Below, piece after piece: positions 1 through 64,000 of a stretch of 64,000 nt of DNA. This DNA comes from an uncultured Dehalococcoidia bacterium. Lineage in GTDB: Bacteria > Chloroflexota > Dehalococcoidia > Lucifugimonadales > UBA3495. Within the stretch, counting starts at the first letter, position 1; each line of letters begins with the position of its first letter. The stretch spans positions 1,377,029 to 1,441,028 of the forward strand of contig OX638345.1 in NCBI GenBank assembly GCA_951813535.1, written 5' to 3'. A model generated the notes under the pieces. The model had not been told where the DNA came from. It saw only the letters and a program-made list of their open reading frames with translations, and searched no databases. Position numbers and translations under genes: made by a program.

Positions 1-2129
1 AGGGACTCCTCGTAGCCCGCGTCGTCGGTGAAGCTCACCCTGACCTTGATGGTCTTGCCCACGTCGGCAGCGCGAAGGACGTATCGGTTGCCTGTGGCGT
101 TCCTGATGTCGGTTTCCGAAGTTCCGTCAACCCGGATCCACTGGTAGGTGAAGGACGCCCCGTCCATACCGTCCGCGTCGGCGATGTCGGATGTGGACAC
201 ACCCAGGGTCTGGTCCATCTCGGCAGTTCCACCAATGGAGGGTTCGCCGGTTGCCGCATCGTTTCGAACGATGAGCGCCGTACCGGGACTGGTGGTGCGG
301 AGAGTGGTGCCTCCGGCGCGCATGATGACGCGGTTATCCTCCCGGTCGTAGGTGATGTTGGAGTTGGTCATCGCGCCGTGGAATTGCGAGTAGACCGCCC
401 TGACCCGTTTCGGCGGGTCGATGCTGCTACCCTCGTCGGGCGGGCTCAGCGCGACCTCAAACACCGGGATTTCCTGGGGTTTGATGACGGAGCCACCCAG
501 GAGCGCGAGCATCGACTGGTACAAATCACCGCGCGGGTTGAACTTCGGCGGCGCATCGTTAACGAAGGGGAACTGCAGGGACCCCATGTGGGTTTCCACG
601 CCGTTCGGATCCGTAATCCACATGCCGAACCACCGTCCGTCCATATCGTCCATCGACCCATCATGGGCGACGCGGACCGTGTAGTCTCCCACGCCCCAGT
701 CGTAGGGTTTCCGGATGCTGATGAAGTCGCCCAGGATACTGCCGGTCACAACCCACCCATCGGTGGTGGGCCGGGCCAGTGATTTGTCATGGGTGCCCCA
801 GCGGTTGAAGACGATGCCCTTGCCCTCGGAGCCATCGGTGTCCGGGTCGTCCAGGTCGGTTCGGATGCCAAACCCGAAGCGAGTGTGGCCGATGCTGCTC
901 CAGCCGAACGCCATAACCAGGGAATGGTCTTCCGAGAAGTGGCCCGGGTCTTCTCGAACCGTGAAGTTCATGGTGATGGAATCGCTCCTGTCAGTCTGGG
1001 TTGGCCAGCCCCACTGCGCGTTGGCCATGATCTCAGATGCGGCGACGTACCGGGCGTCCACCTTGTGGCCCGATTTGTTTCCCTGGCTCCCGCTGGACAG
1101 GTTGGCATGCAGGCTGCCCGAAGCGCTCTTGATGGAACCGTCGCCGTTGGTGCCCTGGCCGATGTCCCCGTTCTTGGCCAGGGAGTTGGCGGGAATGGCG
1201 ATACCGTTGCTGTCGTTGTCCAGCAGCCCAACGCGGTACACGAACACGAGGGTGGACGAGCCGCTGCTGCGTTTGTTGTAGTTGGCATGACGGGTACCGA
1301 CGGCCCCAAGGGCTTCGACGCTGAGTCGCGCGGCCGGGATGCCCCTGACGTTCACCGGCCGGTCGAACCTGACCTCCACCTTCACCTCCTCGCCGCGCAC
1401 GTAATAGTCGGCATGCTGCGGCGAGGACGTAATCCGCACCCGGTTGACCTTGGGCCGCCTCGAGCGGCCGTCGACCTTGTGGCTCGATTGGGTTCCCAGC
1501 CTGGAGTGGGTCAGGCTCACGTTCTGGTTACCGTCCGTGGTCTGGAAATAGTTCTCCGGGTTATGATCCAGCGTCGAGCTGTTGTCACCGATCCACACGC
1601 CGTCAGTATCCACGTCGCCGGATCGGACGAGCGTCGCGAAGATCACCGAGTCGTCCCGGTGGGACACGGGGACCAGATCCCTTCTGCTGGAGCCGATCCG
1701 TATCCGGAAGGTGGCCTCGCTGTTGACGGAAACGGTTTCGCTGAACTCGACCTCCACCGCGAGGAGTTCGCCGTAGCCGTAGGTGTCGTCGCCGGCCAGG
1801 CGAGTGTCCCAACCGCCAGATTCGTTGGGCTGCACCTCGTACATCCGGACGCCGTTGGCGGCGATGGCGGGCGTGACGAACGGGCGCTGCGAGATCCTAG
1901 GCGAGTTGGGTTGGACGCTCGCGTTGGCGTGGTTGGCAAGCTGGATCTTTTCGTGGTGTTGGCTTTTTCCGGTGTTTTGCGCTGAAGGGTGGGTCGAATC
2001 GGCGAAAGCATGGTTGGATCCAAGTCCGGCGATGATGAGCATTGCCAAGGCGCTTAGCAACGCCGGCCACACTCTTGAGGGTCGAAACCGGCTCAGCCGG
2101 TTCCTGATCTTTGTCTTTTGCGTATTCAT
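1..2129 (-). CDS. large secreted Ig-like repeat surface protein, N-terminal part (runs off left edge)
   Basis: An uninterrupted minus-strand frame runs from ATG at 2129 to the window edge: 709 complete codons and no stop. A GGAGA site precedes the start. Residues 1-44 form a signal peptide (basic MNTQKTKIRNR, then hydrophobic ALLSALAMLIIAGLG, then AFADS). Two similar beta-domain repeats follow near residues 110-145 and 235-270, sharing a pattern of G-E, alternating V-E-V, F and V-x-V. A domain at about 370-520 looks like a concanavalin/LamG-type sandwich, but I cannot assign its family. From about 625 an Ig-like repeat begins (SIGGTAEMDQTLGVSTSDI, then YQWIRVDG and DVGKTIKVRVSFTDDAG), a type usually present in tandem in giant bacterial surface proteins. 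The role is inferred as adhesion or glycan binding outside the cell. The C-terminus, and hence the anchor, is unseen. Confidence 0.85.
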   Translation of the reverse strand, partial: MNTQKTKIRNRLSRFRPSRVWPALLSALAMLIIAGLGSNHAFADSTHPSAQNTGKSQHHEKIQLANHANASVQPNSPRISQRPFVTPAIAANGVRMYEVQPNESGGWDTRLAGDDTYGYGELLAVEVEFSETVSVNSEATFRIRIGSSRRDLVPVSHRDDSVIFATLVRSGDVDTDGVWIGDNSSTLDHNPENYFQTTDGNQNVSLTHSRLGTQSSHKVDGRSRRPKVNRVRITSSPQHADYYVRGEEVKVEVRFDRPVNVRGIPAARLSVEALGAVGTRHANYNKRSSGSSTLVFVYRVGLLDNDSNGIAIPANSLAKNGDIGQGTNGDGSIKSASGSLHANLSSGSQGNKSGHKVDARYVAASEIMANAQWGWPTQTDRSDSITMNFTVREDPGHFSEDHSLVMAFGWSSIGHTRFGFGIRTDLDDPDTDGSEGKGIVFNRWGTHDKSLARPTTDGWVVTGSILGDFISIRKPYDWGVGDYTVRVAHDGSMDDMDGRWFGMWITDPNGVETHMGSLQFPFVNDAPPKFNPRGDLYQSMLALLGGSVIKPQEIPVFEVALSPPDEGSSIDPPKRVRAVYSQFHGAMTNSNITYDREDNRVIMRAGGTTLRTTSPGTALIVRNDAATGEPSIGGTAEMDQTLGVSTSDIADADGMDGASFTYQWIRVDGTSETDIRNATGNRYVLRAADVGKTIKVRVSFTDDAGYEES

Positions 2130-2869
2130 GGGTTGTCTCCCGTATATCGCACAACGCCTCCGGTCGGTCGACGAGTGCCGTTCTTGTGCAGCCGTCGTGG
2201 GCAGAGTTGCGCGAGGGTCAACGGATACGTCCTGACTGCAACGACCAACACAACGATCCTGTACACCGCACCGTGATATTTTTGTGCACCAGCATGATTT
2301 CCCTCCAATTGTTGTGTCGCTTCGACCGGCGAAATAAACCCATGGCCGAAGTGCGTAGCGAAACCCGCGACCGGAACGGCTGTGTGACCACTGCGGACCG
2401 GATTGTTGTCGCCGGATCGATTGGCGCAAGAAAATAACCGATGCATCGCCGTGAGTCCGTGCATAATCGAAATTCGACACTAAATGCTGTTAATATTCAT
2501 GAAACCGACCTCTTCCGTTTACTGTATGAAATATTCCATAATGCCAAGCTGATCTAGTGGACGTATTTCGTATACAATGTGCGAGGAATGAGCGTATTCG
2601 TTAATCAATCAAGGATTTGGCCAAAATGATGTGCACGAATTGCAAGGACGCCGTCAGAAATCGGAGCAGATGGGCCCTGATGAAGTAGACAAAAACCGCT
2701 TACCCCTCTGGGAACTCCTGCTCGACCCGGCCACGGTCAAGCCGGGCGAGGTTTCGATAATGAAGCAGTCCGGCCCGCGACATGGGGCTCACGAGAGACC
2801 GGTCGATCAGATTTGCCACATCAGGCTGGCGTATCTACAATTGCCGACATCAATCAGGAGGGAACAGAC
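2130..2869. other. 740-bp divergent intergenic region, AT-rich in the middle
   Basis: This lies between the divergent surface-protein gene (start 2129) and the ThuA-like gene (start 2870). Bases from about 2458 to 2600 are clearly richer in A+T than the surroundings, which fits promoters for one or both genes, but I could not fix a convincing -35/-10 pair. The short open frames here have no ribosome sites or recognisable protein character. Confidence 0.4.
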
Positions 2870-3574
2870 ATGAAACTATTGGTACTGTCCGGCGGGCGAC
2901 ATCCGTACGAGGAGTCGACGCCCATTTTGGAGACCTTCCTCAAGGGCGCCGGCCACGATGTGACGGTTACTGAGGACGCGTCGCCGCTCGGGGACCGGGC
3001 AGCGATGGGCGGTTACGACGCGGTGGTGTTCAACACCCGCCGAGAGAATGTGCCGGACTTCGGTGACTGGACTCTGTCAGCGGCGGAGATGGAAGGGCTG
3101 CGGGATTACATCAGCGGTGGCGGCGGGTTCGTCTGCATCCACATCGCAACCTGCGTGGCCGCAGCGTGGCCCGAGTACCACGACATCACCGGCGGCGGCT
3201 GGATTTCCGGCACCAGCTACCACCCGCCATACGGGGAGTTCACGGTCAACGTCAGCAATGCGGGCCATCCCGGGGCCGACGGCATCGCCGATTTCTCGAC
3301 CAACGACGAGCTCTACATGAACCTGGCGATCAAGGACGGCAACGACGTCTTCATCACCGGGACTGCCGAAGACAGCACGTGGCCCTGGGGTCCGGACCGG
3401 AATCCCACGTTCATGGCGGGCGGGACCTATCCCCTCGGGTGGACGCGCAAGTACGGTGACGGCAACGTCTACGTCCTGCTCCTGGGGCACGACGGCCGGA
3501 GCTTTCAGACACCGGAGTTCCAGCAGCTGGTCCTCAACGGTGTGGAATGGGTCGCCGCAAGGGTGGCGGCTTAG
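2870..3574 (+). CDS. ThuA-like domain protein
   Basis: A 234-residue protein of the ThuA family (trehalose-utilisation-like, glutamine-amidotransferase fold), which lacks a well-defined reaction. The ATG at 2870 is chosen because GGAGGG lies just upstream; the frame is open further 5' but has no ribosome site there. Family features visible: N-terminal strand MKLLVLSGGRHPYEES, a Rossmann-like YDAVVFNTRRE, the glycine-rich ISGGGGFVCIHIATCVAAAWPEY segment where related amidotransferases carry a nucleophile, then YHPPYGEF and a C-terminal YGDGNVYVLLLGHDGRSFQ. The His of HIAT and the Cys of ATCVA sit where the fold places its pocket. It stands alone, followed by a strong hairpin terminator. ThuA proteins often sit with sugar oxidoreductases, but here the next gene is an unrelated monooxygenase on the other strand. 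Confidence 0.85.
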   Translation: MKLLVLSGGRHPYEESTPILETFLKGAGHDVTVTEDASPLGDRAAMGGYDAVVFNTRRENVPDFGDWTLSAAEMEGLRDYISGGGGFVCIHIATCVAAAWPEYHDITGGGWISGTSYHPPYGEFTVNVSNAGHPGADGIADFSTNDELYMNLAIKDGNDVFITGTAEDSTWPWGPDRNPTFMAGGTYPLGWTRKYGDGNVYVLLLGHDGRSFQTPEFQQLVLNGVEWVAARVAA

Positions 3575-3632
3575 CCGGGTTAGTGAGTCGTCCGCTTACC
3601 GCCAAGCCGGTGGTGAGCGGAGAGCATGTTTC

Positions 3633-3668
3633 GGGGGTGCGCCGAGAAAGCGCACCCCCAAGTTTTTG
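3633..3668 (+). terminator. intrinsic terminator after the ThuA-like gene
   Basis: Perfect 10-bp GC stem, 3633-3642 with 3650-3659 (GGGGGTGCGC and its complement), 7-nt loop, followed by AAGTTTTTG. It ends the plus-strand ThuA-like transcript before the convergent monooxygenase gene. Confidence 0.85.
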
Positions 3669-3707
3669 ATGTTTTCCACTCCCCTATGGGGGAGGATCTC
3701 CGCGTCG

Positions 3708-4877
3708 CTATCCGGCGCGATCGGCGTACACCTGCCGGGCGCGGTCAATGGCACGAACCCGGCCGGTCACCAGGTCGTCCTGCCGCTCCTTGGCCCATTG
3801 GTTGGAGGCCTGGGTGCTGAGGACGCTGCCCTGGAAGTGGGGCATTACGTACCGGGCCATCAGCTCGTAGCTGCGCAGCATCTTGTCGCGCGGCGCCCAG
3901 TCAATGGTCTGGACCAGGAACGCGCCAAATCCGCCGCTCTGCTCGCCAAGCCTTTCGATGGCCTCGATGCAGTCGTCGGGCGTGCCGATGATCCAGCTGC
4001 CCGTATCGGCCATGTGGTCGATCACCTTGTCCAGCGGTCCGTCGAAGACCGGCTTGCGGCCGTTGGTTCCCTCGCTGTACTCCCGGAGGTAGCGGCCGGC
4101 GCCCATGCGCGCATCGTCCAGCGCCTCCTTGCGGGTCTCGGCCAGGTGGCAGGGCAGCACCAGCCGCCAGTCGTCGCGGTTCATGGTGTTGCCGTGCTCG
4201 GCAGCGGACTCTTCGGCGATGCTCCAGAGGCCCTGCAGGTCAGACGGGCCGGCGGACGGGTCGCGCGGCACGGTGATGGTCAGGACCGAACACCCATGTT
4301 TGCCGGCCAGGGTCACGCCGGCCGGCGACTGCACCGAGGCCACGGAGGTATGCATGTACGGTCGCTGGTAGGGCCGAAGCTGCAGCAGGCCCTCTTTCAG
4401 CTCAAACCAGTCGCTCTTGTAGGTGATGGGTTCGGTCTCGGTGAAGAGGCGCAGGATGATGCCCAGGGACTCGTCCATCCGTTCGCGTTGCAGTTCGTGA
4501 GGGATGCCCATCATGTAGGCGTCGCCGGGCAGCGCGCCCGGCCCTACGCCGAAGAGCACGCGTCCGTAGGTCATGTGGTCGAGCTGGACCATGCGGTTGG
4601 CGACCATCAGCGGGTGGTGGTAGGGCAGGCTGACCACGCCGGTGCCCAGCTTGATGCGGTTGGTCCGCTGGGCCGCGGCCGCGATGAACACTTCCGGTGA
4701 CGATATGATCTCCCAGCCGGCGCTGTGGTGCTCACCGACCCAGGCCTCGTCGAACCCCAGCTTGTCCAGCCATTCCACGAGTTCCAGGTCGCGTTCCATG
4801 GCCAGGGTGGGGTTCTCTCCGACCCGGTGAAACGGGCCGAGAAAGATGCCAAATTTCATTCGTTCGGGAAACGCCAT
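3708..4877 (-). CDS. LLM-class flavin-dependent oxidoreductase (luciferase-like)
   Basis: 389 residues, full length for bacterial-luciferase-like monooxygenases, which use reduced FMN or F420 in a TIM barrel. The start at 4877 has GGAGG seven bases upstream. Family marks: MKFGIFLGPFHRVGEN at strand 1, LGFDEAWVGEHHSAGWE (the EHH element), AAQRTNRIKLGTGVVSLPYHHP, then LDHMTYGRVLFGVGPGALPGDA lining the flavin pocket, and GTPDDCIEAIERLGEQSGGFGAFLVQ in the C-terminal half. The natural substrate cannot be read from sequence. It is the first of three such paralogues here (others at 8947 and 32927), none close to a flavin reductase gene. A TTGACA promoter candidate lies at 4966-4994. Confidence 0.93.
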   Translation of the reverse strand: MAFPERMKFGIFLGPFHRVGENPTLAMERDLELVEWLDKLGFDEAWVGEHHSAGWEIISSPEVFIAAAAQRTNRIKLGTGVVSLPYHHPLMVANRMVQLDHMTYGRVLFGVGPGALPGDAYMMGIPHELQRERMDESLGIILRLFTETEPITYKSDWFELKEGLLQLRPYQRPYMHTSVASVQSPAGVTLAGKHGCSVLTITVPRDPSAGPSDLQGLWSIAEESAAEHGNTMNRDDWRLVLPCHLAETRKEALDDARMGAGRYLREYSEGTNGRKPVFDGPLDKVIDHMADTGSWIIGTPDDCIEAIERLGEQSGGFGAFLVQTIDWAPRDKMLRSYELMARYVMPHFQGSVLSTQASNQWAKERQDDLVTGRVRAIDRARQVYADRAG

Positions 4878-4965
4878 ACAGGAACCTCCTCCAATGGCGA
4901 ATGCGAGAGCGCATTCCGTTACGGATTACAGCGGAAGGGGCGACAGGGCGCCCCGGATTTGCGCC

Positions 4966-4994
4966 ATTCTGCGCTTGACGATAGGCCCTGTCAA
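4966..4994 (-). promoter_or_regulatory. candidate promoter of the LLM oxidoreductase
   Basis: On the minus strand, TTGACA (4994-4989), a 17-bp spacer and CAGAAT (4971-4966) lie 89 bases before the LLM start. The -35 is perfect and the -10 matches at four of six. Confidence 0.5.
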
Positions 4995-5068
4995 TCGCGC
5001 CGACCAGTGCGACGCAGGACTAATCGGGGCACTACTCTTCCCATGCAAGGTCACCAGAGTTCGCAGGG

Positions 5069-5132
5069 TTGAGGTTGGGCAGATAAGGGTATAATCACTC
5101 GAATTTACTGTATCGCGATAGGATAATCACTC
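5069..5132 (+). promoter_or_regulatory. candidate promoter and 10-bp direct repeat before the ABC permease
   Basis: TATAAT at 5090-5095 has a weak TTGAGG 15 bp upstream. The bases ATAATCACTC occur at 5091-5100 and again at 5123-5132, exactly 32 bp apart (about three helical turns) on one face of the helix. This could be a repressor operator for the permease gene starting at 5179. That is inference from spacing only. Confidence 0.35.
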
Positions 5133-5178
5133 CGATGCATGTAACGTGGTACGTTTGCTGGACTGATGTGAGCCGCCA

Positions 5179-6822
5179 ATGTCCGCCGTCGCCAGGCTGC
5201 TTGTAGACATTCCCCGGTTCACCTGGGGCTATCTTTTTGAGGGTGCGGCGCGCCCGCCGGCCGTCGTCTGGGTTCCCGCGTTGGTGGTCGCAGCTTTGCT
5301 GCTGGTCTCCCCGGTCTACCTCGCGCTGCGCACGGTGGGCGCCGGCGAGGACGCCTTTGACCTGATCTTCCGGACCCGAACCCTCTGGGTGGTAGGCCGT
5401 ACCGTCGCGCTCATGGCAGCCGTGATGCTGGGTTGCATCATCATCGCCGCCCCGCTGGCGTGGCTGACCGTGCGCACGGACCTGCCGTGGCGAGGGTTCT
5501 GGCGCGTGGCTACCATGCTCCCGCTGGCGTTGCCATCGTACATCGTGGGATTCGCCATAGCGGTGGGACTCGGTCCGCGCGGCATCCTACAGGGGTGGCT
5601 GGAAGCTGGTTTCGGCGTGGAGCGGATCCCCAGCATCTACGGTTTCCCGGGCGCGGCCTTCACGCTGATCATCATCAGTTTCCCCTACGTGCTGCTGCCG
5701 GTGCGGGCCGCTCTGTGGAATATGGATGTCTCGCTGGAGGAGTCGGCGCGGATCCTGGGCCGCGACCGCTGGCAAACCTTCCGCAGCGTCACGCTCCCGA
5801 TGCTGCGGCCGGCCTTACTGGCGGGCGGTCTCCTCACCGCGCTCTACGCCCTCAGCGACTTCGGCGCGGTCGCCATCATGCGCTACGAGACCTTCACCTG
5901 GAGCATCTTCATCCAGTACGGCGCGGCGCTGAACCGCACCCTGGCCGCCGCGTGGTCGCTCGCGCTGATCGTGCTGGCGCTGGCGGTGGTCTGGGGCGAA
6001 AACACCGCCCGCAATGCCATGGGCGGCCGGTATTACCGCAGCCGCGGGGGCGCGACCCGACTGCCTGAGCCGGTTCCCCTGGGGCGCTGGCGCTGGCCCG
6101 CCCTGGCATATTGCGGCGCGGTGTTGGCAGTTTCCATCGGCTTGCCCGTGGTGGTGCTGATCTACTGGACGGTGCGCGGTGTGGCGGCCGGCGAGCCGTT
6201 GCTGCTGCTGTGGCGGGCAGCGGCAAACTCCGTGGGTGTTTCGGCCTTGGCCGCAGTCCTGACGGTATTGTGCGCCGCGCCCATCGCCGTGCTGGCGGTG
6301 CGTTATCCCGGCCTGTTCAGTCGGTGGCTGGAGCGCATGGGTTTCGTCGGTTTCGCCCTGCCCGGCATCGTGATCGCGCTGGGCCTGGTGTATTTCGGGG
6401 CAAACTACGCTCCCTGGCTTTATCAATCGCTGGCGATTCTGGCGGTGGCGTACGTGACGCTGTTCCTGCCGGCGGCGGTGGGTTCCCTGCGAACCTCGTT
6501 GCTGCAGGTGCGGCCGGAGTTTGAGGACGCCGCCCGCAGCCTGGGGCGGCGCCCGCTGTCCGTCCTGTTGACCGTCACGCTGCCGCTGGTGCGACCCGGA
6601 ATCCTGACGGGAGCGGCCTTGGTTTTCCTCCTGACCATGAAGGAGTTGCCGGCGACGCTGATCCTCAGCCCCATCGGCTTCACCACTCTGGCGTCTTCCA
6701 TCTGGGCCGCCGCTGAGGAGGCGTTCTTTGCCCGGGCGGCGGCGCCGGCGCTGCTGCTGATTGCGGTCTCATCCATCCCGTTGGCGCTGATCACCATGCG
6801 CGAGGAGCGCCGCGAGGACTGA
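5179..6822 (+). CDS. iron(III)-type ABC transporter permease, FbpB-like fused double domain
   Basis: 547 residues with about 12 predicted membrane helices, arranged as two homologous binding-protein-dependent permease halves in one chain, as in FbpB/SfuB/CysTW-type ferric or thiamine importers. Each half has an EAA loop that docks the ATPase: EESARILGRDRWQTFRSVTL near residue 187 and EDAARSLGRRPLSVLLTVTL near 450, each followed by a P-x-x-R-P. The ATG at 5179 has only a weak ribosome site. No periplasmic binding protein or ATPase gene is adjacent or anywhere in the window, so the importer must be completed from elsewhere. Ferric iron is the best guess from family; thiamine or phosphonate transporters share this architecture. 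Confidence 0.9.
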   Translation: MSAVARLLVDIPRFTWGYLFEGAARPPAVVWVPALVVAALLLVSPVYLALRTVGAGEDAFDLIFRTRTLWVVGRTVALMAAVMLGCIIIAAPLAWLTVRTDLPWRGFWRVATMLPLALPSYIVGFAIAVGLGPRGILQGWLEAGFGVERIPSIYGFPGAAFTLIIISFPYVLLPVRAALWNMDVSLEESARILGRDRWQTFRSVTLPMLRPALLAGGLLTALYALSDFGAVAIMRYETFTWSIFIQYGAALNRTLAAAWSLALIVLALAVVWGENTARNAMGGRYYRSRGGATRLPEPVPLGRWRWPALAYCGAVLAVSIGLPVVVLIYWTVRGVAAGEPLLLLWRAAANSVGVSALAAVLTVLCAAPIAVLAVRYPGLFSRWLERMGFVGFALPGIVIALGLVYFGANYAPWLYQSLAILAVAYVTLFLPAAVGSLRTSLLQVRPEFEDAARSLGRRPLSVLLTVTLPLVRPGILTGAALVFLLTMKELPATLILSPIGFTTLASSIWAAAEEAFFARAAAPALLLIAVSSIPLALITMREERRED

Positions 6823-6833
6823 CGTTCCTGGCA

Positions 6834-7787
6834 TCAGAACCAGTTGGCCTTGTCAACCACGTTGCGCAACTCCCGGCCCTCGTTGAAACGCTTGCAGTTG
6901 TCGATGAACAGGTCGGTGCGGCGGTCGTCCAGGTAGGGCCCATTGCCGGCCACGTGCGGCGTGATGAGCACACCGGGCATCGTCCAGAGAGGGTGGCCGG
7001 TCGGCAGGGGTTCGATCTGGAAGACGTCCAGGCCGGCGCCGGCGAGTTCGCCGGCCCGCAAGGCGTCCACCAGGTCGTCCAGGATCACGGTGGCTCCCCT
7101 GCCGATGTTGATGAAGAACCCGGTGTTTTTCATGGCCCGAAACTGCTCGGCTCGGAACATGCCCTGGGTTTCCGGCGTTTCCGGCACGGTAACCACCACG
7201 AAGTCGGCCCGGGGCAGGACCTCCAGGAGGTCGTCAGGACGGTGCAGCTCGGCCACGCCGGCGGTGGGAGCCGACAGTCTGGGGTCCACGCCAAGCACGG
7301 TCATGCCGAACTCGGAGCACAGGCGCGCGGTCTCGCCGCCGATGCCGCCGACGCCCACGACTGCGACGGTGGCCTCAGGCAGGTAGATGGTCGGATAGCC
7401 CTGCTGCCAGACTCCGGCGACCTGCTGGGGAATGTACACCTGCAACCCCCGGGCAAAGGCCAGCAGCAGGGACATGATGTGCGCGCTGATGTGGTCGTTG
7501 TAGATCTCCCGGGTGTTGGTGACCACAACGTCGCTGTCAATCAGCGAAGAGTGGTAGTAGCCGGCGCGGGGGCCGGCCTGGGGACAGGCAATCCACCTGA
7601 GGTTGTCGGCCCGCTCCAGCAATTCGGGCACGATGTCGCCGAAGGCGGCGTCGGCGTCGCCAATGACCTCCATGGCTTCGCCCACCGTTGGGCACAGGTG
7701 GACGTCGATGTCCGGAATTTCTTCCTGCAGCCTTTGGGGCCAGTGGTCCTGGTAGTTTGGCGGACAGATGACGAGCTTGAATCCCAT
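6834..7787 (-). CDS. D-2-hydroxyacid dehydrogenase family protein
   Basis: 317 residues. The ATG at 7787 is chosen for AAGGAGCG upstream; the open frame extends 22 codons further without one. NAD-binding motif VAVVGVGGIGGETARLC near residue 160, then GVDPR. Catalytic pattern: an Arg in NIGRGATVILDDLVDAL, Glu in FQIEPLPTGHPLW, and His in LITPHVAGNGPY, as in the glyoxylate/hydroxypyruvate and phosphoglycerate dehydrogenase superfamily. It is closest to the D-isomer-specific group lacking extra regulatory domains. Cytosolic; reduces a 2-keto acid or the reverse with NAD(P)H; substrate not deducible. It converges on the ABC permease with only 11 bp between stops. Confidence 0.92.
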   Translation of the reverse strand: MGFKLVICPPNYQDHWPQRLQEEIPDIDVHLCPTVGEAMEVIGDADAAFGDIVPELLERADNLRWIACPQAGPRAGYYHSSLIDSDVVVTNTREIYNDHISAHIMSLLLAFARGLQVYIPQQVAGVWQQGYPTIYLPEATVAVVGVGGIGGETARLCSEFGMTVLGVDPRLSAPTAGVAELHRPDDLLEVLPRADFVVVTVPETPETQGMFRAEQFRAMKNTGFFINIGRGATVILDDLVDALRAGELAGAGLDVFQIEPLPTGHPLWTMPGVLITPHVAGNGPYLDDRRTDLFIDNCKRFNEGRELRNVVDKANWF

Positions 7788-8050
7788 TGCAGCGCTCCTT
7801 CCGGTCAGGTTTCGAGTGCAACATTCTAGGCCGATCCTCGGGCAGCGCAACACCGAGCTTGGCCACCGGTATGCCGCCGACCGCGAAAATTACCGTTCTC
7901 CCGGAGGTTTGTAGTACAGTACCCGCAACAAAGAACCCCTCGCCTGCCGCTCCGATGTGTGGGAGTGGTTGGGCCTGAAATCGGGAGGCTGTCCCACGCG
8001 GAGCGACGCGCTGCGTGGGTGGGCACCCCGCATCTGAAAAGGAATATGGC

Positions 8051-8893
8051 ATGAGCACAAATCGCAAACCGGTCGCCGTCGTCATCGGCGCGACATCCAA
8101 GTGGCAGTCGGACGGACGTAACACGCAACTGGTGCACGGCGGGGAAATCGACGACAGCGATCTGCCGATCGGCGTGCGCTGGGGCGTTGGCGGAGCCGTT
8201 GCCCAGAAGTTCGCCCAGGAAGGGTTCCTCACGGTGCTGACCACCCGCAACGCTTCCAACGCGGCGCCGCTGCAGGCCGCCATCAACGAGCAGGGCGGCG
8301 ACAGCACCATCGTGGAACTCGACCTGTCGATTCCCGAATCGATCTCGAGCGCGTTCGCGCAAATCCGGGAGGAGGCCGGCGACCCGGATGTCCTGGTGTA
8401 CAACGCGGGTTACATCGATGGGCGCGACCTTCCGCCGGAGATGGAACTGCTGGAAAACACCCCCCTCGAGGTATTCGAGACCGCGCAGCACATCTCCAGC
8501 AGCGGCCCGTTCCTCGTCGCCAAGGAGGTGTTGCCGGCCATGCGCGAGCGCGGCGAGGGCACCATCCTGATCTCCAACAACCCGTCGTCGCTGCGGGGCC
8601 GGAAGCGGTACACGGGTCAGTCGCTGTACTATCCCCGGGTGATGATGCGGACGCTGGCGCAGGTGTTGACGGAAGAGTATTCCGAATTTGGCGTGCACGT
8701 CGCCAATGTGATCATCGACGGGACCATCGACTCGCCGGGCACGCGGGCCACTCCGCGGGCGCAGCAGAACCCCGAACTGCTGATCAACCCCGTCAAGATC
8801 GCGGAGGCCTTCTACTACCTGTACACGCAGGACAAGTCCTGCTGGACCCACGAGCTCCAGCTGACCCCGTATCCCGTCAAGCCGGCTTTCTAG
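8051..8893 (+). CDS. atypical SDR-family oxidoreductase
   Basis: 280 residues with short-chain dehydrogenase architecture: VAVVIGAT at strand 1, DVLVYNAGYIDG (the N-A-G motif), a serine in LISNNPSSLRG, and NVIIDGTIDSPGTR after the catalytic region. Two departures are plain. About 25 extra residues separate GAT from GVGGAVAQKFAQEGF, splitting the usual TGxxxGxG dinucleotide loop. The catalytic YxxxK reads SLYYPRVMMRTLAQ, where alignment puts Arg in place of Lys and moves the Tyr by one or two residues. It may therefore have changed activity or none. The start at 8051 follows AAAAGGAATATGGC. It precedes the LLM gene at 8947 by 53 bp, on the same strand, a likely two-gene transcript. Confidence 0.85.
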   Translation: MSTNRKPVAVVIGATSKWQSDGRNTQLVHGGEIDDSDLPIGVRWGVGGAVAQKFAQEGFLTVLTTRNASNAAPLQAAINEQGGDSTIVELDLSIPESISSAFAQIREEAGDPDVLVYNAGYIDGRDLPPEMELLENTPLEVFETAQHISSSGPFLVAKEVLPAMRERGEGTILISNNPSSLRGRKRYTGQSLYYPRVMMRTLAQVLTEEYSEFGVHVANVIIDGTIDSPGTRATPRAQQNPELLINPVKIAEAFYYLYTQDKSCWTHELQLTPYPVKPAF

Positions 8894-8946
8894 ACCACTT
8901 GAGCGCGGGAACCTAACGCCTGGAACCAACTGCAAGGAGTAATCGG

Positions 8947-10011
8947 ATGGATGTCGGAATGATGATGATCTTCTCCAGCTACGGCTGGGATGAAGGATCG
9001 GACGGCCAGATGTGGGAGGAAGAACTGCGCCTGGCCGAGATCGCGGCTGACGAGGGTTTCGAGTGCCTCTGGTCGGCCGAACACCATTTCAACGATTACT
9101 CCTTCGTGCCGGACAACCTCCAGCTGATGACCCACGTGGCGGCCAAGCATCCCGACATCGACGTGGGAACGGCAGCGGTGATCCTTCCCTGGCACAACCC
9201 GTTGCGTGTCGCCGAAAACGCTGCCGTGCTCGACCTGCTGAGCGGCGGCCGGCTCCGGCTGGGATTCGGACGTGGCCTGGCGCGCCGCGAGTTCGAGACC
9301 TTCGGCGTCAGCATGGACGAATCGCGGGAGCGGTTCGACGAGGCGGCGCCCATGATCGTCGATGCCCTGAAGACCGGTTTTATTGAGGGCGACGGGAAGT
9401 TTTACCCGCAGCCGAGAACCGAAATCCGCCCCCGGCCGCAGCACTCATTCGACGGGCGCATCTATGCCGTCGCGGCCAGCGACGAATCGGTGCTCTCGGC
9501 GGCCAAGTTGGGAGCGCACATCATCATGTTCGCCGACCGGCCCTGGGAGATGCGGATGCCGGGCATCGAGCGGGGACGGGCGCTGCACCGGGAGTTCCAC
9601 GGCACCGAGCCGCCGGCGTTGATGCTCTCGGAATTCGTCATCTGCGGCACTGACTTGGAGCAGTGCGAGCAGGAAGCGCGCCAGTACCAGGGCAAATTCG
9701 TAGAGAGCAACTTCTACCACTACGAGTTCCTGGGCGACCACTTCGCGTCGGTGAAGGGTTACGACGCCTACCAGCAGAAAGCCGAAATCGCCCGCTCCGC
9801 CGGCCTCGAGGGAGCGGTCGAGGGCTTCATGAAGGCGGCCAGTTGGGGCACGCCCGACAAGATCCTGCGCGGGCTCGAAGACCGGCGCGCGCTGCTGGGC
9901 GATTTCGAGCTGAACGTCGCCTTCCGCTTCGGGGGCACGCCCATGGACGTTGCCGAGCGCGGCCTGAAGCTTTTCGCCAAGGAAGTGTTGCCCGTCCTCA
10001 AGTCTTGGTAG
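8947..10011 (+). CDS. LLM-class flavin-dependent oxidoreductase
   Basis: 354 residues with AAGGAG upstream of the ATG. Luciferase-like marks: MDVGMMMIFSSYGWDEG, DEGFECLWSAEHHFNDY, VGTAAVILPWHNPLRVAENAA, LDLLSGGRLRLGFGRGLARREFE, and a C-terminal GTPDKILRGLEDRRALLGDF. It probably shares a transcript with the atypical SDR just upstream, which hints that the two act on one oxidised carbon substrate. Its sequence is well separated from the first LLM (3708-4877), so this is not a recent duplication. Substrate unknown. Confidence 0.93.
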   Translation: MDVGMMMIFSSYGWDEGSDGQMWEEELRLAEIAADEGFECLWSAEHHFNDYSFVPDNLQLMTHVAAKHPDIDVGTAAVILPWHNPLRVAENAAVLDLLSGGRLRLGFGRGLARREFETFGVSMDESRERFDEAAPMIVDALKTGFIEGDGKFYPQPRTEIRPRPQHSFDGRIYAVAASDESVLSAAKLGAHIIMFADRPWEMRMPGIERGRALHREFHGTEPPALMLSEFVICGTDLEQCEQEARQYQGKFVESNFYHYEFLGDHFASVKGYDAYQQKAEIARSAGLEGAVEGFMKAASWGTPDKILRGLEDRRALLGDFELNVAFRFGGTPMDVAERGLKLFAKEVLPVLKSW

Positions 10012-10048
10012 CGGACAGGGCGGGGTAAAAACTCCCGAAGTTGCACGG

Positions 10049-10072
10049 CCCCGGCGGGAATCCCTGCCGGGG
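10049..10072. terminator. hairpin between convergent genes
   Basis: A 10-bp stem (one G-T pair), 10049-10058 with 10063-10072, lies five bases before the stop of the minus-strand YyaL-like gene and 38 bases after the LLM stop. It has no U-run on either side, so it may act as a bidirectional or factor-assisted end. Confidence 0.5.
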
Positions 10073-10076
10073 CGCA

Positions 10077-11855
10077 TCACTCGGTGGCCCAGGGACGGGA
10101 CTTGGCCATCTCCCGGACGCCTTGCGCCGTGCTGATGGGGGCGAGGCACCGTTCGCCCATGCACGCGTAAAGCGCCGCTTCACGACGCAGGTGGAAACCC
10201 AGTTCGCCTACTCGTTGGGCATCGCGCTCTATATCCAGCGGCTGCACGATCTTGTGCGGCGCGTGGACCCGTAGGGCCGCCTGGTGGAGCGGGCGATAGG
10301 ATGGATCGGATGCGTCGCCCACCAGAACCAGGCTGACCGGCCCGTGGGTCAATATGCTCCTGGCCCGTCCCCAAGCGGCGCCGGCCGGCAGGAACAGGGC
10401 TTCCTCGTCCTCTTCCATCCGTCGCGAGGCATGGTCGCCCAGGTAACTCTTGCCGGGTACGACCTGCTCAAATATGCGCAAGGCTGCGGCGGCACGTTCC
10501 GCGTAGGTTTCGTCGCCGGTCAGGTGAGACAGGACCAATAACGCCTCGGCCCAGCAACTGTTGTCCAACACCGGCTGTTCCCGCCGCAGGAATCCGGCCT
10601 CAAATGAGCTGGGTTGCGTTGTGTCGTAGCAACCGCCGTCCGCGGCGCCGAACAACATCTGCGTGGTCGCAGCGACCTCAACCGCCCGGCTCAGGTGCTC
10701 CGGGCGACCCGTGGACTGGTACCGGGCCAGCCAGGCCCGCAGGAAATACACCTGGTCGATGAGGACGGGCGCCCCGCGGTTTGCCTGTTCCGCGCGGCGG
10801 CTCAGCCCGCTTCCGGATGTCCAACTCTCCGTCCACAAGGTGTCCAGGATTTCGGCCCCCAATCGCCGGAGGGACGCGCGGTTCAACCCGTCCCCCGCGT
10901 GGATCATAGCCAGCGCGGCCAGCGCGTTCCATCCGGCGTACAACGTGCGGTCAACCGGCGGGGTTGTGCCCTGGTCGCGGTCCTTCCACGATCCCTGGTA
11001 GAAGGGCTCGTCGGCATCCTGGCTCGCGTGGAACAATCCGTCATCGGGGCTGAACAGAGTGGTCAGCAGGTAATCCAGGATGCCGTCGGCGGCCGTTCGA
11101 TAGACCGATTTGCGGGTGATCTGGAATGCCGCCAGATATGCGATCGCCAGGTTGGCGTTGCTGACCAGCATCTTCTCGTAGTGCGGCACCTTCCAGTCCC
11201 GGCTCACCGCGTACCGAAAGAACCCCTGGTCCTTGCGGTCGTAGATGCCGTGCCACATGCCCTGGAGGGTGGTTTCGACCATTGCCAGCAGGGTGCGGTC
11301 CCCGGTTAGGCCGTGGCGGGCGATGAGGAATTCCAGCGCCTCCCACGGAGGTTGCTTGGGTTCCAGGCCGAATCCGCCGAACTCGTCGTCATAGAGGTCC
11401 TGGAGCCGGCGCAGCACCGCGTCGACGGAACCAACGGCTCCGTCGTCCGCCGACGATCCGGTTGTGGTTGCCGGCTCGGATGCTGCTCCGACAAACTCCC
11501 CGCTGGATATCTGCTCCAGCACTGCGGCCATCTCGTCCGGCGGGGTGTAGGGCCGGCCGGCCAGAAACTCGCCGTTTGCCGTCAAAAAGGCCACCGAGGG
11601 ATAGGTGCCCTGGTTGTACCGCAACGAGATGTCGGGCCGCTGGTCAACGTCCACGCGGACCGGGATGAACCGGGAGTTGACCAGATCGATCACCCGCGGA
11701 TCGGAATAGGAGGTCTCGTCCATCACGTGGCACCAGTGGCACCAGGTCGCCCCGAGGGTCAGCAGCACCGGCTTGTCCTCGGACCGGGAAGCCTCGAACG
11801 CTTCCTCACTCCAGTCGCGCCAGGCGATGCCGTCGGCGCCGTGACTTTGGCTCAT
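10077..11855 (-). CDS. YyaL/SSP411-family thioredoxin-domain protein (DUF255)
   Basis: 592 residues. The ATG at 11855 begins MSQSHGADGIAWRDWSEEAF, which matches the family's N-terminus; the frame is open upstream but codes nothing recognisable. An N-terminal thioredoxin-like domain carries ATWCHWCHVMDE with Cys39 and Cys42, the family hallmark, followed by VDVDQRPDISLRYNQ and GTYPSVAFLTANGEF. The rest is an (alpha/alpha)-barrel like cellobiose epimerases and mannose isomerases. The family's biochemical role is not established. Length is slightly under the usual 650-700. It follows the dienelactone hydrolase by 50 bp on the same strand. Confidence 0.92.
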   Translation of the reverse strand: MSQSHGADGIAWRDWSEEAFEASRSEDKPVLLTLGATWCHWCHVMDETSYSDPRVIDLVNSRFIPVRVDVDQRPDISLRYNQGTYPSVAFLTANGEFLAGRPYTPPDEMAAVLEQISSGEFVGAASEPATTTGSSADDGAVGSVDAVLRRLQDLYDDEFGGFGLEPKQPPWEALEFLIARHGLTGDRTLLAMVETTLQGMWHGIYDRKDQGFFRYAVSRDWKVPHYEKMLVSNANLAIAYLAAFQITRKSVYRTAADGILDYLLTTLFSPDDGLFHASQDADEPFYQGSWKDRDQGTTPPVDRTLYAGWNALAALAMIHAGDGLNRASLRRLGAEILDTLWTESWTSGSGLSRRAEQANRGAPVLIDQVYFLRAWLARYQSTGRPEHLSRAVEVAATTQMLFGAADGGCYDTTQPSSFEAGFLRREQPVLDNSCWAEALLVLSHLTGDETYAERAAAALRIFEQVVPGKSYLGDHASRRMEEDEEALFLPAGAAWGRARSILTHGPVSLVLVGDASDPSYRPLHQAALRVHAPHKIVQPLDIERDAQRVGELGFHLRREAALYACMGERCLAPISTAQGVREMAKSRPWATE

Positions 11856-11905
11856 CCCTGTGTCTCCCGGCCTACAGCCAAGGTTAGTTCGTTGAGGATC
11901 AAACG

Positions 11906-12640
11906 CTACTGCTTCAGGTGCTGGCCGTAGAACAGCAGCACCCGGTGCCACATGTCCTGAGCGGGCGCGGCGCGATAGCTGGGCCGGTAGTCGGCGAAAA
12001 ACGCGTGACCCGCGTTGTTGTACATCACCCACTCGTAGGTCTTGCCGTGCTGATCCAGCAGGGCTTTCATCTGATCCGCCTGCTCGGCAGTGGGGTTCTC
12101 GTCCTCCACGCCGAACAATGCCAGGAGCGGGCAGGTCAGGTCGGGCACCATGTCCATTGGTTGAACCGGCCGCAGTTCCGTCGGCTCGTGAACGATGTGG
12201 CCGCCGGCCGAGTCCACCGCCGCATCGATGTTGCTGCTCAGGCACGCCATCATCAGGGTGTAGCGTCCGCCGGAGCAGAACCCGATGATACCTACCTTGC
12301 CGTTGGAATCGGCCTGGGACTTGAGGAAAAGCGCCGCCCCTTCCAGGTCGTCCATGGCGCGGGCATCAGGAGAGGCGAACAGCGTGGCCAGCACATTTTC
12401 CGGCTCCGGTGTGCCTTCGCGGGTGTAGAGGTCCGGGGCGATGGCCAGATAGCCCTGCCCGGCGAAGCGCACCGCGATGTCCTTGTGGTGGTCCATCAAC
12501 CCCATGCCTTCCATGGTCACGATAACGCCCGGGTACGACCCGGCGCCGGCCGGACGACTGTAGAAAGCGTCGATTGTCGTCCCGTCGCGGCTGGTGTATT
12601 GGATCGTGCCGGTTTCGAGTTCCTGTCCAACGAGTACCAT
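11906..12640 (-). CDS. dienelactone hydrolase family protein
   Basis: 244 residues, alpha/beta hydrolase fold with a Cys nucleophile. Nucleophile elbow GIIGFCSGGR places Cys122; the acid is probably the Asp in FGVEDENPT and the base the His in YNNAGHAFFADY, the C-D-H triad of the family. Two adjacent ATGs (12643, 12640) follow GGAGG; the second has the better spacing. The family hydrolyses dienelactones in chloroaromatic breakdown, but most genomic members have unknown ester or lactone substrates. It belongs to the minus-strand run from DUF1800 to the YyaL-like gene. A paralogue is at 58118-58906. Confidence 0.92.
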   Translation of the reverse strand: MVLVGQELETGTIQYTSRDGTTIDAFYSRPAGAGSYPGVIVTMEGMGLMDHHKDIAVRFAGQGYLAIAPDLYTREGTPEPENVLATLFASPDARAMDDLEGAALFLKSQADSNGKVGIIGFCSGGRYTLMMACLSSNIDAAVDSAGGHIVHEPTELRPVQPMDMVPDLTCPLLALFGVEDENPTAEQADQMKALLDQHGKTYEWVMYNNAGHAFFADYRPSYRAAPAQDMWHRVLLFYGQHLKQ

Positions 12641-12744
12641 CATCAACCTCCGCCGAATTGATACGAATGGAAGTGTGGGAAACAGCCCTGCGTGATCGCC
12701 TGCCCGGCCCACGCTGCGGCGGGCAGACCGGTCACTCCCGGCCC

Positions 12745-13503
12745 CTACTGGTCCGTGTCGCCCAGCAAGGCCAACTTTTCCCGGAACGCTTCGATTGCCC
12801 GCTCTTCAGGCACGCCCATGAAGAACCGCATCCCCTGGACGTATTCGAGCACCTCGCGCGGCAGCATCAAAAGGTCGTTGCGGGGCCCGGTGGACTTGTA
12901 GAGATTGTTCATCCAGTCCTCCTGCCCCACGAACAGCGCATCCTGCAGCACCAGGGAGTCCTGCCTCTCCATGCCGTCCCGGACCAACCAGCGGCTGAAC
13001 ACGAAGGGCAGGCCCGTCCACTCGACCCAATCCTCGCCGAGATCGAGGCGCATGGGGAACCCCCGCACTGCCCGGCGTCCCCTCAGCCCCCGGTTTCCGG
13101 TGAGGAACACCGCGTCATGCTCATCGTCTCGCCCCACGAATGTCGTCCCGCTCACACCGTGCTTCTGGGCCAGCAGCACCTGGAGCAGTTTCAGCCCGGT
13201 CGGGTCGGGTTCGTCGAGCGCGATGGCGCACCCGCTCAGCTCACCGATGGGAACCTTGGTGAGTAGAACGGAAGACGGTGCCCGGGTCACCGACGCCACG
13301 CAGAATCCGGAGATCGCCGAAACCGGAGCCGTCAAACGGTCGATATCCAACAGGGACACCGGGCCGGCGTCCACTTCACCCCGTTCCAGTGCGCCCGCAA
13401 CTTCGTTGGGCTCCATGTTGGCGAGGACAATGCCCCGGCGCTCCATGTCGAAATAAAACGCTTCGCACTCCAGGTTGGGTATAAAGGCTACGGTTGTGGG
13501 CAT
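12745..13503 (-). CDS. MqnA/MqnD-family protein (futalosine-pathway menaquinone synthesis-like)
   Basis: 252 residues with the periplasmic-binding-like fold of MqnA (chorismate dehydratase) and MqnD. Visible family pattern: VAGALERGEVDAGPVSLLDI near residue 36, then SVLLTKVPIGELSGCAIAL and DPTGLKLLQVLLAQKHGV, and a C-terminal helix with LPREVLEYVQGMRFFMG. AAGGAGG precedes the ATG at 13503. No other mqn gene is in the window, and the neighbours are surface or catabolic genes. It may therefore be a genuine pathway enzyme placed alone, or a related protein that binds another aromatic acid. I favour the family call without deciding A or D. Confidence 0.7.
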   Translation of the reverse strand: MPTTVAFIPNLECEAFYFDMERRGIVLANMEPNEVAGALERGEVDAGPVSLLDIDRLTAPVSAISGFCVASVTRAPSSVLLTKVPIGELSGCAIALDEPDPTGLKLLQVLLAQKHGVSGTTFVGRDDEHDAVFLTGNRGLRGRRAVRGFPMRLDLGEDWVEWTGLPFVFSRWLVRDGMERQDSLVLQDALFVGQEDWMNNLYKSTGPRNDLLMLPREVLEYVQGMRFFMGVPEERAIEAFREKLALLGDTDQ

Positions 13504-13640
13504 TGCTCAGGCTGCCTCCTTGTCACGAGTTAATCCTATTATCACGTGACGGGGCCCCCGTCCACAGCCGATCCGCCGGTCAACCCGGTTTAGGTCCGGC
13601 CGGAGCGGAGGCCCCGGGTGGTGTCCGTTGCCGTCGGGCT

Positions 13641-14675
13641 TTACAGGCGCGGCCCCATGAACATGGGGGACTGCTTCCGGTACACCTGGATGCGGTTGCG
13701 AGGGCCCTCGCAGACGAACACGCGGTTCATGTCGTCCACCGCAACGCCCGTGGGCGCCCAGAAGTCCTTCTCCCGTTCGAGGCCGGGCGCGCGCTCCCGC
13801 TCGCCCCACATCTCGGGGTTGGCGTCCAGCTTGTCCTTGCCCCACTTGGAGACGGTGGCATCGCCGGTCTTCTCACCGCAGAAGTTGCCGTCCGGATCAA
13901 AGATCTGGAGACGGTCGTTGAGCCAGTCCGCGACGTAGATGATCCCGTCCCGGTCTACCGCGACGTCGGCGGGTCGATTGAACTCGCCGTCGCCGGACCC
14001 GGAGGACCCGAACTTCATCAGGAACCGTCCGTCCGCGCTGAACTTCTGGATCCGGTCGTTGCGCCAGTCGGCGATGAAGATGTTCCCCTGGTTGTCGATG
14101 TCGATGCCCCAGGGCGTATCGAACTCGCCGTCACCGGTGCCATAGCTGCCAATCTTGGACAGGAACTGTCCGTCGGGCGTGAACTTCTGGATCCGGTGGT
14201 TGTTGCCGTCGACCACCCAGACGTTGTCGTCCGCGTCAATGGCCAAGCCAGACGGACGGTCGAGTTGGCCCTCGGCGCTGCCGACGCTCTCCTGCCACTT
14301 GCCGATGTATTCCCCGTCCCGGGTGAACATCGAAATGCGGTGGAGCCACTCGTCGGAAACGTAGACGGTGCCGTTGCTGGAGATGGCCACGTTCACGGGC
14401 CAGACCAGCGAGCCGTCCTCGAAGTTGTACTCGTGCGGACCCTGCTGCGGCACGCCGCGGGCGAAGGCGTTGACGTATTCCTCGTCAACGGTGCACACGG
14501 TGATGCGGGTGCCCTCCGGTCGGTACTCTGAGGACCGGCAGAGGACGTACATCAGGTCGTCCTCGCCGCGGGCCATGTGGATCGGATAGGTGAACCCAGG
14601 CCCGAACTGCTCGCCACGCCCGATGGTGTGGCTGTACTGCAGCTGGACGTGGGAAATTCTTTGTGCTGTAACCAT
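13641..14675 (-). CDS. NHL-repeat beta-propeller protein
   Basis: 344 residues. GGGAGG precedes the ATG at 14675. At least five NHL repeats form most of the chain, each with a core like RPSGLAIDADDNVWVVDGNN followed by RIQKFTPDGQFL. The pattern recurs at FDTPWGIDIDNQGNIFIADW, FNRPADVAVDRDGIIYVADW and FWAPTGVAVDDMNRVFVCEG. There is no signal peptide. The fold is a six-bladed propeller, either a scaffold or an enzyme such as the peptidylglycine alpha-amidating lyase type. The gene follows the DUF1501 gene by 20 bp, so the two are almost certainly cotranscribed. Confidence 0.9.
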   Translation of the reverse strand: MVTAQRISHVQLQYSHTIGRGEQFGPGFTYPIHMARGEDDLMYVLCRSSEYRPEGTRITVCTVDEEYVNAFARGVPQQGPHEYNFEDGSLVWPVNVAISSNGTVYVSDEWLHRISMFTRDGEYIGKWQESVGSAEGQLDRPSGLAIDADDNVWVVDGNNHRIQKFTPDGQFLSKIGSYGTGDGEFDTPWGIDIDNQGNIFIADWRNDRIQKFSADGRFLMKFGSSGSGDGEFNRPADVAVDRDGIIYVADWLNDRLQIFDPDGNFCGEKTGDATVSKWGKDKLDANPEMWGERERAPGLEREKDFWAPTGVAVDDMNRVFVCEGPRNRIQVYRKQSPMFMGPRL

Positions 14676-14695
14676 AATTGCCTCCCTGCGTCGGG

Positions 14696-15829
14696 CTAAA
14701 TGAAGTCCATCTGCTCGAAGGAGCCGTTCACGATGGGCTGGGCATCCAGTCCCATCCACTTCTCCAGCAGGGTGGAATACAGGCCGCGGAAGTCGTTGTT
14801 GAAGTGCAGGTCGCCCTCCAGCAACTTGTTTTCCTCCAGCGACGGATATTCGCCGTACAGGCCGCCATTCACATTCTCGCCGACGATGAAGGCGACGCCG
14901 CCCGACCCGTGGTCGGTGCCGGAACCGTTGTCGTGGACACGGCGTCCGAACTCGGTGAAGACCAGCAGCACGACCTCGTCGCCGGCGTTGTGCTCCTTCA
15001 GGTCGTCGTAGAAGTCGGCGATGGCGTGGGATGTCTCCGTCCACAGGCGGGTGTGGTTGGCCAACTCCCCGGCGTGGGTGTCGAAGCTGTTGTACGGCGC
15101 AGTGGTGTAGTACACCCGGGTGCCGAATCCGGCCAGGTGCGTCTGCGCAATGTTCCGCATGTACTGGGCGACCGTGTCGTTCCCGTACTCAACGGAGGAG
15201 GAGTACATGGCGGGAGCGGTGCTCAGGATGTCGGCGCCTTCGAGGGCGTCGAGACCGGTCTGAGCGAAGTAGTCCAGCACCGGGCCCTGGCCCAGCATCG
15301 GCGAGTAGACGCGTGAGAACACGTCCAACGCCTTGGTGCGCTGCTCTTCAATCTCGATGCCGGTGAGCACGCCGTAGGTTTCCAGGTTGCCCACCGAGGC
15401 CACCGGAACACCGGGGGCCACCAGCGACCTGGGGAGTCCGCGGCCGAAGTTGACCGCGGTCAGGACGTTTTCCTTCTGCGGGTCGATGTCGCGTATGGCG
15501 CGACCCAACCAGCCTTCGTCCCCGACCTTGTCCGGCTCACAGGTGTGCCAGATATCCATGGAGCGGAAGTGCGAGCGACTGGGAGTGGGATACCCCACGC
15601 CCTGGATGACCGCGACTTTGCCCTCGTCGTACAGGCGCTTCACGGGCGCCATCGCCGGGTTGAAGCCGACGCGGTCGGTGATCGGCAGAACCTGGTCGAC
15701 AGGGATCCGCACGTTGGGCCGGTTGTCCAGGTACAGGGGATCACCGTACGGGACGATGGTGTTCAGGGCGTCGTTGCCCCCCGACAACTGGAGGACCACC
15801 AGCACCGGATCTTTTTTGGTGGATGTCAT
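14696..15829 (-). CDS. DUF1501 family protein
   Basis: 377 residues of the DUF1501 family, which belongs to the alkaline-phosphatase-like/sulfatase superfamily and is usually paired with DUF1800. Conserved blocks: LVVLQLSGGNDALNTIVPY at the start, AVIQGVGYPTPSRSHFRSMD, NSFDTHAGELANHTRLW (an Asp-x-His metal-ligand type motif), VLLVFTEFGRRVHDNGSGTD and GTDHGSGGVAFIVGENV. Most members have a twin-arginine signal. This one begins directly with the domain, so as annotated it would stay in the cytoplasm. It lies 17 bp after the DUF1800 gene. Confidence 0.92.
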   Translation of the reverse strand: MTSTKKDPVLVVLQLSGGNDALNTIVPYGDPLYLDNRPNVRIPVDQVLPITDRVGFNPAMAPVKRLYDEGKVAVIQGVGYPTPSRSHFRSMDIWHTCEPDKVGDEGWLGRAIRDIDPQKENVLTAVNFGRGLPRSLVAPGVPVASVGNLETYGVLTGIEIEEQRTKALDVFSRVYSPMLGQGPVLDYFAQTGLDALEGADILSTAPAMYSSSVEYGNDTVAQYMRNIAQTHLAGFGTRVYYTTAPYNSFDTHAGELANHTRLWTETSHAIADFYDDLKEHNAGDEVVLLVFTEFGRRVHDNGSGTDHGSGGVAFIVGENVNGGLYGEYPSLEENKLLEGDLHFNNDFRGLYSTLLEKWMGLDAQPIVNGSFEQMDFI

Positions 15830-15846
15830 ATCATTCCCCCTTTTCG

Positions 15847-17253
15847 TTACTCGAACAGGTACTCGGTGGTCGCGACGATGGACTGCAGCATCTGTCCGAC
15901 CCGCTGTCCGAACTCGTCGGTGCCGGTGCGCAGTTCGCCTTCGCTGCTAGCCAACGCCACCAACTCGTTGCGGGTGACCTCGGCCAACTCGTAGTGGCCC
16001 AGCAACTGCAAGCAGCCGTCCACCAGCCGCTCGGACGAAATAGTGTCGCCCTCGGAGCCCAGGCGGTTGATGATCGCCTGCACGCCGCGATGAGAGGTGT
16101 CGCCCACCGCGTCGGCGGTGAAGTTGATGCGCTCCACCAGGGTGCCGCTGTCGATCCACTCGCGGCCGGTGTGCCAGCCTTCCACCGTCGGCGGGTTCAG
16201 CAGGTCCTGGCCCATGTACCGAATGGTCAGCGTCATGGCGTTCAGGCCGGGCTTGGGCAGGTCGAAGTCGCCGACCAGGCGCATCGTGCTGACGACGGTC
16301 TCGGTGGGGCTCTTCACCTTCTCGAAGCGGGCGTTCTTGAAGAAATCCGCGTTGAACAGTACCCGCAGCATCGACCGGATGTCGTAGTTCGAGCGGAAGT
16401 ACTCGTCCTCCAGCATCTTGATGGCTTCGGGGTCGCGCGGCGGCGTGTTCTGCCAGGCGGGTACCTGCGGCTCGTCGGCGACGAAGAAGTTGTACATGTG
16501 CCGGGCGACGAACCGGGCGGCTGCCGGCTGCCGGGCAACGATCTTGACGATGTCCTCGCCGTTCCAGTTGCCAGTCTCACCCAGGAACGTCTTGTCCGTG
16601 TAGTCGTGGTCCGACGGGTCGTAGATGAACGCAGCCTCGTACTTGCCGTACGGGTAACGCGGAACGGAGTTCGTTACCGTCCACCCGGTGAATGCCCGGG
16701 CGGCTTCCTTCACGTCATCTTCGGAATAGTTGGCGTTGCCGTCCATGCCGACGCCCAGGGAGAAGAGCTCCAGCAGCTCGCGGCCCCAGTTCTCGTTGAT
16801 GGCGTCCTTGTGGCTCATGCAGTTGTCCAGATAGAACACCATTGCCGGGTCCATGGACAGGCCCATGAGCAGTTCCTCGAAGTTGCCGAACCCCAGGGTC
16901 CGGAACATATCGAGCTCGATATTCTGCTGCTTGGGGTACTCGCACTTGGCGTGGCCGGTGCAGAAGATGTGGTGCCAGAACAGGGCGATCTTTTCTTCAA
17001 GCGGCCGCTTGGTGTTGATCATCCGGTAGGTCCACTCTTCCTGCTGCCCCTCAAGGCCCGCCTTGGACACCCACTGTGGCTGGTAGCGCATCAGGATGTC
17101 ATCCTGAAGGGCCGGCTGGGTCTCCGGGTTGAGCAACTCCTCAACCGTGGCCTCATAGCCTTGGGCGGCGCGCGCCTCCAGTTCCTCATACGAGGCACCA
17201 AACCCGGCGCGGCGCATGAGGTGCGCCATCAAAGCAATGTCTTGTTCTGCCAT
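15847..17253 (-). CDS. DUF1800 family protein
   Basis: 468 residues. The start at 17253 has CAGGAGG upstream. Typical DUF1800 features: HLMRRAGFGASYEELEARA at the N-terminus, EKIALFWHHIFCTGHAKCEY, a conserved NENWGRELLELFSLGVG block followed by Y-S-E-D-D-V-K-E-A-A-R-A-F-T-G-W, and PPTVEGWHTGREWIDSG near the C-terminus. Function is unestablished; the gene is almost always just upstream of a DUF1501 gene, as here, implying a shared complex or export route. No signal peptide is visible. It heads a likely operon DUF1800-DUF1501-NHL with a good promoter at 17407-17435. Confidence 0.92.
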   Translation of the reverse strand: MAEQDIALMAHLMRRAGFGASYEELEARAAQGYEATVEELLNPETQPALQDDILMRYQPQWVSKAGLEGQQEEWTYRMINTKRPLEEKIALFWHHIFCTGHAKCEYPKQQNIELDMFRTLGFGNFEELLMGLSMDPAMVFYLDNCMSHKDAINENWGRELLELFSLGVGMDGNANYSEDDVKEAARAFTGWTVTNSVPRYPYGKYEAAFIYDPSDHDYTDKTFLGETGNWNGEDIVKIVARQPAAARFVARHMYNFFVADEPQVPAWQNTPPRDPEAIKMLEDEYFRSNYDIRSMLRVLFNADFFKNARFEKVKSPTETVVSTMRLVGDFDLPKPGLNAMTLTIRYMGQDLLNPPTVEGWHTGREWIDSGTLVERINFTADAVGDTSHRGVQAIINRLGSEGDTISSERLVDGCLQLLGHYELAEVTRNELVALASSEGELRTGTDEFGQRVGQMLQSIVATTEYLFE

Positions 17254-17406
17254 CCTGTTACCTCCTGAATCCGCGTATTCGGCTGAAATGACCGCCAACT
17301 ACCCGGGAGTTTCCGTTCCTGCCGGGAAAGGCGCCGGGACGTGTTGAAACTACCGTTTCTTCGGACACGTTACGGCGGTTGGCAGCATTTCGTTAATTTG
17401 TGCGCC

Positions 17407-17435
17407 ATGCTAGCCCGATTGGAGCAATTCGTCAA
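17407..17435 (-). promoter_or_regulatory. candidate promoter of the DUF1800-DUF1501-NHL operon
   Basis: Minus-strand TTGACG (17435-17430), 17-bp spacer, TAGCAT (17412-17407), in an AT-rich pocket 154 bases before the DUF1800 start. This leaves a 5' leader of about 145 nt. Confidence 0.6.
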
Positions 17436-17493
17436 TGTTTTCTATTATGAATTCACATACGTAAATCTGGGCGGAGGAACGCAGGACGATCAG

Positions 17494-18075
17494 TTACTCG
17501 CCCCGCATCCGGCGGTTGTACACGTGTATCAAAACCGTCACGACCAACACCCCCAGCAGAACGGCCGTCGGTCCGATGAGGGCTAGCGGGATCCGGATGG
17601 AGGATACCCCGGCGTTCGAATGCAGGATGTAGCCCAATAGCGGCACACCGACGACGAGGAGAAACCCGGCCACGGCCATGACCCAGCCCCGCAATTCCGC
17701 ACCCGTCAGGGAACCGGACTTCGAGCCGATTTCCGCTTGGCGCGGTTCCGTATCCGGCGTGGCGGCTGCCACTTTACGGGCTTGGAGTGCGTCGGCAATG
17801 CTGGCCATCAAGACGAGCAGCAACCCCAGCAGAACGGCTATCGGCGAGGTAAGGAACAAAAACGCCAGGGAGTCCGATGCCCCGGTGTCCCAAAAGAGCA
17901 TGAGACCGGCGATCGCAAACGCCAGGAAAAGCAATCCGCCGACCGGGACGCCGGCCGCTATAAAGACCAACAGAACCACCAACTTCTGCCCGACGCTCAA
18001 ATTGGGGCGGTTCAGCAGGTACAGCAACGACGCGCCCGTGGCAATGGTGATGATGGCCCATGCAATCGCGGTCAT
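17494..18075 (-). CDS. hypothetical multi-pass membrane protein
   Basis: 193 residues with about five hydrophobic segments: near 2-20 (AIAWAIITIATGASLLYLL), 30-60, 70-92, 135-155 and 165-187, ending in the basic tail VYNRRMRGE. I do not recognise a family. The ATG at 18075 is preceded by AGGGG. A charged, probably cytoplasmic stretch with TPDTEPRQAEIGSKSGS separates the third and fourth helices. Downstream is 240 bp to the DUF1800 gene with its own promoter, so it is probably a separate transcript. Confidence 0.6.
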   Translation of the reverse strand: MTAIAWAIITIATGASLLYLLNRPNLSVGQKLVVLLVFIAAGVPVGGLLFLAFAIAGLMLFWDTGASDSLAFLFLTSPIAVLLGLLLVLMASIADALQARKVAAATPDTEPRQAEIGSKSGSLTGAELRGWVMAVAGFLLVVGVPLLGYILHSNAGVSSIRIPLALIGPTAVLLGVLVVTVLIHVYNRRMRGE

Positions 18076-18199
18076 GGTGCGTACCCCTATGCGGTGGAAA
18101 AGCGAGCCAAGGATTGTCCTCCGGCGCAGGATTGTAAAAGCGCCTACGGAAAAGGCGCAACGGCGCGCTAACTTGACGCGCACCCACTTTGACAAAAAA

Positions 18200-18290
18200 G
18201 TCATTGCGAGCGCAGCCCGGGAATCTCGCTGCGGTAGCGGTTCTTTCGCCGGCCACGAGACCGCCGCGCCGCTGCGTTCCTCGCGATGAC
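18200..18290. repeat. dispersed inverted-repeat element (type 1)
   Basis: A 91-bp imperfect palindrome. It begins GTCATTGCGAGCGCAG and ends TGCGTTCCTCGCGATGAC, the outer arms pairing with one mismatch. This is the look of the short mobile palindromes (REP/MITE-like) found outside genes in many genomes. It cannot be a protein-coding remnant in any frame I checked. Confidence 0.7.
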
Positions 18291-18354
18291 AAACCGGGTA
18301 CGCCTGACCGCTCAGAGCCTTTTCAAAGTCCTGGATGGCGGCCTTTCACCCCGA

Positions 18355-18432
18355 ACCGTCATACCGGCGAAAGCCGGTATCCGGAACATTTCGAACACAA
18401 CACTTCCTGGGTTCCCGTTTCCGCGGGAATGG
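18355..18432. repeat. dispersed inverted-repeat element (type 2)
   Basis: Two hairpins back to back: ATACCGGCGAAAGCCGGTAT at 18361-18380 and TTCCCGTTTCCGCGGGAA near 18412-18429. Together they form the well-known repeat whose chance translations give strings like HSRGNGNPG and FPRKREP on one strand and PAFAGM on the other. It is degenerate relative to the usual consensus. Confidence 0.75.
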
Positions 18433-19286
18433 CGGATGGACTTTGGAACGGCCCTGCCGAGCGCCCCACCCTCTTGCCATATTGCGAACGTATGCTCTAT
18501 AATATCCCCACAGGCGATAATTCGGTTCCATCGACCAGGTTCCGAGCGTTCACGGCCAATCAGCATCAAGTCGCTGCCGGCTTTCGAGACTGTCTCTGAT
18601 CGCATTAATCAGGGTAGTCGCTCCGGCCACCGGGCCCGCCACAGCCCGCCATGCTTCAGGCATGGACAATGAGAGCAAAAAACCCCAGCGCAAATCCTCC
18701 GGCCGTAGGGCTGATACCGCTCGGAACCTGGTCAACAATCTCCAAAGCATCGCCTGCACACCCTGAAATTCAGGAGGCAAACCCTCAGCAACACCAACCC
18801 GGACCCTCTCCGGCGGCAGCGACCATCGCCTGTCCTCTGCCGCCGCCACATTTGCAAAGCATCCACTACCCTCGTGCGTGCCCGCTGCTCCACCTCCGTT
18901 GGGAGAAAAGGTGTTCGTCGGAAAAAAAGGCGTTCAGCCACCGCCGTCGAACCACTGGTCCGGCGAAAGTGCGCCCTGAGATCGAAACAACCAACTGCCA
19001 CACCGTTGCCAATCAGGAGGTAAATCTCACAGAGCCGGGCGTCACCCGAGCCGGTGTTTCCGAGACCGGTCACGGCGCATCGGTGCTCGTTGTGGCCGAC
19101 GCGATTCCGTGGCAATGGCAACGGCGGTACTGCACCGTCTTGTGCGCTCTGCAGCAATTGCTGCGATGGTTGCGCGAAATGTCGTTCGGGACGGGTGTGC
19201 CCGTGCGAAAGCGCCCCTTTTGAGCGTCCCTTTTGATTGAAAGCGCCGGCGTCGGGAACGCCTTTGCCGGCGTGATCACCTCAGTT
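18433..19286. other. gene-poor stretch between the repeats and the MFS gene
   Basis: About 1.1 kb up to the MFS start at 19515 with no protein I can support. Several short frames exist on both strands, but none combines a ribosome site with family-like sequence. Together with the flanking repeats it looks like decayed or non-coding sequence. Confidence 0.45.
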
Positions 19287-19320
19287 CCGGCGTCCGGCGT
19301 CCGGCGTCCGGCGTCCGGCG
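19287..19320. repeat. 7-bp tandem repeat
   Basis: Four full copies and one partial copy of CCGGCGT in a row, followed by CCGGATC. This is a microsatellite-like array likely to vary in copy number. It is 195 bp upstream of the MFS start, too far to affect translation directly. Confidence 0.8.
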
Positions 19321-19514
19321 CCGGATCGGGATGGCCGCGTCGCCGCACGCGGTCGCCGCGACGAAGATAAAAATCAAACGCTTTACCTACGCCGGGCGGA
19401 GATGGATTACAATCGCCCGGTGATCAGTTTATCGCGCATCTTGTCGCCGGCCTGGCGAGGCTGGCAGCGGTCGGAGCCCTCGGCGTTGGCATCAAAGTTA
19501 GCCGGGGCTGACTA

Positions 19515-20777
19515 TTGCTAGAAACTCAGTCTTCACGGGGCCGCGCCGCTTCCTACGCGACACGGATTTTGAGCCCGTGGCGCTCGCACAACTTCCGGTG
19601 GTATTGGACCGGTTCCTCCACCCAGGCCCTCTCCCAGGGCGCACAGATGCTCGTCTTGAGCTGGCTGGTGCTGGAGGTCAGCGGATCGAGCACCAAGGTG
19701 GGCTTGACGCTTTTCCTCTACGGGTTACCCAACGTCGGCCTGCTCATGGTCGGTGGGGTGATCGCCGACCGCGTCGACCGGAAGCGACTGCTGATAACGA
19801 TCCAGTTGGCGGTGGGGGCGTCGATTGCGGCGCTGGCGGCATTGTCGATGACCGGCGCGATTACCGTCTGGCACGTCTATGTGGCTGCCGCGTTGCTGGG
19901 GTCTTTGCAGGCGTTGAACCAGCCGGCGCGGGTGGCGATGGTTGCCGACCTGGTGGACCAGCGCACCCTGCTGGACGCGGTGGCTCACTTCAACGCCGCC
20001 GTGCACATCGGCCGGATCGTCGGGCCGCCGCTGGTGGGAGCGATCATCGACCACTGGAGCATCAGCGCCGCGCTCCTGGCGAACGTCGCGTGCTACGCGA
20101 TCAGCGTGGTGTGCGTCTCGAGGATCCGCCCCGTACCAAGTGATTCAAGGCCGGCATCCCAGCCGATACTGCGGAACTTCACGGACGGAATAGTCCAAAT
20201 CTGGAGAGCGCCGGTGCTGCTCACCGTCCTGGTGCTGGCGTGCGCCTGGGGCGGGTTTGGCATGAGCCATCTTGCGGTGATCCCGGCCTTCGCCAAGGAC
20301 CACCTGGGCACCGACGCGTCGGGAGCCGGCCTGCTGCTGCTGGCCTCCGGGGTCGGCTCGCTGTTGGGGAACCTGCTCATCACCTTCATGCACCGGGCCT
20401 GGCTGTACCGCTGGCTGCTGGTCTGCCTGGTGTCGTTCTCCGCCTGCCTCACGCTGTTCGCATGGTCGAACTGGTTCTGGGTTTCGTGGTCACTGTTTCT
20501 GGTGTTGGGGGTTCTCAGCCTGGGAACCGTCTGGCCCCTGGCCACCACCATCCTGCAGTTATCTGCTCCCGCCGAGATCCGGGGAAGGGTGATGGGCGTT
20601 CTGCACTTCACGCCGGGGTTCCACAACCTGGGAGCGTTGCCCCTGGCCGCCGCCGCCGGTTGGATGGGTTGGTCCACCGCGATCAGCATAGCCGCCGGCC
20701 TGTGCCTGCTGGTGACGCTGTGGTTCGGGCTTGGGCGGGCGGCGGGTCGCCACCTCGCCTCGACCCCCGCAGGGTAG
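19515..20777 (+). CDS. MFS transporter (MFS_3 / EntS-like)
   Basis: 420 residues, about 12 membrane helices, major facilitator drug/siderophore-exporter type. The N-terminus SPWRSHNFRWYWTGSSTQAL is typical of the MFS_3 group, followed by the loop 2-3 motif GGVIADRVDRKRLLI and NQPARVAMVADLVDQRTLLDA. APAEIRGRVMGV lies near residue 355. The frame opens after a TGA at 19509, and the first available start is TTG at 19515; the next in-frame ATG would delete the first helix. Likely a proton-driven efflux pump for a small molecule. It converges on a second MFS_3 gene, 64 bp apart. Confidence 0.9.
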   Translation: MLETQSSRGRAASYATRILSPWRSHNFRWYWTGSSTQALSQGAQMLVLSWLVLEVSGSSTKVGLTLFLYGLPNVGLLMVGGVIADRVDRKRLLITIQLAVGASIAALAALSMTGAITVWHVYVAAALLGSLQALNQPARVAMVADLVDQRTLLDAVAHFNAAVHIGRIVGPPLVGAIIDHWSISAALLANVACYAISVVCVSRIRPVPSDSRPASQPILRNFTDGIVQIWRAPVLLTVLVLACAWGGFGMSHLAVIPAFAKDHLGTDASGAGLLLLASGVGSLLGNLLITFMHRAWLYRWLLVCLVSFSACLTLFAWSNWFWVSWSLFLVLGVLSLGTVWPLATTILQLSAPAEIRGRVMGVLHFTPGFHNLGALPLAAAAGWMGWSTAISIAAGLCLLVTLWFGLGRAAGRHLASTPAG

Positions 20778-20841
20778 GTGCGCCGCCCTGGAGTCGACGA
20801 CCCGCGTCGCCTGGCGCGTAACCGGCGAGCCGGGTCGGTGG

Positions 20842-22248
20842 TCAGTCGTTGCCACCTGCGGGGCTGGCAGCGGCGGCCACCGGGCGGGCCGTGCCGCGGA
20901 AGTAGATGTCGCGCCAGAATCCGCTCCCGATCAGCGTGCCGACAACCACCAGCGTGAACGCCGCCCCCGCCACGGACATGACCATACCTGCGGACCAGAA
21001 GTCCGCCAGTCGCCCGTACAGCAGGTTGGCGAAGGCCATGCTCCCGCCAATGTGCATCGAATACGCCGAGGAGACGCGTCCCCGGATCTCGTCCGGCACC
21101 ACCGACTGGATAACGGTGTGGGTGATGGTCATGAACCCGGAGGTGCCGAGTCCCATCATGACCGCTGCGATCACGGAAATGCCGGTCTGGGACGAAAGTC
21201 CCATTCCGATGGGGGTCAGGCTGCTGGTGAAACCCAGCAGCAGGAAGACTCGACCACGGGTCATGTGGTTGACGATGCCACCCACAAACAGCGAAGAGAA
21301 CAGGGCGCCAACGCCCAGGGCAGCCATCAGCGCGTAGACGTCGTTCTGATTGAACGTCACCCCGTCGGGCGAGAGTTTCTCCAGCGCCAGGGGCGGCAGC
21401 ATGGACTCAAAGGACATCACCAGCACGCAGTGGGCCAATGCCATCATCAGGATGCCGAACACCAGCGGTGTGCTGTAGATGTAAGCGAATCCGGCGGCGA
21501 CGTTGGCCCAGAAACCGCGGCGCCGGTCGATGACCCCGGACGACGCCAATCGGATATTGAGCGCGGATGCCAGGGCGACCAGGTAGAAAGCGGCACACGC
21601 CCAGAACACGATCGCGGAGGTGCCCAACGTGAGCACCAGGTCCTGCAGGGAGAAGGAGAAACCACCGGAACCGAAAATGACGCTGCTGCCCACCGTGACG
21701 GAAATCGCCAGCAGGATGGATGGACCCACGGCTCGGGATCCCTGTTGCATGGCCTGGTTCAGGGCCACGGCGTTCGGCAAACGCTCCCGGTCCACCAGGT
21801 TGGGTGTCAACGATTGGGAAGCGGTCATCTGCGTCGAGCGCAGCGTCCCGTTCACCACCGCCAGCAGAACGACGTACCAGGGGTTGGTGACGCCAGTCAT
21901 GACGAGGATGGCCATCACGGATGCCTGGATGATCTGGAGAATGTAGACCCGCTGCAGCAGCGTCTTGCGGGTCATCTTGTCGGCCAGGTAGCCGATGAAA
22001 GGCGTCGCGAAGAAGCGCGGCGACATGGCCGCGAAGGTGATCAACCCTACCCACAGCCCCTGGGTGCCCTCCAACTCGGGGATGCTGTAGACCCACGCGC
22101 CTCGGGCCACGATCAGCGCCCAGGCGCCGCTGCTGCTGCACAGCGTCGAAAGGGCCAGGAAACGAAAGTCTCGGAAAACCAGCGCCGCAAGGAACCGATG
22201 CGCCCTTTGGGCAAAAAAGTTGGGTTGCGGGACTGGGGTTGTTGACAT
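20842..22248 (-). CDS. MFS transporter (MFS_3 family)
   Basis: 468 residues with about 12 helices. Family marks: VFRDFRFLALSTLCSSSGAW at the N-terminus, GYLADKMTRKTLLQRVYIL in the loop 2-3 position, QSLTPNLVDRERLPNAVALNQ, and SVVPDEIRGRVSSAYSMHIG in the second half. Same broad group as the gene at 19515 but clearly a different subfamily. The start ATG at 22248 follows GGAGACACTAC. Function inferred as efflux. Confidence 0.9.
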   Translation of the reverse strand: MSTTPVPQPNFFAQRAHRFLAALVFRDFRFLALSTLCSSSGAWALIVARGAWVYSIPELEGTQGLWVGLITFAAMSPRFFATPFIGYLADKMTRKTLLQRVYILQIIQASVMAILVMTGVTNPWYVVLLAVVNGTLRSTQMTASQSLTPNLVDRERLPNAVALNQAMQQGSRAVGPSILLAISVTVGSSVIFGSGGFSFSLQDLVLTLGTSAIVFWACAAFYLVALASALNIRLASSGVIDRRRGFWANVAAGFAYIYSTPLVFGILMMALAHCVLVMSFESMLPPLALEKLSPDGVTFNQNDVYALMAALGVGALFSSLFVGGIVNHMTRGRVFLLLGFTSSLTPIGMGLSSQTGISVIAAVMMGLGTSGFMTITHTVIQSVVPDEIRGRVSSAYSMHIGGSMAFANLLYGRLADFWSAGMVMSVAGAAFTLVVVGTLIGSGFWRDIYFRGTARPVAAAASPAGGND

Positions 22249-22413
22249 GTAGTGTCTCCGGCCGTGTCAAACAGCGGGCTGGCACGGCGCCGAAACCTGA
22301 TGATCACCTTGCGCTTATTCGCGCATTGTACTCCAATTATTCAACATTTCGATACCTGGAGCCGTGCGATATAGCGCGTCGGGTTCACATCGTGCGCAGG
22401 ATTGGCTCCAAAT

Positions 22414-22449
22414 GCGCACGGGGGCAAGATCATTGCCTCGCCCCCGCGC
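22414..22449 (-). terminator. hairpin after the BNR-repeat gene
   Basis: GCGC plus GGGGGC on the left (22414-22425) pair with GCCCCCGCGC (22440-22449), with a two-base bulge, 43 bases past the stop of the minus-strand gene at 22493. There is no U-run. Confidence 0.4.
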
Positions 22450-22492
22450 TGGTCTCCGGACGGAGACTGGTCTGTTTCTTCTGTGGGAGGGA

Positions 22493-23464
22493 TCAGTTGG
22501 GGACCCACACGACGCTGCCCACCTCGGTGAATTCACGGTTCATCTTGACCCACGAATCCCCGGCGTCGTCGCTGGAATACAGCTCTCCCATCAGGCTGGA
22601 GGCCACAACGAAATCGGGGTCCGCCGGGTGCGTGGCGAACTGCCAAATGTTGGAGTTGGGCTCCACCGGCAACGGGCGTCGCTCCCAGGTCTGGCCGGCG
22701 TCCGTCGAGCGCTGGATGGCGCCGGCGCCGCCGATGGCCGTGTCGCCGACGCCGGCGAAGATCACGCTGGGGTCGTCCGGCTTGACGGCGATGCCGCGGC
22801 TGTAGGGCAGGACAAACTGGTCGGTGGTCACCACCGACTGCCAGCTTTCGCCCATGTCAGTGGTCGCGTAGATTTCCCGGGGTGTGCTGGCCAGCACCCG
22901 GTTGGGCTCGCCCAGCCCGATGGCCATGCCGTGGATGTCGGGATGGACGCCGCCCTCGACGTGGGTCCAGGTGTCGCCGCTGTCAAGGCTGCGGTAAACC
23001 CCGTCCACCTCGACGCCGGCCCAGACCGTGCGGTGGTCCTTCGGGTCCACCATCAACATGGTCACCATCGGGGGACCGATGTGGCATTCCTGCGCCATCT
23101 GGACGGACAGTTTGGTCCAGCTCGCGCCGTCGTCCCGCGTCCGGAACAGCGCCGCCGGCTTGATGCCCACGAAGACGGTATCGGTGTCCTCCGGGTCGAT
23201 GGCGATGGACCAGATGGGCACGCCGTCCATGGGCGACCAGAGCTTCTCCCAGGAGGCGCCCTTGTCCTCGCTGCGGTAGATGCCGTTGTCCGCGCCGGCC
23301 AGGATACGGCTCGGGTTGTCCGGATACACGGCCATGGCCCGGACCTGGCTGCCCAGCGGGAACGGATCGCGGATGCGAGTCCAGTTTTCTCCACCGTCGG
23401 GGCTGTGCCAAACGCCGCCGCCGAACCCGGTGGCTCCTACGCAAATGCTGTGGTTCTTGCTCAT
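22493..23464 (-). CDS. BNR/sialidase-like beta-propeller protein
   Basis: 323 residues. Repeated Asp-box motifs (S/T-x-D-x-G-x-T/S-W): HSPDGGENWTRI near residue 20, RSEDKGASWEKL, RTRDDGASWTKL, RSLDSGDTWTHV, ATTDMGESWQSV, RSTDAGQTWERR and SSDDAGDSWVKM. This gives seven boxes and implies a propeller like those in VPS10/sialidase-like glycosyl hydrolases. The catalytic Arg triad of true sialidases is not evident, so enzyme activity is doubtful. No signal peptide. AAGGGGGA precedes the ATG. It ends a same-strand run that begins with the racemase-like gene at 26968. Confidence 0.88.
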   Translation of the reverse strand: MSKNHSICVGATGFGGGVWHSPDGGENWTRIRDPFPLGSQVRAMAVYPDNPSRILAGADNGIYRSEDKGASWEKLWSPMDGVPIWSIAIDPEDTDTVFVGIKPAALFRTRDDGASWTKLSVQMAQECHIGPPMVTMLMVDPKDHRTVWAGVEVDGVYRSLDSGDTWTHVEGGVHPDIHGMAIGLGEPNRVLASTPREIYATTDMGESWQSVVTTDQFVLPYSRGIAVKPDDPSVIFAGVGDTAIGGAGAIQRSTDAGQTWERRPLPVEPNSNIWQFATHPADPDFVVASSLMGELYSSDDAGDSWVKMNREFTEVGSVVWVPN

Positions 23465-23520
23465 AACATTCCCCCTTCAGATCGTGAGGTCAGTTTCCAA
23501 GTGCGGTGGATTTGAGGGCG

Positions 23521-24543
23521 CTATCCGGGTAGTTCGGTGACAGAGATCCAACCCGGGCCTTCGCCCAGCGGATGCGTTCCCACGCGGGACAGCTCCCCCG
23601 AATCCCCGACGCCGAAGATGGCCATCTGACCGGAGTCCTGCCCCGCGGAGTAGATGAACTTGTCCTGCAGGTCGAGGCACAGAGCGTTGGGTCGCGGTTC
23701 CGACTGCACGATGCCGTTGGAGGTCAGCGCGCCGGTCGACGCGTCCACCGTGTAGCAGGCGATGCTGTCGTGGCCCCGGTTGGGTGCGTACAGGAACCTG
23801 CCCGAGGATGTGATCTGGATCTGGGAGCAGGTGTTGCGCTCGCTGAATCCTTCCGGCGGCAGGGTGGTCACCGTCTGGAAAAGCGACAACGTGCCGGCCG
23901 AGGCGTCCAGGTTGTAGGCGCTCACGCTGCAACCCTGCTCGTTGGAGAAGTACAGGACGTCCAGCGACGGATGGAAACAGAAGTGGCGCGGCCCCAGGAA
24001 CTCCTCCGGGTCCACGGTGGCCGGCGAGTTCGGGGTGATGTGGCCGGTGTTCTCGTCGAACCGGAACTGCCAGATCGAGTTGGGGCCGTTGCCGGCGATG
24101 TGCGGCACAAAGGCGTAGGCGTTGGTCGGGTCGGTCTGCATGGCGTGGGCGCCGGTTGCGGTTTCCAGCGACACGACGGGGTCGCCGCCCAGCGAACCGT
24201 CATCGCCGATGGGATGCACCGCCACGCGCGCGCCCTGGTAGTAGGACGACAGCACGAACCGGCCGCGCCGGTCGGTGGCCACGTAGACGGGCCAGGCGTC
24301 CAGCGGCACGGACCCGTTCTGCGTCAATCCACCGCTGGACTGGTCAATCTCGAAGCTGACCAGTTGGGTGATCTCCCGGCAGCCCACGTAGAGAAACCGG
24401 CGGTCGGGGCTGATGGCCATGGTGAACGGGCCGCCGTCAACGGCCACGTCGGTTTGCAGCGTCATCCCGCCGGAATCGGGGTCGACGGTAAAGACCGAGA
24501 TCTTGTTGTCCCCTTGAACGGCGACGTACATGTAGTAAGGCAT
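23521..24543 (-). CDS. lactonase-family seven-bladed beta-propeller (6-phosphogluconolactonase-like)
   Basis: 340 residues of the YbhE/Pgl lactonase family. Pattern MPYYMYVAVQGDNKISVFTV at the start, then PDRRFLYVGCREITQLVSFEI, ATDRRGRFVLSSYYQGARVAV, LGPRHFCFHPSLDVLYFSNEQ, ITSSGRFLYAPNRGHDSIACY and a C-terminal VGDSGELSRVGTHPLGEGPGW. These repeats match bladed lactonases that open 6-phosphogluconolactone or cyclic-muconate lactones. The GEGPGW end is typical of the family. GAGGA precedes the ATG. It lies 56 bp upstream of the BNR gene, in the same transcript by spacing. Confidence 0.9.
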   Translation of the reverse strand: MPYYMYVAVQGDNKISVFTVDPDSGGMTLQTDVAVDGGPFTMAISPDRRFLYVGCREITQLVSFEIDQSSGGLTQNGSVPLDAWPVYVATDRRGRFVLSSYYQGARVAVHPIGDDGSLGGDPVVSLETATGAHAMQTDPTNAYAFVPHIAGNGPNSIWQFRFDENTGHITPNSPATVDPEEFLGPRHFCFHPSLDVLYFSNEQGCSVSAYNLDASAGTLSLFQTVTTLPPEGFSERNTCSQIQITSSGRFLYAPNRGHDSIACYTVDASTGALTSNGIVQSEPRPNALCLDLQDKFIYSAGQDSGQMAIFGVGDSGELSRVGTHPLGEGPGWISVTELPG

Positions 24544-24591
24544 AGCATTTCCTCGCGGTTGAAAGGTGGCGACTGCGGAGTTGCGTCAGGA

Positions 24592-25047
24592 TCAACCGGT
24601 GGCGGGTCCGTAGCCGGGCCGCCTGGCCCACACCATCCCTTCGGGATCGTGGGCGACTTCCACAGCGTTGCCCTTTGAGTCCCGCAGGCCCAGCGGGTGC
24701 TGCACCAGTTCGATCATGTTCCCGTCCGGGTCATTGATGTAGGTGGAGTGGCCGCCGCTGTATTCGCGGATACTGGGCGCTGAATAGGCAACACCCAGCG
24801 CGTCCAGGTTGGCGATCATCTCGTCCCAGTCGTGGATCTCGACGGCGAAGTGCCCCGACGGGTTGGGGTTGGGGGTGAAGGTGCTGTGGATCTCTCCGTT
24901 GCCGATGCGCAACTGCAACTGGCGTTGGTTCAACTCGGGGCCGCGGTCCAGGAATTCCGCGCCAAACACCTTCTCGTACCAGTCTCGGCTCCGATCCTTG
25001 TCGCTGATCTGGATATTGATGTGCTGAATCATGGTAACTCGAGACAC
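24592..25047 (-). CDS. VOC-family (glyoxalase/dioxygenase-fold) protein
   Basis: 151 residues in two beta-alpha-beta-beta-beta modules. Likely metal ligands: His9 in MIQHINIQISDKDRS, the His in SGHFAVEIHDWDE, and Glu in INDPDGNMIELVQHPLG. This is the arrangement of extradiol dioxygenases and glyoxalases. The start is GTG at 25047, six bases after AAGGAGG; the ATG five codons later would be 21 bases away. Substrate unknown. Located between the lactonase and the esterase-like gene, which fits a small catabolic set. Confidence 0.88.
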   Translation of the reverse strand: MSRVTMIQHINIQISDKDRSRDWYEKVFGAEFLDRGPELNQRQLQLRIGNGEIHSTFTPNPNPSGHFAVEIHDWDEMIANLDALGVAYSAPSIREYSGGHSTYINDPDGNMIELVQHPLGLRDSKGNAVEVAHDPEGMVWARRPGYGPATG

Positions 25048-25160
25048 GGGGCACCTCCTTTTCGTGAATCAATTGACAGTTAGTGAAGGTTTAAGACCCG
25101 GCGTACGCCATTGGCGCAAGTATAGCATCACGCTTTCCCGTGAAAGCGCACGGTATGAAA

Positions 25161-25188
25161 AGGGGCCCGGTACAAAACCCGGACCCCT
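25161..25188 (-). terminator. intrinsic terminator after the alpha/beta hydrolase
   Basis: On the minus strand AGGGGTCCGGGTTTTGTACC folds onto GGGCCCCT and is followed at once by TTTT. It is 35 bases past the stop at 25223, so the VOC gene downstream probably has its own promoter or relies on readthrough. Confidence 0.65.
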
Positions 25189-25222
25189 CGGCGGTTGGTC
25201 GCGTTCGCGAATGCGTGACGGT

Positions 25223-26098
25223 CTACGCCAGGTGCTGGCGGATGAACGCCGTCATCCGTTCCAGAGCCTCCTGCGCGACCGGTGTGGAAGGATCGGTCAG
25301 TATTCGTTCACCCTCGCCGTCGAAAATCTTGACGTCGATGTCCCCGCCGGCCTTGCGGTACTGAGCGATGAACTCGTCCAGGTCCGGGCGTGGATGGGGT
25401 TCCTCGTAGGAGCGGGCCAGGCACAGCGTGGGGGGTAGTTCCATCCTCTCACCGGCGGCCAGGGCACGGGCCGGCGCCGCCTCCGCCATGGCTTCCTCGG
25501 TGACCCAGTACTCGTCGTGATTGGGGATCACTCGCTCGGCCATGCCTGCCGGCGGCGTGACGTCGTCCCGGAGACCTTTGGCGTACCGGTAGCGCCCCAG
25601 CGGATCGATCACGGGAGAGACCATGATGACGCATCCCAGGGTGCCGTCGAGGGCCGTGGCCCCGTTGGAATATGGCAGGGCCGCGTAGCGCGGATCGTTA
25701 GGCCGCATGCCCAGCAGCATGGCCTGGTGCGCCCCGCTGGAGGTTCCCATCGCGCCGACCTTGCCCGGGATGCCGTTCCACGCCTCGGCCTGGCTCTTGC
25801 ACCAGCGGATTCCGTAGTGGATGTCCGCGAAGGACGCGGGATAGGACGCAACCGGCGGGACCCGGAAGTCCAGGGCCGCCACGATCACGCCGTTTCGGGC
25901 CAGCGCCTCGTTTGCGGCGTTGCCGATCAGGCGATCTCCCCTCACCCAGGCGCCGCCGTGCAGCTCGATCATGATCGGGAAGGGACCGCTGCCCCGGGGG
26001 CGGAACAGCCGCGCCAGCAGGGGTGTGTCGGCATGGTGGAGGTACTCCACGTCTTCGATGTCGACTTCGTAGGTTGTTGCCTGCTTGCTGGTGACCAT
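25223..26098 (-). CDS. alpha/beta hydrolase, HSL-esterase-like, catalytic His not evident
   Basis: 291 residues. An oxyanion-hole motif HGGAW follows PIMIELHGGAWVRGDR near residue 48, and a Ser nucleophile elbow lies at VGAMGTSSGAHQAML. These mark the hormone-sensitive-lipase-type esterases. The strand that should end in the catalytic His reads VKIFDGEGERILTDPSTPVA, with no His there or in the last 30 residues except the terminal RQHLA. Either that His is supplied unusually or hydrolysis is lost. The start ATG at 26098 has GGGAGGTTCAGC upstream. Confidence 0.85.
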   Translation of the reverse strand: MVTSKQATTYEVDIEDVEYLHHADTPLLARLFRPRGSGPFPIMIELHGGAWVRGDRLIGNAANEALARNGVIVAALDFRVPPVASYPASFADIHYGIRWCKSQAEAWNGIPGKVGAMGTSSGAHQAMLLGMRPNDPRYAALPYSNGATALDGTLGCVIMVSPVIDPLGRYRYAKGLRDDVTPPAGMAERVIPNHDEYWVTEEAMAEAAPARALAAGERMELPPTLCLARSYEEPHPRPDLDEFIAQYRKAGGDIDVKIFDGEGERILTDPSTPVAQEALERMTAFIRQHLA

Positions 26099-26143
26099 GC
26101 TGAACCTCCCGTTTCGTTGTTGCCAATGTGTCCGATGTTTCGC

Positions 26144-26968
26144 TCATTCCAGGTTTCGCAGCAGGCTGCCGAAACCGTCGATCGGCTTGGTCCAACCCAC
26201 GCGACGCAGGGCCATCCAGATGGTGGCCTGGTTGACCGAGATCACCGTCTTGCCCAGTCTCTGCTCCAGTTCTTCCACCGTGTCCAGAGCGCGCCAGGCG
26301 GTGCCGGGCAAGAAGATGGTGTCGGCCTCGTCCTTTGCCACGGTCAGCACGAAGTCGACTATCGCTTGGGGCGGGTCCATGTCGATTTCCCGGGGGTTCA
26401 TCGAGTCCTGCATCCACGGCTCGCCGTCCGCGCTGAGCACCTCAAAGCCGGCCTCTTCCATCAGGGGCTTGAGGCGGTTGCGCAGGTGGAAGTTTCGGTA
26501 AGGGCCGGCGATGCTCAGCTTGCGGCTGCCCATGTGCCGCAGGGCGGCGATGCAGGAGGTTACGGCGGTCACCGATTGGACGCCGCTGGCTTCCTCCATG
26601 AGTTTTGCCATCCCCTGGTCGTAGGCCATGTAGCCCTTGTGCCAGGTTCCGGAGGTGCAGGCGTATACCAGGACGTCAGGTCCGATGTTGGACAGGGCGC
26701 TCGCGCCCCGGGCCACGTCCTCGTTCATCTTGCCGACGTCGAACCCGAACAGCGCATAGTCAACCTCGTTGGCTTCCGCGCTGGTCATGCTGAGACGGTG
26801 ACCGGTCTCGGTGGAGGTTTCCGGTTGGCTTCCCCACGTGCCGTTCCACATCCTCTCGAAATGGACCGTTATTTCCGGCGGCACCACGCGATAAAAGTCG
26901 GGTTCAACCACGGGGTTGGTGGCGGGCACCAGGGCTCCGATGCGTTGCGTGTTGGTCAGATTTGCCAT
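26144..26968 (-). CDS. maleate isomerase / arylmalonate decarboxylase-like protein (Asp/Glu racemase superfamily)
   Basis: 274 residues. Start at 26968 for GGAGCAG upstream and because MANLTNTQRIGALVPATNPV is the family's usual opening. VLVYACTSGTWHKGY carries the first catalytic Cys. The second half has the matching strand ADTIFLPGTAWRALD, where maleate isomerases have a second Cys and this protein has Gly, followed by LGKTVISVNQATIWMALR. With one Cys the chemistry may be that of a decarboxylase or racemase-like variant. An extended TATAAT box is at 26999-27004. It is divergent from the Gfo/Idh/MocA gene. Confidence 0.85.
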   Translation of the reverse strand: MANLTNTQRIGALVPATNPVVEPDFYRVVPPEITVHFERMWNGTWGSQPETSTETGHRLSMTSAEANEVDYALFGFDVGKMNEDVARGASALSNIGPDVLVYACTSGTWHKGYMAYDQGMAKLMEEASGVQSVTAVTSCIAALRHMGSRKLSIAGPYRNFHLRNRLKPLMEEAGFEVLSADGEPWMQDSMNPREIDMDPPQAIVDFVLTVAKDEADTIFLPGTAWRALDTVEELEQRLGKTVISVNQATIWMALRRVGWTKPIDGFGSLLRNLE

Positions 26969-26998
26969 GTTTCGCTGCTCCAGGCCGTGTTCGGGCGT

Positions 26999-27004
26999 AT
27001 TATA
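26999..27004 (-). promoter_or_regulatory. candidate -10 box of the racemase-like gene
   Basis: TATAAT on the minus strand, preceded by TG, 31 bases before the ATG at 26968. No good -35 at the usual distance. Confidence 0.35.
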
Positions 27005-27096
27005 CAGCCCGCATTGCAAACAGTATGACCGCGTGAGCAGGGCGTTGCGTTGGGTGAACGTGCGCAACGCACGAAAGATGATCGAGGAGGCAAACC

Positions 27097-28134
27097 ATGG
27101 CGGATGTACCAATTCGAGTGGGATTGATCGGCGCGGGAGGCAACGTGCGCAACCGCCACATTCCCGGGTTTCAGGGGGTGGATGATTGCGAACTCGTGGC
27201 CGTGGCCAACCGGACCGTCCAGTCCGGCCGGGTGGTGGCGGACCAGTTCAACATTCCCAAGGTTTACGGCCATTGGCAGGAGTTGCTGGAGGACGACGAG
27301 ATCAACGCCGTCTGCATTGGCACCTGGCCCTACATGCACCGCACCATGACGCTGGCGGCGCTGGAGGCTGGCAAGCACGTGCTCACCGAGGCTCGGATGG
27401 CCAACGACGCCGCCGAAGCCCGCGACATGCTGGCTGCTTCCCGCGCCCACCCGCACCTGGTCTGCCAGCTCACGCCGACCTCCACCAGCTACACCATCGA
27501 CAACGTGATCAAGCGGCTGATCGACGAGGGACACCTGGGCGAACTGCTGTCGGTGGACTTCACGTCGCTGCAGAACAACTTTGCTGACTTCGATGGGCCG
27601 CTGCACTGGCGGCACGATCGGGCCCTCAGCGGCTACAACACCCTGAACATCGGGGCATCCTACGAGTCGATGATGCGCTGGCTGGGACGAGGGACCCGCG
27701 TCATGGCGATGGGCAAGGTCCACGTGCCCTACCGGCGAAACGACGCCGGGGATCTCACGTCGGTGAGCATCCCGGACCACATCGACATCCTCTACGAACT
27801 GGCCAACGGGGCCCAGGTGCACATGCAGATGAGCGCCACTTCCGGGTTGAACCGGGGCAGCCAGATCTGGATGTTCGGCACCGAAGGGACCATCCACGTG
27901 GATTCCCAGCGACGGGTGTGGGCCGGCAAGCGCGGCGATGCGGAGTTGACCGAGGCGCCCAACCCGCCGGAAACTCAGGCCCGGTACCGAGTCGAGGAGC
28001 AGTTTACCAACGCCATCCGCGGCACCGAAATCGTGGACATGGTGGCCTTCGAGACCGGCGTCCACTACATGGAATGGACCGAGGCCGTCGGCCGCAGCGC
28101 GATGACAGGTCAGGCCGTGTACCTGCCACTGTAG
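27097..28134 (+). CDS. Gfo/Idh/MocA family oxidoreductase
   Basis: 345 residues. GAGGAGG precedes the ATG. N-terminal Rossmann domain with VGLIGAGGNVRNRHIPGF (G-x-G-x-x-x) and AVANRTVQSGRVVADQF; the nicotinamide-binding EAGKHVLTEARMANDAAEA replaces the canonical E-K-P with E-A-R. The C-terminal half holds the larger sheet domain (DLTSVSIPDHIDILYELANG). The family oxidises or reduces sugars, inositols and related polyols with NAD(P). The E-A-R change removes the catalytic Lys of the EKP motif, so a non-standard reaction is likely. A CYTH-family gene follows after 59 bp. Confidence 0.9.
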   Translation: MADVPIRVGLIGAGGNVRNRHIPGFQGVDDCELVAVANRTVQSGRVVADQFNIPKVYGHWQELLEDDEINAVCIGTWPYMHRTMTLAALEAGKHVLTEARMANDAAEARDMLAASRAHPHLVCQLTPTSTSYTIDNVIKRLIDEGHLGELLSVDFTSLQNNFADFDGPLHWRHDRALSGYNTLNIGASYESMMRWLGRGTRVMAMGKVHVPYRRNDAGDLTSVSIPDHIDILYELANGAQVHMQMSATSGLNRGSQIWMFGTEGTIHVDSQRRVWAGKRGDAELTEAPNPPETQARYRVEEQFTNAIRGTEIVDMVAFETGVHYMEWTEAVGRSAMTGQAVYLPL

Positions 28135-28193
28135 GCCCGGCGCGACAGGACACCAATCGCGGGCACCTCGATACGATCCGCCGGCGGAGAAAG

Positions 28194-28730
28194 ATGCAGC
28201 GCAAACTCAATCGCGAGCTGAAGGCTCACTGCGCGGATTTCGCGCCTGTCCGCGAAATCCTCGCTGGGCACGGGGCCGTGTTCGTGGAGGTCAAGGAGCA
28301 GGTTGACTACTATTACAACCTGCCTGATGGAGACGATTCGCAGGGAAATCGCCGGCTCAAGCTGCGCGTCGAGAAGGGCACGGGCACGCTCATCTACTAC
28401 CGCGAACGCCAGGAGGCCGGGGCTCGGACCAGCCAGGTTCGGATGTCATCCGCCGATGACCCGGGCCTCAAAGACGTGCTGCAAGCCGCGCTGGGCGCCA
28501 CGGCCACCGTGCGCAAGCGGCGCGAACTGTGGCGGAAGGACAACGTCATATTCAACCTGGACACGGTCGAAGGTGTCGGGCAGATCCTCGAGGTGGAAGT
28601 CCAGGACGAGGAAGGCTGCGACATCGACGCCCAGGTGGACGAGTATCGCAGCCTGCTGGGGCCGTATTTCAGCGGTTACATCACGGGATCGAACGAAGAT
28701 CTGGTCGCCGCGATCACTCCCCCGCCTTGA
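28194..28730 (+). CDS. CYTH-domain protein (class IV adenylate cyclase / thiamine-triphosphatase-like)
   Basis: 178 residues. Starts at the ATG at 28194 with GGAGAAAG just upstream. N-terminal NRELKAHCADF matches the E-x-K strand of CyaB-like CYTH tunnel enzymes. It is followed by VKEQVDYYYNLPDG, RRLKLRVEKGTGTLIYYRE with basic phosphate-binding residues, and VRKRRELWRKDNVIFNLDTV, with GQILEVEVQDEEG at the end of the barrel. Members act on triphosphates (ATP, ThTP, PPPi) with divalent metals. Convergent with the GMC gene; the two coding regions overlap by 17 bp, so mRNA ends must overlap too. Confidence 0.85.
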   Translation: MQRKLNRELKAHCADFAPVREILAGHGAVFVEVKEQVDYYYNLPDGDDSQGNRRLKLRVEKGTGTLIYYRERQEAGARTSQVRMSSADDPGLKDVLQAALGATATVRKRRELWRKDNVIFNLDTVEGVGQILEVEVQDEEGCDIDAQVDEYRSLLGPYFSGYITGSNEDLVAAITPPP

Positions 28731-30252
28731 TGAAGTCGGAGACGCGCTCGGCGATCATCATCGTGGTGACGTTGGTATTGGCGCGGACCACGTCGGGCAT
28801 GATCGATGCATCGGCGACTCGCAGGTTGGACACGCCGCGCACGCGCAACTGTGGGTCCACGACTGCCATCGGGTCGTCGTCCGGCCCCATCTTGCAGGTG
28901 CCGGAGATGTGGTACGAGGTGCTGATGTTGCGGCGCAACCACAGGTCCAGGGACTCGTCGCTCTCCAGGTCCGCCGGCGTGGGAGCGGTTATCTCGTCGA
29001 TGATCCCGTCGTAGGCGCTGTGTTGCAGGAAGGACACGCAGAGGCGCACCGCCTCCCGCAACCGCTCCCGGTCCCAGTCCTCCTCCAAGTAGCGATAGTC
29101 CATGCTGGGCGCCGTGTGCGGGTCGGCGGACTCCAACCTCAGTTCGCCTTTGCCGGCTGCTAGGTACAGACCGCAGTTGACCGTATGGGCCGGGTTGTCG
29201 TCCCGTACCACGGTGTTGAGCGACGCCGGGGAAAGGATCATGTCGTTGGGCGTGTCCGAGCCGGCGGCGGTGAAACGCAGCCGCAGGGCCCGCATGCCGT
29301 TGGGGTCCTGCGGAACGTCGTCCTTGACCATGTATCTCACCGACACGTTGGGGTGGTCGCGCATGTTCTGACCAACGCCGGGCAGGTCGACAGCCACCGG
29401 GATGCCGTGCGCCTGCAACTGGTCCGCGGGGCCGAGGCCCGACAGCATCAGCAATTGCGGTGAGGCGACCGCGCCGGCGCACAGGATGATTTCGCTGCCC
29501 TCGACGACGAAGGTGTCGCCGCCGCTCTCGACCTCGACGCCGACGGCGCGTCCGTCTTCCAGCACCACTCTGCGGGCCTGGACGTTGGCGCGAATGGTGA
29601 GGTTCAGCCGGTGGCGCACCGAGCTGATGTAGGACAGGGCCATGCTCATGCGCACGCCGTCAATGTTGTTTTCGGCGCGAAGGCTGACGCCGGTGGCCTC
29701 CGGGTTGTTCACGTCAGGATGGAATGGATATCCTGCGGCCGTGGCAGCCTGGAAAAAGGCCTCCTGGGACGGCGGCCAGGTCTCGCGCTGGTGATGCCGT
29801 ACCGGTACCGGCCCGTCGGTGCCGTGGAAGTCGTCGTGAAAATCGGCGTCGTTCTCCAGCTTGCGGAAGTAGGGCAGACACTCCAGGTAACCCCAGCCTT
29901 CGTTGCCCCAGGATGCCCAGGTGTCGTAGTCCTCGGGCGCGCCCCGGATGAAGGTCTGGCCGTTGATGGCGCTGGAGCCGCCCAGCACCTTGCCCCGGGG
30001 CACGGGCATCGGCTCAGGTTGCTCTGCCGTGGCCCGGCCGGTGAAGGACCAGTTGTAGGGTGAACCGGCGGCGCGGGCCTCCAGGTTCACCGTTCCCCAG
30101 CCGAGCTTGAGCATGTCGGGCAATTGGTCGAAGTCGGGAAAGTCTGGGCCGGCTTCCAGCAGCAGAACCGAACGGTTCGGGTCTTCCGACAGCCGCGTCG
30201 CAACGATGCACCCGGCCGTGCCGCCGCCGACAACTATGTGGTCATATTGCAT
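28714..30252 (-). CDS. GMC-family FAD oxidoreductase
   Basis: 512 residues, full length for glucose-methanol-choline enzymes. FAD-binding YDHIVVGGGTAGCIVATRL at the N-terminus, PRGKVLGGSSAINGQTFIRG (GMC signature 1), LCAGAVASPQLLMLSGLGP (signature 2), and catalytic residues His in STSYHISGTCKMG and Asn in RANTNVTTMMIAE near the C-terminus. Oxidises an alcohol or cyclic polyol with O2 or another acceptor. It is about as diverged from the second GMC protein (44815-46389) as separate families are, so they likely have different substrates. Convergent with, and overlapping, the CYTH gene. Confidence 0.94.
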   Translation of the reverse strand: MQYDHIVVGGGTAGCIVATRLSEDPNRSVLLLEAGPDFPDFDQLPDMLKLGWGTVNLEARAAGSPYNWSFTGRATAEQPEPMPVPRGKVLGGSSAINGQTFIRGAPEDYDTWASWGNEGWGYLECLPYFRKLENDADFHDDFHGTDGPVPVRHHQRETWPPSQEAFFQAATAAGYPFHPDVNNPEATGVSLRAENNIDGVRMSMALSYISSVRHRLNLTIRANVQARRVVLEDGRAVGVEVESGGDTFVVEGSEIILCAGAVASPQLLMLSGLGPADQLQAHGIPVAVDLPGVGQNMRDHPNVSVRYMVKDDVPQDPNGMRALRLRFTAAGSDTPNDMILSPASLNTVVRDDNPAHTVNCGLYLAAGKGELRLESADPHTAPSMDYRYLEEDWDRERLREAVRLCVSFLQHSAYDGIIDEITAPTPADLESDESLDLWLRRNISTSYHISGTCKMGPDDDPMAVVDPQLRVRGVSNLRVADASIMPDVVRANTNVTTMMIAERVSDFIKAGE

Positions 30253-30341
30253 GGGAAATTCTCCCTGAGTTGGTTCGCGCTATTGTACCCGGCGCTACCG
30301 GGCAAACTCCGGCGCCGACCTGACGGATCCGATCAGTATCT

Positions 30342-31235
30342 CTACGGCAGGTACTTGTCCTCCATCGCCCGGATGCGGTCCGCGCCCAGGATGCCCCCGT
30401 TGCTGGCGATGCCCCACTTGCTCTGGGCCGCCGCGGCCAGGAAATCGTCGATGGCGGCGGTGCCGCGGTCCTGGAAATCGCTGAGGAAGTCCCAGGATGC
30501 CTGGAGCCCCGCCATGGTGGTGAGACCGGGATACCAGGCCGCGGCGGCGCCGGCTTCCTGCAACTCTTCCAGCGTAGGGTGCGTCTGGCTCCCGTGGGTG
30601 AACAGGGGCAGCACCGGCCCGGGAATGCGTCGGATTGCTTCCTGGTTGTCATCCCAGGAGGACACGGCCGGGCACACCACGTCCACGTTGGTCTGGCTCT
30701 TGTAGGCTAGGCAGCGTTCCATCACGTCCTCAAAGGTTGCCCCCGGAACGCCGGCGTAGTCGCACCGGGCCACGATGACGAAGTCGGGGTCGTACTCCAT
30801 CTTGGCGTCCATGGCCGCGCGCAATTTGCCCACCATCTCCTCGATGGAAACGCAGCGGCGGCGAGGGCCCGATTTGGGCGGGTAGGTCTGGTCTTCAAGG
30901 TGCGTGCCGGCGATGCCGGCCCGGATGTACTCCTTGACCGTCTCGTAGACCTGGATGGCGTCGCCGTAGCCGGTGTCCATGTCGACGAAGGCCGGAATAT
31001 CGATGGTGTTCACGATTTTTCGGGCGTTGTCCACCATGTCGCGCATGCTGGTGCCGCCCTCGGTCAGGCCCATGACCTGCGCCGAGGTGTTGCCGCCGGA
31101 CATGTAGAAGGCCTCGTATCCCAGCACCTCGGCCATCTTTGCGCCCATGGCGTTCATTCCGCCGGCCAGGACGAAGATCTCCGGCCGCTCGAACAGCTCC
31201 TTGAGCCTGGTGGTCATGCGTTGCTTCTCTGGCAT
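30342..31235 (-). CDS. isocitrate lyase / PEP mutase superfamily protein
   Basis: 297 residues. AAGGAGG lies upstream of the ATG. TIM-barrel motifs: VLAGGMNAMGAKMAEVLGYE with YMSGGNTSA, Mg-binding FVDMDTGYGD at residues 85-92, and IAGTHLEDQTYPPK. The gating loop, which in 2-methylisocitrate lyases reads K-K-C-G-H, is here K-S-G-P-R-R-R-C (121-128), so the catalytic Cys has moved or gone. FVIVARCDYAGVPGATFEDV fits the family's later strands. It could be a carboxyphosphonoenolpyruvate-mutase-like or oxaloacetate-decarboxylase-like enzyme. It is divergent from the OsmC gene. Confidence 0.88.
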   Translation of the reverse strand: MPEKQRMTTRLKELFERPEIFVLAGGMNAMGAKMAEVLGYEAFYMSGGNTSAQVMGLTEGGTSMRDMVDNARKIVNTIDIPAFVDMDTGYGDAIQVYETVKEYIRAGIAGTHLEDQTYPPKSGPRRRCVSIEEMVGKLRAAMDAKMEYDPDFVIVARCDYAGVPGATFEDVMERCLAYKSQTNVDVVCPAVSSWDDNQEAIRRIPGPVLPLFTHGSQTHPTLEELQEAGAAAAWYPGLTTMAGLQASWDFLSDFQDRGTAAIDDFLAAAAQSKWGIASNGGILGADRIRAMEDKYLP

Positions 31236-31653
31236 AACTGTTCCTCCTTGCGGTGTTTCGTGAAGTGGGCCGACTGTTTCTGTTGCCTCCGGATTGGTTC
31301 AGGCGGGCATCCCGTCTCGCTCGGTCGGACACGCGCTACTCCCAGCGCGTGGCCCATCTGCCCATACATCGATCACCTGAACCTGTCTCTGCTTGTTTCG
31401 GACCGTTCCCGCTTCCCTTCTGAGTAGCGAGATGGTGCACATCTTACATCGATTTGAACGGGAACCGACCCCATGCCTCGCAATTGCCGCAGGTTGCGCT
31501 GGTTGGGCCTACCAGGCATTCATGCCTGTACCGGATGCGATTGGCTGTTGGGTTAGCCTCGCCATTCGAACCCCTCGAACGGCCCGGGGATGTTCTTTGT
31601 GCCGCGGGACGCTGCGTGATAGTGTTGCGCCATTCTCGAGATCTGGAGGAGTC
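31236..31653. other. 418-bp divergent intergenic region before the OsmC gene
   Basis: Separates the PEP-mutase-family gene (minus) from the OsmC gene (plus). No protein-like frame with a ribosome site; no clear -35/-10 pair. The last 12 bases hold CTGGAGGAGTC, the OsmC ribosome site. Confidence 0.4.
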
Positions 31654-32181
31654 ATGGCAGCACATAACGAAAGACCCGAGCCCAACTACGACCCGTTTCC
31701 GCCCGGTCAGGACCGTCGCGCCACCGTCACGGAAGTGGACGTGGAGGACATGGGTGACATGCTGCGGCGGGCCTTCGTGGGACGGGACGTGAAGTTCACC
31801 ATCTATTGCGATGAGGGACCCAATGCCGGCGGCAATCACACCGCCCCCGCGCCGCTGCACTATTTCGCCTCTTCCATCGCGTTTTGAGAGATGACGCAGA
31901 TCGAGAGGTACTCTCGAATGATGAACGTGGAGATCACCGGCGTCAGGGCCCACATCGCGGTGCACTTCGGGCTTGAGGGATCGGTGCTGGCGGGCACGAT
32001 CCAGGCCAGCGCTCCGAAGGTGGAAACCAGCTACGAGATCGAGTCACCGGATGATCCGGAACGGGTGGCAGCGGTGCTGCGCAATGCTCGCAACGGGTGC
32101 TGGGTGCGGGCCGCGGTTGCCAATCCCACCCCGTTCGAGGACCGGTCGACGCTGAACGGGGAGCCGATCTTCTTCGACTGA
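31654..32181 (+). CDS. OsmC-family peroxiredoxin-like selenoprotein (in-frame TGA = Sec78)
   Basis: 175 residues if TGA at 31885-31887 is read as selenocysteine. GGAGG lies just before ATG 31654. The codons after the TGA stay in the same frame (31891 is exactly 79 codons from the start), so this is a single in-frame stop, not a frameshift. OsmC/Ohr proteins have a reactive Cys at the start of a long helix after a P-x-P-L-x-Y segment. Here that region reads APAPLHYFASSIAF-TGA-EMTQIERYSRM, placing the TGA on the reactive Cys. The second conserved Cys is present as Cys149 in LRNARNGCWVRAAVANPTPF. A hairpin 13 bases past the TGA has SECIS geometry. Expected role: thiol/selenol reduction of organic hydroperoxides in the cytosol. 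Alternative: a nonsense-mutated pseudogene, made unlikely by the site and the hairpin. Confidence 0.82.
31888..31917 (+). promoter_or_regulatory. putative bacterial SECIS element
   Basis: Directly after the TGA: a 13-nt linker, then TCGAGAG (31901-31907), loop GTA, CTCTCGA (31911-31917), a perfect 7-bp stem. The loop starts with G and lies 20 nt after the TGA. Bacterial SECIS elements are known to be short stems inside the coding region with a small apical loop, a G at its first or second place, and roughly 16-37 nt from UGA to loop. All of this would be read by SelB. Confidence 0.75.
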
Positions 32182-32216
32182 TGTCCGGCCTACCGGCGGC
32201 CTTGGGGAGACTATCT

Positions 32217-32238
32217 GGGGCGCATGATCGTGCGCCCC
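32217..32238. terminator. hairpin between the convergent OsmC and LUD genes
   Basis: Perfect 8-bp GC stem GGGGCGCA with TGCGCCCC, 6-nt loop, 36 bases after the OsmC stop and 32 before the LUD stop. No U-run; probably a shared end. Confidence 0.55.
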
Positions 32239-32269
32239 GACGCTTTCAGGGCGATGAACCTGGGGCCGT

Positions 32270-32887
32270 CTACCAGCCCAGGCTTTCCGGAATGAGGATC
32301 ATGAAGATGCGGCCGACCATGGGCTCGTGCTCCATCACCAGGTATTTCCCGATGGGAGTCGGTCTCGCGCCCCGGCCTTCCAGCCAGCGGTCGTGCCGCT
32401 CCAGGGTGAAGCCGCGGGTGCGGGCCTCGGCTTCGGCGAGGGTCGGGCAGATTTTCTGCGTGCCGGCCACAAGGATGAGGCGTCGCGCGCCGTAGGAATA
32501 GGCGCCGATCTGGCTGCCAGATCCGCTGGCGACGACGATCTCGCCGGTTTCGGCGATGGCCTGGACGCTGCCCACGAAATAGTCGGCGATGGTGGTCTTG
32601 CGGCGGAACTCGCGCTGGGCTGCCGGATCGGTATGGGCCAGCATCTGGTCATGCAGGTTGACGTAACGATCGTTGCCGTGCATGTGCTCGGTGTAGCCGA
32701 CGGTGTCCAGCGTCTCGGAGGTGTTGACGTAGACCTCGGAGCCCTCCGGAACCAGTTCGAGGAGTTTAGCCAGGGCGGCCTCGCCGCTTTCCACCAGGAC
32801 GGCTTCGACGTTGCGGGCCGCCAGGGCCTCTATGGTCCTGCTGATGGATTCGGCGGTTGCGGGAGCATAGGGCGTTGCCGAGGACAT
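32270..32887 (-). CDS. LUD-domain protein (LutC/YkgG-like lactate-utilisation family)
   Basis: 205 residues. LUD-domain pattern: ALAKLLELVPEGSEVYVNTS, TLDTVGYTEHMHGND, a central FRRKTTIADYFVGSVQAIAETGEIVVASGSGSQIGAYSYGA (residues about 94-134), then RLILVAGTQKICPTLAEAEAR. LutC proteins belong to an iron-sulfur lactate oxidation complex, but lutA and lutB are not nearby; stand-alone LUD proteins of unknown role are common. CAGGAG precedes the ATG. It follows the LLM gene by 39 bp on the same strand. Confidence 0.88.
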   Translation of the reverse strand: MSSATPYAPATAESISRTIEALAARNVEAVLVESGEAALAKLLELVPEGSEVYVNTSETLDTVGYTEHMHGNDRYVNLHDQMLAHTDPAAQREFRRKTTIADYFVGSVQAIAETGEIVVASGSGSQIGAYSYGARRLILVAGTQKICPTLAEAEARTRGFTLERHDRWLEGRGARPTPIGKYLVMEHEPMVGRIFMILIPESLGW

Positions 32888-32926
32888 GATTGGTTCTCCT
32901 GTGGGTGCTCCGATGTTCGCAGGTGG

Positions 32927-33985
32927 CTAACCGCCGGGCTGCAGGTTGGGCATGACCTCGTCGACGAACAACGCCATGGAGCGCATCACCTGATCGGGCG
33001 TCAGGTCGCCCCAGGCGAATATCGGGCAGAAGTAGTTGATGCCCGTCTCGTCGATGGCCTGCTGGACGCGTTCTTTAACGTTGGCAGCCGTGCCGACGAT
33101 GATCACGTCCTTCGCTTCCAGCGCGTCGAAGTCGCGCATGGCGCCCAGGCGGTCGAGACCGTTCTTGGCCCACAGGTAGTCGATGTTGTGGAACCACGTC
33201 CCGTACGCCGCTTTGGCTTCCGCCCGAGCCCGTTCGTCGGTGTCGGCGATGTACATGTGGCGCACCAGGCCCAGCTTGGGAGCGGTGACGTGGCTGTTGA
33301 GCCCGTCGGACATCCGCTCGGCGTTCCACACCCGTTTGTAAAGGTCGTAGTGAGCCTTGACGCCGGCGTTGTCGGCGAACACGGTGCAGGTGTTGAAGCC
33401 GTGCTGGGCCATCCACGGCACCGTTTCGAGGTTGTTGCTGGCGTACCACAGCGGCGGATAGGGCTTCTGGTGGGGCGCGATCCAGAGTTCGATATCCTCG
33501 TAGTTGTAATGCTTCCCCTGGTAGTTGAACATCCCGGTGGTGAAGCCGCCGGTGAACATGTCCATCTGCTCGTTGAACATCTCCCAGCTGATGCCGAGGT
33601 CGACGCCGAACTCCTCCGCCTCCACGGGCGAAACTCCCCGGCCCACGCCCAGGTCCAGGCGCCCGTTGCTGAGGTTGTCCAGCATGCAGATCTCGTGGTA
33701 GAGGCGGATGGGATTGTAGAAGGGAAGCAGGAAGACCAGCGGGCCCAGGCGCAGCCGTGATGTGCGCTGCGCCGCCGCCGCCAGGAACACGGCCGGCGAA
33801 GGCGAAACGCTCAGCGGGGTGATGTGGTGCTCCGCCAGGTGGTAGCTGTAGAACCCGCTGCGGTCGGCGTACTCCAGCATCCTAAGCCGGTTTTCGAAGA
33901 TCTCGCTGGGCGCCGACTTGTCCCATTCGATCCAGTCAAACAGCCCGAACTCCAGGGTATCGTTCAGCGTGGCGACCTGGGTCAT
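32927..33985 (-). CDS. LLM-class flavin-dependent oxidoreductase
   Basis: 352 residues. The ATG at 33985 with AAGGAGG is chosen over upstream in-frame codons that only shadow the sulfurtransferase gene. Luciferase-like marks: LEFGLFDWIEWDKSAPSEIF, DRSGFYSYHLAEHHITPLSV, RTSRLRLGPLVFLLPFYNP, LDNLSNGRLDLGVGRGVSPVE, and VIIVGTAANVKERVQQAIDE. The repeated aromatic positions in the EHH region resemble alkanal or alkanesulfonate monooxygenases, but the substrate is open. Upstream, 31 bp away, lies the sulfurtransferase gene on the same strand, making a sulfur link conceivable but unproven. Confidence 0.93.
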   Translation of the reverse strand: MTQVATLNDTLEFGLFDWIEWDKSAPSEIFENRLRMLEYADRSGFYSYHLAEHHITPLSVSPSPAVFLAAAAQRTSRLRLGPLVFLLPFYNPIRLYHEICMLDNLSNGRLDLGVGRGVSPVEAEEFGVDLGISWEMFNEQMDMFTGGFTTGMFNYQGKHYNYEDIELWIAPHQKPYPPLWYASNNLETVPWMAQHGFNTCTVFADNAGVKAHYDLYKRVWNAERMSDGLNSHVTAPKLGLVRHMYIADTDERARAEAKAAYGTWFHNIDYLWAKNGLDRLGAMRDFDALEAKDVIIVGTAANVKERVQQAIDETGINYFCPIFAWGDLTPDQVMRSMALFVDEVMPNLQPGG

Positions 33986-34016
33986 GGTTTGCCTCCTTGG
34001 CGACGACGCGGGTGTC

Positions 34017-34898
34017 TCAGTCGGCCACCAGCGGCAGAGACGGATCGGCGGCGTACTCCGACATGGAGGCGTCGTATACGGCAACGTTCGCGTAGCCCAG
34101 CATGGCCAGTATGAAAGCGTCGTTGGACGCGGCGATACCGCCGCCGCAATAGGTGACCACGCGCTGCGCGCGGTCTGCGCCGGCCCCTTCGAACAGGGCC
34201 GCCAGTTCATCGGCCGGCCGGAACAGGCCGGTTTCGGGGTCGGTCAACTCGCCCGACGGGACGTTGGTCGCGCCGGGGATGTGCCCGGCCCGGCCGTAGC
34301 CGCTGCCGCCGTCCGCGCCGGAATGCTGATCCCGTCCCAGGGCGTTGATCAGGCAGCTCCCGCCGCCTGTCCCCGACTCGATGAACGCCCTGACCTCGGC
34401 CAGGTCTGCGAATCGCGCCGGGTCTGACGTGGGGTTGAAGGACGCGGGCGCGTAGGTCGCGGGATCGGTTGAGATCGCACGACCCTCGGCGGTCCACCGG
34501 CGCAGGCCGCCGTCCAGCACCACCGCGTCGTGGCAACCCATAGAGCGGAACATCCACCAGAACCGGGCCGCCCACTGCGAACCCAGGCGGTCGTACAGGA
34601 CCAGTTTCGAGGTGTCCGATACACCGTGGCGACCGGCGGCCTCCGCAAAGGCCGCGGCCGAGGGCATCATGAAGCGGTAGGCTTGGTCGTTGTCGGAGAA
34701 GTCGGCCTGGAGGTCGAGAAAGCCGGCCCCGGGGATGTGCCCGGTTTCGTACGCGCTCCGGCCTGACTCGGCTCGCCGGCCGCCGCCTTCGACGTTATGC
34801 AGGAACACGGTGGTCTCGAAGACGCGGACATCGTCGTCGGCCAGATGCTCGGCCAGCCAATCGGTGGATACGAGGAACTCGGGATGCGCAAATGCCAT
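34017..34898 (-). CDS. thiosulfate / 3-mercaptopyruvate sulfurtransferase (tandem rhodanese)
   Basis: 293 residues with two rhodanese domains. N-terminal inactive domain with YETGHIPGAGFLDLQADFSD and LVLYDRLGSQWAARFWWMF; C-terminal domain with GHIPGATNVPSGELTDPETG and the active-site loop VVTYCGGGIAAS (Cys251). The loop starting C-G-G-G is closer to the mercaptopyruvate type than to C-R-K-G thiosulfate enzymes. Start at 34898 for GGGAGCCG upstream. It transfers sulfane sulfur to cyanide or thiols; cytosolic. It shares the strand and short spacing with the LLM gene. Confidence 0.92.
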   Translation of the reverse strand: MAFAHPEFLVSTDWLAEHLADDDVRVFETTVFLHNVEGGGRRAESGRSAYETGHIPGAGFLDLQADFSDNDQAYRFMMPSAAAFAEAAGRHGVSDTSKLVLYDRLGSQWAARFWWMFRSMGCHDAVVLDGGLRRWTAEGRAISTDPATYAPASFNPTSDPARFADLAEVRAFIESGTGGGSCLINALGRDQHSGADGGSGYGRAGHIPGATNVPSGELTDPETGLFRPADELAALFEGAGADRAQRVVTYCGGGIAASNDAFILAMLGYANVAVYDASMSEYAADPSLPLVAD

Positions 34899-35054
34899 GA
34901 TCGGCTCCCAGCCGTTGCCGGCGTATGGTGAAGTCTTGCTTTCCGGCCCCAGTATCCCCGTATCACGATTCGTTCGCAACTGGTCCGAGGAGGCTGGGCG
35001 ATACATCTGTGCTATAGTTTTTGCGCTCCATACTTTGGTCGAGAGAATGCATTA

Positions 35055-35960
35055 ATGGATATCAGCACGGTGGCCATTCTGAGCCCTGGAGACATGGGCC
35101 ACGCGGTTGGGCAGCGCCTCCGCGAGCACGAATTGGACGTCATCACCTGCCTGGATGGTCGCAGCGAACGGACGCGCGCCCTGTCCCAGAAGGCCGGGAT
35201 ACGCGATGTTGCCACCATGGAAGAGTTGGTCGAGCGGTCGGACCTGATAATGTCCATGACAGTGTCCGCCGCGGTGCCCGATGTATGCCAGCAGGTCGCC
35301 GACGCGCTGGCAGCCACGGGCTCGGAGACCGTGTTTGCGGAGTGCAACGCCGTCTCTCCTCAGCTCGTGAGGACCCTGGAGCCGGTGATCACCGACGCCG
35401 GTGGGCGGTTTGTGGACGTGTCGATAATCGGCGGGCCGCCGCGGCCCGGCTACAGTCCGCATTTCTACGCCTCGGGTCAGTATGCCAAGCAGTTTGAGCA
35501 GCTGAACGACTTTGGTCTGACGGTGCTGAAGCTGGACGGCGAGGTTGGGCAGGCTTCGGGCATCAAGATGTGCTATGCCGCCATGACCAAGGGTTCCTGG
35601 GCGCTGTACACCCAGTTGCTGATGGCCGCCGAGATGATGGGGCTGACCGAACCGCTGTTGGCAGAGTTCGCGTCGGGCCAGCAGGCGGTTCTGCAACGGA
35701 TGGAGCGAACCATTCCCACCGTGCCGCCGCGCTCGCGCCGCTGGGTCAGCGAGATGGAGGAAATCCGCGACACCTTCGCGGATCTGGGCATGGCGCCGCA
35801 CCTCTTTGAAGGGGTGGCGGAGATGTACCGTTTCATCGGCGGCACTCCCCTGGGAGAAGAGTTTCCCGAATCGCGAGACCGTGACCGCACCTTCACCGAG
35901 ACCATTCAGCAACTGGCGCAGCAGGTGACGGCACGCGAAGACGACGGCGACCAAGCCTGA
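35055..35960 (+). CDS. NAD(P)-dependent oxidoreductase, 6PGDH/HIBADH superfamily with DUF1932 C-terminus
   Basis: 301 residues. N-terminal NAD(P) fold with VAILSPGDMGHAVGQRLRE; note S-P-G-D-M-G where most relatives have G-L-G-x-M-G. Then TCLDGRSERTRALSQKAGIR, MTVSAAVPDVCQQVA, and FVDVSIIGGPPRPGYSPHFYASG, where the catalytic helix starts. SGIKMCYAAMTKGSWALYTQ carries the catalytic Lys. The C-terminal half matches the DUF1932 phosphogluconate-dehydrogenase-like helical domain. Likely oxidises a beta-hydroxy acid. Divergent from the sulfurtransferase gene; a TATAGT box is at 35013-35018. Confidence 0.9.
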   Translation: MDISTVAILSPGDMGHAVGQRLREHELDVITCLDGRSERTRALSQKAGIRDVATMEELVERSDLIMSMTVSAAVPDVCQQVADALAATGSETVFAECNAVSPQLVRTLEPVITDAGGRFVDVSIIGGPPRPGYSPHFYASGQYAKQFEQLNDFGLTVLKLDGEVGQASGIKMCYAAMTKGSWALYTQLLMAAEMMGLTEPLLAEFASGQQAVLQRMERTIPTVPPRSRRWVSEMEEIRDTFADLGMAPHLFEGVAEMYRFIGGTPLGEEFPESRDRDRTFTETIQQLAQQVTAREDDGDQA

Positions 35961-35998
35961 CGATGGCCTTGCGCCAGATTCCAATCAGGAGCAACTCA

Positions 35999-36253
35999 AT
36001 GCCCGAACCGGCGCCCACCAGCAACAATCGGCTCATGTTCTCCACCGAGGAATGGGCCATGGTTTCCAGATCTCAAATCGAGCGCTCCACGGTTCCGGAC
36101 GGTATGGACGAGGAGGCCGGCGTCCTCATCGTGTGGGCTCGCGGAACTGCGGGTCAACCGGACACCGGATGGACCGCCAGGCACGCCATCTCGGGCGATG
36201 CCCTGCGCGACGCCCTGGTGGCGGCCGGCCTGATTCCTGAAGAACCGAACTAA
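35999..36253 (+). CDS. small hypothetical protein
   Basis: 84 residues. Starts at ATG 35999, which has CAGGAGCAACTCA upstream; a longer in-frame start at 35963 has none. Acidic and Ala/Gly-rich, with NRLMFSTEEWAMVSRSQIE and a C-terminal helix GDALRDALVAAGLIPEEPN. No family recognised. It is 38 bp after the dehydrogenase gene and probably cotranscribed. Confidence 0.6.
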   Translation: MPEPAPTSNNRLMFSTEEWAMVSRSQIERSTVPDGMDEEAGVLIVWARGTAGQPDTGWTARHAISGDALRDALVAAGLIPEEPN

Positions 36254-36355
36254 TCTTGCACGCCGGTCGCAAGGGTTCGCGCTCCGGTCGGGACCGCAAC
36301 TCATCAAGTCTGAACTGTCACCCATCGACCCGTTCCGAACCATAGGGAGCGACGG

Positions 36356-37642
36356 ATGGCCAACTTGCAAACCTCGCCCGAGCAACTGATCGAGGGTAAT
36401 GACCCCTTCGGGATGTCTCGCTTCAGCCTCCGGCGTTACTCGATGCAGCATTTCCTCCTGATCGTGGTGACCCACGTCCTGCTGATAACCCTGCTCGTCA
36501 CCTCGGTCTTGTGGGGAAATGCGGCGCTGATCGCCCTGTCGGCTTTGGCTTGGACCGTAGTCATTGTGAAGACGGTGCTGGTGGTGCGGGTGGGCATCCG
36601 GACAATAGCAGTCGAGGCCTGGATCAGGCGGCTTGGCATGGGCGACTTCGAGCATAGCATCGAGCCCCTCGGCAACGACGAAGTGTCCAAGGCCTGCCAG
36701 GCGCTTGAAACGTTGCGGCTGCGTTCCATCGAGGTCGTCCGGCTGCAACTGGTGGAAAAGCTCGGCGACGAGCTGGCCGCCGCCAACGCCGACCTGGAAA
36801 CCCGGAACCAGGAACTGGACCTGGCCTTGTCCAAGCTCCGGGAAGCGCAGGACCAGATCGTGGCCCAGCAGAAACTGGGCGAGATGATCGACCTTGCCTC
36901 GGGCGTGGCCCATGAGATCCGAAACCCACTGAACTTCGTTTCCAACTTTTGCGATGGCTCCGCCGAACTGCTGGATGAACTGATGGAGACTCTCGATCGC
37001 GATGACCGGGACGACGAGGAAATCGAGGAGATCAGCAACGAACTCCGCGCCAACATGGACCACATCCGGCGAAATCTGGGCCGCGCCGACCGCGTCCTTC
37101 AAGGAATGCTCAGCTTGGGAACCAGCAGCGGAGCCTGGCAGGAAGTCGGGCTGAACTTGCTGGTGCGGCAGTCGGTGCGAGCCGCTCTGGACGCCTACGT
37201 TACGGTTAATGGCGGCAAGCAGCCCGTGGTGGAAGTACGGGAGGACCCGTCTGACCCGCAATGCCTCGCCCTGCCTGAGGGCATGGCCCTGGCCGTGATG
37301 AACCTGGTCCAGAATGCCTGCGAAGCCGTGGAGAGGACCGGTAAGTCAGACGCCCATATCACGGTGTCAGTCGACGCCGACGGGGAAGAGGGTTGCATTA
37401 CCATCAGGGATGAGGGATGCGGCATGGCGCCGGAGGTGCTGGAGAAGGCCCTGACCCCGTTCTTCACCACGAAGATGGGCGATAACCAGGGCGCCGGGCT
37501 GGGACTGTGCCAGGCGGCCGAGGTGGCCCGCGTACACGGCGGCAACGTGGTCCTGGAATCGACTGCCGGAATGGGCTCCATCGCAACTCTAACGTTGCAG
37601 AAGCGACCGCCCATCGCGACGGCAACCGACCAGGACGCTTGA
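36356..37642 (+). CDS. membrane sensor histidine kinase
   Basis: 428 residues. Two membrane helices near 32-53 and 56-78 with almost no periplasmic loop, a HAMP-like juxtamembrane part, then a long coiled coil (125-180, ELAAANADLETRNQELDLAL). Phosphoacceptor His186 in ASGVAHEIRNPLNF. ATP-binding boxes follow: N in LVQNACEAVERTG, G1 in IRDEGCGMAPEV, F in LTPFFTTKM, G2 in GAGLGLCQAAEVARVHGG. The lack of an outside loop suggests sensing within the membrane or cytoplasm. No response-regulator gene is adjacent, so it is an orphan kinase. GGGAGCG precedes the ATG. Confidence 0.93.
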   Translation: MANLQTSPEQLIEGNDPFGMSRFSLRRYSMQHFLLIVVTHVLLITLLVTSVLWGNAALIALSALAWTVVIVKTVLVVRVGIRTIAVEAWIRRLGMGDFEHSIEPLGNDEVSKACQALETLRLRSIEVVRLQLVEKLGDELAAANADLETRNQELDLALSKLREAQDQIVAQQKLGEMIDLASGVAHEIRNPLNFVSNFCDGSAELLDELMETLDRDDRDDEEIEEISNELRANMDHIRRNLGRADRVLQGMLSLGTSSGAWQEVGLNLLVRQSVRAALDAYVTVNGGKQPVVEVREDPSDPQCLALPEGMALAVMNLVQNACEAVERTGKSDAHITVSVDADGEEGCITIRDEGCGMAPEVLEKALTPFFTTKMGDNQGAGLGLCQAAEVARVHGGNVVLESTAGMGSIATLTLQKRPPIATATDQDA

Positions 37643-37772
37643 GAAGGGCAAACCCAGAGAGGAGCAGACTACTCCCACGGGCGTGACCCCGTATTCGTCG
37701 AGCATTGACCCGACCTCCGGAATTTTGCCTTGGTGGCGCACGACGTCGTGCGCCAAGTTGGTCCGGTCCAAA

Positions 37773-37802
37773 TTGACAGTCGTCCGCGCGTGTCCCTACA
37801 AT
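37773..37802 (+). promoter_or_regulatory. promoter of the LigB-like dioxygenase gene
   Basis: TTGACA (37773-37778), 18-bp spacer, TACAAT (37797-37802), 52 bases before the ATG at 37854. It is one of the best sigma-70-like matches in the window. Confidence 0.78.
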
Positions 37803-37853
37803 CGCGGCAATTTACCAAACCGTGCGAGGGTTCCGGCTCGTTAGGAGGACAAA

Positions 37854-38825
37854 ATGGCTGAACTATTGGGTCTGGGGTGTTCTCACGGCCCCATCATCCT
37901 GACGCCGCCCGAGGTGTGGGCCACAGGCCGGGAGCGCGTATTCGCCCGCGTGCCGGGCTACGAGACTCCCGCTCAACTGTTTAAAGAGCTGGGAGACGAT
38001 AACGGACTGAGCCGGGACATCAGCGACCAGCAGAAGATCATCGATTCCTTCAAGGTCATGCGCGACCGCCTCCACGAATGGGAGCCGGACGTCGTGATGG
38101 TGATCGGCGACGACCAGGCGGAGAACTTCCTGCAGGACAACCTGCCGCCGTTCTGCCTGTACACCGGCGCGGAAGTCGACGGCTATCCCTTCCAGCGTGG
38201 CGCGGCCCGCACCAACCTGTGGGACGCCGAGCCCGAAACGAAGTTCACCTTCCAGTGTCCCAAGGATTTTTCCCGGGATCTGCGCAACTTCCTGATCCGG
38301 GACGGGTTCGACATGGCGTCCTCCAGTGCCCTCAAGGGCTGGGACTGGGGACTGGCTCACGCCATCATCAACCCGCTGGTGTTCCTGGACCCTGAGGGCA
38401 AGTTCCCGCTGCTGCCCCTCTTCGTCAACTGCTACGGGGAAGAGGCCGGGCCCGACTACCCGCCACGACCCACACCCAGGCGGTGCTATCAACTGGGACA
38501 GGGGATCCGGCGGTTCCTGGACACCCGGTACGAGCGGGTTGCCGTGGTGGCTTCCTCCAGCTGGTCGCACAGTTTCCTGGCCCACAAGTTCCAGTGCCGG
38601 GAGATCGACGTCGAGACCGACCGCCGCTATCTGGAAATGGTGCGGTCCGGCAAGGGCAGCAAGCTGGCCGAACTCACCCCCGAGGAGATCCAGGACTCCG
38701 GAGACCACGAGATCCTGAACTGGATCATCGCGTTGGGGATACTGGGCGACGTTCCCGCTGAGATTGTCGATGTGCGGGAGTCAAACACCCAGCTGGCGTA
38801 CCGCGTAGCCGCGATCTGGAACTGA
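37854..38825 (+). CDS. LigB-like class III extradiol dioxygenase family protein
   Basis: 323 residues; TAGGAGGAC before the ATG. Class III marks: ELLGLGCSHGPIILTPPEVW with His11, a first metal ligand of LigB; VVMVIGDDQAENFLQDN, where the second ligand His of LigB is Gln88; and VAVVASSSWSHSFLAHKF with His239, matching the conserved late His. A Glu ligand may lie in FVNCYGEEAGPDY. The family opens catechol rings with Fe(II) and O2. Loss of one metal His may mark a subgroup with other chemistry. The small Cys-rich protein that follows could share the transcript. Confidence 0.87.
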   Translation: MAELLGLGCSHGPIILTPPEVWATGRERVFARVPGYETPAQLFKELGDDNGLSRDISDQQKIIDSFKVMRDRLHEWEPDVVMVIGDDQAENFLQDNLPPFCLYTGAEVDGYPFQRGAARTNLWDAEPETKFTFQCPKDFSRDLRNFLIRDGFDMASSSALKGWDWGLAHAIINPLVFLDPEGKFPLLPLFVNCYGEEAGPDYPPRPTPRRCYQLGQGIRRFLDTRYERVAVVASSSWSHSFLAHKFQCREIDVETDRRYLEMVRSGKGSKLAELTPEEIQDSGDHEILNWIIALGILGDVPAEIVDVRESNTQLAYRVAAIWN

Positions 38826-38927
38826 TAGCCCGCGCGGGGTGCAATCCATCGGCCAAAGTCTGCCGCGCCGGAGTCCAATCCGGAGCGGCGGACATTCTGA
38901 CCGAAACCTGAAGGTAAGCGGCCAACT

Positions 38928-39185
38928 ATGGTTACAGTACTGGAGCCACGGACCCAAACTGGTCAAGGGACCGGTCATCGCAGTTGCGACGGGTGTCCCC
39001 GGTGCGAGAGTCCCGAGAGCCCGACGTGCAACATCCCTCATCCCAAATTCGCCAACCGGCATCCGGTGTGCAAGGTTTGCGGGCACTGCGTGCTGCGCGG
39101 CCAGCACCAGGATGACGCGTCGGACCTGGATGACCACCCTGGGTTCATCTCCGGCGGCTCCGGGGGCGGGCCGAGCCTGAACTGA
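38928..39185 (+). CDS. small Cys-rich protein, likely metal-binding
   Basis: 85 residues with seven Cys in two clusters: Cys20-x2-Cys23-x2-Cys26 with Cys34, and Cys48-x2-Cys51-x2-Cys54. The spacing suggests zinc-ribbon or iron-sulfur binding. The C-terminal 30 residues are low-complexity (SGGSGGG). The ribosome site is weak. It ends four bases before the GTG of the beta-helix gene, so the two are probably translationally coupled. No family recognised. Confidence 0.55.
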   Translation: MVTVLEPRTQTGQGTGHRSCDGCPRCESPESPTCNIPHPKFANRHPVCKVCGHCVLRGQHQDDASDLDDHPGFISGGSGGGPSLN

Positions 39186-39189
39186 ACCG

Positions 39190-40347
39190 GTGACCTTCGT
39201 CCGCGTAGTCCCGGACCGGTATACCAGGGACACGTTCAAACCGTCCCGATACCCCGGGCTGGAGGGCCGGTCTTCGCCCGGAACAGTCATCGAAATCTGC
39301 ACTGACGGGGTGACGCTGGACCTTTCCGGCGTGGTGTTGGACGGTGAACGGAAGGGCGGCGTTGGGATTTGGGTACATGACTGCCGCGACGCCACCATTG
39401 CCAACGGTATCGTGATCGGGTTCCACTACGGGATACGCGCCGAAAACGTGAGCAACCTCAACATCCGGGGCTGTGTCGTGTCGGACAACGCCAACCCCCT
39501 GGACGCCGGCTGGTTGCCTGACATCGAGGCGCCGATGGAGGAGGGGTTCGGCGGCGGCATCTATCTCCACCAGGTCAGTCACAGCTCAATCGAAGACAAC
39601 CAGGCCAACAACAATTTCAACGGCATCAGCCTGGTCCGGTCGGAACACAACCTGATCTCGGGGAACCGCGCCTCTTACTGCGGCAACGTGGGGATTTACC
39701 TACTGAAGTCCAGCCACAACGAGGTGTTGGACAATCAGGCCGAGCATTGCATCCGGTACACCGATCGCTTCTGGTGCGACACCGCAGACTCCGCAGGAAT
39801 ACTGCTGGAGGATGGCTCCAACCACAACCGGATTATCGGCAACGACCTGCGTTACAGCGGCGACGGGTTCTTCATCCGGGGGCACCACGGCGAGCCTTCC
39901 AACGACAATTTCGTAGCCCGCAACGACGCCAGCTATTCGCCCAACAACGCCTTCGAGGCGGTGTTTTGCTCGGGCAACGTCTTTGAAGACAACGTCGCCA
40001 ACTATTCGAACTACGGGTTCTGGCTGGGCTATTCGACCAACTCGTTGGTCAGGGGGAACGACATCAAATCCAACCGTTTCGACGGAATAGCCATCGAGCA
40101 CGGGCAAGACAACGCCATCGAAGGTAACCGTATTGCGGGAAACCGCAACGGGATACGCCTTTGGAGCAACCCGGTTCCGGAAACACCGCCACGCCTGGAC
40201 CTGCCGACACGTTGGTACGCCATTTCAGGAAATCGGATCACTGCCTCCCGAGGCTGCGGCCTGTTGGTGACTGAAGACCACGATATCGCTCTCAAAGACA
40301 ACGGCTATGAACGCAACCAGCGGGACTACGTGCGCCAACCGATCTAG
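39190..40347 (+). CDS. right-handed parallel beta-helix repeat protein
   Basis: 385 residues beginning at GTG 39190. After an N-terminal cap (VTLDLSGVVLDGERKGGVGI) come about ten turns of the beta-helix repeat, e.g. NGISLVRSEHNLISGNRASY, VGIYLLKSSHNEVLDNQAEH, AGILLEDGSNHNRIIGNDLR, and GIAIEHGQDNAIEGNRIAGN. This N-x-I-x-G-N pattern is that of NosD/PbH1 polysaccharide-binding or lyase-like folds. No signal peptide is visible, and the start depends on coupling to the preceding ORF. Substrate unknown. Confidence 0.85.
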   Translation: MTFVRVVPDRYTRDTFKPSRYPGLEGRSSPGTVIEICTDGVTLDLSGVVLDGERKGGVGIWVHDCRDATIANGIVIGFHYGIRAENVSNLNIRGCVVSDNANPLDAGWLPDIEAPMEEGFGGGIYLHQVSHSSIEDNQANNNFNGISLVRSEHNLISGNRASYCGNVGIYLLKSSHNEVLDNQAEHCIRYTDRFWCDTADSAGILLEDGSNHNRIIGNDLRYSGDGFFIRGHHGEPSNDNFVARNDASYSPNNAFEAVFCSGNVFEDNVANYSNYGFWLGYSTNSLVRGNDIKSNRFDGIAIEHGQDNAIEGNRIAGNRNGIRLWSNPVPETPPRLDLPTRWYAISGNRITASRGCGLLVTEDHDIALKDNGYERNQRDYVRQPI

Positions 40348-40591
40348 TGTCACCCGCTTCGTGCCACGGTCCAGCGAGCGAACGCCGTATGCCCGTGTAT
40401 AGTCGGCAGCCCCGTCCCGAAGCAGGCAGTCTTCCGTACTCGCTGGTTGATGGAGGTGCGGTCGGATTGGAGACGCGTTGCTTGACGTCAAAGCGGAGGC
40501 GGACCGTTCCCAGGCGTCCTTGCGTTTCCCTCAGGCCGAGTTCGCCCGTGTCGCGGCGGATTGCGCCGGACATGACCTAACGCCAGTGGAC
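40348..40591. other. intergenic stretch with no gene seen
   Basis: Between the beta-helix gene and the tRNA-Ala terminator. Short frames on both strands lack ribosome sites and family character. Confidence 0.4.
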
Positions 40592-40614
40592 AAAAAAAGC
40601 GCCAACCAGCGCTT
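40592..40614 (-). terminator. intrinsic terminator of tRNA-Ala
   Basis: On the minus strand AGCGC, 6-nt loop, GCGCT, then seven T (40598-40592), 44 bases past the tRNA CCA end. Confidence 0.8.
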
Positions 40615-40657
40615 AACTCAAGCACTGGCTGGCCTTCTCATCCGGTTCTTTGGGGGT

Positions 40658-40733
40658 TGGTGGAGCTGGCGGGAATCGAACCCGCTACCTCTTCAATGCC
40701 ATTGAAGCGCTCTCCCAAATGAGCTACAGCCCC
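40658..40733 (-). tRNA. tRNA-Ala (anticodon GGC)
   Basis: A 76-nt cloverleaf including an encoded CCA. Acceptor GGGGCTG pairs with CAGCTCC (one G-T). The D arm is GCTCATTTGGGAGAGC. The anticodon stem CTTCA/TGAAG holds loop ATGGCAT, so the anticodon is GGC (alanine GCC/GCU). The T arm is GCGGG-TTCGATT-CCCGC. This is standard in every arm. Confidence 0.96.
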
Positions 40734-40771
40734 ACTCCGCGCCCACCAACATCATTCGATGGCGGGTACAC

Positions 40772-40801
40772 ATTTTAGCAAACCGCGGCCCGGAACCGCA
40801 A
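40772..40801 (-). promoter_or_regulatory. candidate promoter of tRNA-Ala
   Basis: Minus-strand TTGCGG (40801-40796), 18-bp spacer, TAAAAT (40777-40772), ending 38 bases before the tRNA 5' end. Confidence 0.55.
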
Positions 40802-40822
40802 CCGGCGCGGCGAGAACATGGG

Positions 40823-42853
40823 TCAGCCCGATACGCGCTTCCGACGGTTGGTGATGTAATCGACCAGGACGTATTCGCCCAGGTTTTCACTGCTGCTGTA
40901 GAAGGCACGGCCGCGATTGATGCGGGTCATCCGGTCCACGAAGTTCACCAGTTGGTAGCTGTTTTCCAGCATGAACGTGTTGATGACGATGCCTTCCTGC
41001 GTGCAGCGGCGCACCTCTTTCAGGGTTTCCAACTCGGTGCGGTAGCTGGGCGGATAGGAGAAGTAGGCCTGCTCGCCTTCCAAGTGCGCGGTGGGCTCAC
41101 CGTCGGTGATCACCAGGATCTGCCGGGTGCCTCCCTTTTCGCGGGAGAGGAGCTTCCTTGACAGCATCAGGGCGTGGTGCAGGTTGGTGCCGGACACCCA
41201 GTTGTTCCAGGTCAGGCCGGCCAGGTCCTCTTCCTCCAACTCGCGGGCGTAGTCCGAGAACCCGACGACGTGGAGGGTGTCCCGGGGATACTGCTGGCGG
41301 ATGAGGGCGAACAGGGCGAGGGTCACCTTCTTGGCGGCAGCCCAGTTGTTGAACAGTCCCATGGAACGGCTCTGGTCCAACAGGACGATAGTGGCGGAGC
41401 GGGTCATGTGCTCGGTGCGGTAGACCTCGAAGTCGTCAGGGCGCAATTTGACCGGCACCTGCGGCCCGCCCCGAACGATGGCGTTTTTCACCGTGGTCTG
41501 GAGATCCAACTGCAACGGGTCGCCGAACTCGTAGGTCTTGGTGTCGCCCAGCAGGTCGCCGCCGGCGCCACGGGTGTCCAAATCGTGGTTGCCGAGGCGG
41601 TCCTTCTTGAGGTGCTGGAACACCTCACGCATGGCCTTCTGGCCGATGCGGCGGATGCCCCGGGCGGTCAGGTTGAGCTTATCGTCGTCGGTGATGTAGC
41701 CAGCGTCCTTCAGCAGTTGGCGCAGGCGGTCCAACTCTTCCCACGCCCGCCGGGCCTCTTCGCCCAACAGTTCCGCCAGCTTTTCCGGATCGACGTCGTC
41801 TAGGTTGCCGGTACGCATGGCCTGCTGGAGTGACTGTTCCAACTGGTCGAGGTCCTGCATCTGGCGCATGGCCTCCATGGCCTGCTCCAGGGTCATGCTG
41901 TCGTCGCCGAGGAAGGGGTACTGGCGGGCCAACTCGTCCGGCGGCATCAGCGACTGCATCAGGCTGGCGAACTCGGACATCTCGTCCATGAGGCGCGGGT
42001 CCATGGCGGACTGCATGGCGTCTTCCAGCTCGCGACGCATGTCGGGAGACAGGCTGTCCATCAGCGACTGCATCTGCGCCATCTGCTGCTGGATGCGCTC
42101 CATGAGTTCGTCGAGACTCTGGGGCGGGTCGTCGCCGAACATGGGACCCCATTTCTGCATGAAGCCTTCGAAGTTGGGGTCACGGCCCTCCATGCGGTCG
42201 CGGAGCATCTGGTTGAGGTCCTGCATCATCTGACGCATGGCCTCCATCTGCTCCGGCGACATGTTCTGCATCTGGTCCTGCATCTGCTGGGAAATGTTTT
42301 GGGCCATCTGGCCCTTGAGCATGTCCAGCAGTTCCTGGAACATCTGCTGGGCGTCCGGGTCCATGAAGTCGTAGTCCATCAATTCCTGGATCTGCCCGCC
42401 CAGGCTGTCGGGGAGTTCGTCCAGCTTATCGAGGTTGCGCTGGGCGCGTTCCTGCAGCATCCGGTTCAACGCCCGTTGCTGCTCCTTGCTTTCCATGTCG
42501 GCTGGCTCCGGCAGGTCGGCCGCATCATCCAGGCGACGTTGGATGCCCTCGCGCTCGGTGCGGAGGATTTCGTCCATCCGCTCTTTCAGGTCGTCCACCA
42601 CCGAGTCGAGGTTGCTCTGCTGCATCTGCTCGCGACGCTGCTGCTTCAGTTGCTCCATGAGCTGGCGCAGGTTGGGCATCTGGGCGCCGTCGCGGTTCTG
42701 CATGCCGTTGCGGAACAGGTCGCGGAGGGCCCGCGCCAGGTCGCCGTGTTGCAGCAGGTCATCCGAAAGGGCGTCCATCACCTCGCTGGCGTCGACGTCG
42801 AAAATCTGCTGGGTGCCATCCCACTGGGAATAGCGGTAGCGTTGATACAACAT
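40823..42853 (-). CDS. VWA-domain protein with long Met/Gln-rich helical region
   Basis: 676 residues. CCGGAGG lies upstream of ATG 42853. Residues about 60-400 are extremely rich in Met, Gln, Asp and Leu (MQDQMQNMSPEQMEAMRQMM and many similar), predicting long amphipathic helices or coiled coils. The C-terminal third is a von Willebrand A domain with a complete MIDAS: DQSRSMG, later the T of SGTNLHHA and D of VITDGEPTA. Such proteins usually work with a MoxR-type AAA ATPase as metal-chelatase or complex-assembly chaperones, but no MoxR gene is adjacent. Cytosolic by the lack of a signal. The gene lies between the tRNA and the ATPase/TOPRIM pair. Confidence 0.88.
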   Translation of the reverse strand: MLYQRYRYSQWDGTQQIFDVDASEVMDALSDDLLQHGDLARALRDLFRNGMQNRDGAQMPNLRQLMEQLKQQRREQMQQSNLDSVVDDLKERMDEILRTEREGIQRRLDDAADLPEPADMESKEQQRALNRMLQERAQRNLDKLDELPDSLGGQIQELMDYDFMDPDAQQMFQELLDMLKGQMAQNISQQMQDQMQNMSPEQMEAMRQMMQDLNQMLRDRMEGRDPNFEGFMQKWGPMFGDDPPQSLDELMERIQQQMAQMQSLMDSLSPDMRRELEDAMQSAMDPRLMDEMSEFASLMQSLMPPDELARQYPFLGDDSMTLEQAMEAMRQMQDLDQLEQSLQQAMRTGNLDDVDPEKLAELLGEEARRAWEELDRLRQLLKDAGYITDDDKLNLTARGIRRIGQKAMREVFQHLKKDRLGNHDLDTRGAGGDLLGDTKTYEFGDPLQLDLQTTVKNAIVRGGPQVPVKLRPDDFEVYRTEHMTRSATIVLLDQSRSMGLFNNWAAAKKVTLALFALIRQQYPRDTLHVVGFSDYARELEEEDLAGLTWNNWVSGTNLHHALMLSRKLLSREKGGTRQILVITDGEPTAHLEGEQAYFSYPPSYRTELETLKEVRRCTQEGIVINTFMLENSYQLVNFVDRMTRINRGRAFYSSSENLGEYVLVDYITNRRKRVSG

Positions 42854-42909
42854 TGGCAACCTCCGGACGCGCCGGCGGGGGAAGGGCGAGCAATTGCGGG
42901 ATGATAACA

Positions 42910-42932
42910 CACGGGGCCCACGGCGCCCCGTG
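42910..42932 (-). terminator. hairpin after the TOPRIM gene
   Basis: Perfect 8-bp stem CACGGGGC with GCCCCGTG, 7-nt loop, 27 bases past the stop at 42959, followed on the minus strand by TGTTATCAT. Confidence 0.6.
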
Positions 42933-42958
42933 GCTCGTCCGCTATGCGAAGGCGCCGT

Positions 42959-43606
42959 TCAGCCGAAGAGGCGGTTGAGCCAGGCGAGGAACGTCTGGGA
43001 GAGGGGGCCGCTGACGTTTAGGTCTCCGTCTCGTACCGCGACGCCCATGAGACCGGGGAACCTGCGGGCTGCCAACCAAGCGTGGACCTGTGACTTCGTG
43101 ATCTTGTTGTCTTCAAACTTACGGGCAGTTGCAGGGATGCCCTCGATGTAATCTTGTGATCGCGGCCATACCAAATCGCCCGCTGGGATCATCTGGACCA
43201 CGAAGTCTTCAAGTTCGCCAGCGGTTTGATTGTCGGGCATTACCCAAATGCCGATGCGTGGGCTACCCATGTCAGAATCTTCGGGGACAATCGTGCCGTT
43301 AGGCTCGGGCGCTGGCGGCAAACGCATATCCGGGTAGGCGACGGCGATTCGGTCAATCACTTGCCGCCAATGCTCTCGCGGGGTTTCGTCGCCGTCCAGG
43401 ACGAACCCCACGCCAGTTAAACCCGGCTGGATGACGAAGTTCCGGACGGAGTTGATCACACTAGTGATGCCTTGAGCGTCGTGGAAATCAAACCCGTTGA
43501 CCAACTCCGGCTCCGCTTGCCGGCATAGATGTAGCACCAGGTGCTGGTCGTTCTGTCCTTCGACTACCAGCAACCCAGTTGCCGCACTGGCGTCCCGTGT
43601 GGTCAT
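42959..43606 (-). CDS. TOPRIM-fold protein, DUF3226-like, partner of the ATPase
   Basis: 215 residues. Starts three bases after the ATPase stop, so translation is coupled. TOPRIM hallmarks: Glu16 in GLLVVEGQNDQHLV, then the D-x-D of VGFVLDGDETPREHW (Asp71, Asp73). These are the acidic metal-binding residues of DUF3226 and OLD-family nucleases. Later features are IGIWVMPDNQTAGELEDFV and DYIEGIPATARKFEDNKITKS. In known pairs of this kind the TOPRIM protein is the nuclease effector and the ATPase the sensor. Base composition is visibly less GC-rich than the flanking genes. Confidence 0.85.
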   Translation of the reverse strand: MTTRDASAATGLLVVEGQNDQHLVLHLCRQAEPELVNGFDFHDAQGITSVINSVRNFVIQPGLTGVGFVLDGDETPREHWRQVIDRIAVAYPDMRLPPAPEPNGTIVPEDSDMGSPRIGIWVMPDNQTAGELEDFVVQMIPAGDLVWPRSQDYIEGIPATARKFEDNKITKSQVHAWLAARRFPGLMGVAVRDGDLNVSGPLSQTFLAWLNRLFG

Positions 43607-43609
43607 GGA

Positions 43610-44698
43610 CTAGCGGACTTCAATCCGATGTTTGGCCGCGTTCGCGAGTTCTGTTTCGCGGTACTCAACTGCCCGCAGCCGCTCACCGTTCCGCTGGATG
43701 CGGTACAGCACTCCTTCCACATTCTCTAGTTGGTTTGCGGCCTTGGCGAAGCCGACCACGCAGTCCCAGCTGTGGGTGGTGGCGATAACCTGAACGTTGT
43801 TGCGCTCCGCAGTCTGCAGCACCATGTTCCAAAACTTGGCCCGGATGGAGTGATGGATGCCGTTTTCAGCCTCGTCGATGAGGAGGAACCCGTCGCTGCT
43901 TTTGGCGAGGGCCAAAGCGACCGCGAAACAACGGAGCGCGCCGTCTCCCAAACTCCTCAGGGGTAATGGATACTCCTTACCCGACACTTTTGCCATCATT
44001 CGCCTACGATAGGCCACCCCGTCCGTCGTGGCGGGGCTAACCATAGCGACCCGCTCGACTTGCGAACTAGTCACTAGATTCAATGCCTCTACGGCGCGAT
44101 CTTCGTAGTAGCTGAGTGCTATCTCGTTCCAATATTCTTCAACTGTTTGATCGGTAGGAGCGTTTGGGCCCAGCGCATTGCATACGGCCTCAGCTTTGTG
44201 CGGAGCCAGCATCCGAGAGGACTCGGCGATAACTTCGACGGTTAGGAACAGTCCGCCTCCGAAGTTCGCCTCCAACGCAACCGGATTGCCGGCACCGGTT
44301 GCACCGGGATCCGGTGGATCTGATGTTTTGTCTTGAGATCGTCGCCGAACATATAGCGTCGCGTGCTCTGGGCCTGGGCTAATGGAAATCACCTTGGGCG
44401 ATCCATGAAGTCGATTGGTGAACAAACTTGCGTAGTCAGCGGCTACGCGCCCATGCACCGTCGCATCGTCAGCGAACGCATCTCCGCGGGTTCGCAACAC
44501 CTCATCTATCACTGAGCGCTGCCCCCTACCTGCCCAAACCCGCACCGCGTCGAGCACCGTCGTCTTTCCGACGCCGTTTTTGCCGGCTAACAGCGTCGCA
44601 CGGCCCAGCCGGGGTATCGTCAGTTCGTCGATGCCGCGGAAGTTCTTGATGACCAGGCTGGGGAGGTGGAGGTTTTGATCTGGTGTCTGTTCTGACAT
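43610..44698 (-). CDS. AAA ATPase (AAA_15/AAA_21, OLD-like)
   Basis: 362 residues of the ABC/SMC-like ATPase class used by OLD and PARIS systems. PSLVIKNFRGIDELTIPRLG opens the fold; Walker A LLAGKNGVGKTTVLDAVRV at 37-55; a signature region PLRSLGDGALRCFAVALALA; Walker B GFLLIDEAENGIHHS; and the switch His in VQVIATTHSWDCV. It has no C-terminal TOPRIM of its own; that function is in the next gene. The region has lower GC than neighbours, which with the gene pairing suggests horizontal gain. A role in phage defence is inference from the architecture. Confidence 0.88.
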   Translation of the reverse strand: MSEQTPDQNLHLPSLVIKNFRGIDELTIPRLGRATLLAGKNGVGKTTVLDAVRVWAGRGQRSVIDEVLRTRGDAFADDATVHGRVAADYASLFTNRLHGSPKVISISPGPEHATLYVRRRSQDKTSDPPDPGATGAGNPVALEANFGGGLFLTVEVIAESSRMLAPHKAEAVCNALGPNAPTDQTVEEYWNEIALSYYEDRAVEALNLVTSSQVERVAMVSPATTDGVAYRRRMMAKVSGKEYPLPLRSLGDGALRCFAVALALAKSSDGFLLIDEAENGIHHSIRAKFWNMVLQTAERNNVQVIATTHSWDCVVGFAKAANQLENVEGVLYRIQRNGERLRAVEYRETELANAAKHRIEVR

Positions 44699-44733
44699 GA
44701 TGCTCCCCGGATGGATGCTGGGCGGTGGCTGCG

Positions 44734-44761
44734 ATTGGCGCGTGCGGATTTCCGATATAAT
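44734..44761 (+). promoter_or_regulatory. candidate promoter of the second GMC gene
   Basis: A perfect TATAAT at 44756-44761 with a weak ATTGGC 16 bp upstream, 53 bases before ATG 44815. Confidence 0.45.
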
Positions 44762-44814
44762 CCCAGTCTAAACCATCAATTCAACACGGGGAAATGATAG
44801 CCCCAGGAGGACGC

Positions 44815-46389
44815 ATGAAGTACGACGTTATCGTGGTTGGAGGCGGCGCGGCCGGCTCCACGCTGGCGAGCCGACTGGCAGAGGACGCGAACACCTCGGT
44901 GCTGCTGCTGGAGGCTGGCAACGACTATCCGGATCCGGCCGTGTTGCCGGACGACGTGAAGTTTGGCGGCACCAGGTACGCCGAAGCCCAGGACTCGATC
45001 CACAACTGGGCGCTGCGGGGCACCATCACCGAGGAACAGGGCGAAATCCACGTCGCCCAGGGCAAGGTCATCGGCGGCGGGTCGTCCATCAACGGCCAGG
45101 CGATGCAGCGGGGTCTGCCGCAAGATTTCGACGACTGGGCCGCCCGGGGCAACGACGAATGGTCCTACGACAAGGTGCTGCCCTTCTACCGGAAGATGGA
45201 GAATGACCTGGACATCCAGGATGACTACCACGGTTCGGATGGGCCGATGCCCGTGCGTCGTCGGATAACCGGCACCTGGGCAGACATCCAGAAGGCCTTT
45301 CACGATGCCTGCCTGGCCGAAGGCTACCCCGCCGTGGAGGACACCAACGGACCAAACCCCACCGGCGTAGGCGTGTCTCCAACCAACAACCTGGGCGGCA
45401 TACGGATGAGCGCGGCCATGACGCACCTCAACCCGATGCGGCACCGGCTCAACCTGACGGTCCGGGGCAACGTGTACGTGCGCCGGGTCCTGTTCGAGGG
45501 CACGAAAGCCGTCGGCGTGGAAGCCGAGAGCGGCGGCGAGATCTTCACCGTGGAGGCCAACCGGGTCGTGTTGAGCAGCGGGGCAATCCGGTCGCCGCAG
45601 TTGTTGATGCTCTCGGGCGTCGGGCCTCGGGCGCACCTGCAGCAATTCGGTATCCCGGTAATCCACGATAGCCCGGGCGTCGGCCAGGGTTTGTGGAACC
45701 ACCTGAGCGTACACGTCACCTACAAGGTGAAGGATGGCAAGACGCTGACCGGCGACCTGGACGCGCCGCACTTCGGCCTGCACTATACGGCCGAGGGGTC
45801 GGAATACCCCAACGACATGGTGCTGCGGAGCAGCACGGTGGTGGACGAGCGCGAGGAGAAGGTCGCCGGTGTGCGGACCCGTTACAACACCGGGGATGTT
45901 CCGCCCGAGCGTGCCGCCCGCATCTCCTGCACGCTGGGCCTGCCCGATGGATCGGGGTTCGTGCAGTTGCAATCATCCGACCCCGACGTGCAGCCCGAGT
46001 TCAACTATCAGTACCTGCGGCACCCCAACGACGCCCGGCGGATCCGAGACGGCCTGCGCAAGGGAGCGCGGTTGTTGGAATCCGAAGCCTTCAAGGACGT
46101 CTACGACTTCCGCATCAACCCGCCGGATGACATCCTGAACAATGACGATGCTCTGGACCGTTGGGCGCGGGAGACGGTGGGCACGGCGCGGCACGTGTCC
46201 GGCACCTGTCGCATGGGGCCGGACAGCGACGCCATGGCGGTGGTCGACCAGTATTGCCGGGTGCGCGGCGTGGAGGACCTGTGGGTCGTTGACGCGTCGG
46301 TGATGCCACGGGTCCCCCGTTCTGGAGGTATCCATCCCACCGTCATCATGGTGGGCGAGCGCGTGGCCGATTGGGTCGCGGCGGGGTAG
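44815..46389 (+). CDS. GMC-family FAD oxidoreductase
   Basis: 524 residues; CAGGAGGACGC before ATG. FAD fold KYDVIVVGGGAAGSTLASRL at the N-terminus, signature 1 AQGKVIGGGSSINGQAMQRG, signature 2 SSGAIRSPQLLMLSGVGPRA, and catalytic His in GTARHVSGTCRMGPDSD. The second catalytic position, Asn in the first GMC protein, is His here (GIHPTVIMVGERV). It also differs at length and in the substrate-capping part. Expected to oxidise an alcohol group; acceptor and substrate unknown. Stop at 46389, followed by a shared hairpin with the convergent aldo/keto reductase gene. Confidence 0.94.
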   Translation: MKYDVIVVGGGAAGSTLASRLAEDANTSVLLLEAGNDYPDPAVLPDDVKFGGTRYAEAQDSIHNWALRGTITEEQGEIHVAQGKVIGGGSSINGQAMQRGLPQDFDDWAARGNDEWSYDKVLPFYRKMENDLDIQDDYHGSDGPMPVRRRITGTWADIQKAFHDACLAEGYPAVEDTNGPNPTGVGVSPTNNLGGIRMSAAMTHLNPMRHRLNLTVRGNVYVRRVLFEGTKAVGVEAESGGEIFTVEANRVVLSSGAIRSPQLLMLSGVGPRAHLQQFGIPVIHDSPGVGQGLWNHLSVHVTYKVKDGKTLTGDLDAPHFGLHYTAEGSEYPNDMVLRSSTVVDEREEKVAGVRTRYNTGDVPPERAARISCTLGLPDGSGFVQLQSSDPDVQPEFNYQYLRHPNDARRIRDGLRKGARLLESEAFKDVYDFRINPPDDILNNDDALDRWARETVGTARHVSGTCRMGPDSDAMAVVDQYCRVRGVEDLWVVDASVMPRVPRSGGIHPTVIMVGERVADWVAAG

Positions 46390-46426
46390 AGCCTCCGCGG
46401 TTCCGCTGCCCTGCGCAGGGCAAACG

Positions 46427-46456
46427 ATCGACCCGGACCTATTCGTCCGGGTCGAT
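46427..46456. terminator. perfect hairpin overlapping the aldo/keto reductase stop
   Basis: A 12-bp perfect stem, ATCGACCCGGAC (46427-46438) with GTCCGGGTCGAT (46445-46456), 6-nt loop. It contains the last codons and TAG of the minus-strand reductase gene and is 38 bases past the GMC stop. A second palindrome, GCCCTGCGCAGGGC, is at 46408-46421. Together they end both convergent genes. Confidence 0.65.
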
Positions 46457-47431
46457 TACTATTTGCGGGTGAGTGTCTACTCCGTACCGGTCGAAGACGG
46501 CGTCAATCTGCTCCATGTCGGCTCCGGATAGGGCCCACTCCAGGGCGGAGACGTTGTCCTCCACTTCCCGGACGGTGCGGGTGCCCACCAGAGCGACGCT
46601 GACGGCGGGGTTGGACAGCACCCAACGCAGGGCCAGGTGGGGCATCGATTTGCCCCGCGCCTCGGCAATGGGCTTCAGGTCCTCGACGACGCGCAGGTTG
46701 CGCTGGAAGTGCTCCTCAGCGAATACTCCGACATTCCATCCCGGGCGTCCGCCGGTGGCGCGCCAGTCGTTGCCGCCGAAGGTGGTGTCCGCCGACATCG
46801 TGCCGGTCAGCAGACCGAAGGCCAGCGGCCCGTACACCATGACGCCGGCGCCATGCTCGAGGCAGTAGGGAAATATCTCCTGTTCCATGCGCCGGTCGAA
46901 CATGTTCAGGCCATACTGGACGACGTCGACGCTGCGTATTGCCTCGCATTCCCGGATCTGTTCCAGGGTGAAATTTGACAGGCCCACGGCGCGGACCTTG
47001 CCCTGGTTGACCAGGCTGTCCAGCGCGTGCATGGTCTCGTCGAAGGGTGTATTGACGTCCGGCCAGTGGATGAGCAGGACGTCAATGTAGTCGGTGCCCA
47101 TGTTCCGCAGGCTCTGCTCCACGGAGGCGAAGATGGACACCATGCGGCTGTCCCGGCCCTTGGGCCGGTCGGCGTAGCCCACCCCGCACTTGGTGACTAC
47201 GATGACGTCCTTGCGGCGTTCACCCAGCGCTTTGCCCAGCACGACCTCCGATTCGCCCCTGCCGTAGGCCGGAGCCGTGTCGAAGCAATTGATGCCAAGG
47301 TCGATGGCGCGGTTGACGGCCGCGTCGAGCTCACTACCGGACACGTCGCCGTAGGTGCCGCCCATTTCCCAGCAGCCGAAACCCAGCGCGGATACGGTCA
47401 TATCGGTCGGGCCGAAGCGTCGGTATTCCAT
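46439..47431 (-). CDS. aldo/keto reductase
   Basis: 330 residues, (beta/alpha)8 NADPH-dependent reductase. Catalytic Tyr in NCFDTAPAYGRGESEVVLG, Lys in IVVTKCGVGYADRPKG, and His in DVLLIHWPDVNTPFDET; cofactor segment VSVALVGTRTVREVEDNVSAL near the C-terminus. It begins MEYRRFGPTDMTVSALGFGCW, typical of the YajO/AKR11-13-like group. AAAGGAGC precedes the ATG. Likely reduces aldehydes or ketones from sugar or aromatic catabolism. The last codons form part of the terminator hairpin. Confidence 0.94.
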   Translation of the reverse strand: MEYRRFGPTDMTVSALGFGCWEMGGTYGDVSGSELDAAVNRAIDLGINCFDTAPAYGRGESEVVLGKALGERRKDVIVVTKCGVGYADRPKGRDSRMVSIFASVEQSLRNMGTDYIDVLLIHWPDVNTPFDETMHALDSLVNQGKVRAVGLSNFTLEQIRECEAIRSVDVVQYGLNMFDRRMEQEIFPYCLEHGAGVMVYGPLAFGLLTGTMSADTTFGGNDWRATGGRPGWNVGVFAEEHFQRNLRVVEDLKPIAEARGKSMPHLALRWVLSNPAVSVALVGTRTVREVEDNVSALEWALSGADMEQIDAVFDRYGVDTHPQIVIDPDE

Positions 47432-47469
47432 CGCATTGCTCCTTTATGACGACGTTTGCGCAGTCAGCG

Positions 47470-48894
47470 TTATTCCAAGTTGGGCGAAACACCCCGGCTG
47501 GGCGACACGCCCTCGTAGACGTTGGCGATGCGGAACAGGTTGCCCTCTTCCCACGGGCGACCGATGAACTGGAGCCCGATGGGCAGCCCCAGGTCGCTGA
47601 AGCCACAGGGCACGGTGATGGCCGGGAAACCCGTGGCATTCATGGGGCTGGTGTTGCGGGAAACGTGGCCGGAGCCGGGTCCGCGCACCTTCTGACGCGT
47701 GCCCTCCACGTCCAGCGTGTCGGCATCGATGCGAGGAGCCGGCAGCGGCGTGGTCGGGGTGATGAGGAAGTCCACGTCCTGCAGGACGCGGGCGTGCTCC
47801 TCCTTGATGATGCGCTGGACCTTCATGGCCTTCGAGTAGTCGCGGCCCAGCACAAACTGACCGGCCAGCGTGCGGTACAGGGTGTCGGGGCCGTAATCCT
47901 CGCGGTTGGACGTGATGTACGGCTCGTGGGTGACCACGCTGTCCGCCATGCTGGAGAAGCGCAGCGCGCCGGCGTACTGCATGCTGGGCACGCTGACCTC
48001 GCGGGTCTCGACACCCAGTTCCTCCAGGGCGGCGATGGCGCGGCGGACGGCGGCTTCCACCTCGGGATCGAGGTGGTCAAAGTAGTAGTTGGAAGGAATG
48101 CCCATGGTGAGCCCGCTGATCCCGCGTTCCATGATGAGCGCGTAATCGTCAACCGGTACCGGAACGGTGCTGGGGTCGAGGGGGTCATAGCCGGCGATGG
48201 CCTGGAGAACGAGGGCGCTGTCACGGACCGAACGCGTCATCGGGCCGATGTGGTCGCCGTTGAAGCTGGTTACCAGCAGGCCTCGCTGGCTGACGCGCCC
48301 GAAGGTCTGCTTGAGCCCAACGACGCCGCAGAAGGCGCCGGGCAGGCGGACGGATCCGCCCAGGTCGGTTCCCAGGGACGCGAAGGTGACGCCGGCTGCA
48401 ACGTTGGCGCCACCGCCACCGCTGGAGCCGCCAGGGATGTGGTCTACGTTCCAGGGATTGTGAACGGCGCCGTAGTGCGGGTTGTTGGAGGTGGCGCCGG
48501 CAGCGAACTCCTCCAGGTTTTCCTTGCCAATGATGATCGCGCCGGCGGCCTTGCAGCGACGCACCACCTCGGCGTCTTCGTCGGGGACGTTGTCCCGCAG
48601 TACCTTGGTACCCACCGTGGTGGTGATGCCGCCGGTGGCGATGTTGTCCTTGATGCCGATGGGAATGCCGTGGAGCGGGCCGAGGTATTCGCCGCGGGAC
48701 AGGGCTTCCTCCGCCTCCTCGGCTTGAGCAAGGGCCTGTTCCCGCATGATGGTGATGAAGGAATTGAGCGTGGGTTGGCGGCGCTCCGCCTCGTTCAGGG
48801 CCGCCTCGGTCAGGTCTACGGGAGAAACTTCCCGGGCCTGAATCAGCGGGGCGACTTCGGAAATGGTCAGCTTGAGCAGGTCGGAATCAGGCAT
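47470..48894 (-). CDS. amidase-signature hydrolase
   Basis: 474 residues of the amidase signature family. Ser-cisSer-Lys triad: Lys in GPLHGIPIGIKDNIATGG, cis-Ser in IPGGSSGGGGANVAAGV, nucleophile Ser in LGTDLGGSVRLPGAFCGV. Close in form to GatA and to AtzF/AtzE-type amidases. A 66-residue gene just upstream overlaps it by 8 bp (ATGCCTGA), and small GatC- or AtzG-like partners are known for this family. That pairing favours an amidase with a structural subunit rather than true tRNA amidotransferase; gatB is absent here. Confidence 0.92.
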   Translation of the reverse strand: MPDSDLLKLTISEVAPLIQAREVSPVDLTEAALNEAERRQPTLNSFITIMREQALAQAEEAEEALSRGEYLGPLHGIPIGIKDNIATGGITTTVGTKVLRDNVPDEDAEVVRRCKAAGAIIIGKENLEEFAAGATSNNPHYGAVHNPWNVDHIPGGSSGGGGANVAAGVTFASLGTDLGGSVRLPGAFCGVVGLKQTFGRVSQRGLLVTSFNGDHIGPMTRSVRDSALVLQAIAGYDPLDPSTVPVPVDDYALIMERGISGLTMGIPSNYYFDHLDPEVEAAVRRAIAALEELGVETREVSVPSMQYAGALRFSSMADSVVTHEPYITSNREDYGPDTLYRTLAGQFVLGRDYSKAMKVQRIIKEEHARVLQDVDFLITPTTPLPAPRIDADTLDVEGTRQKVRGPGSGHVSRNTSPMNATGFPAITVPCGFSDLGLPIGLQFIGRPWEEGNLFRIANVYEGVSPSRGVSPNLE

Positions 48895-49087
48895 CGGATT
48901 CTCCTCCGTCCGCTGGTCTGAGCAGGCGTGCAGACATGACGTCGGACAGGTCGAGGTCGCGCAGGTTCTGGAGCTCGGTGAGATAGTTCTCGAGCTCGGG
49001 TTTGACCAACGCTAATTCGGCGTCGGACAGCTCGAACCCGCCGTATTCGGCGATTATTCGCTTCATGGTTTCGTCGGAAATCGGCAT
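48887..49087 (-). CDS. small AtzG/GatC-like partner of the amidase
   Basis: 66 residues beginning MPISDETMKRIIAEYGGFEL, with GGGAGG before ATG 49087. Sequence LSDAELALVKPELENYLTEL predicts two or three helices with the length and acidic character of GatC- or AtzG-type subunits that wrap around amidases. Its stop overlaps the amidase start, typical of translational coupling. The assignment rests on size, helix pattern and context. Confidence 0.65.
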   Translation of the reverse strand: MPISDETMKRIIAEYGGFELSDAELALVKPELENYLTELQNLRDLDLSDVMSARLLRPADGGESDA

Positions 49088-49222
49088 TCGCCATACCTCC
49101 CGAATGGTCGAGGTTGGGCGCGAGTGTACATATCGCGCCGTGCTGAGGCAAGGAAACGCTTCCGTGGCTGTACGGCAGCGGCGGTCGGGTCGAGCCTGCG
49201 CTCCCGGCAGCGGTGTTTCAGA

Positions 49223-49252
49223 TTGCCGCCCGCTTTTGGCCTGTGCTATACT
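49223..49252 (+). promoter_or_regulatory. promoter of the rpsB-to-rseP operon
   Basis: TTGCCG (49223-49228), 18-bp spacer, TATACT (49247-49252), 44 bases upstream of rpsB. Confidence 0.6.
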
Positions 49253-49295
49253 CGCGCCCAATCTCACACCAGACTAGGAGAGAGGCACAAAGCTT

Positions 49296-50171
49296 ATGGT
49301 ACAAGCCCCGGAACGTCCGGCGGAGAGTGCGATGAACGCGGCTCCCGCTCTGGAACCGATCACGATGAAATCCCTTCTGGAGGCCGGCGTCCACTTCGGT
49401 CATCAGACCAGGAGGTGGAATCCGCGCATGCGCCGCTACATTTTCACGCAGCGCAACGGGATCCACATCATCGATCTGCAGCAGACGATGGGGCTGATCA
49501 ACGACGCGTACCGGGCGATGGTGGAGCTGTCCGCCAGCGGCGGCAAGGTGCTGTTCGTCGGCACCAAAAAGCAGGCCCAGGATGTCATAGCTTCCGAAGC
49601 CGAGCGTACCGGCCACTGGTATGTCAACCAGCGATGGCTGGGAGGCACCCTGACCAACTTCCAGACCATCAAGGGTCGCATCGACCATATGAAGCGTCTG
49701 CAAGAACAGCGGGATACCGGCTATCTGGCGCGGCTACCGAAGAAAGAAACGGTTCGGCTCACCCATACGCTGGATAAGCTGGAAAAGTACTTCACCGGCC
49801 TTCGCAACATGGACCGGCTGCCCTCCGCTCTCTTCGTGATTGACATCGGCAAAGAGGACATCTGCATCGCGGAAGCGCGGCGCCTCAACATCCCCATTTT
49901 CGCCATAGTCGATACCGACTGCGATCCGGGACAGGTCACGCACGCGGTGCCCGGCAACGACGACGCGGTGCGCTCCATCCGGCTGATCACAGGACGGATG
50001 GCCTCCGCCATCGAAGAAGGCCAGGCGCAGCGGGAAGCTTTGCAGATTGCTCAGTCTGAAGCAGCGGAAACCGAAGATGAGGAAGGCGACGAGGATGTCC
50101 GGCCTTTCAGCAGTACCGTAACGCTGGAAGAACTCGGGCAGATGATGTCCGCTCGTCCCCTCGAGACCTGA
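49296..50171 (+). CDS. rpsB: 30S ribosomal protein S2
   Basis: 291 residues, with an N-terminal extension of about 20 and an acidic tail ([15 protein letters not shown]) beyond the usual 230-260. Core signatures: [67 protein letters not shown], and [17 protein letters not shown] 49296 follows GGAGAGAGG with a long gap. First gene of the eight-gene operon whose order rpsB-tsf-pyrH-frr-uppS-cdsA-dxr-rseP is widely conserved. Confidence 0.98.
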
Positions 50172-50224
50172 ACGGCCCAGCCGGATCAACCACCAAACAG
50201 CATCGACCACAGGAGGCTCAAAAG

Positions 50225-50731
50225 TTGCCTGCAGTAACCGTTGAACTGATAAAAAGCCTGCGTGAACAGACCGGCGCGGGTATCAGTGATTGCAAGCAAG
50301 CCCTGGAGGACAGCGAAGGGAATCTGGAGCAGGCCATGGCGGCCCTACGACAGAAGGGATTTGAGCAGGCCGCCAAACGAGCCGATCGCGAAACCTCGCA
50401 GGGGCTGGTCGAGTCTTACATTCATACCGGTGGTCGGGTCGGCGCGTTGGTGCAGTTGGGGTGCGAGACCGACTTCGTGGCGCGGACCGACGGGTTCCGC
50501 TCGTTGGCGCATGACATCGCCATGCAGGTGGCGGCGATGTCCCCGGTGTATCTGAATGAAGAAGACAAGGATGAAGGCGACGACCGCCCCGCCGCTCAGG
50601 TGTGCCTGATGCAGCAACCGTTCATCAAGGACGGGTCGAGGACTCTCGCCGACCTGGTGCGGGAAACGGCGGCGCAAACCGGCGAGAACGTCCGAGTGGT
50701 CAGCTTCAGCAGGCTGGCGCTGGGAGAGTGA
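50225..50731 (+). CDS. tsf: elongation factor Ts (short form)
   Basis: 168 residues from a TTG start, with AGGAGGCTCAAAAG upstream. VELIKSLREQTGAGISDCKQALEDSEGNLEQAM is the N-terminal EF-Ts signature; TDFVARTDGF is the second conserved EF-Tu-binding motif. The second core subdomain is missing, as in compact EF-Ts of Chloroflexota and Thermus, so the protein is near the lower limit of the family. It catalyses GDP release from EF-Tu. Confidence 0.96.
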   Translation: MPAVTVELIKSLREQTGAGISDCKQALEDSEGNLEQAMAALRQKGFEQAAKRADRETSQGLVESYIHTGGRVGALVQLGCETDFVARTDGFRSLAHDIAMQVAAMSPVYLNEEDKDEGDDRPAAQVCLMQQPFIKDGSRTLADLVRETAAQTGENVRVVSFSRLALGE

Positions 50732-50783
50732 CCAATCAGACGAAAACGGCATCCCGTCCAGGCTGATGCTGCGTCGGATTTGA

Positions 50784-51545
<762 letters not shown>

Positions 51546-51592
51546 AACCAGGACCTGCCAACTCACGACGCTCAGCTGAAAGGAGGGACCAA

Positions 51593-52198
51593 ATGCCGGA
51601 TCGCAACAACAGGGGTAACAGCGGCGATCAGGATGGGCCGACCATGGAGGCCGTGCTGGCCGAAGCGGAGCGCAAAATGGGCCAATCGATTGAAGCGATG
51701 CGCCGCGACATCAGCACGCTCCGCACGGGACGGGCAACACCGGCGCTGATCGAAGACCTGTCGGTTGACTACTATGGCTCGCCCACGCCGCTGAAGCAGA
51801 TTGCTTCCATATCGGCGCCGGACGCCCGTGCCATCATGGTTCAGCCGTGGGACCGTCAGGCCTTGCGTGACATCGAGCGCAGCTTGACCCAGTCTGAAAT
51901 GGGGTTCAATCCCTCGAACGATGGCAATGTGATCACCGTGCCCATTCCGCCGCTGACTCAGGAGAGGCGCCGGGAGATGGTGCGCCTGTTGAAACGCAAG
52001 GCGGAGGACAGCAAGGTGGCTGTTCGCAACGTGCGGCGTGAAGGTGTTGACTCCCTCCGCAAAATGGAGCGGGAAAAGTCGATCTCGCAGGATGAAAATC
52101 GACGGAGTCAGGACTCGCTGCAAAAGACCACTGACGCACACGTCAAGGCCATCGATGATGTCGCGGCCACGAAGGAAGCGGAAATCATGGAGGTTTAG
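51593..52198 (+). CDS. frr: ribosome recycling factor
   Basis: 201 residues; GGAGGGACC lies upstream. MGQSIEAMRRDISTLRTGRATPALIEDLSVDYYGSPTPLKQIAS-type core (residues about 25-70), IERSLTQSEMGFNPSNDGNV, and PPLTQERRREMVRLLKRKAED with a long coiled coil. With EF-G it splits post-termination ribosomes. A 15-residue polar extension precedes the usual start. Confidence 0.97.
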   Translation: MPDRNNRGNSGDQDGPTMEAVLAEAERKMGQSIEAMRRDISTLRTGRATPALIEDLSVDYYGSPTPLKQIASISAPDARAIMVQPWDRQALRDIERSLTQSEMGFNPSNDGNVITVPIPPLTQERRREMVRLLKRKAEDSKVAVRNVRREGVDSLRKMEREKSISQDENRRSQDSLQKTTDAHVKAIDDVAATKEAEIMEV

Positions 52199-52443
52199 CT
52201 GTAGTCTGAAACTCCTGGCGCACGCGTTCGCGCATCCTTCTGCACCGCTGGACGCCCGCCATATCCGGGGCCTCGTCCGTATGAGAACCGATAGGCGGGC
52301 GCAAGTTTGCCTGTTCAGCACGGATACCAATCTCACGCACCCAGGTCCGGACACTACAGACACCGCCGCGTCTCGCTTTACGAGCTTAGGGCTCCCGTGC
52401 GCTGCCCGGGCGTACCAACGCTCCATCGTCCGCCAATCTATTC

Positions 52444-53235
52444 ATGCTATTCATGTCGAATAAGTTGCACTCCTCGGATATAAACCTGCCCCCGCCGGTC
52501 GGTGGGGCGGGTGATGGCGTCGACGCAATGCCAGGCCACGTCGCCATCATAATGGACGGCAATGGGCGTTGGGCGGAGCGACAGGGTCTGCCGCGCAATG
52601 CGGGACACCGGCGCGGTGTGAGCAACATCGGTCGGATCGTCGAGTTGCTGGCCAGGCGCGGCGTCAAGGTAGTCACACTCTACGCATTTTCGACCGAGAA
52701 CTGGCGACGGCCCAGCGATGAAGTGGACAGCCTGATGGCGATCCTGGCGGAGGAGATCGAGCCGCAAACCCGCGAATTGCACAAAGCGGGAGTCAGGCTG
52801 GTGCATCTGGGTGACATGAGCCCGCTGGATCCTGGGCTACAGCATGCGATACGGCAGGCGCAGGCCGTCACCAAACACAATATCGGGATCACGGTCAACG
52901 TCGCTTTCAACTACGGCGGTCGGGACGAGATCCTGCAGGCGGTGCGGCGGATGTTGGCAGACGGAGTGACACCCGAAGCCGTGGACGAATCACTGTTCAG
53001 CCGGTATCTGTACACCGACGGTTGCCCCGATCCGGACTTGATCATACGGACCGGCGGCGAGCAGCGGCTCAGCAATTTCCTCATCTGGCAGGCGGCCTAC
53101 AGCGAGTACTACCACACGCCGGTGCTTTGGCCTGATCTGGATGCGGAAGAATTGGATCGCGCGCTTGGCGCTTATGGTCAGCGGCAAAGGCGGTTCGGCT
53201 CCCTGGATTCCCGGGACCAATCCCCTGGAGCGTAA
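52444..53235 (+). CDS. uppS: isoprenyl transferase (undecaprenyl diphosphate synthase)
   Basis: 263 residues. HVAIIMDGNGRWAERQG (Asp38 catalytic), LYAFSTENWRRP, NYGGRDEI, DPDLIIRTGGEQRLSNFLIW and YSEYYHTPVLWPD are the cis-prenyltransferase blocks. Makes the lipid carrier for cell-wall glycans. It has a 245-bp gap before it, unlike the tight operon neighbours, and no ribosome site before ATG 52444 or 52453, so start and initiation mode are uncertain. Confidence 0.96.
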   Translation: MLFMSNKLHSSDINLPPPVGGAGDGVDAMPGHVAIIMDGNGRWAERQGLPRNAGHRRGVSNIGRIVELLARRGVKVVTLYAFSTENWRRPSDEVDSLMAILAEEIEPQTRELHKAGVRLVHLGDMSPLDPGLQHAIRQAQAVTKHNIGITVNVAFNYGGRDEILQAVRRMLADGVTPEAVDESLFSRYLYTDGCPDPDLIIRTGGEQRLSNFLIWQAAYSEYYHTPVLWPDLDAEELDRALGAYGQRQRRFGSLDSRDQSPGA

Positions 53236-53240
53236 GGCGG

Positions 53241-54275
53241 GTGCTCTTCCACCGGGTTCTAACTGCCCTGGTGGGCGTGCCAGTGGTTTTGGCGTGCATA
53301 TGGTTTGGCCCGCCCTGGATTACGATCCTGACCGCCGTCGCCGCGGTCATTGGCGTGAGGGAGGCTTACCGGCTGCTGCCCACCGGTGACCAAACGTCGG
53401 AGGACGATCAAAGCGAAGATGTGCGGCTGCCGTTGCTGTTGGGCGGCACGTGGGCAGTGGCGCTGGTGCTGGCCGGGGAACTGGCAGAACGGCCTCAGGA
53501 TTTCGGGTGGGCGGTGCTGGGGATATGTGCCGCCGGCGTTGTCGTGGCCGGATTGTGGATGATCGCTGCATGGCACGGCCGGCGCCCCATAGCGGCGGCG
53601 AGTTATTTGGTGATGTCCCCGGTCTACATTGGCGGAGCGTTGGCGTCCGCAGTGGCGCTGCGTGGCATAGACGGGCTGCCCAGCCTATGGCGAAAGAAAG
53701 TCGACGACCCTGGGCCTCCCCTATCGACTCCTCCGGGCATCGAAGACGACGGACTGGGGGAAGCCTTCGAGAGGGTCTATCAGGTCCCGGCTGACGATGG
53801 CGGGGTCTGGCTGCTGCCCGATATAGCGGGTTCCGATTTCGCCCGGGAGTTGGCCGCTTTTACGGAAACCGGATGCTGGTGGCTGATTCTGGGTATCCTC
53901 ACCGTGTATGCGGCGGACAGCGGGGCATACGCCGTCGGTCGACTGTTCGGACGACACCGCATGGCTCCGAGCATCAGTCCCGGGAAGACATGGGAAGGAA
54001 CCGCCGGCGGGATCCTGTTCGCGGTGATCGCGGCGGTCGCGCTCGGCGTATTGTTTCCGCTGAAAATGGAGATTTGGCAGGTGGCGGCGATCGGTGTTAT
54101 TTTAGGCGCCATATCGCCGATGGGCGATCTGTTGGAATCCAAACTCAAACGCTTGGCTGACGTCAAGGACTCGGGCTCCCTGTTTCCCGGCCACGGCGGG
54201 ATGTTGGATCGTTTGGACAGCTTGCTGCCCTCTTTGATCATCGTGTACATCCTGGCGGCCGTGAGTACCCCCTAA
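53241..54275 (+). CDS. cdsA: phosphatidate cytidylyltransferase
   Basis: 344 residues from GTG 53241. About eight membrane helices. C-terminal signature SKLKRLADVKDSGSLFPGHG then MLDRLDS, plus ISPGKTWEGTAGGILF, identify CdsA: CTP + phosphatidate to CDP-diacylglycerol. Residues about 144-210 are an extra hydrophilic insert absent from typical 270-residue enzymes, placed before the VYAADSGAYAVGRLFG helix. It overlaps no neighbour and is 5 bp after uppS. Confidence 0.95.
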   Translation: MLFHRVLTALVGVPVVLACIWFGPPWITILTAVAAVIGVREAYRLLPTGDQTSEDDQSEDVRLPLLLGGTWAVALVLAGELAERPQDFGWAVLGICAAGVVVAGLWMIAAWHGRRPIAAASYLVMSPVYIGGALASAVALRGIDGLPSLWRKKVDDPGPPLSTPPGIEDDGLGEAFERVYQVPADDGGVWLLPDIAGSDFARELAAFTETGCWWLILGILTVYAADSGAYAVGRLFGRHRMAPSISPGKTWEGTAGGILFAVIAAVALGVLFPLKMEIWQVAAIGVILGAISPMGDLLESKLKRLADVKDSGSLFPGHGGMLDRLDSLLPSLIIVYILAAVSTP

Positions 54276-54296
54276 CACCGACCCGGACGTAAATAC

Positions 54297-55424
54297 ATGC
54301 GGCGAATTGTTATACTCGGTTCCACCGGTTCCATCGGGCGTCAAACGCTGGATATAGTCCGCGCCTTCCCCGAAGAATTCCAGGTGATCGGCCTGGCGGC
54401 GGGGAACAATACCGCTCTGCTTTTGGAACAGGCAGCGGAGTTCACCCCCGATTACATTTGGTGCTCCAACCCGCCAGCAGACCTGCCCGGCGCCACGAAA
54501 ATACTGCCGATGGCAGAGATGGCGTCGCTTCCCGACGTAGACCAGGTCATGGTCGCGTTGATGGGCGCCGTCGGGCTGGCTCCCACGATGAGCGCCCTGC
54601 GGGCCGGGAAGCAGGTCGCGCTGTCCAACAAGGAGCCGATCGTGATGGCGGGCCAGGTCCTGAAGGATGCGGAAGCCGCATACGGCGGCGTGATTCTTCC
54701 GGTGGACAGCGAGCCCAGCGCCATCTGGCAGTGCCTTCAAGGCGAAGACAACCACATCAGGCGTCTGATGATAACCGCCAGTGGCGGGCCGTTTCGCCGC
54801 ACGCCGCTGGAAGAACTCGAAACAGTCACTCCCCAGCAGGCGCTCCGGCATCCGACCTGGCGCATGGGTGACAAGATTACCGTCGACTCCGCCACGCTCA
54901 TGAACAAGGCCTTTGAGGTGATCGAATCCCATTGGCTGTTTTCCGTGCCGTGGGAGGATATTGCCGTGGTGGTGCATCCTCAGAGCACAATACATTCCAT
55001 GGTCGAGTTCGACGATGGCTCGGTGAAGGCTCAGTTGGGACCGCCCAGCATGCGCCTGCCCATCCAATATGCGCTGTTTCACCCCAGGCGCTTCGCCAAT
55101 GACGAGATACCCCGCCTGGACATCGGGGCTCCCTGGTCGTTGGACTTCGAACCGTTGGAGCCGAAGCGCTTTCCCTGCTTTGACCTGGCCGTTTCAGCCG
55201 GCAAGGCGGGCGGAACCATGCCCGCTGTTCTCAGCGCGGCAGATGAGGTGGCAGTTCAGGCCTTTCTGGCTGGGAGCATCGGTTATACGGACATCTACCG
55301 GTTGGTGGAGCGGGTGCTCAATGAGCATGTGTCCCAACCGTCGCCGGGCTTGGATGCTATAGTAGAAGCAGACCGCTGGGCCAACCTGCGCGCTGCCGAG
55401 ATCGTGAGCAGCGGGGTGAATTAG
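54297..55424 (+). CDS. dxr: 1-deoxy-D-xylulose 5-phosphate reductoisomerase
   Basis: 375 residues. NADPH site MRRIVILGSTGSIGRQTLDI; VALSNKEPIVMAG; metal and substrate loop LPVDSEPSAIWQCLQGE; ITASGGPFRRTP; and THKTVDSATLMNK-type DKITVDSATLMNKAFEVIES. Commits to the non-mevalonate isoprenoid pathway, matching uppS in the operon. The motif usually reading D-S-E-H has Pro for His here. Confidence 0.97.
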   Translation: MRRIVILGSTGSIGRQTLDIVRAFPEEFQVIGLAAGNNTALLLEQAAEFTPDYIWCSNPPADLPGATKILPMAEMASLPDVDQVMVALMGAVGLAPTMSALRAGKQVALSNKEPIVMAGQVLKDAEAAYGGVILPVDSEPSAIWQCLQGEDNHIRRLMITASGGPFRRTPLEELETVTPQQALRHPTWRMGDKITVDSATLMNKAFEVIESHWLFSVPWEDIAVVVHPQSTIHSMVEFDDGSVKAQLGPPSMRLPIQYALFHPRRFANDEIPRLDIGAPWSLDFEPLEPKRFPCFDLAVSAGKAGGTMPAVLSAADEVAVQAFLAGSIGYTDIYRLVERVLNEHVSQPSPGLDAIVEADRWANLRAAEIVSSGVN

Positions 55425-55445
55425 CCGGCCACGCGGGCCAAGGCT

Positions 55446-56843
55446 ATGGACACGTGGATTATCGCGGTGGCGTCGTTCGTGCCGATGCTGCTGCTCCTGG
55501 TGGTGGTGCACGAGCTGGGGCACTTCTGGTCAGCCAAGGCTTTTGGGATCAAGGTGCTCGAATTTGGCGTTGGGTACCCGCCCCGGGCCTTTGGGATTTA
55601 CACCGGCCGCACCGAGACGCTGCTGAGCCCCACAACGGTTTGCCTCAATGGCGTGATGGGCGCCATTCGCCCGGGCCAGGTGATTCGCGTGCTGTCCGGC
55701 GAAAACGAGGACGGGCAACTCGTTGCGCGTTACATTGAGCTCCGAGAATCGGGTCGAGCCGGAGGAGCCCTTGGATCCCTGGCCGGATTGGCGGGATTTG
55801 GACGCCGCCCGCAGGATGCGGAACTCGGGACGCAGTCAGCCCGCAGACGATTGGACGACGTGCAGACCGATGAGTTCCTGCGTCATGAGGGTCGAGTGCG
55901 AGAGGTGCTGCCCGACCGCGTTGTCCTTGCCGATATGATTTACACCGTCAACTGGCTTCCCCTGGGTGGTTTCGTCAGGTTGTCCGGTGAGAACAATCCC
56001 GCCGCGCCGGGGAGTCTGGCACGGAGAGGCCTGGGCCAGCGAGCAATCGTGCTGGCTGCCGGGTCGGCCATGAACGCGCTGTTCCCCATTGTGGCCTTCG
56101 CCATCATGTTCATGATCCCGCATACGGAGATGGTGGGCGGGTCGGCGCAGATCACCTCGGTTGCGCCGAGCTCACCGGCGGAAGCGGCGGGCCTCATGGC
56201 CGGAGACCGGGTGGTGCAAGTGGGCGACCGGCCGCCGGGTACGCCGCAGGAGTTGCCGAGGGAGGTTCGTCTCGCAGCCGGCACCGAGATGACCTGGGTC
56301 ATCGAACGGGACGGGCAACCACGGGTCGTTCAGGTCACGCCTCGCGTGGAGCCACCACCGGGCCAGGGCGCTGTTGGGATCACCTTCTCCATAGTGGACC
56401 AGGAGGAAGTCCGGCGCATCGAACCTCCCTGGACCGCCGCTCGCCTGGGGGTAACCAGCACCTGGGACATGCTGACCCTGATGGGTAGAGAGATCCGCGG
56501 CTGGTTCGGGGGAGGTCGCGGGCCCGAACTGAGCGGGCCCATCGGTATCGCCCAGATCACCGGGGAAGTAACGCGTCAGGGCGGGCTCCAGGGGTGGATG
56601 CTGGTGGCAATCCTGTTGAGCATAAACCTCGCGGTACTGAATATTCTTCCGATCCCAATGCTGGACGGTGGGCGACTGCTGTTCGTATTCATCGAGTGGG
56701 TGCGCGGGGGCAAACGCGTGCCTTCGGACAAAGAAGGACTGGTCCACCTGATCGGTTTCGTGGCCCTGTTGGCCCTGGTGATCGCCATCTCCGCCAACGA
56801 CATAATGCGGCTGGTGCGGGGGATATCCCCCTTGGGCGGATGA
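55446..56843 (+). CDS. rseP: site-2 intramembrane zinc protease, RseP-like
   Basis: 465 residues. Zinc motif HELGH at 22-26 in VVHELGHFWSAKAFG; PDZ domain about 235-320 (APSSPAEAAGLMAGDRVVQV); second metal/active segment LNILPIPMLDGGRLLFVFIE with the N-x-x-P-x-P-x-L-D-G hallmark. An insert of roughly 110 residues (53-163) lies between the first helix and LPLGGFVRLSGE; ordinary relatives have only a few residues there. Cleaves anti-sigma factors or signal peptides within the membrane. Last gene of the housekeeping operon. Confidence 0.95.
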   Translation: MDTWIIAVASFVPMLLLLVVVHELGHFWSAKAFGIKVLEFGVGYPPRAFGIYTGRTETLLSPTTVCLNGVMGAIRPGQVIRVLSGENEDGQLVARYIELRESGRAGGALGSLAGLAGFGRRPQDAELGTQSARRRLDDVQTDEFLRHEGRVREVLPDRVVLADMIYTVNWLPLGGFVRLSGENNPAAPGSLARRGLGQRAIVLAAGSAMNALFPIVAFAIMFMIPHTEMVGGSAQITSVAPSSPAEAAGLMAGDRVVQVGDRPPGTPQELPREVRLAAGTEMTWVIERDGQPRVVQVTPRVEPPPGQGAVGITFSIVDQEEVRRIEPPWTAARLGVTSTWDMLTLMGREIRGWFGGGRGPELSGPIGIAQITGEVTRQGGLQGWMLVAILLSINLAVLNILPIPMLDGGRLLFVFIEWVRGGKRVPSDKEGLVHLIGFVALLALVIAISANDIMRLVRGISPLGG

Positions 56844-56975
56844 CCTGATCGCGACATCCGAAACGACACTCTGATTGCCGACCGGGACCCACTCGGCCTT
56901 AACAGAAAACGCCGCGTTCCTCTGACAACATTTGCTCCAGGATGGACGGCAGTTCGCTGCACGGAACGTTGTTCA

Positions 56976-57861
56976 TCACCGGGGCGGGCGATCTGACGGC
57001 TGCGACGGACTTTGACCGTTGGTACATGTCGACGGCTTCAACGATTTGACCTTACAGAAGCGTTCGGCGGCCCATTCAGCAATGAGGAAAGCCGGGCGCA
57101 CCTTATTGCGTGCTTCGCGTGCGCCGTGATCCCGGAAAGCCGGCGCTATGTGACCGCAGATGTCGACCTCATCTTCCGATGGGACGAACAGGTCCAGGGG
57201 GGTGTTGGCCGTGTAGCCGCCTGAGCCCATCTTGCCACCTACGGCCACGTTGAAACCAGACGTGTTGCGCCCATCGATCGTCTTCGTCGCCGGGGTGAGC
57301 GCCAGGTCCTGATCAGACGGGTGAACGCAGTTGTCCAGTCGTCTGGTGATCGCGACATTGGACTTGCGAGGCAGGTTGGCATATTCGCGGTTGCCGACAA
57401 ACATTTCCGTGAATTCGCGGGCGACGGTGGGCGTCCAGCAATTCGTTGGACGTCCAGCCGGCTACCGGGCATCCCACCACGGTGCGAATGTTGTCCATGC
57501 CGGTTTGCGGGGAGACCAGGTCCATCCCGTTCGGGCGGTCCCAGATATCAGGTACGTCGTCTATGCCAAACTCGCGCAACTGCAACTGCTGGCGGGCGGT
57601 CAGGTCGCCGAAGACCTTGCCATAGTCATCGCTGATATCCGCCAGAACCGGGAACTGATCAGCATTGCTGATGCCGTTGGTTATGCGCAGGCGCATCATG
57701 ATCCTGCCGGGAGTTTGCCGACGGAAAAACACGCCGGCCCACTTCAGGCGGTCTCGTTCTCCTTCCGGGATGGACTCCCAGCCGTAGGCAGCGTACTTGG
57801 GAATGCCCTCTGATACATCCAGGCCGTCTTTGGCGGATTTCAGGGTTTCGATTTTTTTCAT
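56976..57861 (-). pseudogene. nirA: decayed ferredoxin-nitrite/sulfite reductase gene (NirA-like)
   Basis: The first frame starts at ATG 57861 (MKKIETLKSAKDGLDVSEGI) and matches the N-terminal ferredoxin-like half of siroheme reductases: KWAGVFFRRQTPGRIMMRLR, then TVVGCPVAGWTSNELLDAH. Near 57424-57433 a one-base shift moves the frame; the continuation REFTEMFVGNREYANLPRKS, VGGKMGSGGYTANTPLDLF and AFLIAEWAAERF is in the next frame to 57052. After that the match stops, so the C-terminal half with the 4Fe-4S/siroheme cysteines is gone. About 300 of 500 or more residues remain. A third open frame, 56899-57048, codes MYQRSKSVAAVRSPAPVMNN and may be another remnant. Confidence 0.85.
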
Positions 57862-58063
57862 TGGAGGCTGCTCCCACGCGATAGGGTCGACCGGCCACCC
57901 ACCCGCCCCCATTGGGTTAGCAGACCGTTATTGCGGGGGAATTGCTTCCAGATTGCGGCTCCGTAAATGAGTTGAAAGGATCCATCGCCCGGCAACCCGC
58001 GTCCACTGGGTTGCGGAAGGCACTGTGGGCCAGGTTCACCGAGCAGCTCGGTCCGACAAGAGT

Positions 58064-58094
58064 ACGGCCCCCGCGTCAGCGACGCGGGGGCCGT
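58064..58094 (-). terminator. hairpin after the second dienelactone hydrolase gene
   Basis: Perfect 14-bp stem, ACGGCCCCCGCGTC with GACGCGGGGGCCGT, 3-nt loop, 24 bases past the stop at 58118. Few U follow; the stem alone is very stable. Confidence 0.7.
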
Positions 58095-58117
58095 CAAAGC
58101 CCGTAGCTTGGGGGCGC

Positions 58118-58906
58118 TTACTTCAAATGCTCGTTGAAGAAAGCAACGGTGCGCGCCTGTGCGTCTTCGGCGGCGGCCTGGTTATAGCTGTCCCGGTCGT
58201 CGCAGTTGAAACCGTGGCCGGCGCCGGGGTACATCTTGAAGTCGTAGGACTTTCCGGCCGCATCCAGCGCTGCTTCGATCTGCGAGACGTCCGCAGGGGT
58301 CGGATTGCCGTCGGTCTCCCCGAAGTTGCCCATCAGCGGGATGCTGATGTTGGCGGTGCCGTCGATGGGGGTCACGCCGTCACTGTAGGGGGCGAGAATC
58401 GCGCCACCGTAATAAACCACGCCGGCGGAGAGGCCGGAACAGGAACTGGCGGCCAGATAGACGACACGACCACCCATGCAGTAGCCGACGATTCCGATCT
58501 TCTGTCCCCGGGTGCGCGGATACGTGCGCTGCAGGTAATCGACAGTGGCGTTGATGTCAGCAATGATGCCCTGGCCGGTCAGCGCAGGCATGTAGGTGTT
58601 GATTGCGGCGTCGAAGTCGTCAGGAGTATAGCCCAGCATCGGGTTGGGGTTGCGCTCGTTACGGTGGAACAAGGCCGGAGCCACGGCGACGTAACCCGCG
58701 GCGGCGAACCCGTCAGCCACCTTCTGGATGTGCTGATTGGCGCCGAACGCTTCCTGAACGACGATAACGGCCGGCAGGCTGGTGCCAGCGCTGGGCGGCG
58801 GGAAGCTTACGTAGGCCGCCATATCGCCGGCCTCAGCGATGTTGGCTCCAGACTCGCGGTCTTCCTCAGGGTCGGGCATTCGGATGTTTTCCCAGAACGA
58901 CGGCAT
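58118..58906 (-). CDS. dienelactone hydrolase family protein
   Basis: 262 residues; GGAGGAGGAAATACT before the ATG at 58906. Glu in PAVIVVQEAFGANQHI (the family's Glu near residue 52), nucleophile Cys143 in IGIVGYCMGGRVVYLA, Asp in NFGETDGNPTPAD, His in MYPGAGHGFNCDDRD. Unlike the gene at 11906, it keeps the Glu-containing Q-E-x-F-G box of true dienelactone hydrolases, so it is the better candidate for that reaction. It stands alone between the nirA remnant and the MFS pair. Confidence 0.93.
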   Translation of the reverse strand: MPSFWENIRMPDPEEDRESGANIAEAGDMAAYVSFPPPSAGTSLPAVIVVQEAFGANQHIQKVADGFAAAGYVAVAPALFHRNERNPNPMLGYTPDDFDAAINTYMPALTGQGIIADINATVDYLQRTYPRTRGQKIGIVGYCMGGRVVYLAASSCSGLSAGVVYYGGAILAPYSDGVTPIDGTANISIPLMGNFGETDGNPTPADVSQIEAALDAAGKSYDFKMYPGAGHGFNCDDRDSYNQAAAEDAQARTVAFFNEHLK

Positions 58907-59193
58907 AGTATTTCCTCCTCCATTGGTTGCGCGAACTTCGATGATACGGCGGCTCGGCGGTGGCAGAGCACGCTCGTCCGCGAGCCGTATCTTTCGTGCG
59001 CCGGAATTGTAACAAAGGATGGCGGGCCAAACAAGCAGGCAGCGGCCGGGCGACGACGGCGCTGCTGCATGACGAACAGCGACCAAATCGTCGTGTGGCG
59101 ACCCCGCCGGGCCGGCCCGATCGCGTTTTCACGGCACTGCTGTTGCGGTGCGGCGACCCACGGCGGGGCGGTACGGGCCGGTTGCGGTATCGT

Positions 59194-60477
59194 TCAGGTT
59201 GTGCGTCGGCGGCGACCGATGAAATCTGCGATCCACATGGTGCATACGGACGCTACGGTCAGAATGGCGGACAAGATGAATGCCTGAACGTAGTCGCCCT
59301 GCAGGTCGAACATGATGCCGGCTACGATCGGCCCCAGAAAAATTGCCGCGCCACGGCCCATTTCGACAAACCCCATCACAGTACCCAGGGACTCGCTGGG
59401 AAATATGTCCGCCGCTTTGGCGCCAATAATCAGGCCGCTGATGCCGTCGGTTATCCCCGCCAGGCCAACGTACACCGCCAGAGGCCAAAAGCTCCGCCCG
59501 TCCCCCAGCCAGAGCACAAGGAGCACGGCTCCGCCGGCAACGCTCATCCCCACGGTGTAGACCGACTCTCGTCCCCAGCGGTCGGTAGCCAGTCCCACCA
59601 GCGGCCGGGCGAACACACTGACCAGTCCGACGGCGCCCAGCGTGTTCGCCGCCGTTTGAATGCTGTAGCCCGCCAAAACGAAGAAGGTGACCAGGTGGAC
59701 CCGTATCATCTGCGTCCCGGTGGACCCGAACACTCGCGTCAGAACCAGCAGCCACATGGCCGGGTCGCGGACCGCGTTGCCCAAAGCAGGCGTTTGGCCT
59801 GGCGCGTTACGGTCGGGATGGGCTTCCCGATTCGGCGAGTCGGGTTGAGCGTGGGGCTCGGTTGCCGTCGCCGGTGGAACTGGCATAGTTTCCGGAGGGC
59901 GGCGCTGCAGCAAACCGTTGGGAACCGCAACCAACACGGCGAAGATGACGCCGAAGATGCGGTAGGCCCACCGCCATCCGACCTCCGTGGTCAATATCCC
60001 GGCCAGCGGCGCGAAAACCGCCTGCCCGATGGGGTTCCCGCTATCCGCCAACCCGAGCATGCGGCCCCGGGTCTGCGGAAACCAGGGGGCCACGGTCGCG
60101 GTCATCGAAAACGACGAAATGGCGGTGTGACCGATCCCGGCGAACACGCTGTATAGGACGAACATCTGCCACAACTCGGTGGTGTAACTGGCTGCTATCC
60201 AGCCGAACATAATGAATAGCCCCGCCAGCGGGAAGATAACGCGCGCTCCCCATCTATCCAGCAGGATCCCCAGTAGAGGCGCACAGATGGCGCCGATCAG
60301 ACCGGCAAGGGAAAAGACCGCCGAGGTGTAAGTTGCGCTACGACCGAAGGCGTCTTTCAGGGCGTTGAAATACACGGCCTCGCTGTTTTTGGTACCTCCC
60401 TCGACGGTGAGGTTTCCCAATGACAGGACGAATATCACCCAACCGTAATGAAGGCGAGTACGGGCCGCATTCAGCAC
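59194..60477 (-). CDS. MFS transporter (oxalate/formate or monocarboxylate type)
   Basis: 427 residues from GTG 60477. About 12 helices; a central cytoplasmic loop of some 45 hydrophilic residues (TEPHAQPDSPNREAHPDRNA). LHYGWVIFVLSLGNLTVEGG at the N-terminus and FSMTATVAPWFPQTRGRMLG are typical of the monocarboxylate/oxalate-formate antiporter group. Likely imports or exchanges small organic acids, in keeping with the nearby catabolic hydrolase. A TATAAT box is at 60549-60554, minus strand. Confidence 0.9.
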   Translation of the reverse strand: MLNAARTRLHYGWVIFVLSLGNLTVEGGTKNSEAVYFNALKDAFGRSATYTSAVFSLAGLIGAICAPLLGILLDRWGARVIFPLAGLFIMFGWIAASYTTELWQMFVLYSVFAGIGHTAISSFSMTATVAPWFPQTRGRMLGLADSGNPIGQAVFAPLAGILTTEVGWRWAYRIFGVIFAVLVAVPNGLLQRRPPETMPVPPATATEPHAQPDSPNREAHPDRNAPGQTPALGNAVRDPAMWLLVLTRVFGSTGTQMIRVHLVTFFVLAGYSIQTAANTLGAVGLVSVFARPLVGLATDRWGRESVYTVGMSVAGGAVLLVLWLGDGRSFWPLAVYVGLAGITDGISGLIIGAKAADIFPSESLGTVMGFVEMGRGAAIFLGPIVAGIMFDLQGDYVQAFILSAILTVASVCTMWIADFIGRRRRTT

Positions 60478-60612
60478 GGGATTGCCTGGTACCCGACGCT
60501 GTAGATGTCGCGGCGGACGGGCGAAAAAGCCGATTCGAGCATCGCGCGATTATACATGGCAGCCGCTCCGGCGCTGGCCGGCACGGGGCAAACGTCGTCG
60601 GCTCGCGGGGGC

Positions 60613-60644
60613 TGACCCGGGTTGACGACTAGTTGCCCGGGTCA
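60613..60644 (-). terminator. hairpin overlapping the MFS stop codon
   Basis: A 9-bp perfect stem, TGACCCGGG (60613-60621) with CCCGGGTCA (60636-60644), whose right arm includes the stop codon of the gene at 60642. No U-run. It repeats the arrangement seen at 46427-46456. Confidence 0.55.
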
Positions 60645-61850
60645 ATCGCCGGTGGCGGACGGCGCCGGCTCAGGCAAGGGCGCTGGCCGGCTGGAGAGGC
60701 CGTGTTTCATGATCAGACCGGCGCCGCACAACGACAACGATGCGAAGCTCACCACGATCAACGACAGCCTCAGGTCTCCGGTCAGTTCCTGGATAATGCC
60801 GGCGATCAGGGGACCGAGTGCGATACCCGCAGAACTGCTCATCTGGATGAAGGCCAGGCTGACGGCGATCTCACGCGGTCGTATTCCGGGCAGATTGAAG
60901 GGCACCGAATAGAGCACGGGCCAAAAACCCCAGGCTATCCCGTTGACGATAGTGAGCGCCACCAACACGGGGAGCGATCCCGTGAGGGTCATGGCCACAA
61001 AAGTGATGGCCATGACTGCGCCGGTTCCCAGCAAGACGGTGCGTCCCTGATCCGAGACCATGACCAGCCAACCGAACCCCAAGCCACACAGGCCGCCCAC
61101 GAAGATACCCACCGCCAATATGCCCCCGGACCAAATCAGTGACATCTGGTAGGCGTCCAGCATCAGGGTGGGATAGAAGCTGAGGAAGCTGGACCAGGAC
61201 ATGGTGGCCCCTACAAACCCCAGGCCACCGATCCACAGGTCGCGGTAACGGAGTGCGCCTTTGAGAACATTCACGTCCTGGGAGCCCAGACGTTGCCGGT
61301 ATTCGGCTGTGATCCTTTCTCGCCCGAATACCAGCCAGAGCACTGTCAACACGCCGAAAAGGCCGACGAACCAGAGGAGGGTTGCCCGCCAGTTGTCACC
61401 CAAGGCGATGAGAATAAACGGCGAAGCCGCCACTCCACCACCCACCACCAGGCCGAACATGGCATTGGAGATGCTGTTCAACAGCACCACCTGCCGCTGC
61501 GGGAACCATTGCTGGGTCAGCAGCGCTCGGGCCGGCTGCCGGGCGATCACGCTCACGCCGAAGGCCACACGACCCAGTAGCAGCACTGCGAAGCCCGGCG
61601 AGAAGGACTGGGCCAGGAGGAACAAGGTTCCCAGGGCCAGGGTGGCGGATGTGAGTATCTTCGGGGAGAATCGGGAAGCCCACCAACCTATGGGAATGGC
61701 CAGCACGAGGTTTCCCCAATATGCGGAGGAACCCAGCATGCCCTGTTGGAAAGGCGACAGCCGGAGCTCGGCGCTGATTGCCGGCAGCAGGATACCGATG
61801 GTGGACATGATCATGAATCCGGCCACGCTGGCGGTGAGCCAGATGCCCAT
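60642..61850 (-). CDS. MFS transporter
   Basis: 402 residues from ATG 61850. About 12 helices; WFPQRQVVLLNSISNAMFG and FGRERITAEYRQRLGSQDVN mark the middle, and SVPFNLPGIRPREIAVSLAF the second half. This is close to cyanate/nitrate and organic-acid MFS groups. The frame remains open upstream as SPSDQAPSYRWVV, the expected N-terminal segment before the first helix, and a GGAGC site faces an ATC codon at 61904-61902. The true start may be that codon. Substrate unknown. Confidence 0.88.
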   Translation of the reverse strand: MGIWLTASVAGFMIMSTIGILLPAISAELRLSPFQQGMLGSSAYWGNLVLAIPIGWWASRFSPKILTSATLALGTLFLLAQSFSPGFAVLLLGRVAFGVSVIARQPARALLTQQWFPQRQVVLLNSISNAMFGLVVGGGVAASPFILIALGDNWRATLLWFVGLFGVLTVLWLVFGRERITAEYRQRLGSQDVNVLKGALRYRDLWIGGLGFVGATMSWSSFLSFYPTLMLDAYQMSLIWSGGILAVGIFVGGLCGLGFGWLVMVSDQGRTVLLGTGAVMAITFVAMTLTGSLPVLVALTIVNGIAWGFWPVLYSVPFNLPGIRPREIAVSLAFIQMSSSAGIALGPLIAGIIQELTGDLRLSLIVVSFASLSLCGAGLIMKHGLSSRPAPLPEPAPSATGD

Positions 61851-62155
61851 GACTACCCAGCGATAGGACGGCGCCTGGTCCGATGGACTTTGCGTTGCGA
61901 TACGTCTTGCTCCTGTGGCGGGATACGCGCAGAGCGGTTCGATGCCACGGACTGGGGGCAGTGTATTCTTCGGTCGGGAACAGGGTCAATCGGCGAGGGT
62001 AGCCGAGCCTGGCGGCCGGTGTCAGTCGGATCGGCAATGCGCGGCGGCGGCATTTGCCGGGGGAAGCGCATCCCAACGCGCGTGGTAAACGGTAAAGCCA
62101 TTTGGTGGCCAGATCGCCTCCTGAAAACTGCTCCTCCTGGAAACCGCTGCGGGTA
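61851..62155. other. leader region upstream of the rRNA promoter
   Basis: No protein-like frame is seen beyond the possible 5' extension of the MFS gene. The stretch separates the divergent MFS gene from the rRNA operon and may hold regulatory sites I cannot name. Confidence 0.35.
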
Positions 62156-62184
62156 TTGACAATATCCTTGAAAGCGGCTAAAGT
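62156..62184 (+). promoter_or_regulatory. rRNA operon promoter
   Basis: TTGACA (62156-62161), 17-bp spacer, TAAAGT (62179-62184), about 86 bases upstream of the 16S 5' end, with perfect -35 and spacing. Confidence 0.75.
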
Positions 62185-62229
62185 TGCCGAACTCACTGGT
62201 CGTCGAGGCCACAAGCCACCGCCGGTGAA

Positions 62230-62241
62230 GGCTCCTTAACA
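62230..62241 (+). promoter_or_regulatory. boxA antitermination site of the rRNA leader
   Basis: GGCTCCTTAACA matches the bacterial boxA consensus TGCTCTTTAACA at ten of twelve. It lies between promoter and 16S, where NusB/S10 load for rRNA antitermination. Confidence 0.7.
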
Positions 62242-62265
62242 GCTGAATAGTGGAAGGAAGTAAGG
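62242..62265 (+). other. 16S precursor processing stem, left arm
   Basis: These 24 bases pair with 63965-63988 downstream of 16S, with one A-A mismatch and a few G-U pairs. This is the long stem that RNase III cuts to release pre-16S. Confidence 0.85.
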
Positions 62266-62269
62266 TTCT

Positions 62270-63782
<1,513 letters not shown>

Positions 63783-64000
63783 AAAGGGAGACCTTAGTCG
63801 GGGAACGCCTCACCAGGCGCGAACCGGCCTACTCCCAGGTCAATCAGCGGATGTTCCTGTCACTCGGGTCTTCAGGTCGAGTCTTTGAGACTCCCATTCC
63901 CAGAGAGCAGGTTCCCTGAGAAAATCCGTTGAACCGGCAAACTTGCCGGACAAAATCGCAAACTTCTTACTTCCTTTCACTAATCAGCCGCTAACGAGCG
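63783..64000 (+). other. start of the 16S-23S spacer with processing-stem right arm
   Basis: No tRNA is seen in the 218 visible bases. Bases 63965-63988 are the right arm of the 16S processing stem (complement of 62242-62265). The spacer continues past the window edge. Confidence 0.8.

Follow-up and report, generated by a model that had tools for sequence, protein, structure and literature searches.

A probable OsmC-like selenoprotein gene in a complete SAR202-type Chloroflexota genome

A 2005 survey of the Sargasso Sea described an OsmC-like selenoprotein with selenocysteine (Sec) in a UxxT motif (PMC1088965), which was found again in GOS (PMC2398784), and OsmC-like selenoproteins are included in a 2026 review (PMC13188914). 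In Xylella Ohr, a peroxidase of the same fold, the catalytic residues are Glu51 and Cys61 (PMC5962072). In one study of sponge symbionts, whose bins include SAR202 bin87 from the sponge Aplysina aerophoba, SelA and SelB are reported to occur together in most of the bins (PMC5649159). Here we analyse an OsmC-like gene interrupted by one in-frame TGA in a 64,000-nucleotide stretch of DNA (hereafter the window). The host belongs to SAR202/Dehalococcoidia (Chloroflexota). Among named relatives, the nearest are genome bins of Chloroflexota, led by SAR202 bin87 with 96% identity.

The read-through frame and the Sec machinery of the host

The OsmC-like frame comprises 175 codons (31654–32178, forward strand) with a single internal TGA, and stays open from there to its terminator. 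Reading the TGA as one residue gives a 175-residue product that starts with ATG behind a GGAGG sequence (Table 1). This product matches the NCBIfam model NF041052 from residue 26 to 169 (159.5 bits; cut-off, 95), covering profile positions 2–144 of 144 and spanning the TGA. Pfam OsmC (PF02566) also matches at residues 60–162 (45.2 bits; gathering score, 27.5). Since one family is matched by the whole read-through product, neither an indel nor a pair of unrelated ORFs is involved.

Table 1. Coordinates of the OsmC-like gene, its elements, and two neighbouring genes in the window
Feature	Position	Strand	Remark
Shine-Dalgarno-like GGAGG	31645..31649	+	4 nt 5' of ATG; read in the sequence
OsmC-like gene (probable selenoprotein), 175 residues and stop	31654..32181	+	Terminator TGA 32179–32181; same end residue in nearest homologues
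UGA read as Sec78 (probable), motif U-E-M-T (UxxT)	31885..31887	+	TGA in homologues; Cys in 3cje and L071
SECIS-like hairpin with a GUA loop on a 7 bp stem, UCGAGAG/CUCUCGA	31901..31917	+	Invariant G 31908; folding, synonymous-codon null, covariation
Cys149 codon TGC, likely resolving cysteine	32098..32100	+	Invariant in 37 rows
Putative LUD-domain protein, named by sequence	32270..32887	−	Convergent
Rhodanese-type (sulfurtransferase-like) protein, by sequence only	34017..35006	−	About 2 kb downstream

The window comes from a genome assembled as one contig of 4.38 Mb, with an estimated completeness of 99.8%. This genome encodes a tRNA-Sec with the anticodon TCA (66.4 bits; Rfam gathering score, 47), SelA (542 bits), SelB (354.8 bits), and SelD (370 bits), each of the three proteins scoring above its curated cut-off. 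The SelD gene (L021, G000:C1:1105770-1106690), which lies outside the window, has an in-frame TGA of its own (SHCAG-U-AAKLSLEDL), so that the genome has at least one more selenoprotein gene. A second OsmC-like paralogue (G000:C1:4171763-4172149) scores 49 bits against NF041052 and contains no internal stop.

The neighbouring genes should also be mentioned. The putative LUD-domain gene lies directly 3' of the OsmC-like gene in most loci of the same genus; this synteny is local, and we claim no functional link. The rhodanese-type gene is kept in the closest relative (L055).

Conservation of the UGA codon and the hairpin behind it

Homologues were counted as genes above the NF041052 cut-off in 60 close genomes and in a spread of 400 Chloroflexota genomes. 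All 22 matches in the close set, from 20 of the 60 genomes, carry one TGA, as do 26 of the 27 in the spread, the remaining one (L071) having TGC. Two matches occur in both sets, which leaves 47 distinct Chloroflexota genes, 46 of them with one in-frame TGA. The TGA stands in the same column in all loci examined, even in independent relatives with as little as about 25% identity. That column, 78, is occupied by Cys in 3cje, the nearest solved structure by sequence, and in the homologues L071, L093, L094, and L095. Weaker, more distant homologues mostly lack the stop, and the three that were aligned all have Cys there. One row, L091, appeared to have TCC instead of TGA, which we take for an alignment shift, as one in-frame TGA is counted in that gene. 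The only invariant positions in the alignment of 37 proteins are E54, P67, residue 78, S131, A145, and C149. The dN/dS values are 0.05–0.32 before the TGA and 0.02–0.14 after it (where dS is measurable). Judging from these ratios, both halves of the gene are under strong purifying selection.

SelA is found in 20/20 of the TGA-bearing close genomes and in 25/26 phylum-wide, against backgrounds of 55/60 and 322/400 genomes; this co-occurrence is weak evidence because most genomes have SelA anyway. In the TGA-bearing genome G399 (85% complete), SelA is not among the families listed. Conversely, the single-contig genomes G003 and G007 of the same genus have SelA but not the OsmC-like gene, which is therefore dispensable and patchy even among close relatives. 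The Cys-bearing row L071 joins the tree at a fork without a resolved order, and either Sec or Cys may be the ancestral state of the clade.

Counted from the first base of the UGA, the 5' strand of the hairpin begins 16 nt downstream, and all aligned rows share the G of the apical loop. Over 33 distinct Sec sequences, pairing is realised in 200 of the 231 cells, whereas synonymous recoding leaves 130.7 ± 5.5 (maximum 147 in 500). The mean hairpin energy is −8.9 kcal/mol in the real sequences and −3.7 ± 0.4 kcal/mol in the recoded ones. Across 38 distinct aligned rows, 90.6% of the cells pair, falling to 34–53% when the partner strand is slid. Six of the seven pairs have changed on both sides, with 61 double-change cells against 20.4 in shuffles. 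The sequences are related and the shuffle counts thus overstate significance, so that the argument rests chiefly on the codon-level null and on the stems being distinct from lineage to lineage. The hairpin occurs in a shifted register in L069 and L028, and L081, which was excluded from the alignment, pairs differently. Four Cys homologues have no comparable hairpin, folding at −0.6 to −3.0. Taken by itself, the 54-nt stretch is no more stable than its dinucleotide-shuffled copies (z 0.36); as such shuffling is uninformative here, the codon-constrained and comparative tests were used. These comparisons show that the hairpin is kept by compensatory changes beyond synonymous codon choice and that the putative SECIS is under selection.

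An Rfam scan of the gene detects no known RNA family; to our knowledge, there is no general Rfam model for bacterial SECIS elements. A covariance model of the hairpin run against the genome scores 63.7 bits at its own site and 18.1 at the next, giving no second believable SECIS, and the next four sites have no convincing UGA-interrupted frame. A search of the window for further frames with a single TGA yields nothing recognised as a selenoprotein, though it was crude and its filters missed the OsmC-like gene as well.

A sequence-only reading of this locus had proposed a probable selenoprotein, pointing to one in-frame TGA with the same frame on both sides, its position at the family's Cys, and an intact resolving Cys149. 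The coordinates and all three observations hold, and the proposal gains from the hairpin covariation and the dN/dS values, tests that it had not named. The sel genes that it suggested looking for are all in the complete genome, and its statement that OsmC-like proteins are among the reported selenoproteins is correct (PMC1088965). Its expectation that automatic annotation would split the gene need not apply, since the NCBI model already covers the family.

It is highly probable that this is a gene for a bacterial selenoprotein, a member of the OsmC-like Sec family NF041052, with SelB- and hairpin-dependent Sec insertion at residue 78 and a redox activity that would involve Cys149 and a peroxide-like substrate. 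The UGA in a Cys column, the Sec machinery, the hairpin, the selection on both halves, and the OsmC fold, all seen here, are the basis of this reading. Other accounts of the TGA fit these observations poorly. Were the TGA an ordinary nonsense mutation, the OsmC-like product would end at residue 77 under the standard code. Homologues across the phylum, however, have a TGA at this same site, the downstream dN/dS is low, the frame has no other stop or frameshift, and Cys149 beyond the TGA is invariant; a pseudogene is extremely improbable. A sequencing or assembly error that turned TGT or TGC into TGA would suit the column, where Cys is expected, and has nothing else in its favour. The TGA also appears in separately assembled metagenomic bins from several projects, making an error vanishingly improbable; its recurrence in the same column of independent relatives excludes chance and sequencing error alike.

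The frame would be equally open if UGA were suppressed or reassigned to another amino acid such as Trp. Against this, the gene itself terminates with TGA at a C-terminus common to its nearest homologues, the organism has the whole Sec apparatus, the aligned non-TGA homologues have Cys and never Trp in the column, and the SECIS-like hairpin is at the right place. Suppression or reassignment is accordingly very improbable. With Sec as the preferred reading, SelB carrying Sec-tRNA(Sec) would bind the hairpin just 3' of the UGA, and Sec would be inserted at residue 78 to give an OsmC-fold protein of 175 residues.

Predicted active site and substrate

Among solved structures, the AlphaFold model (pLDDT 91.1) is most similar to the OsmC-like proteins 1lql (Z 15.6) and 2onf (Z 15.4). 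Next come further OsmC and Ohr structures, most of them with Z 12–14; 1n2f, 1nye, and 4xx2 are among the matches. In this model, residue 78 is located inside a helix predicted at 67–89, and Cys149 at the break between helices 135–148 and 150–155. Sec78 would thus lie in the long helix that bears the reactive Cys in OsmC/Ohr proteins and would probably be the attacking selenolate, while Cys149 would probably resolve the selenium, once oxidised, by forming a selenenylsulfide. The two-Cys layout speaks for redox catalysis, Cys149 being the likely partner.

The residue ten positions before the reactive one should be noted. OsmC-type proteins of the same order (L101–L104, SPEEL) have Glu at −10 of the catalytic Cys, as does Ohr (Glu51 and Cys61 in Xylella; PMC5962072). 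Here the residue is Leu68, and Leu, Met, or Val occupies the position in 37/37 rows, while a different Glu, E54, is invariant. The protein matches neither the Ohr nor the OsmC equivalog model among families listed at E up to 1. The term hydroperoxide reductase, used in the sequence-only reading, therefore goes beyond the evidence. These features favour a Sec enzyme that reduces or transfers some other substrate, such as a disulfide, a persulfide, or an organic electrophile. On the other side, the OsmC fold and the two-Cys arrangement are retained, the characterised enzymes of this fold are peroxidases, and Ohr (TIGR03561) has no match at E ≤ 0.001 in the whole genome or in 23 relatives of the genus and family, so that a peroxide-handling role is possible. 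We regard a non-hydroperoxide substrate as a serious possibility, if the less favoured one; it is compatible with the Sec reading in everything except the peroxide-like substrate. A broader proposal, which we hold to be rather unlikely, sees in the Sec-OsmC clade an enzyme of distinct function and not a Sec version of Ohr. Such an enzyme would do without the catalytic Glu, have the invariant Glu54 of a DE motif in its stead, and direct its selenolate to a substrate other than simple hydroperoxides in Ohr-less lineages.

Comparison with known systems

No paper mentioning both SAR202 and selenoprotein was found in our literature search. The assignment to a SAR202 host may be undescribed, and the biology is of a known kind; knowledge of selenocysteine itself is unchanged. 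We found no difference from the family defined as NF041052 (OsmC_like_Se, 'OsmC-related (seleno)protein'). The OsmC-like protein 3cje from Jannaschia sp. CCS1 keeps the partner Cys (GC) and has Cys (CVMTQI) at the Sec position, with 23% identity across 92 structure-aligned residues. Ohr and the E. coli-type OsmC peroxidases share the fold and the two-Cys layout, but have, one residue after the conserved Pro, a catalytic Glu that is absent here. The substrate is worth testing because the characterised OsmC-fold peroxidases have this Glu in their active site and the present proteins lack it. SECIS selection is evidenced by the phylum-wide covariation together with the four hairpin-less Cys homologues. 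As in the Sargasso Sea and GOS family (PMC1088965, PMC2398784), Sec would stand in a UxxT motif, here UEMT at residues 78–81, with a bacterial SECIS-like element just after the UGA. Whereas that family was first seen as marine metagenomic fragments, it is now placed in a complete SAR202-type genome together with the Sec machinery.

Follow-up and report, generated by a model that had tools for sequence, protein, structure and literature searches.

A SECIS-like hairpin after an in-frame TGA in a predicted OsmC-family selenoprotein gene of a Dehalococcoidia bacterium

The window analysed here is a stretch of 64,000 nucleotides from the genome of an uncultured Dehalococcoidia bacterium. It contains an OsmC-family gene that is interrupted by an in-frame TGA and preceded by a Shine-Dalgarno-like sequence (Table 1). 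The gene stands alone, with a convergent LUD-domain gene on one side and a divergent PEP mutase-like gene on the other, and this LUD / OsmC / PEP mutase-like order is the same in several of the closest relatives. When the TGA was translated as a residue, the OsmC domain (Pfam PF02566) was detected at residues 60-162 with a score of 45.2 bits (cut-off 27.5), and it continues in frame past the TGA.

Table 1. Coordinates of the OsmC gene, its recoding elements and the other OsmC gene found in this genome. Positions are those of the window unless another coordinate system is named.
Feature	Position	Strand	Details and basis
Shine-Dalgarno-like GGAGGAG	31645..31651	+	Shortly upstream of ATG 31654, short spacing; direct reading of the sequence
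Predicted OsmC-family selenoprotein gene	31654..32181	+	ATG 31654, in-frame TGA 31885, stop TGA 32179-32181; 175 residues with U78; translation, Pfam, profile, fold
UGA predicted to be read as selenocysteine 78, peroxidatic Cys position	31885..31887	+	Alignment to Cys OsmC of known structure; TGA in 53 distinct homologues
Probable SECIS hairpin, 7-bp stem TCGAGAG/CTCTCGA, loop GTA	31901..31917	+	13 nt after the TGA (31888-31900); TCGAGAG 31901-31907, GTA 31908-31910, CTCTCGA 31911-31917; sequence, RNA fold, covariation, synonymous-codon null
Cys149 TGC codon, predicted resolving Cys	32098..32100	+	Alignment
Second OsmC gene, TGA at the resolving Cys	L020 1426-1884; G000:C1 about 1126234-1126692	-	OsmC by Pfam

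The nearest solved structure by profile is that of the Jannaschia OsmC-like protein (PDB 3cje), which was matched by the profile of the gene's relatives with an E value of 1.5e-22; other OsmC proteins were matched too. In the profile alignment U78 falls at the peroxidatic Cys, and C149 coincides with the second Cys. Translation and the alignment with 3cje showed that U78-E-M-T81 forms a UxxT motif. The two proteins have the C-x-x-T arrangement and the second Cys in common, but 3cje carries Cys where the window protein would carry selenocysteine (Sec). Cys149 is invariant in the homologue alignment and is aligned with the second Cys of both 3cje and 2onf. The predicted structure (mean pLDDT 87.5) matches OsmC/Ohr structures. 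The fold and the conserved U78, C149 and E54 suggest a peroxidase of the OsmC/Ohr type acting on organic hydroperoxides.

The hairpin lies immediately downstream of the TGA. An earlier note, made from the sequence alone, had proposed at this place a perfect 7-bp stem with a GTA loop, beginning 13 nt after the TGA and with G as the first loop base 20 nt from it. Sequence and RNA folding confirmed every part of this description. All seven pairs are of the Watson-Crick type, and the codons beneath the stem are ATC GAG AGG TAC TCT CGA, encoding I-E-R-Y-S-R as the note had read them. The same hairpin can also be paired as a 6-bp stem with a GGUAC loop. The E. coli fdhF SECIS contains a bulged U, which is absent from the stem in the window.

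The published model of bacterial SECIS elements describes a loop of 3-9 nt, a stem of 4-16 bp, a spacing of 16-37 nt between UGA and loop, a G within the first two loop positions and a minimum free energy of -7.5 kcal/mol or lower (PMC13188914). The SECIS prediction suggested in the note was carried out as a comparison by hand with this model, and the hairpin agreed with it on every point. It has a 7-bp stem and the loop GTA, it lies inside the coding region with a spacing of 20 nt, the first 33 nt past the UGA fold with -8.7 kcal/mol, and the structure is kept with UGA and absent with Cys codons. The short apical loop, the G start, the G[G/U] pattern and the 20-nt spacing are shared with the consensus of the bSECISearch model (PMC13188914), from which no essential difference was found; the stem in the window is short and perfect. 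At gathering thresholds no SECIS family of Rfam was matched, which is uninformative for elements so variable.

The exact hairpin motif occurs only once in the window. A SECIS-like hairpin with at least 7 Watson-Crick pairs follows 19 of the 1636 TGA triplets of the window (1.2%), which is common enough by chance to make the bare hairpin weak evidence, so that the argument has to come from conservation. The other recoded-TGA candidates found by scanning the window for hairpins were all chance-like, and the fold of the 61-nt segment is unexceptional (z -0.58).

Homologues were searched for in Chloroflexota genomes, and 53 distinct sequences with TGA at codon 78 and 10 with a Cys codon were obtained. 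The closest named relative is a SAR202 bin with 97% identity. Nearly all TGA homologues retain the stem through compensatory changes, with G starting the loop. In the main register (45 loci, some of them fetched twice, giving 32-33 distinct sequences) the stem positions pair at 92-93%, compared with 37-53% when the register is slid, and one base away a second register (12 loci with 8 distinct sequences) gave 98% compared with 27-52%; sorting the loci by register beforehand tilts these figures somewhat upward. Without sorting, and taking the better of the two registers for each sequence, mean pairing was 97% for 43 distinct TGA sequences versus 52% for the 10 Cys sequences. The covariation score of the main register (32 distinct sequences) was 0.69, against 0.22 after shuffling and at most 0.16 after sliding, and two-sided changes were seen at 6 of the 7 stem pairs. 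The covariation check proposed earlier therefore came out in favour of a SECIS: the stem covaries in the presence of TGA and is absent with Cys. Three TGA loci (L049, L058 and L062, of which L049 and L062 mark one and the same site) carry a bulged hairpin of another form, with the loop AGTCT, in place of the common register. In one further TGA homologue (L045, in G136) the matched stretch was reported with one TAG besides the TGA, possibly the gene end. On the tree the Sec label is strongly clustered, with 2 changes versus 9.4 after shuffling, the deep branches being uncertain. No relatives of the gene were found in the viral contigs searched, and the plasmids searched held only distant Cys OsmC proteins with less than 30% identity.

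The host genome (4.38 Mb, one contig) contains the complete set for Sec synthesis and insertion, namely SelA (445 bits), SelB, SelD (370 bits) and a tRNA-Sec with the anticodon UCA. SelD (L014, G000:C1 1105770-1106690, minus strand) is itself a predicted selenoprotein with the motif CAG-U-AAK, and its in-frame TGA is followed by the hairpin GGACCT-GGGCC-AGGTCC, whose loop starts with GG. SelB was found in 16 of 20 genomes of the order that lack this OsmC gene; its co-occurrence with the gene adds little and was discounted as evidence. Among the draft genomes bearing the TGA, 2 of 40 gave no SelB match.

The hairpin might have no function in the RNA and exist only because the peptide I-E-R-Y-S-R is conserved. 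It does lie in conserved coding sequence, and in three homologues (L080, L083 and L085) the stem is only weakly significant against the synonymous null because the peptide favours it. However, when the peptide of the window was re-coded synonymously in 2000 shuffles, p was 0.003 for the fixed register and about 0.0005 for any hairpin following the SECIS rules, so the stem is not dictated by the protein sequence. The shuffles were exceeded in most homologues, none of the 10 Cys homologues was significant, and pairing is kept while the peptide varies. The comparison of L070 with Sec relatives such as L080 also argues against a peptide effect. L070 (G649), the sole Cys protein close to the Sec group among the 10, reads TGC (CTTATCACACAACTCGCTCGTTTTGCCCCC) and has the peptide C-LITQLARFAP in synonymous codons that abolish the stem, whereas Sec relatives have the near-identical U-LLTQLARFAP and a full stem. 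The peptide explanation is largely refuted and appears very improbable. In the genome of L070 a SelB match persists despite the Cys version of the UxxT subfamily and the lost stem.

Alternatively, the TGA at 31885 could be a genuine stop codon, or could result from a sequencing error or from a lesion in a pseudogene, and translation might restart at ATG 31891. An in-frame ATG does lie 3 nt past the TGA, and the gene's own terminator is an ordinary TGA. But 53 distinct homologues, spread over many genera and families, have the same TGA, and the protein downstream of it is conserved. We discarded reinitiation at ATG 31891, as this ATG is unconserved, many relatives reading UGA CUG CUC at this place. 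It is also conceivable that the UGA is recoded to another residue such as Trp, or is read through without a dedicated signal. We found no point supporting this, and the homologues have Cys rather than Trp at this position, next to the complete Sec machinery, the tRNA-Sec(UCA) and the conserved signal hairpin. Each of these two explanations is even less probable than the peptide effect, with hardly any weight left to it.

On computational grounds we are thus highly confident that the hairpin is a bacterial SECIS element, the identity proposed for it in the earlier note, and that the UGA at 31885 is decoded as Sec in a predicted OsmC/Ohr-type peroxidase; the published model, the covariation and the Sec machinery of the genome all support this reading. 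SelB, loaded with Sec-tRNA-Sec(UCA), would bind the hairpin in the mRNA, and the ribosome would consequently decode the UGA as Sec instead of stopping. Sec78 of the thiol (selenol) peroxidase would then attack the hydroperoxide, and Cys149 would resolve the selenenic acid formed on Sec78.

OsmC-like selenoproteins with a UxxT motif were described in 2005 and 2008, with 3 sequences from the Sargasso Sea (PMC1088965) and 5 from GOS (PMC2398784), and they also appear in reviews (PMC9312934, PMC13188914). Judged by its sequence, the protein encoded in the window is an OsmC-like selenoprotein of this family. It shares with the published members PF02566, Sec at the Cys position, the UxxT motif and a SECIS-like hairpin downstream (PMC1088965, PMC2398784). 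The published sets comprised 3 and 5 Sec sequences among many Cys forms (PMC1088965, PMC2398784), in contrast to the Sec-dominated subfamily across Chloroflexota found here, together with a single-contig genome holding the Sec machinery. Both the type of signal and the type of protein are already known, and the evolutionary evidence for them at this locus is unusually clear.

Another OsmC gene of this genome (L020) retains the peroxidatic Cys and carries TGA as the codon of the resolving Cys (K-R-U-P-L-Y), a position that was checked against Ohr. This TGA is followed by the hairpin GGTCGC-CGTG-GCGACC. Among its Chloroflexota relatives the six-pair stem is kept in 25 distinct TGA sequences, two of them with G-U pairs, and the pair closing the loop varies between C-G, G-C and A-U. 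The close Cys relatives (L091, L109, L115 and L118) are without the stem. Because the peptide VAVAT by itself promotes the stem (p about 0.05 in each sequence), the evidence in this group consists of the covarying closing pair and the contrast with the Cys forms. We found no report of Sec at the OsmC resolving position in the open-access literature, selenoprotein reviews included. It seems fairly likely that Chloroflexota have two separate Sec versions of the OsmC fold, one peroxidatic and one resolving (R-U-P-L-Y), the latter in this genome and many others, each with a conserved SECIS.

In conclusion, our results correct the annotation of a truncated OsmC gene in a lineage of marine and sponge-associated bacteria. 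They also suggest that Sec is the main form, in part of the Chloroflexota, of a peroxidase family of which few Sec sequences had been known. Pairs of Sec and Cys homologues offer a clean natural test of the bases needed by a SECIS. Two Sec positions in one fold would allow a direct comparison of peroxidatic with resolving selenium.
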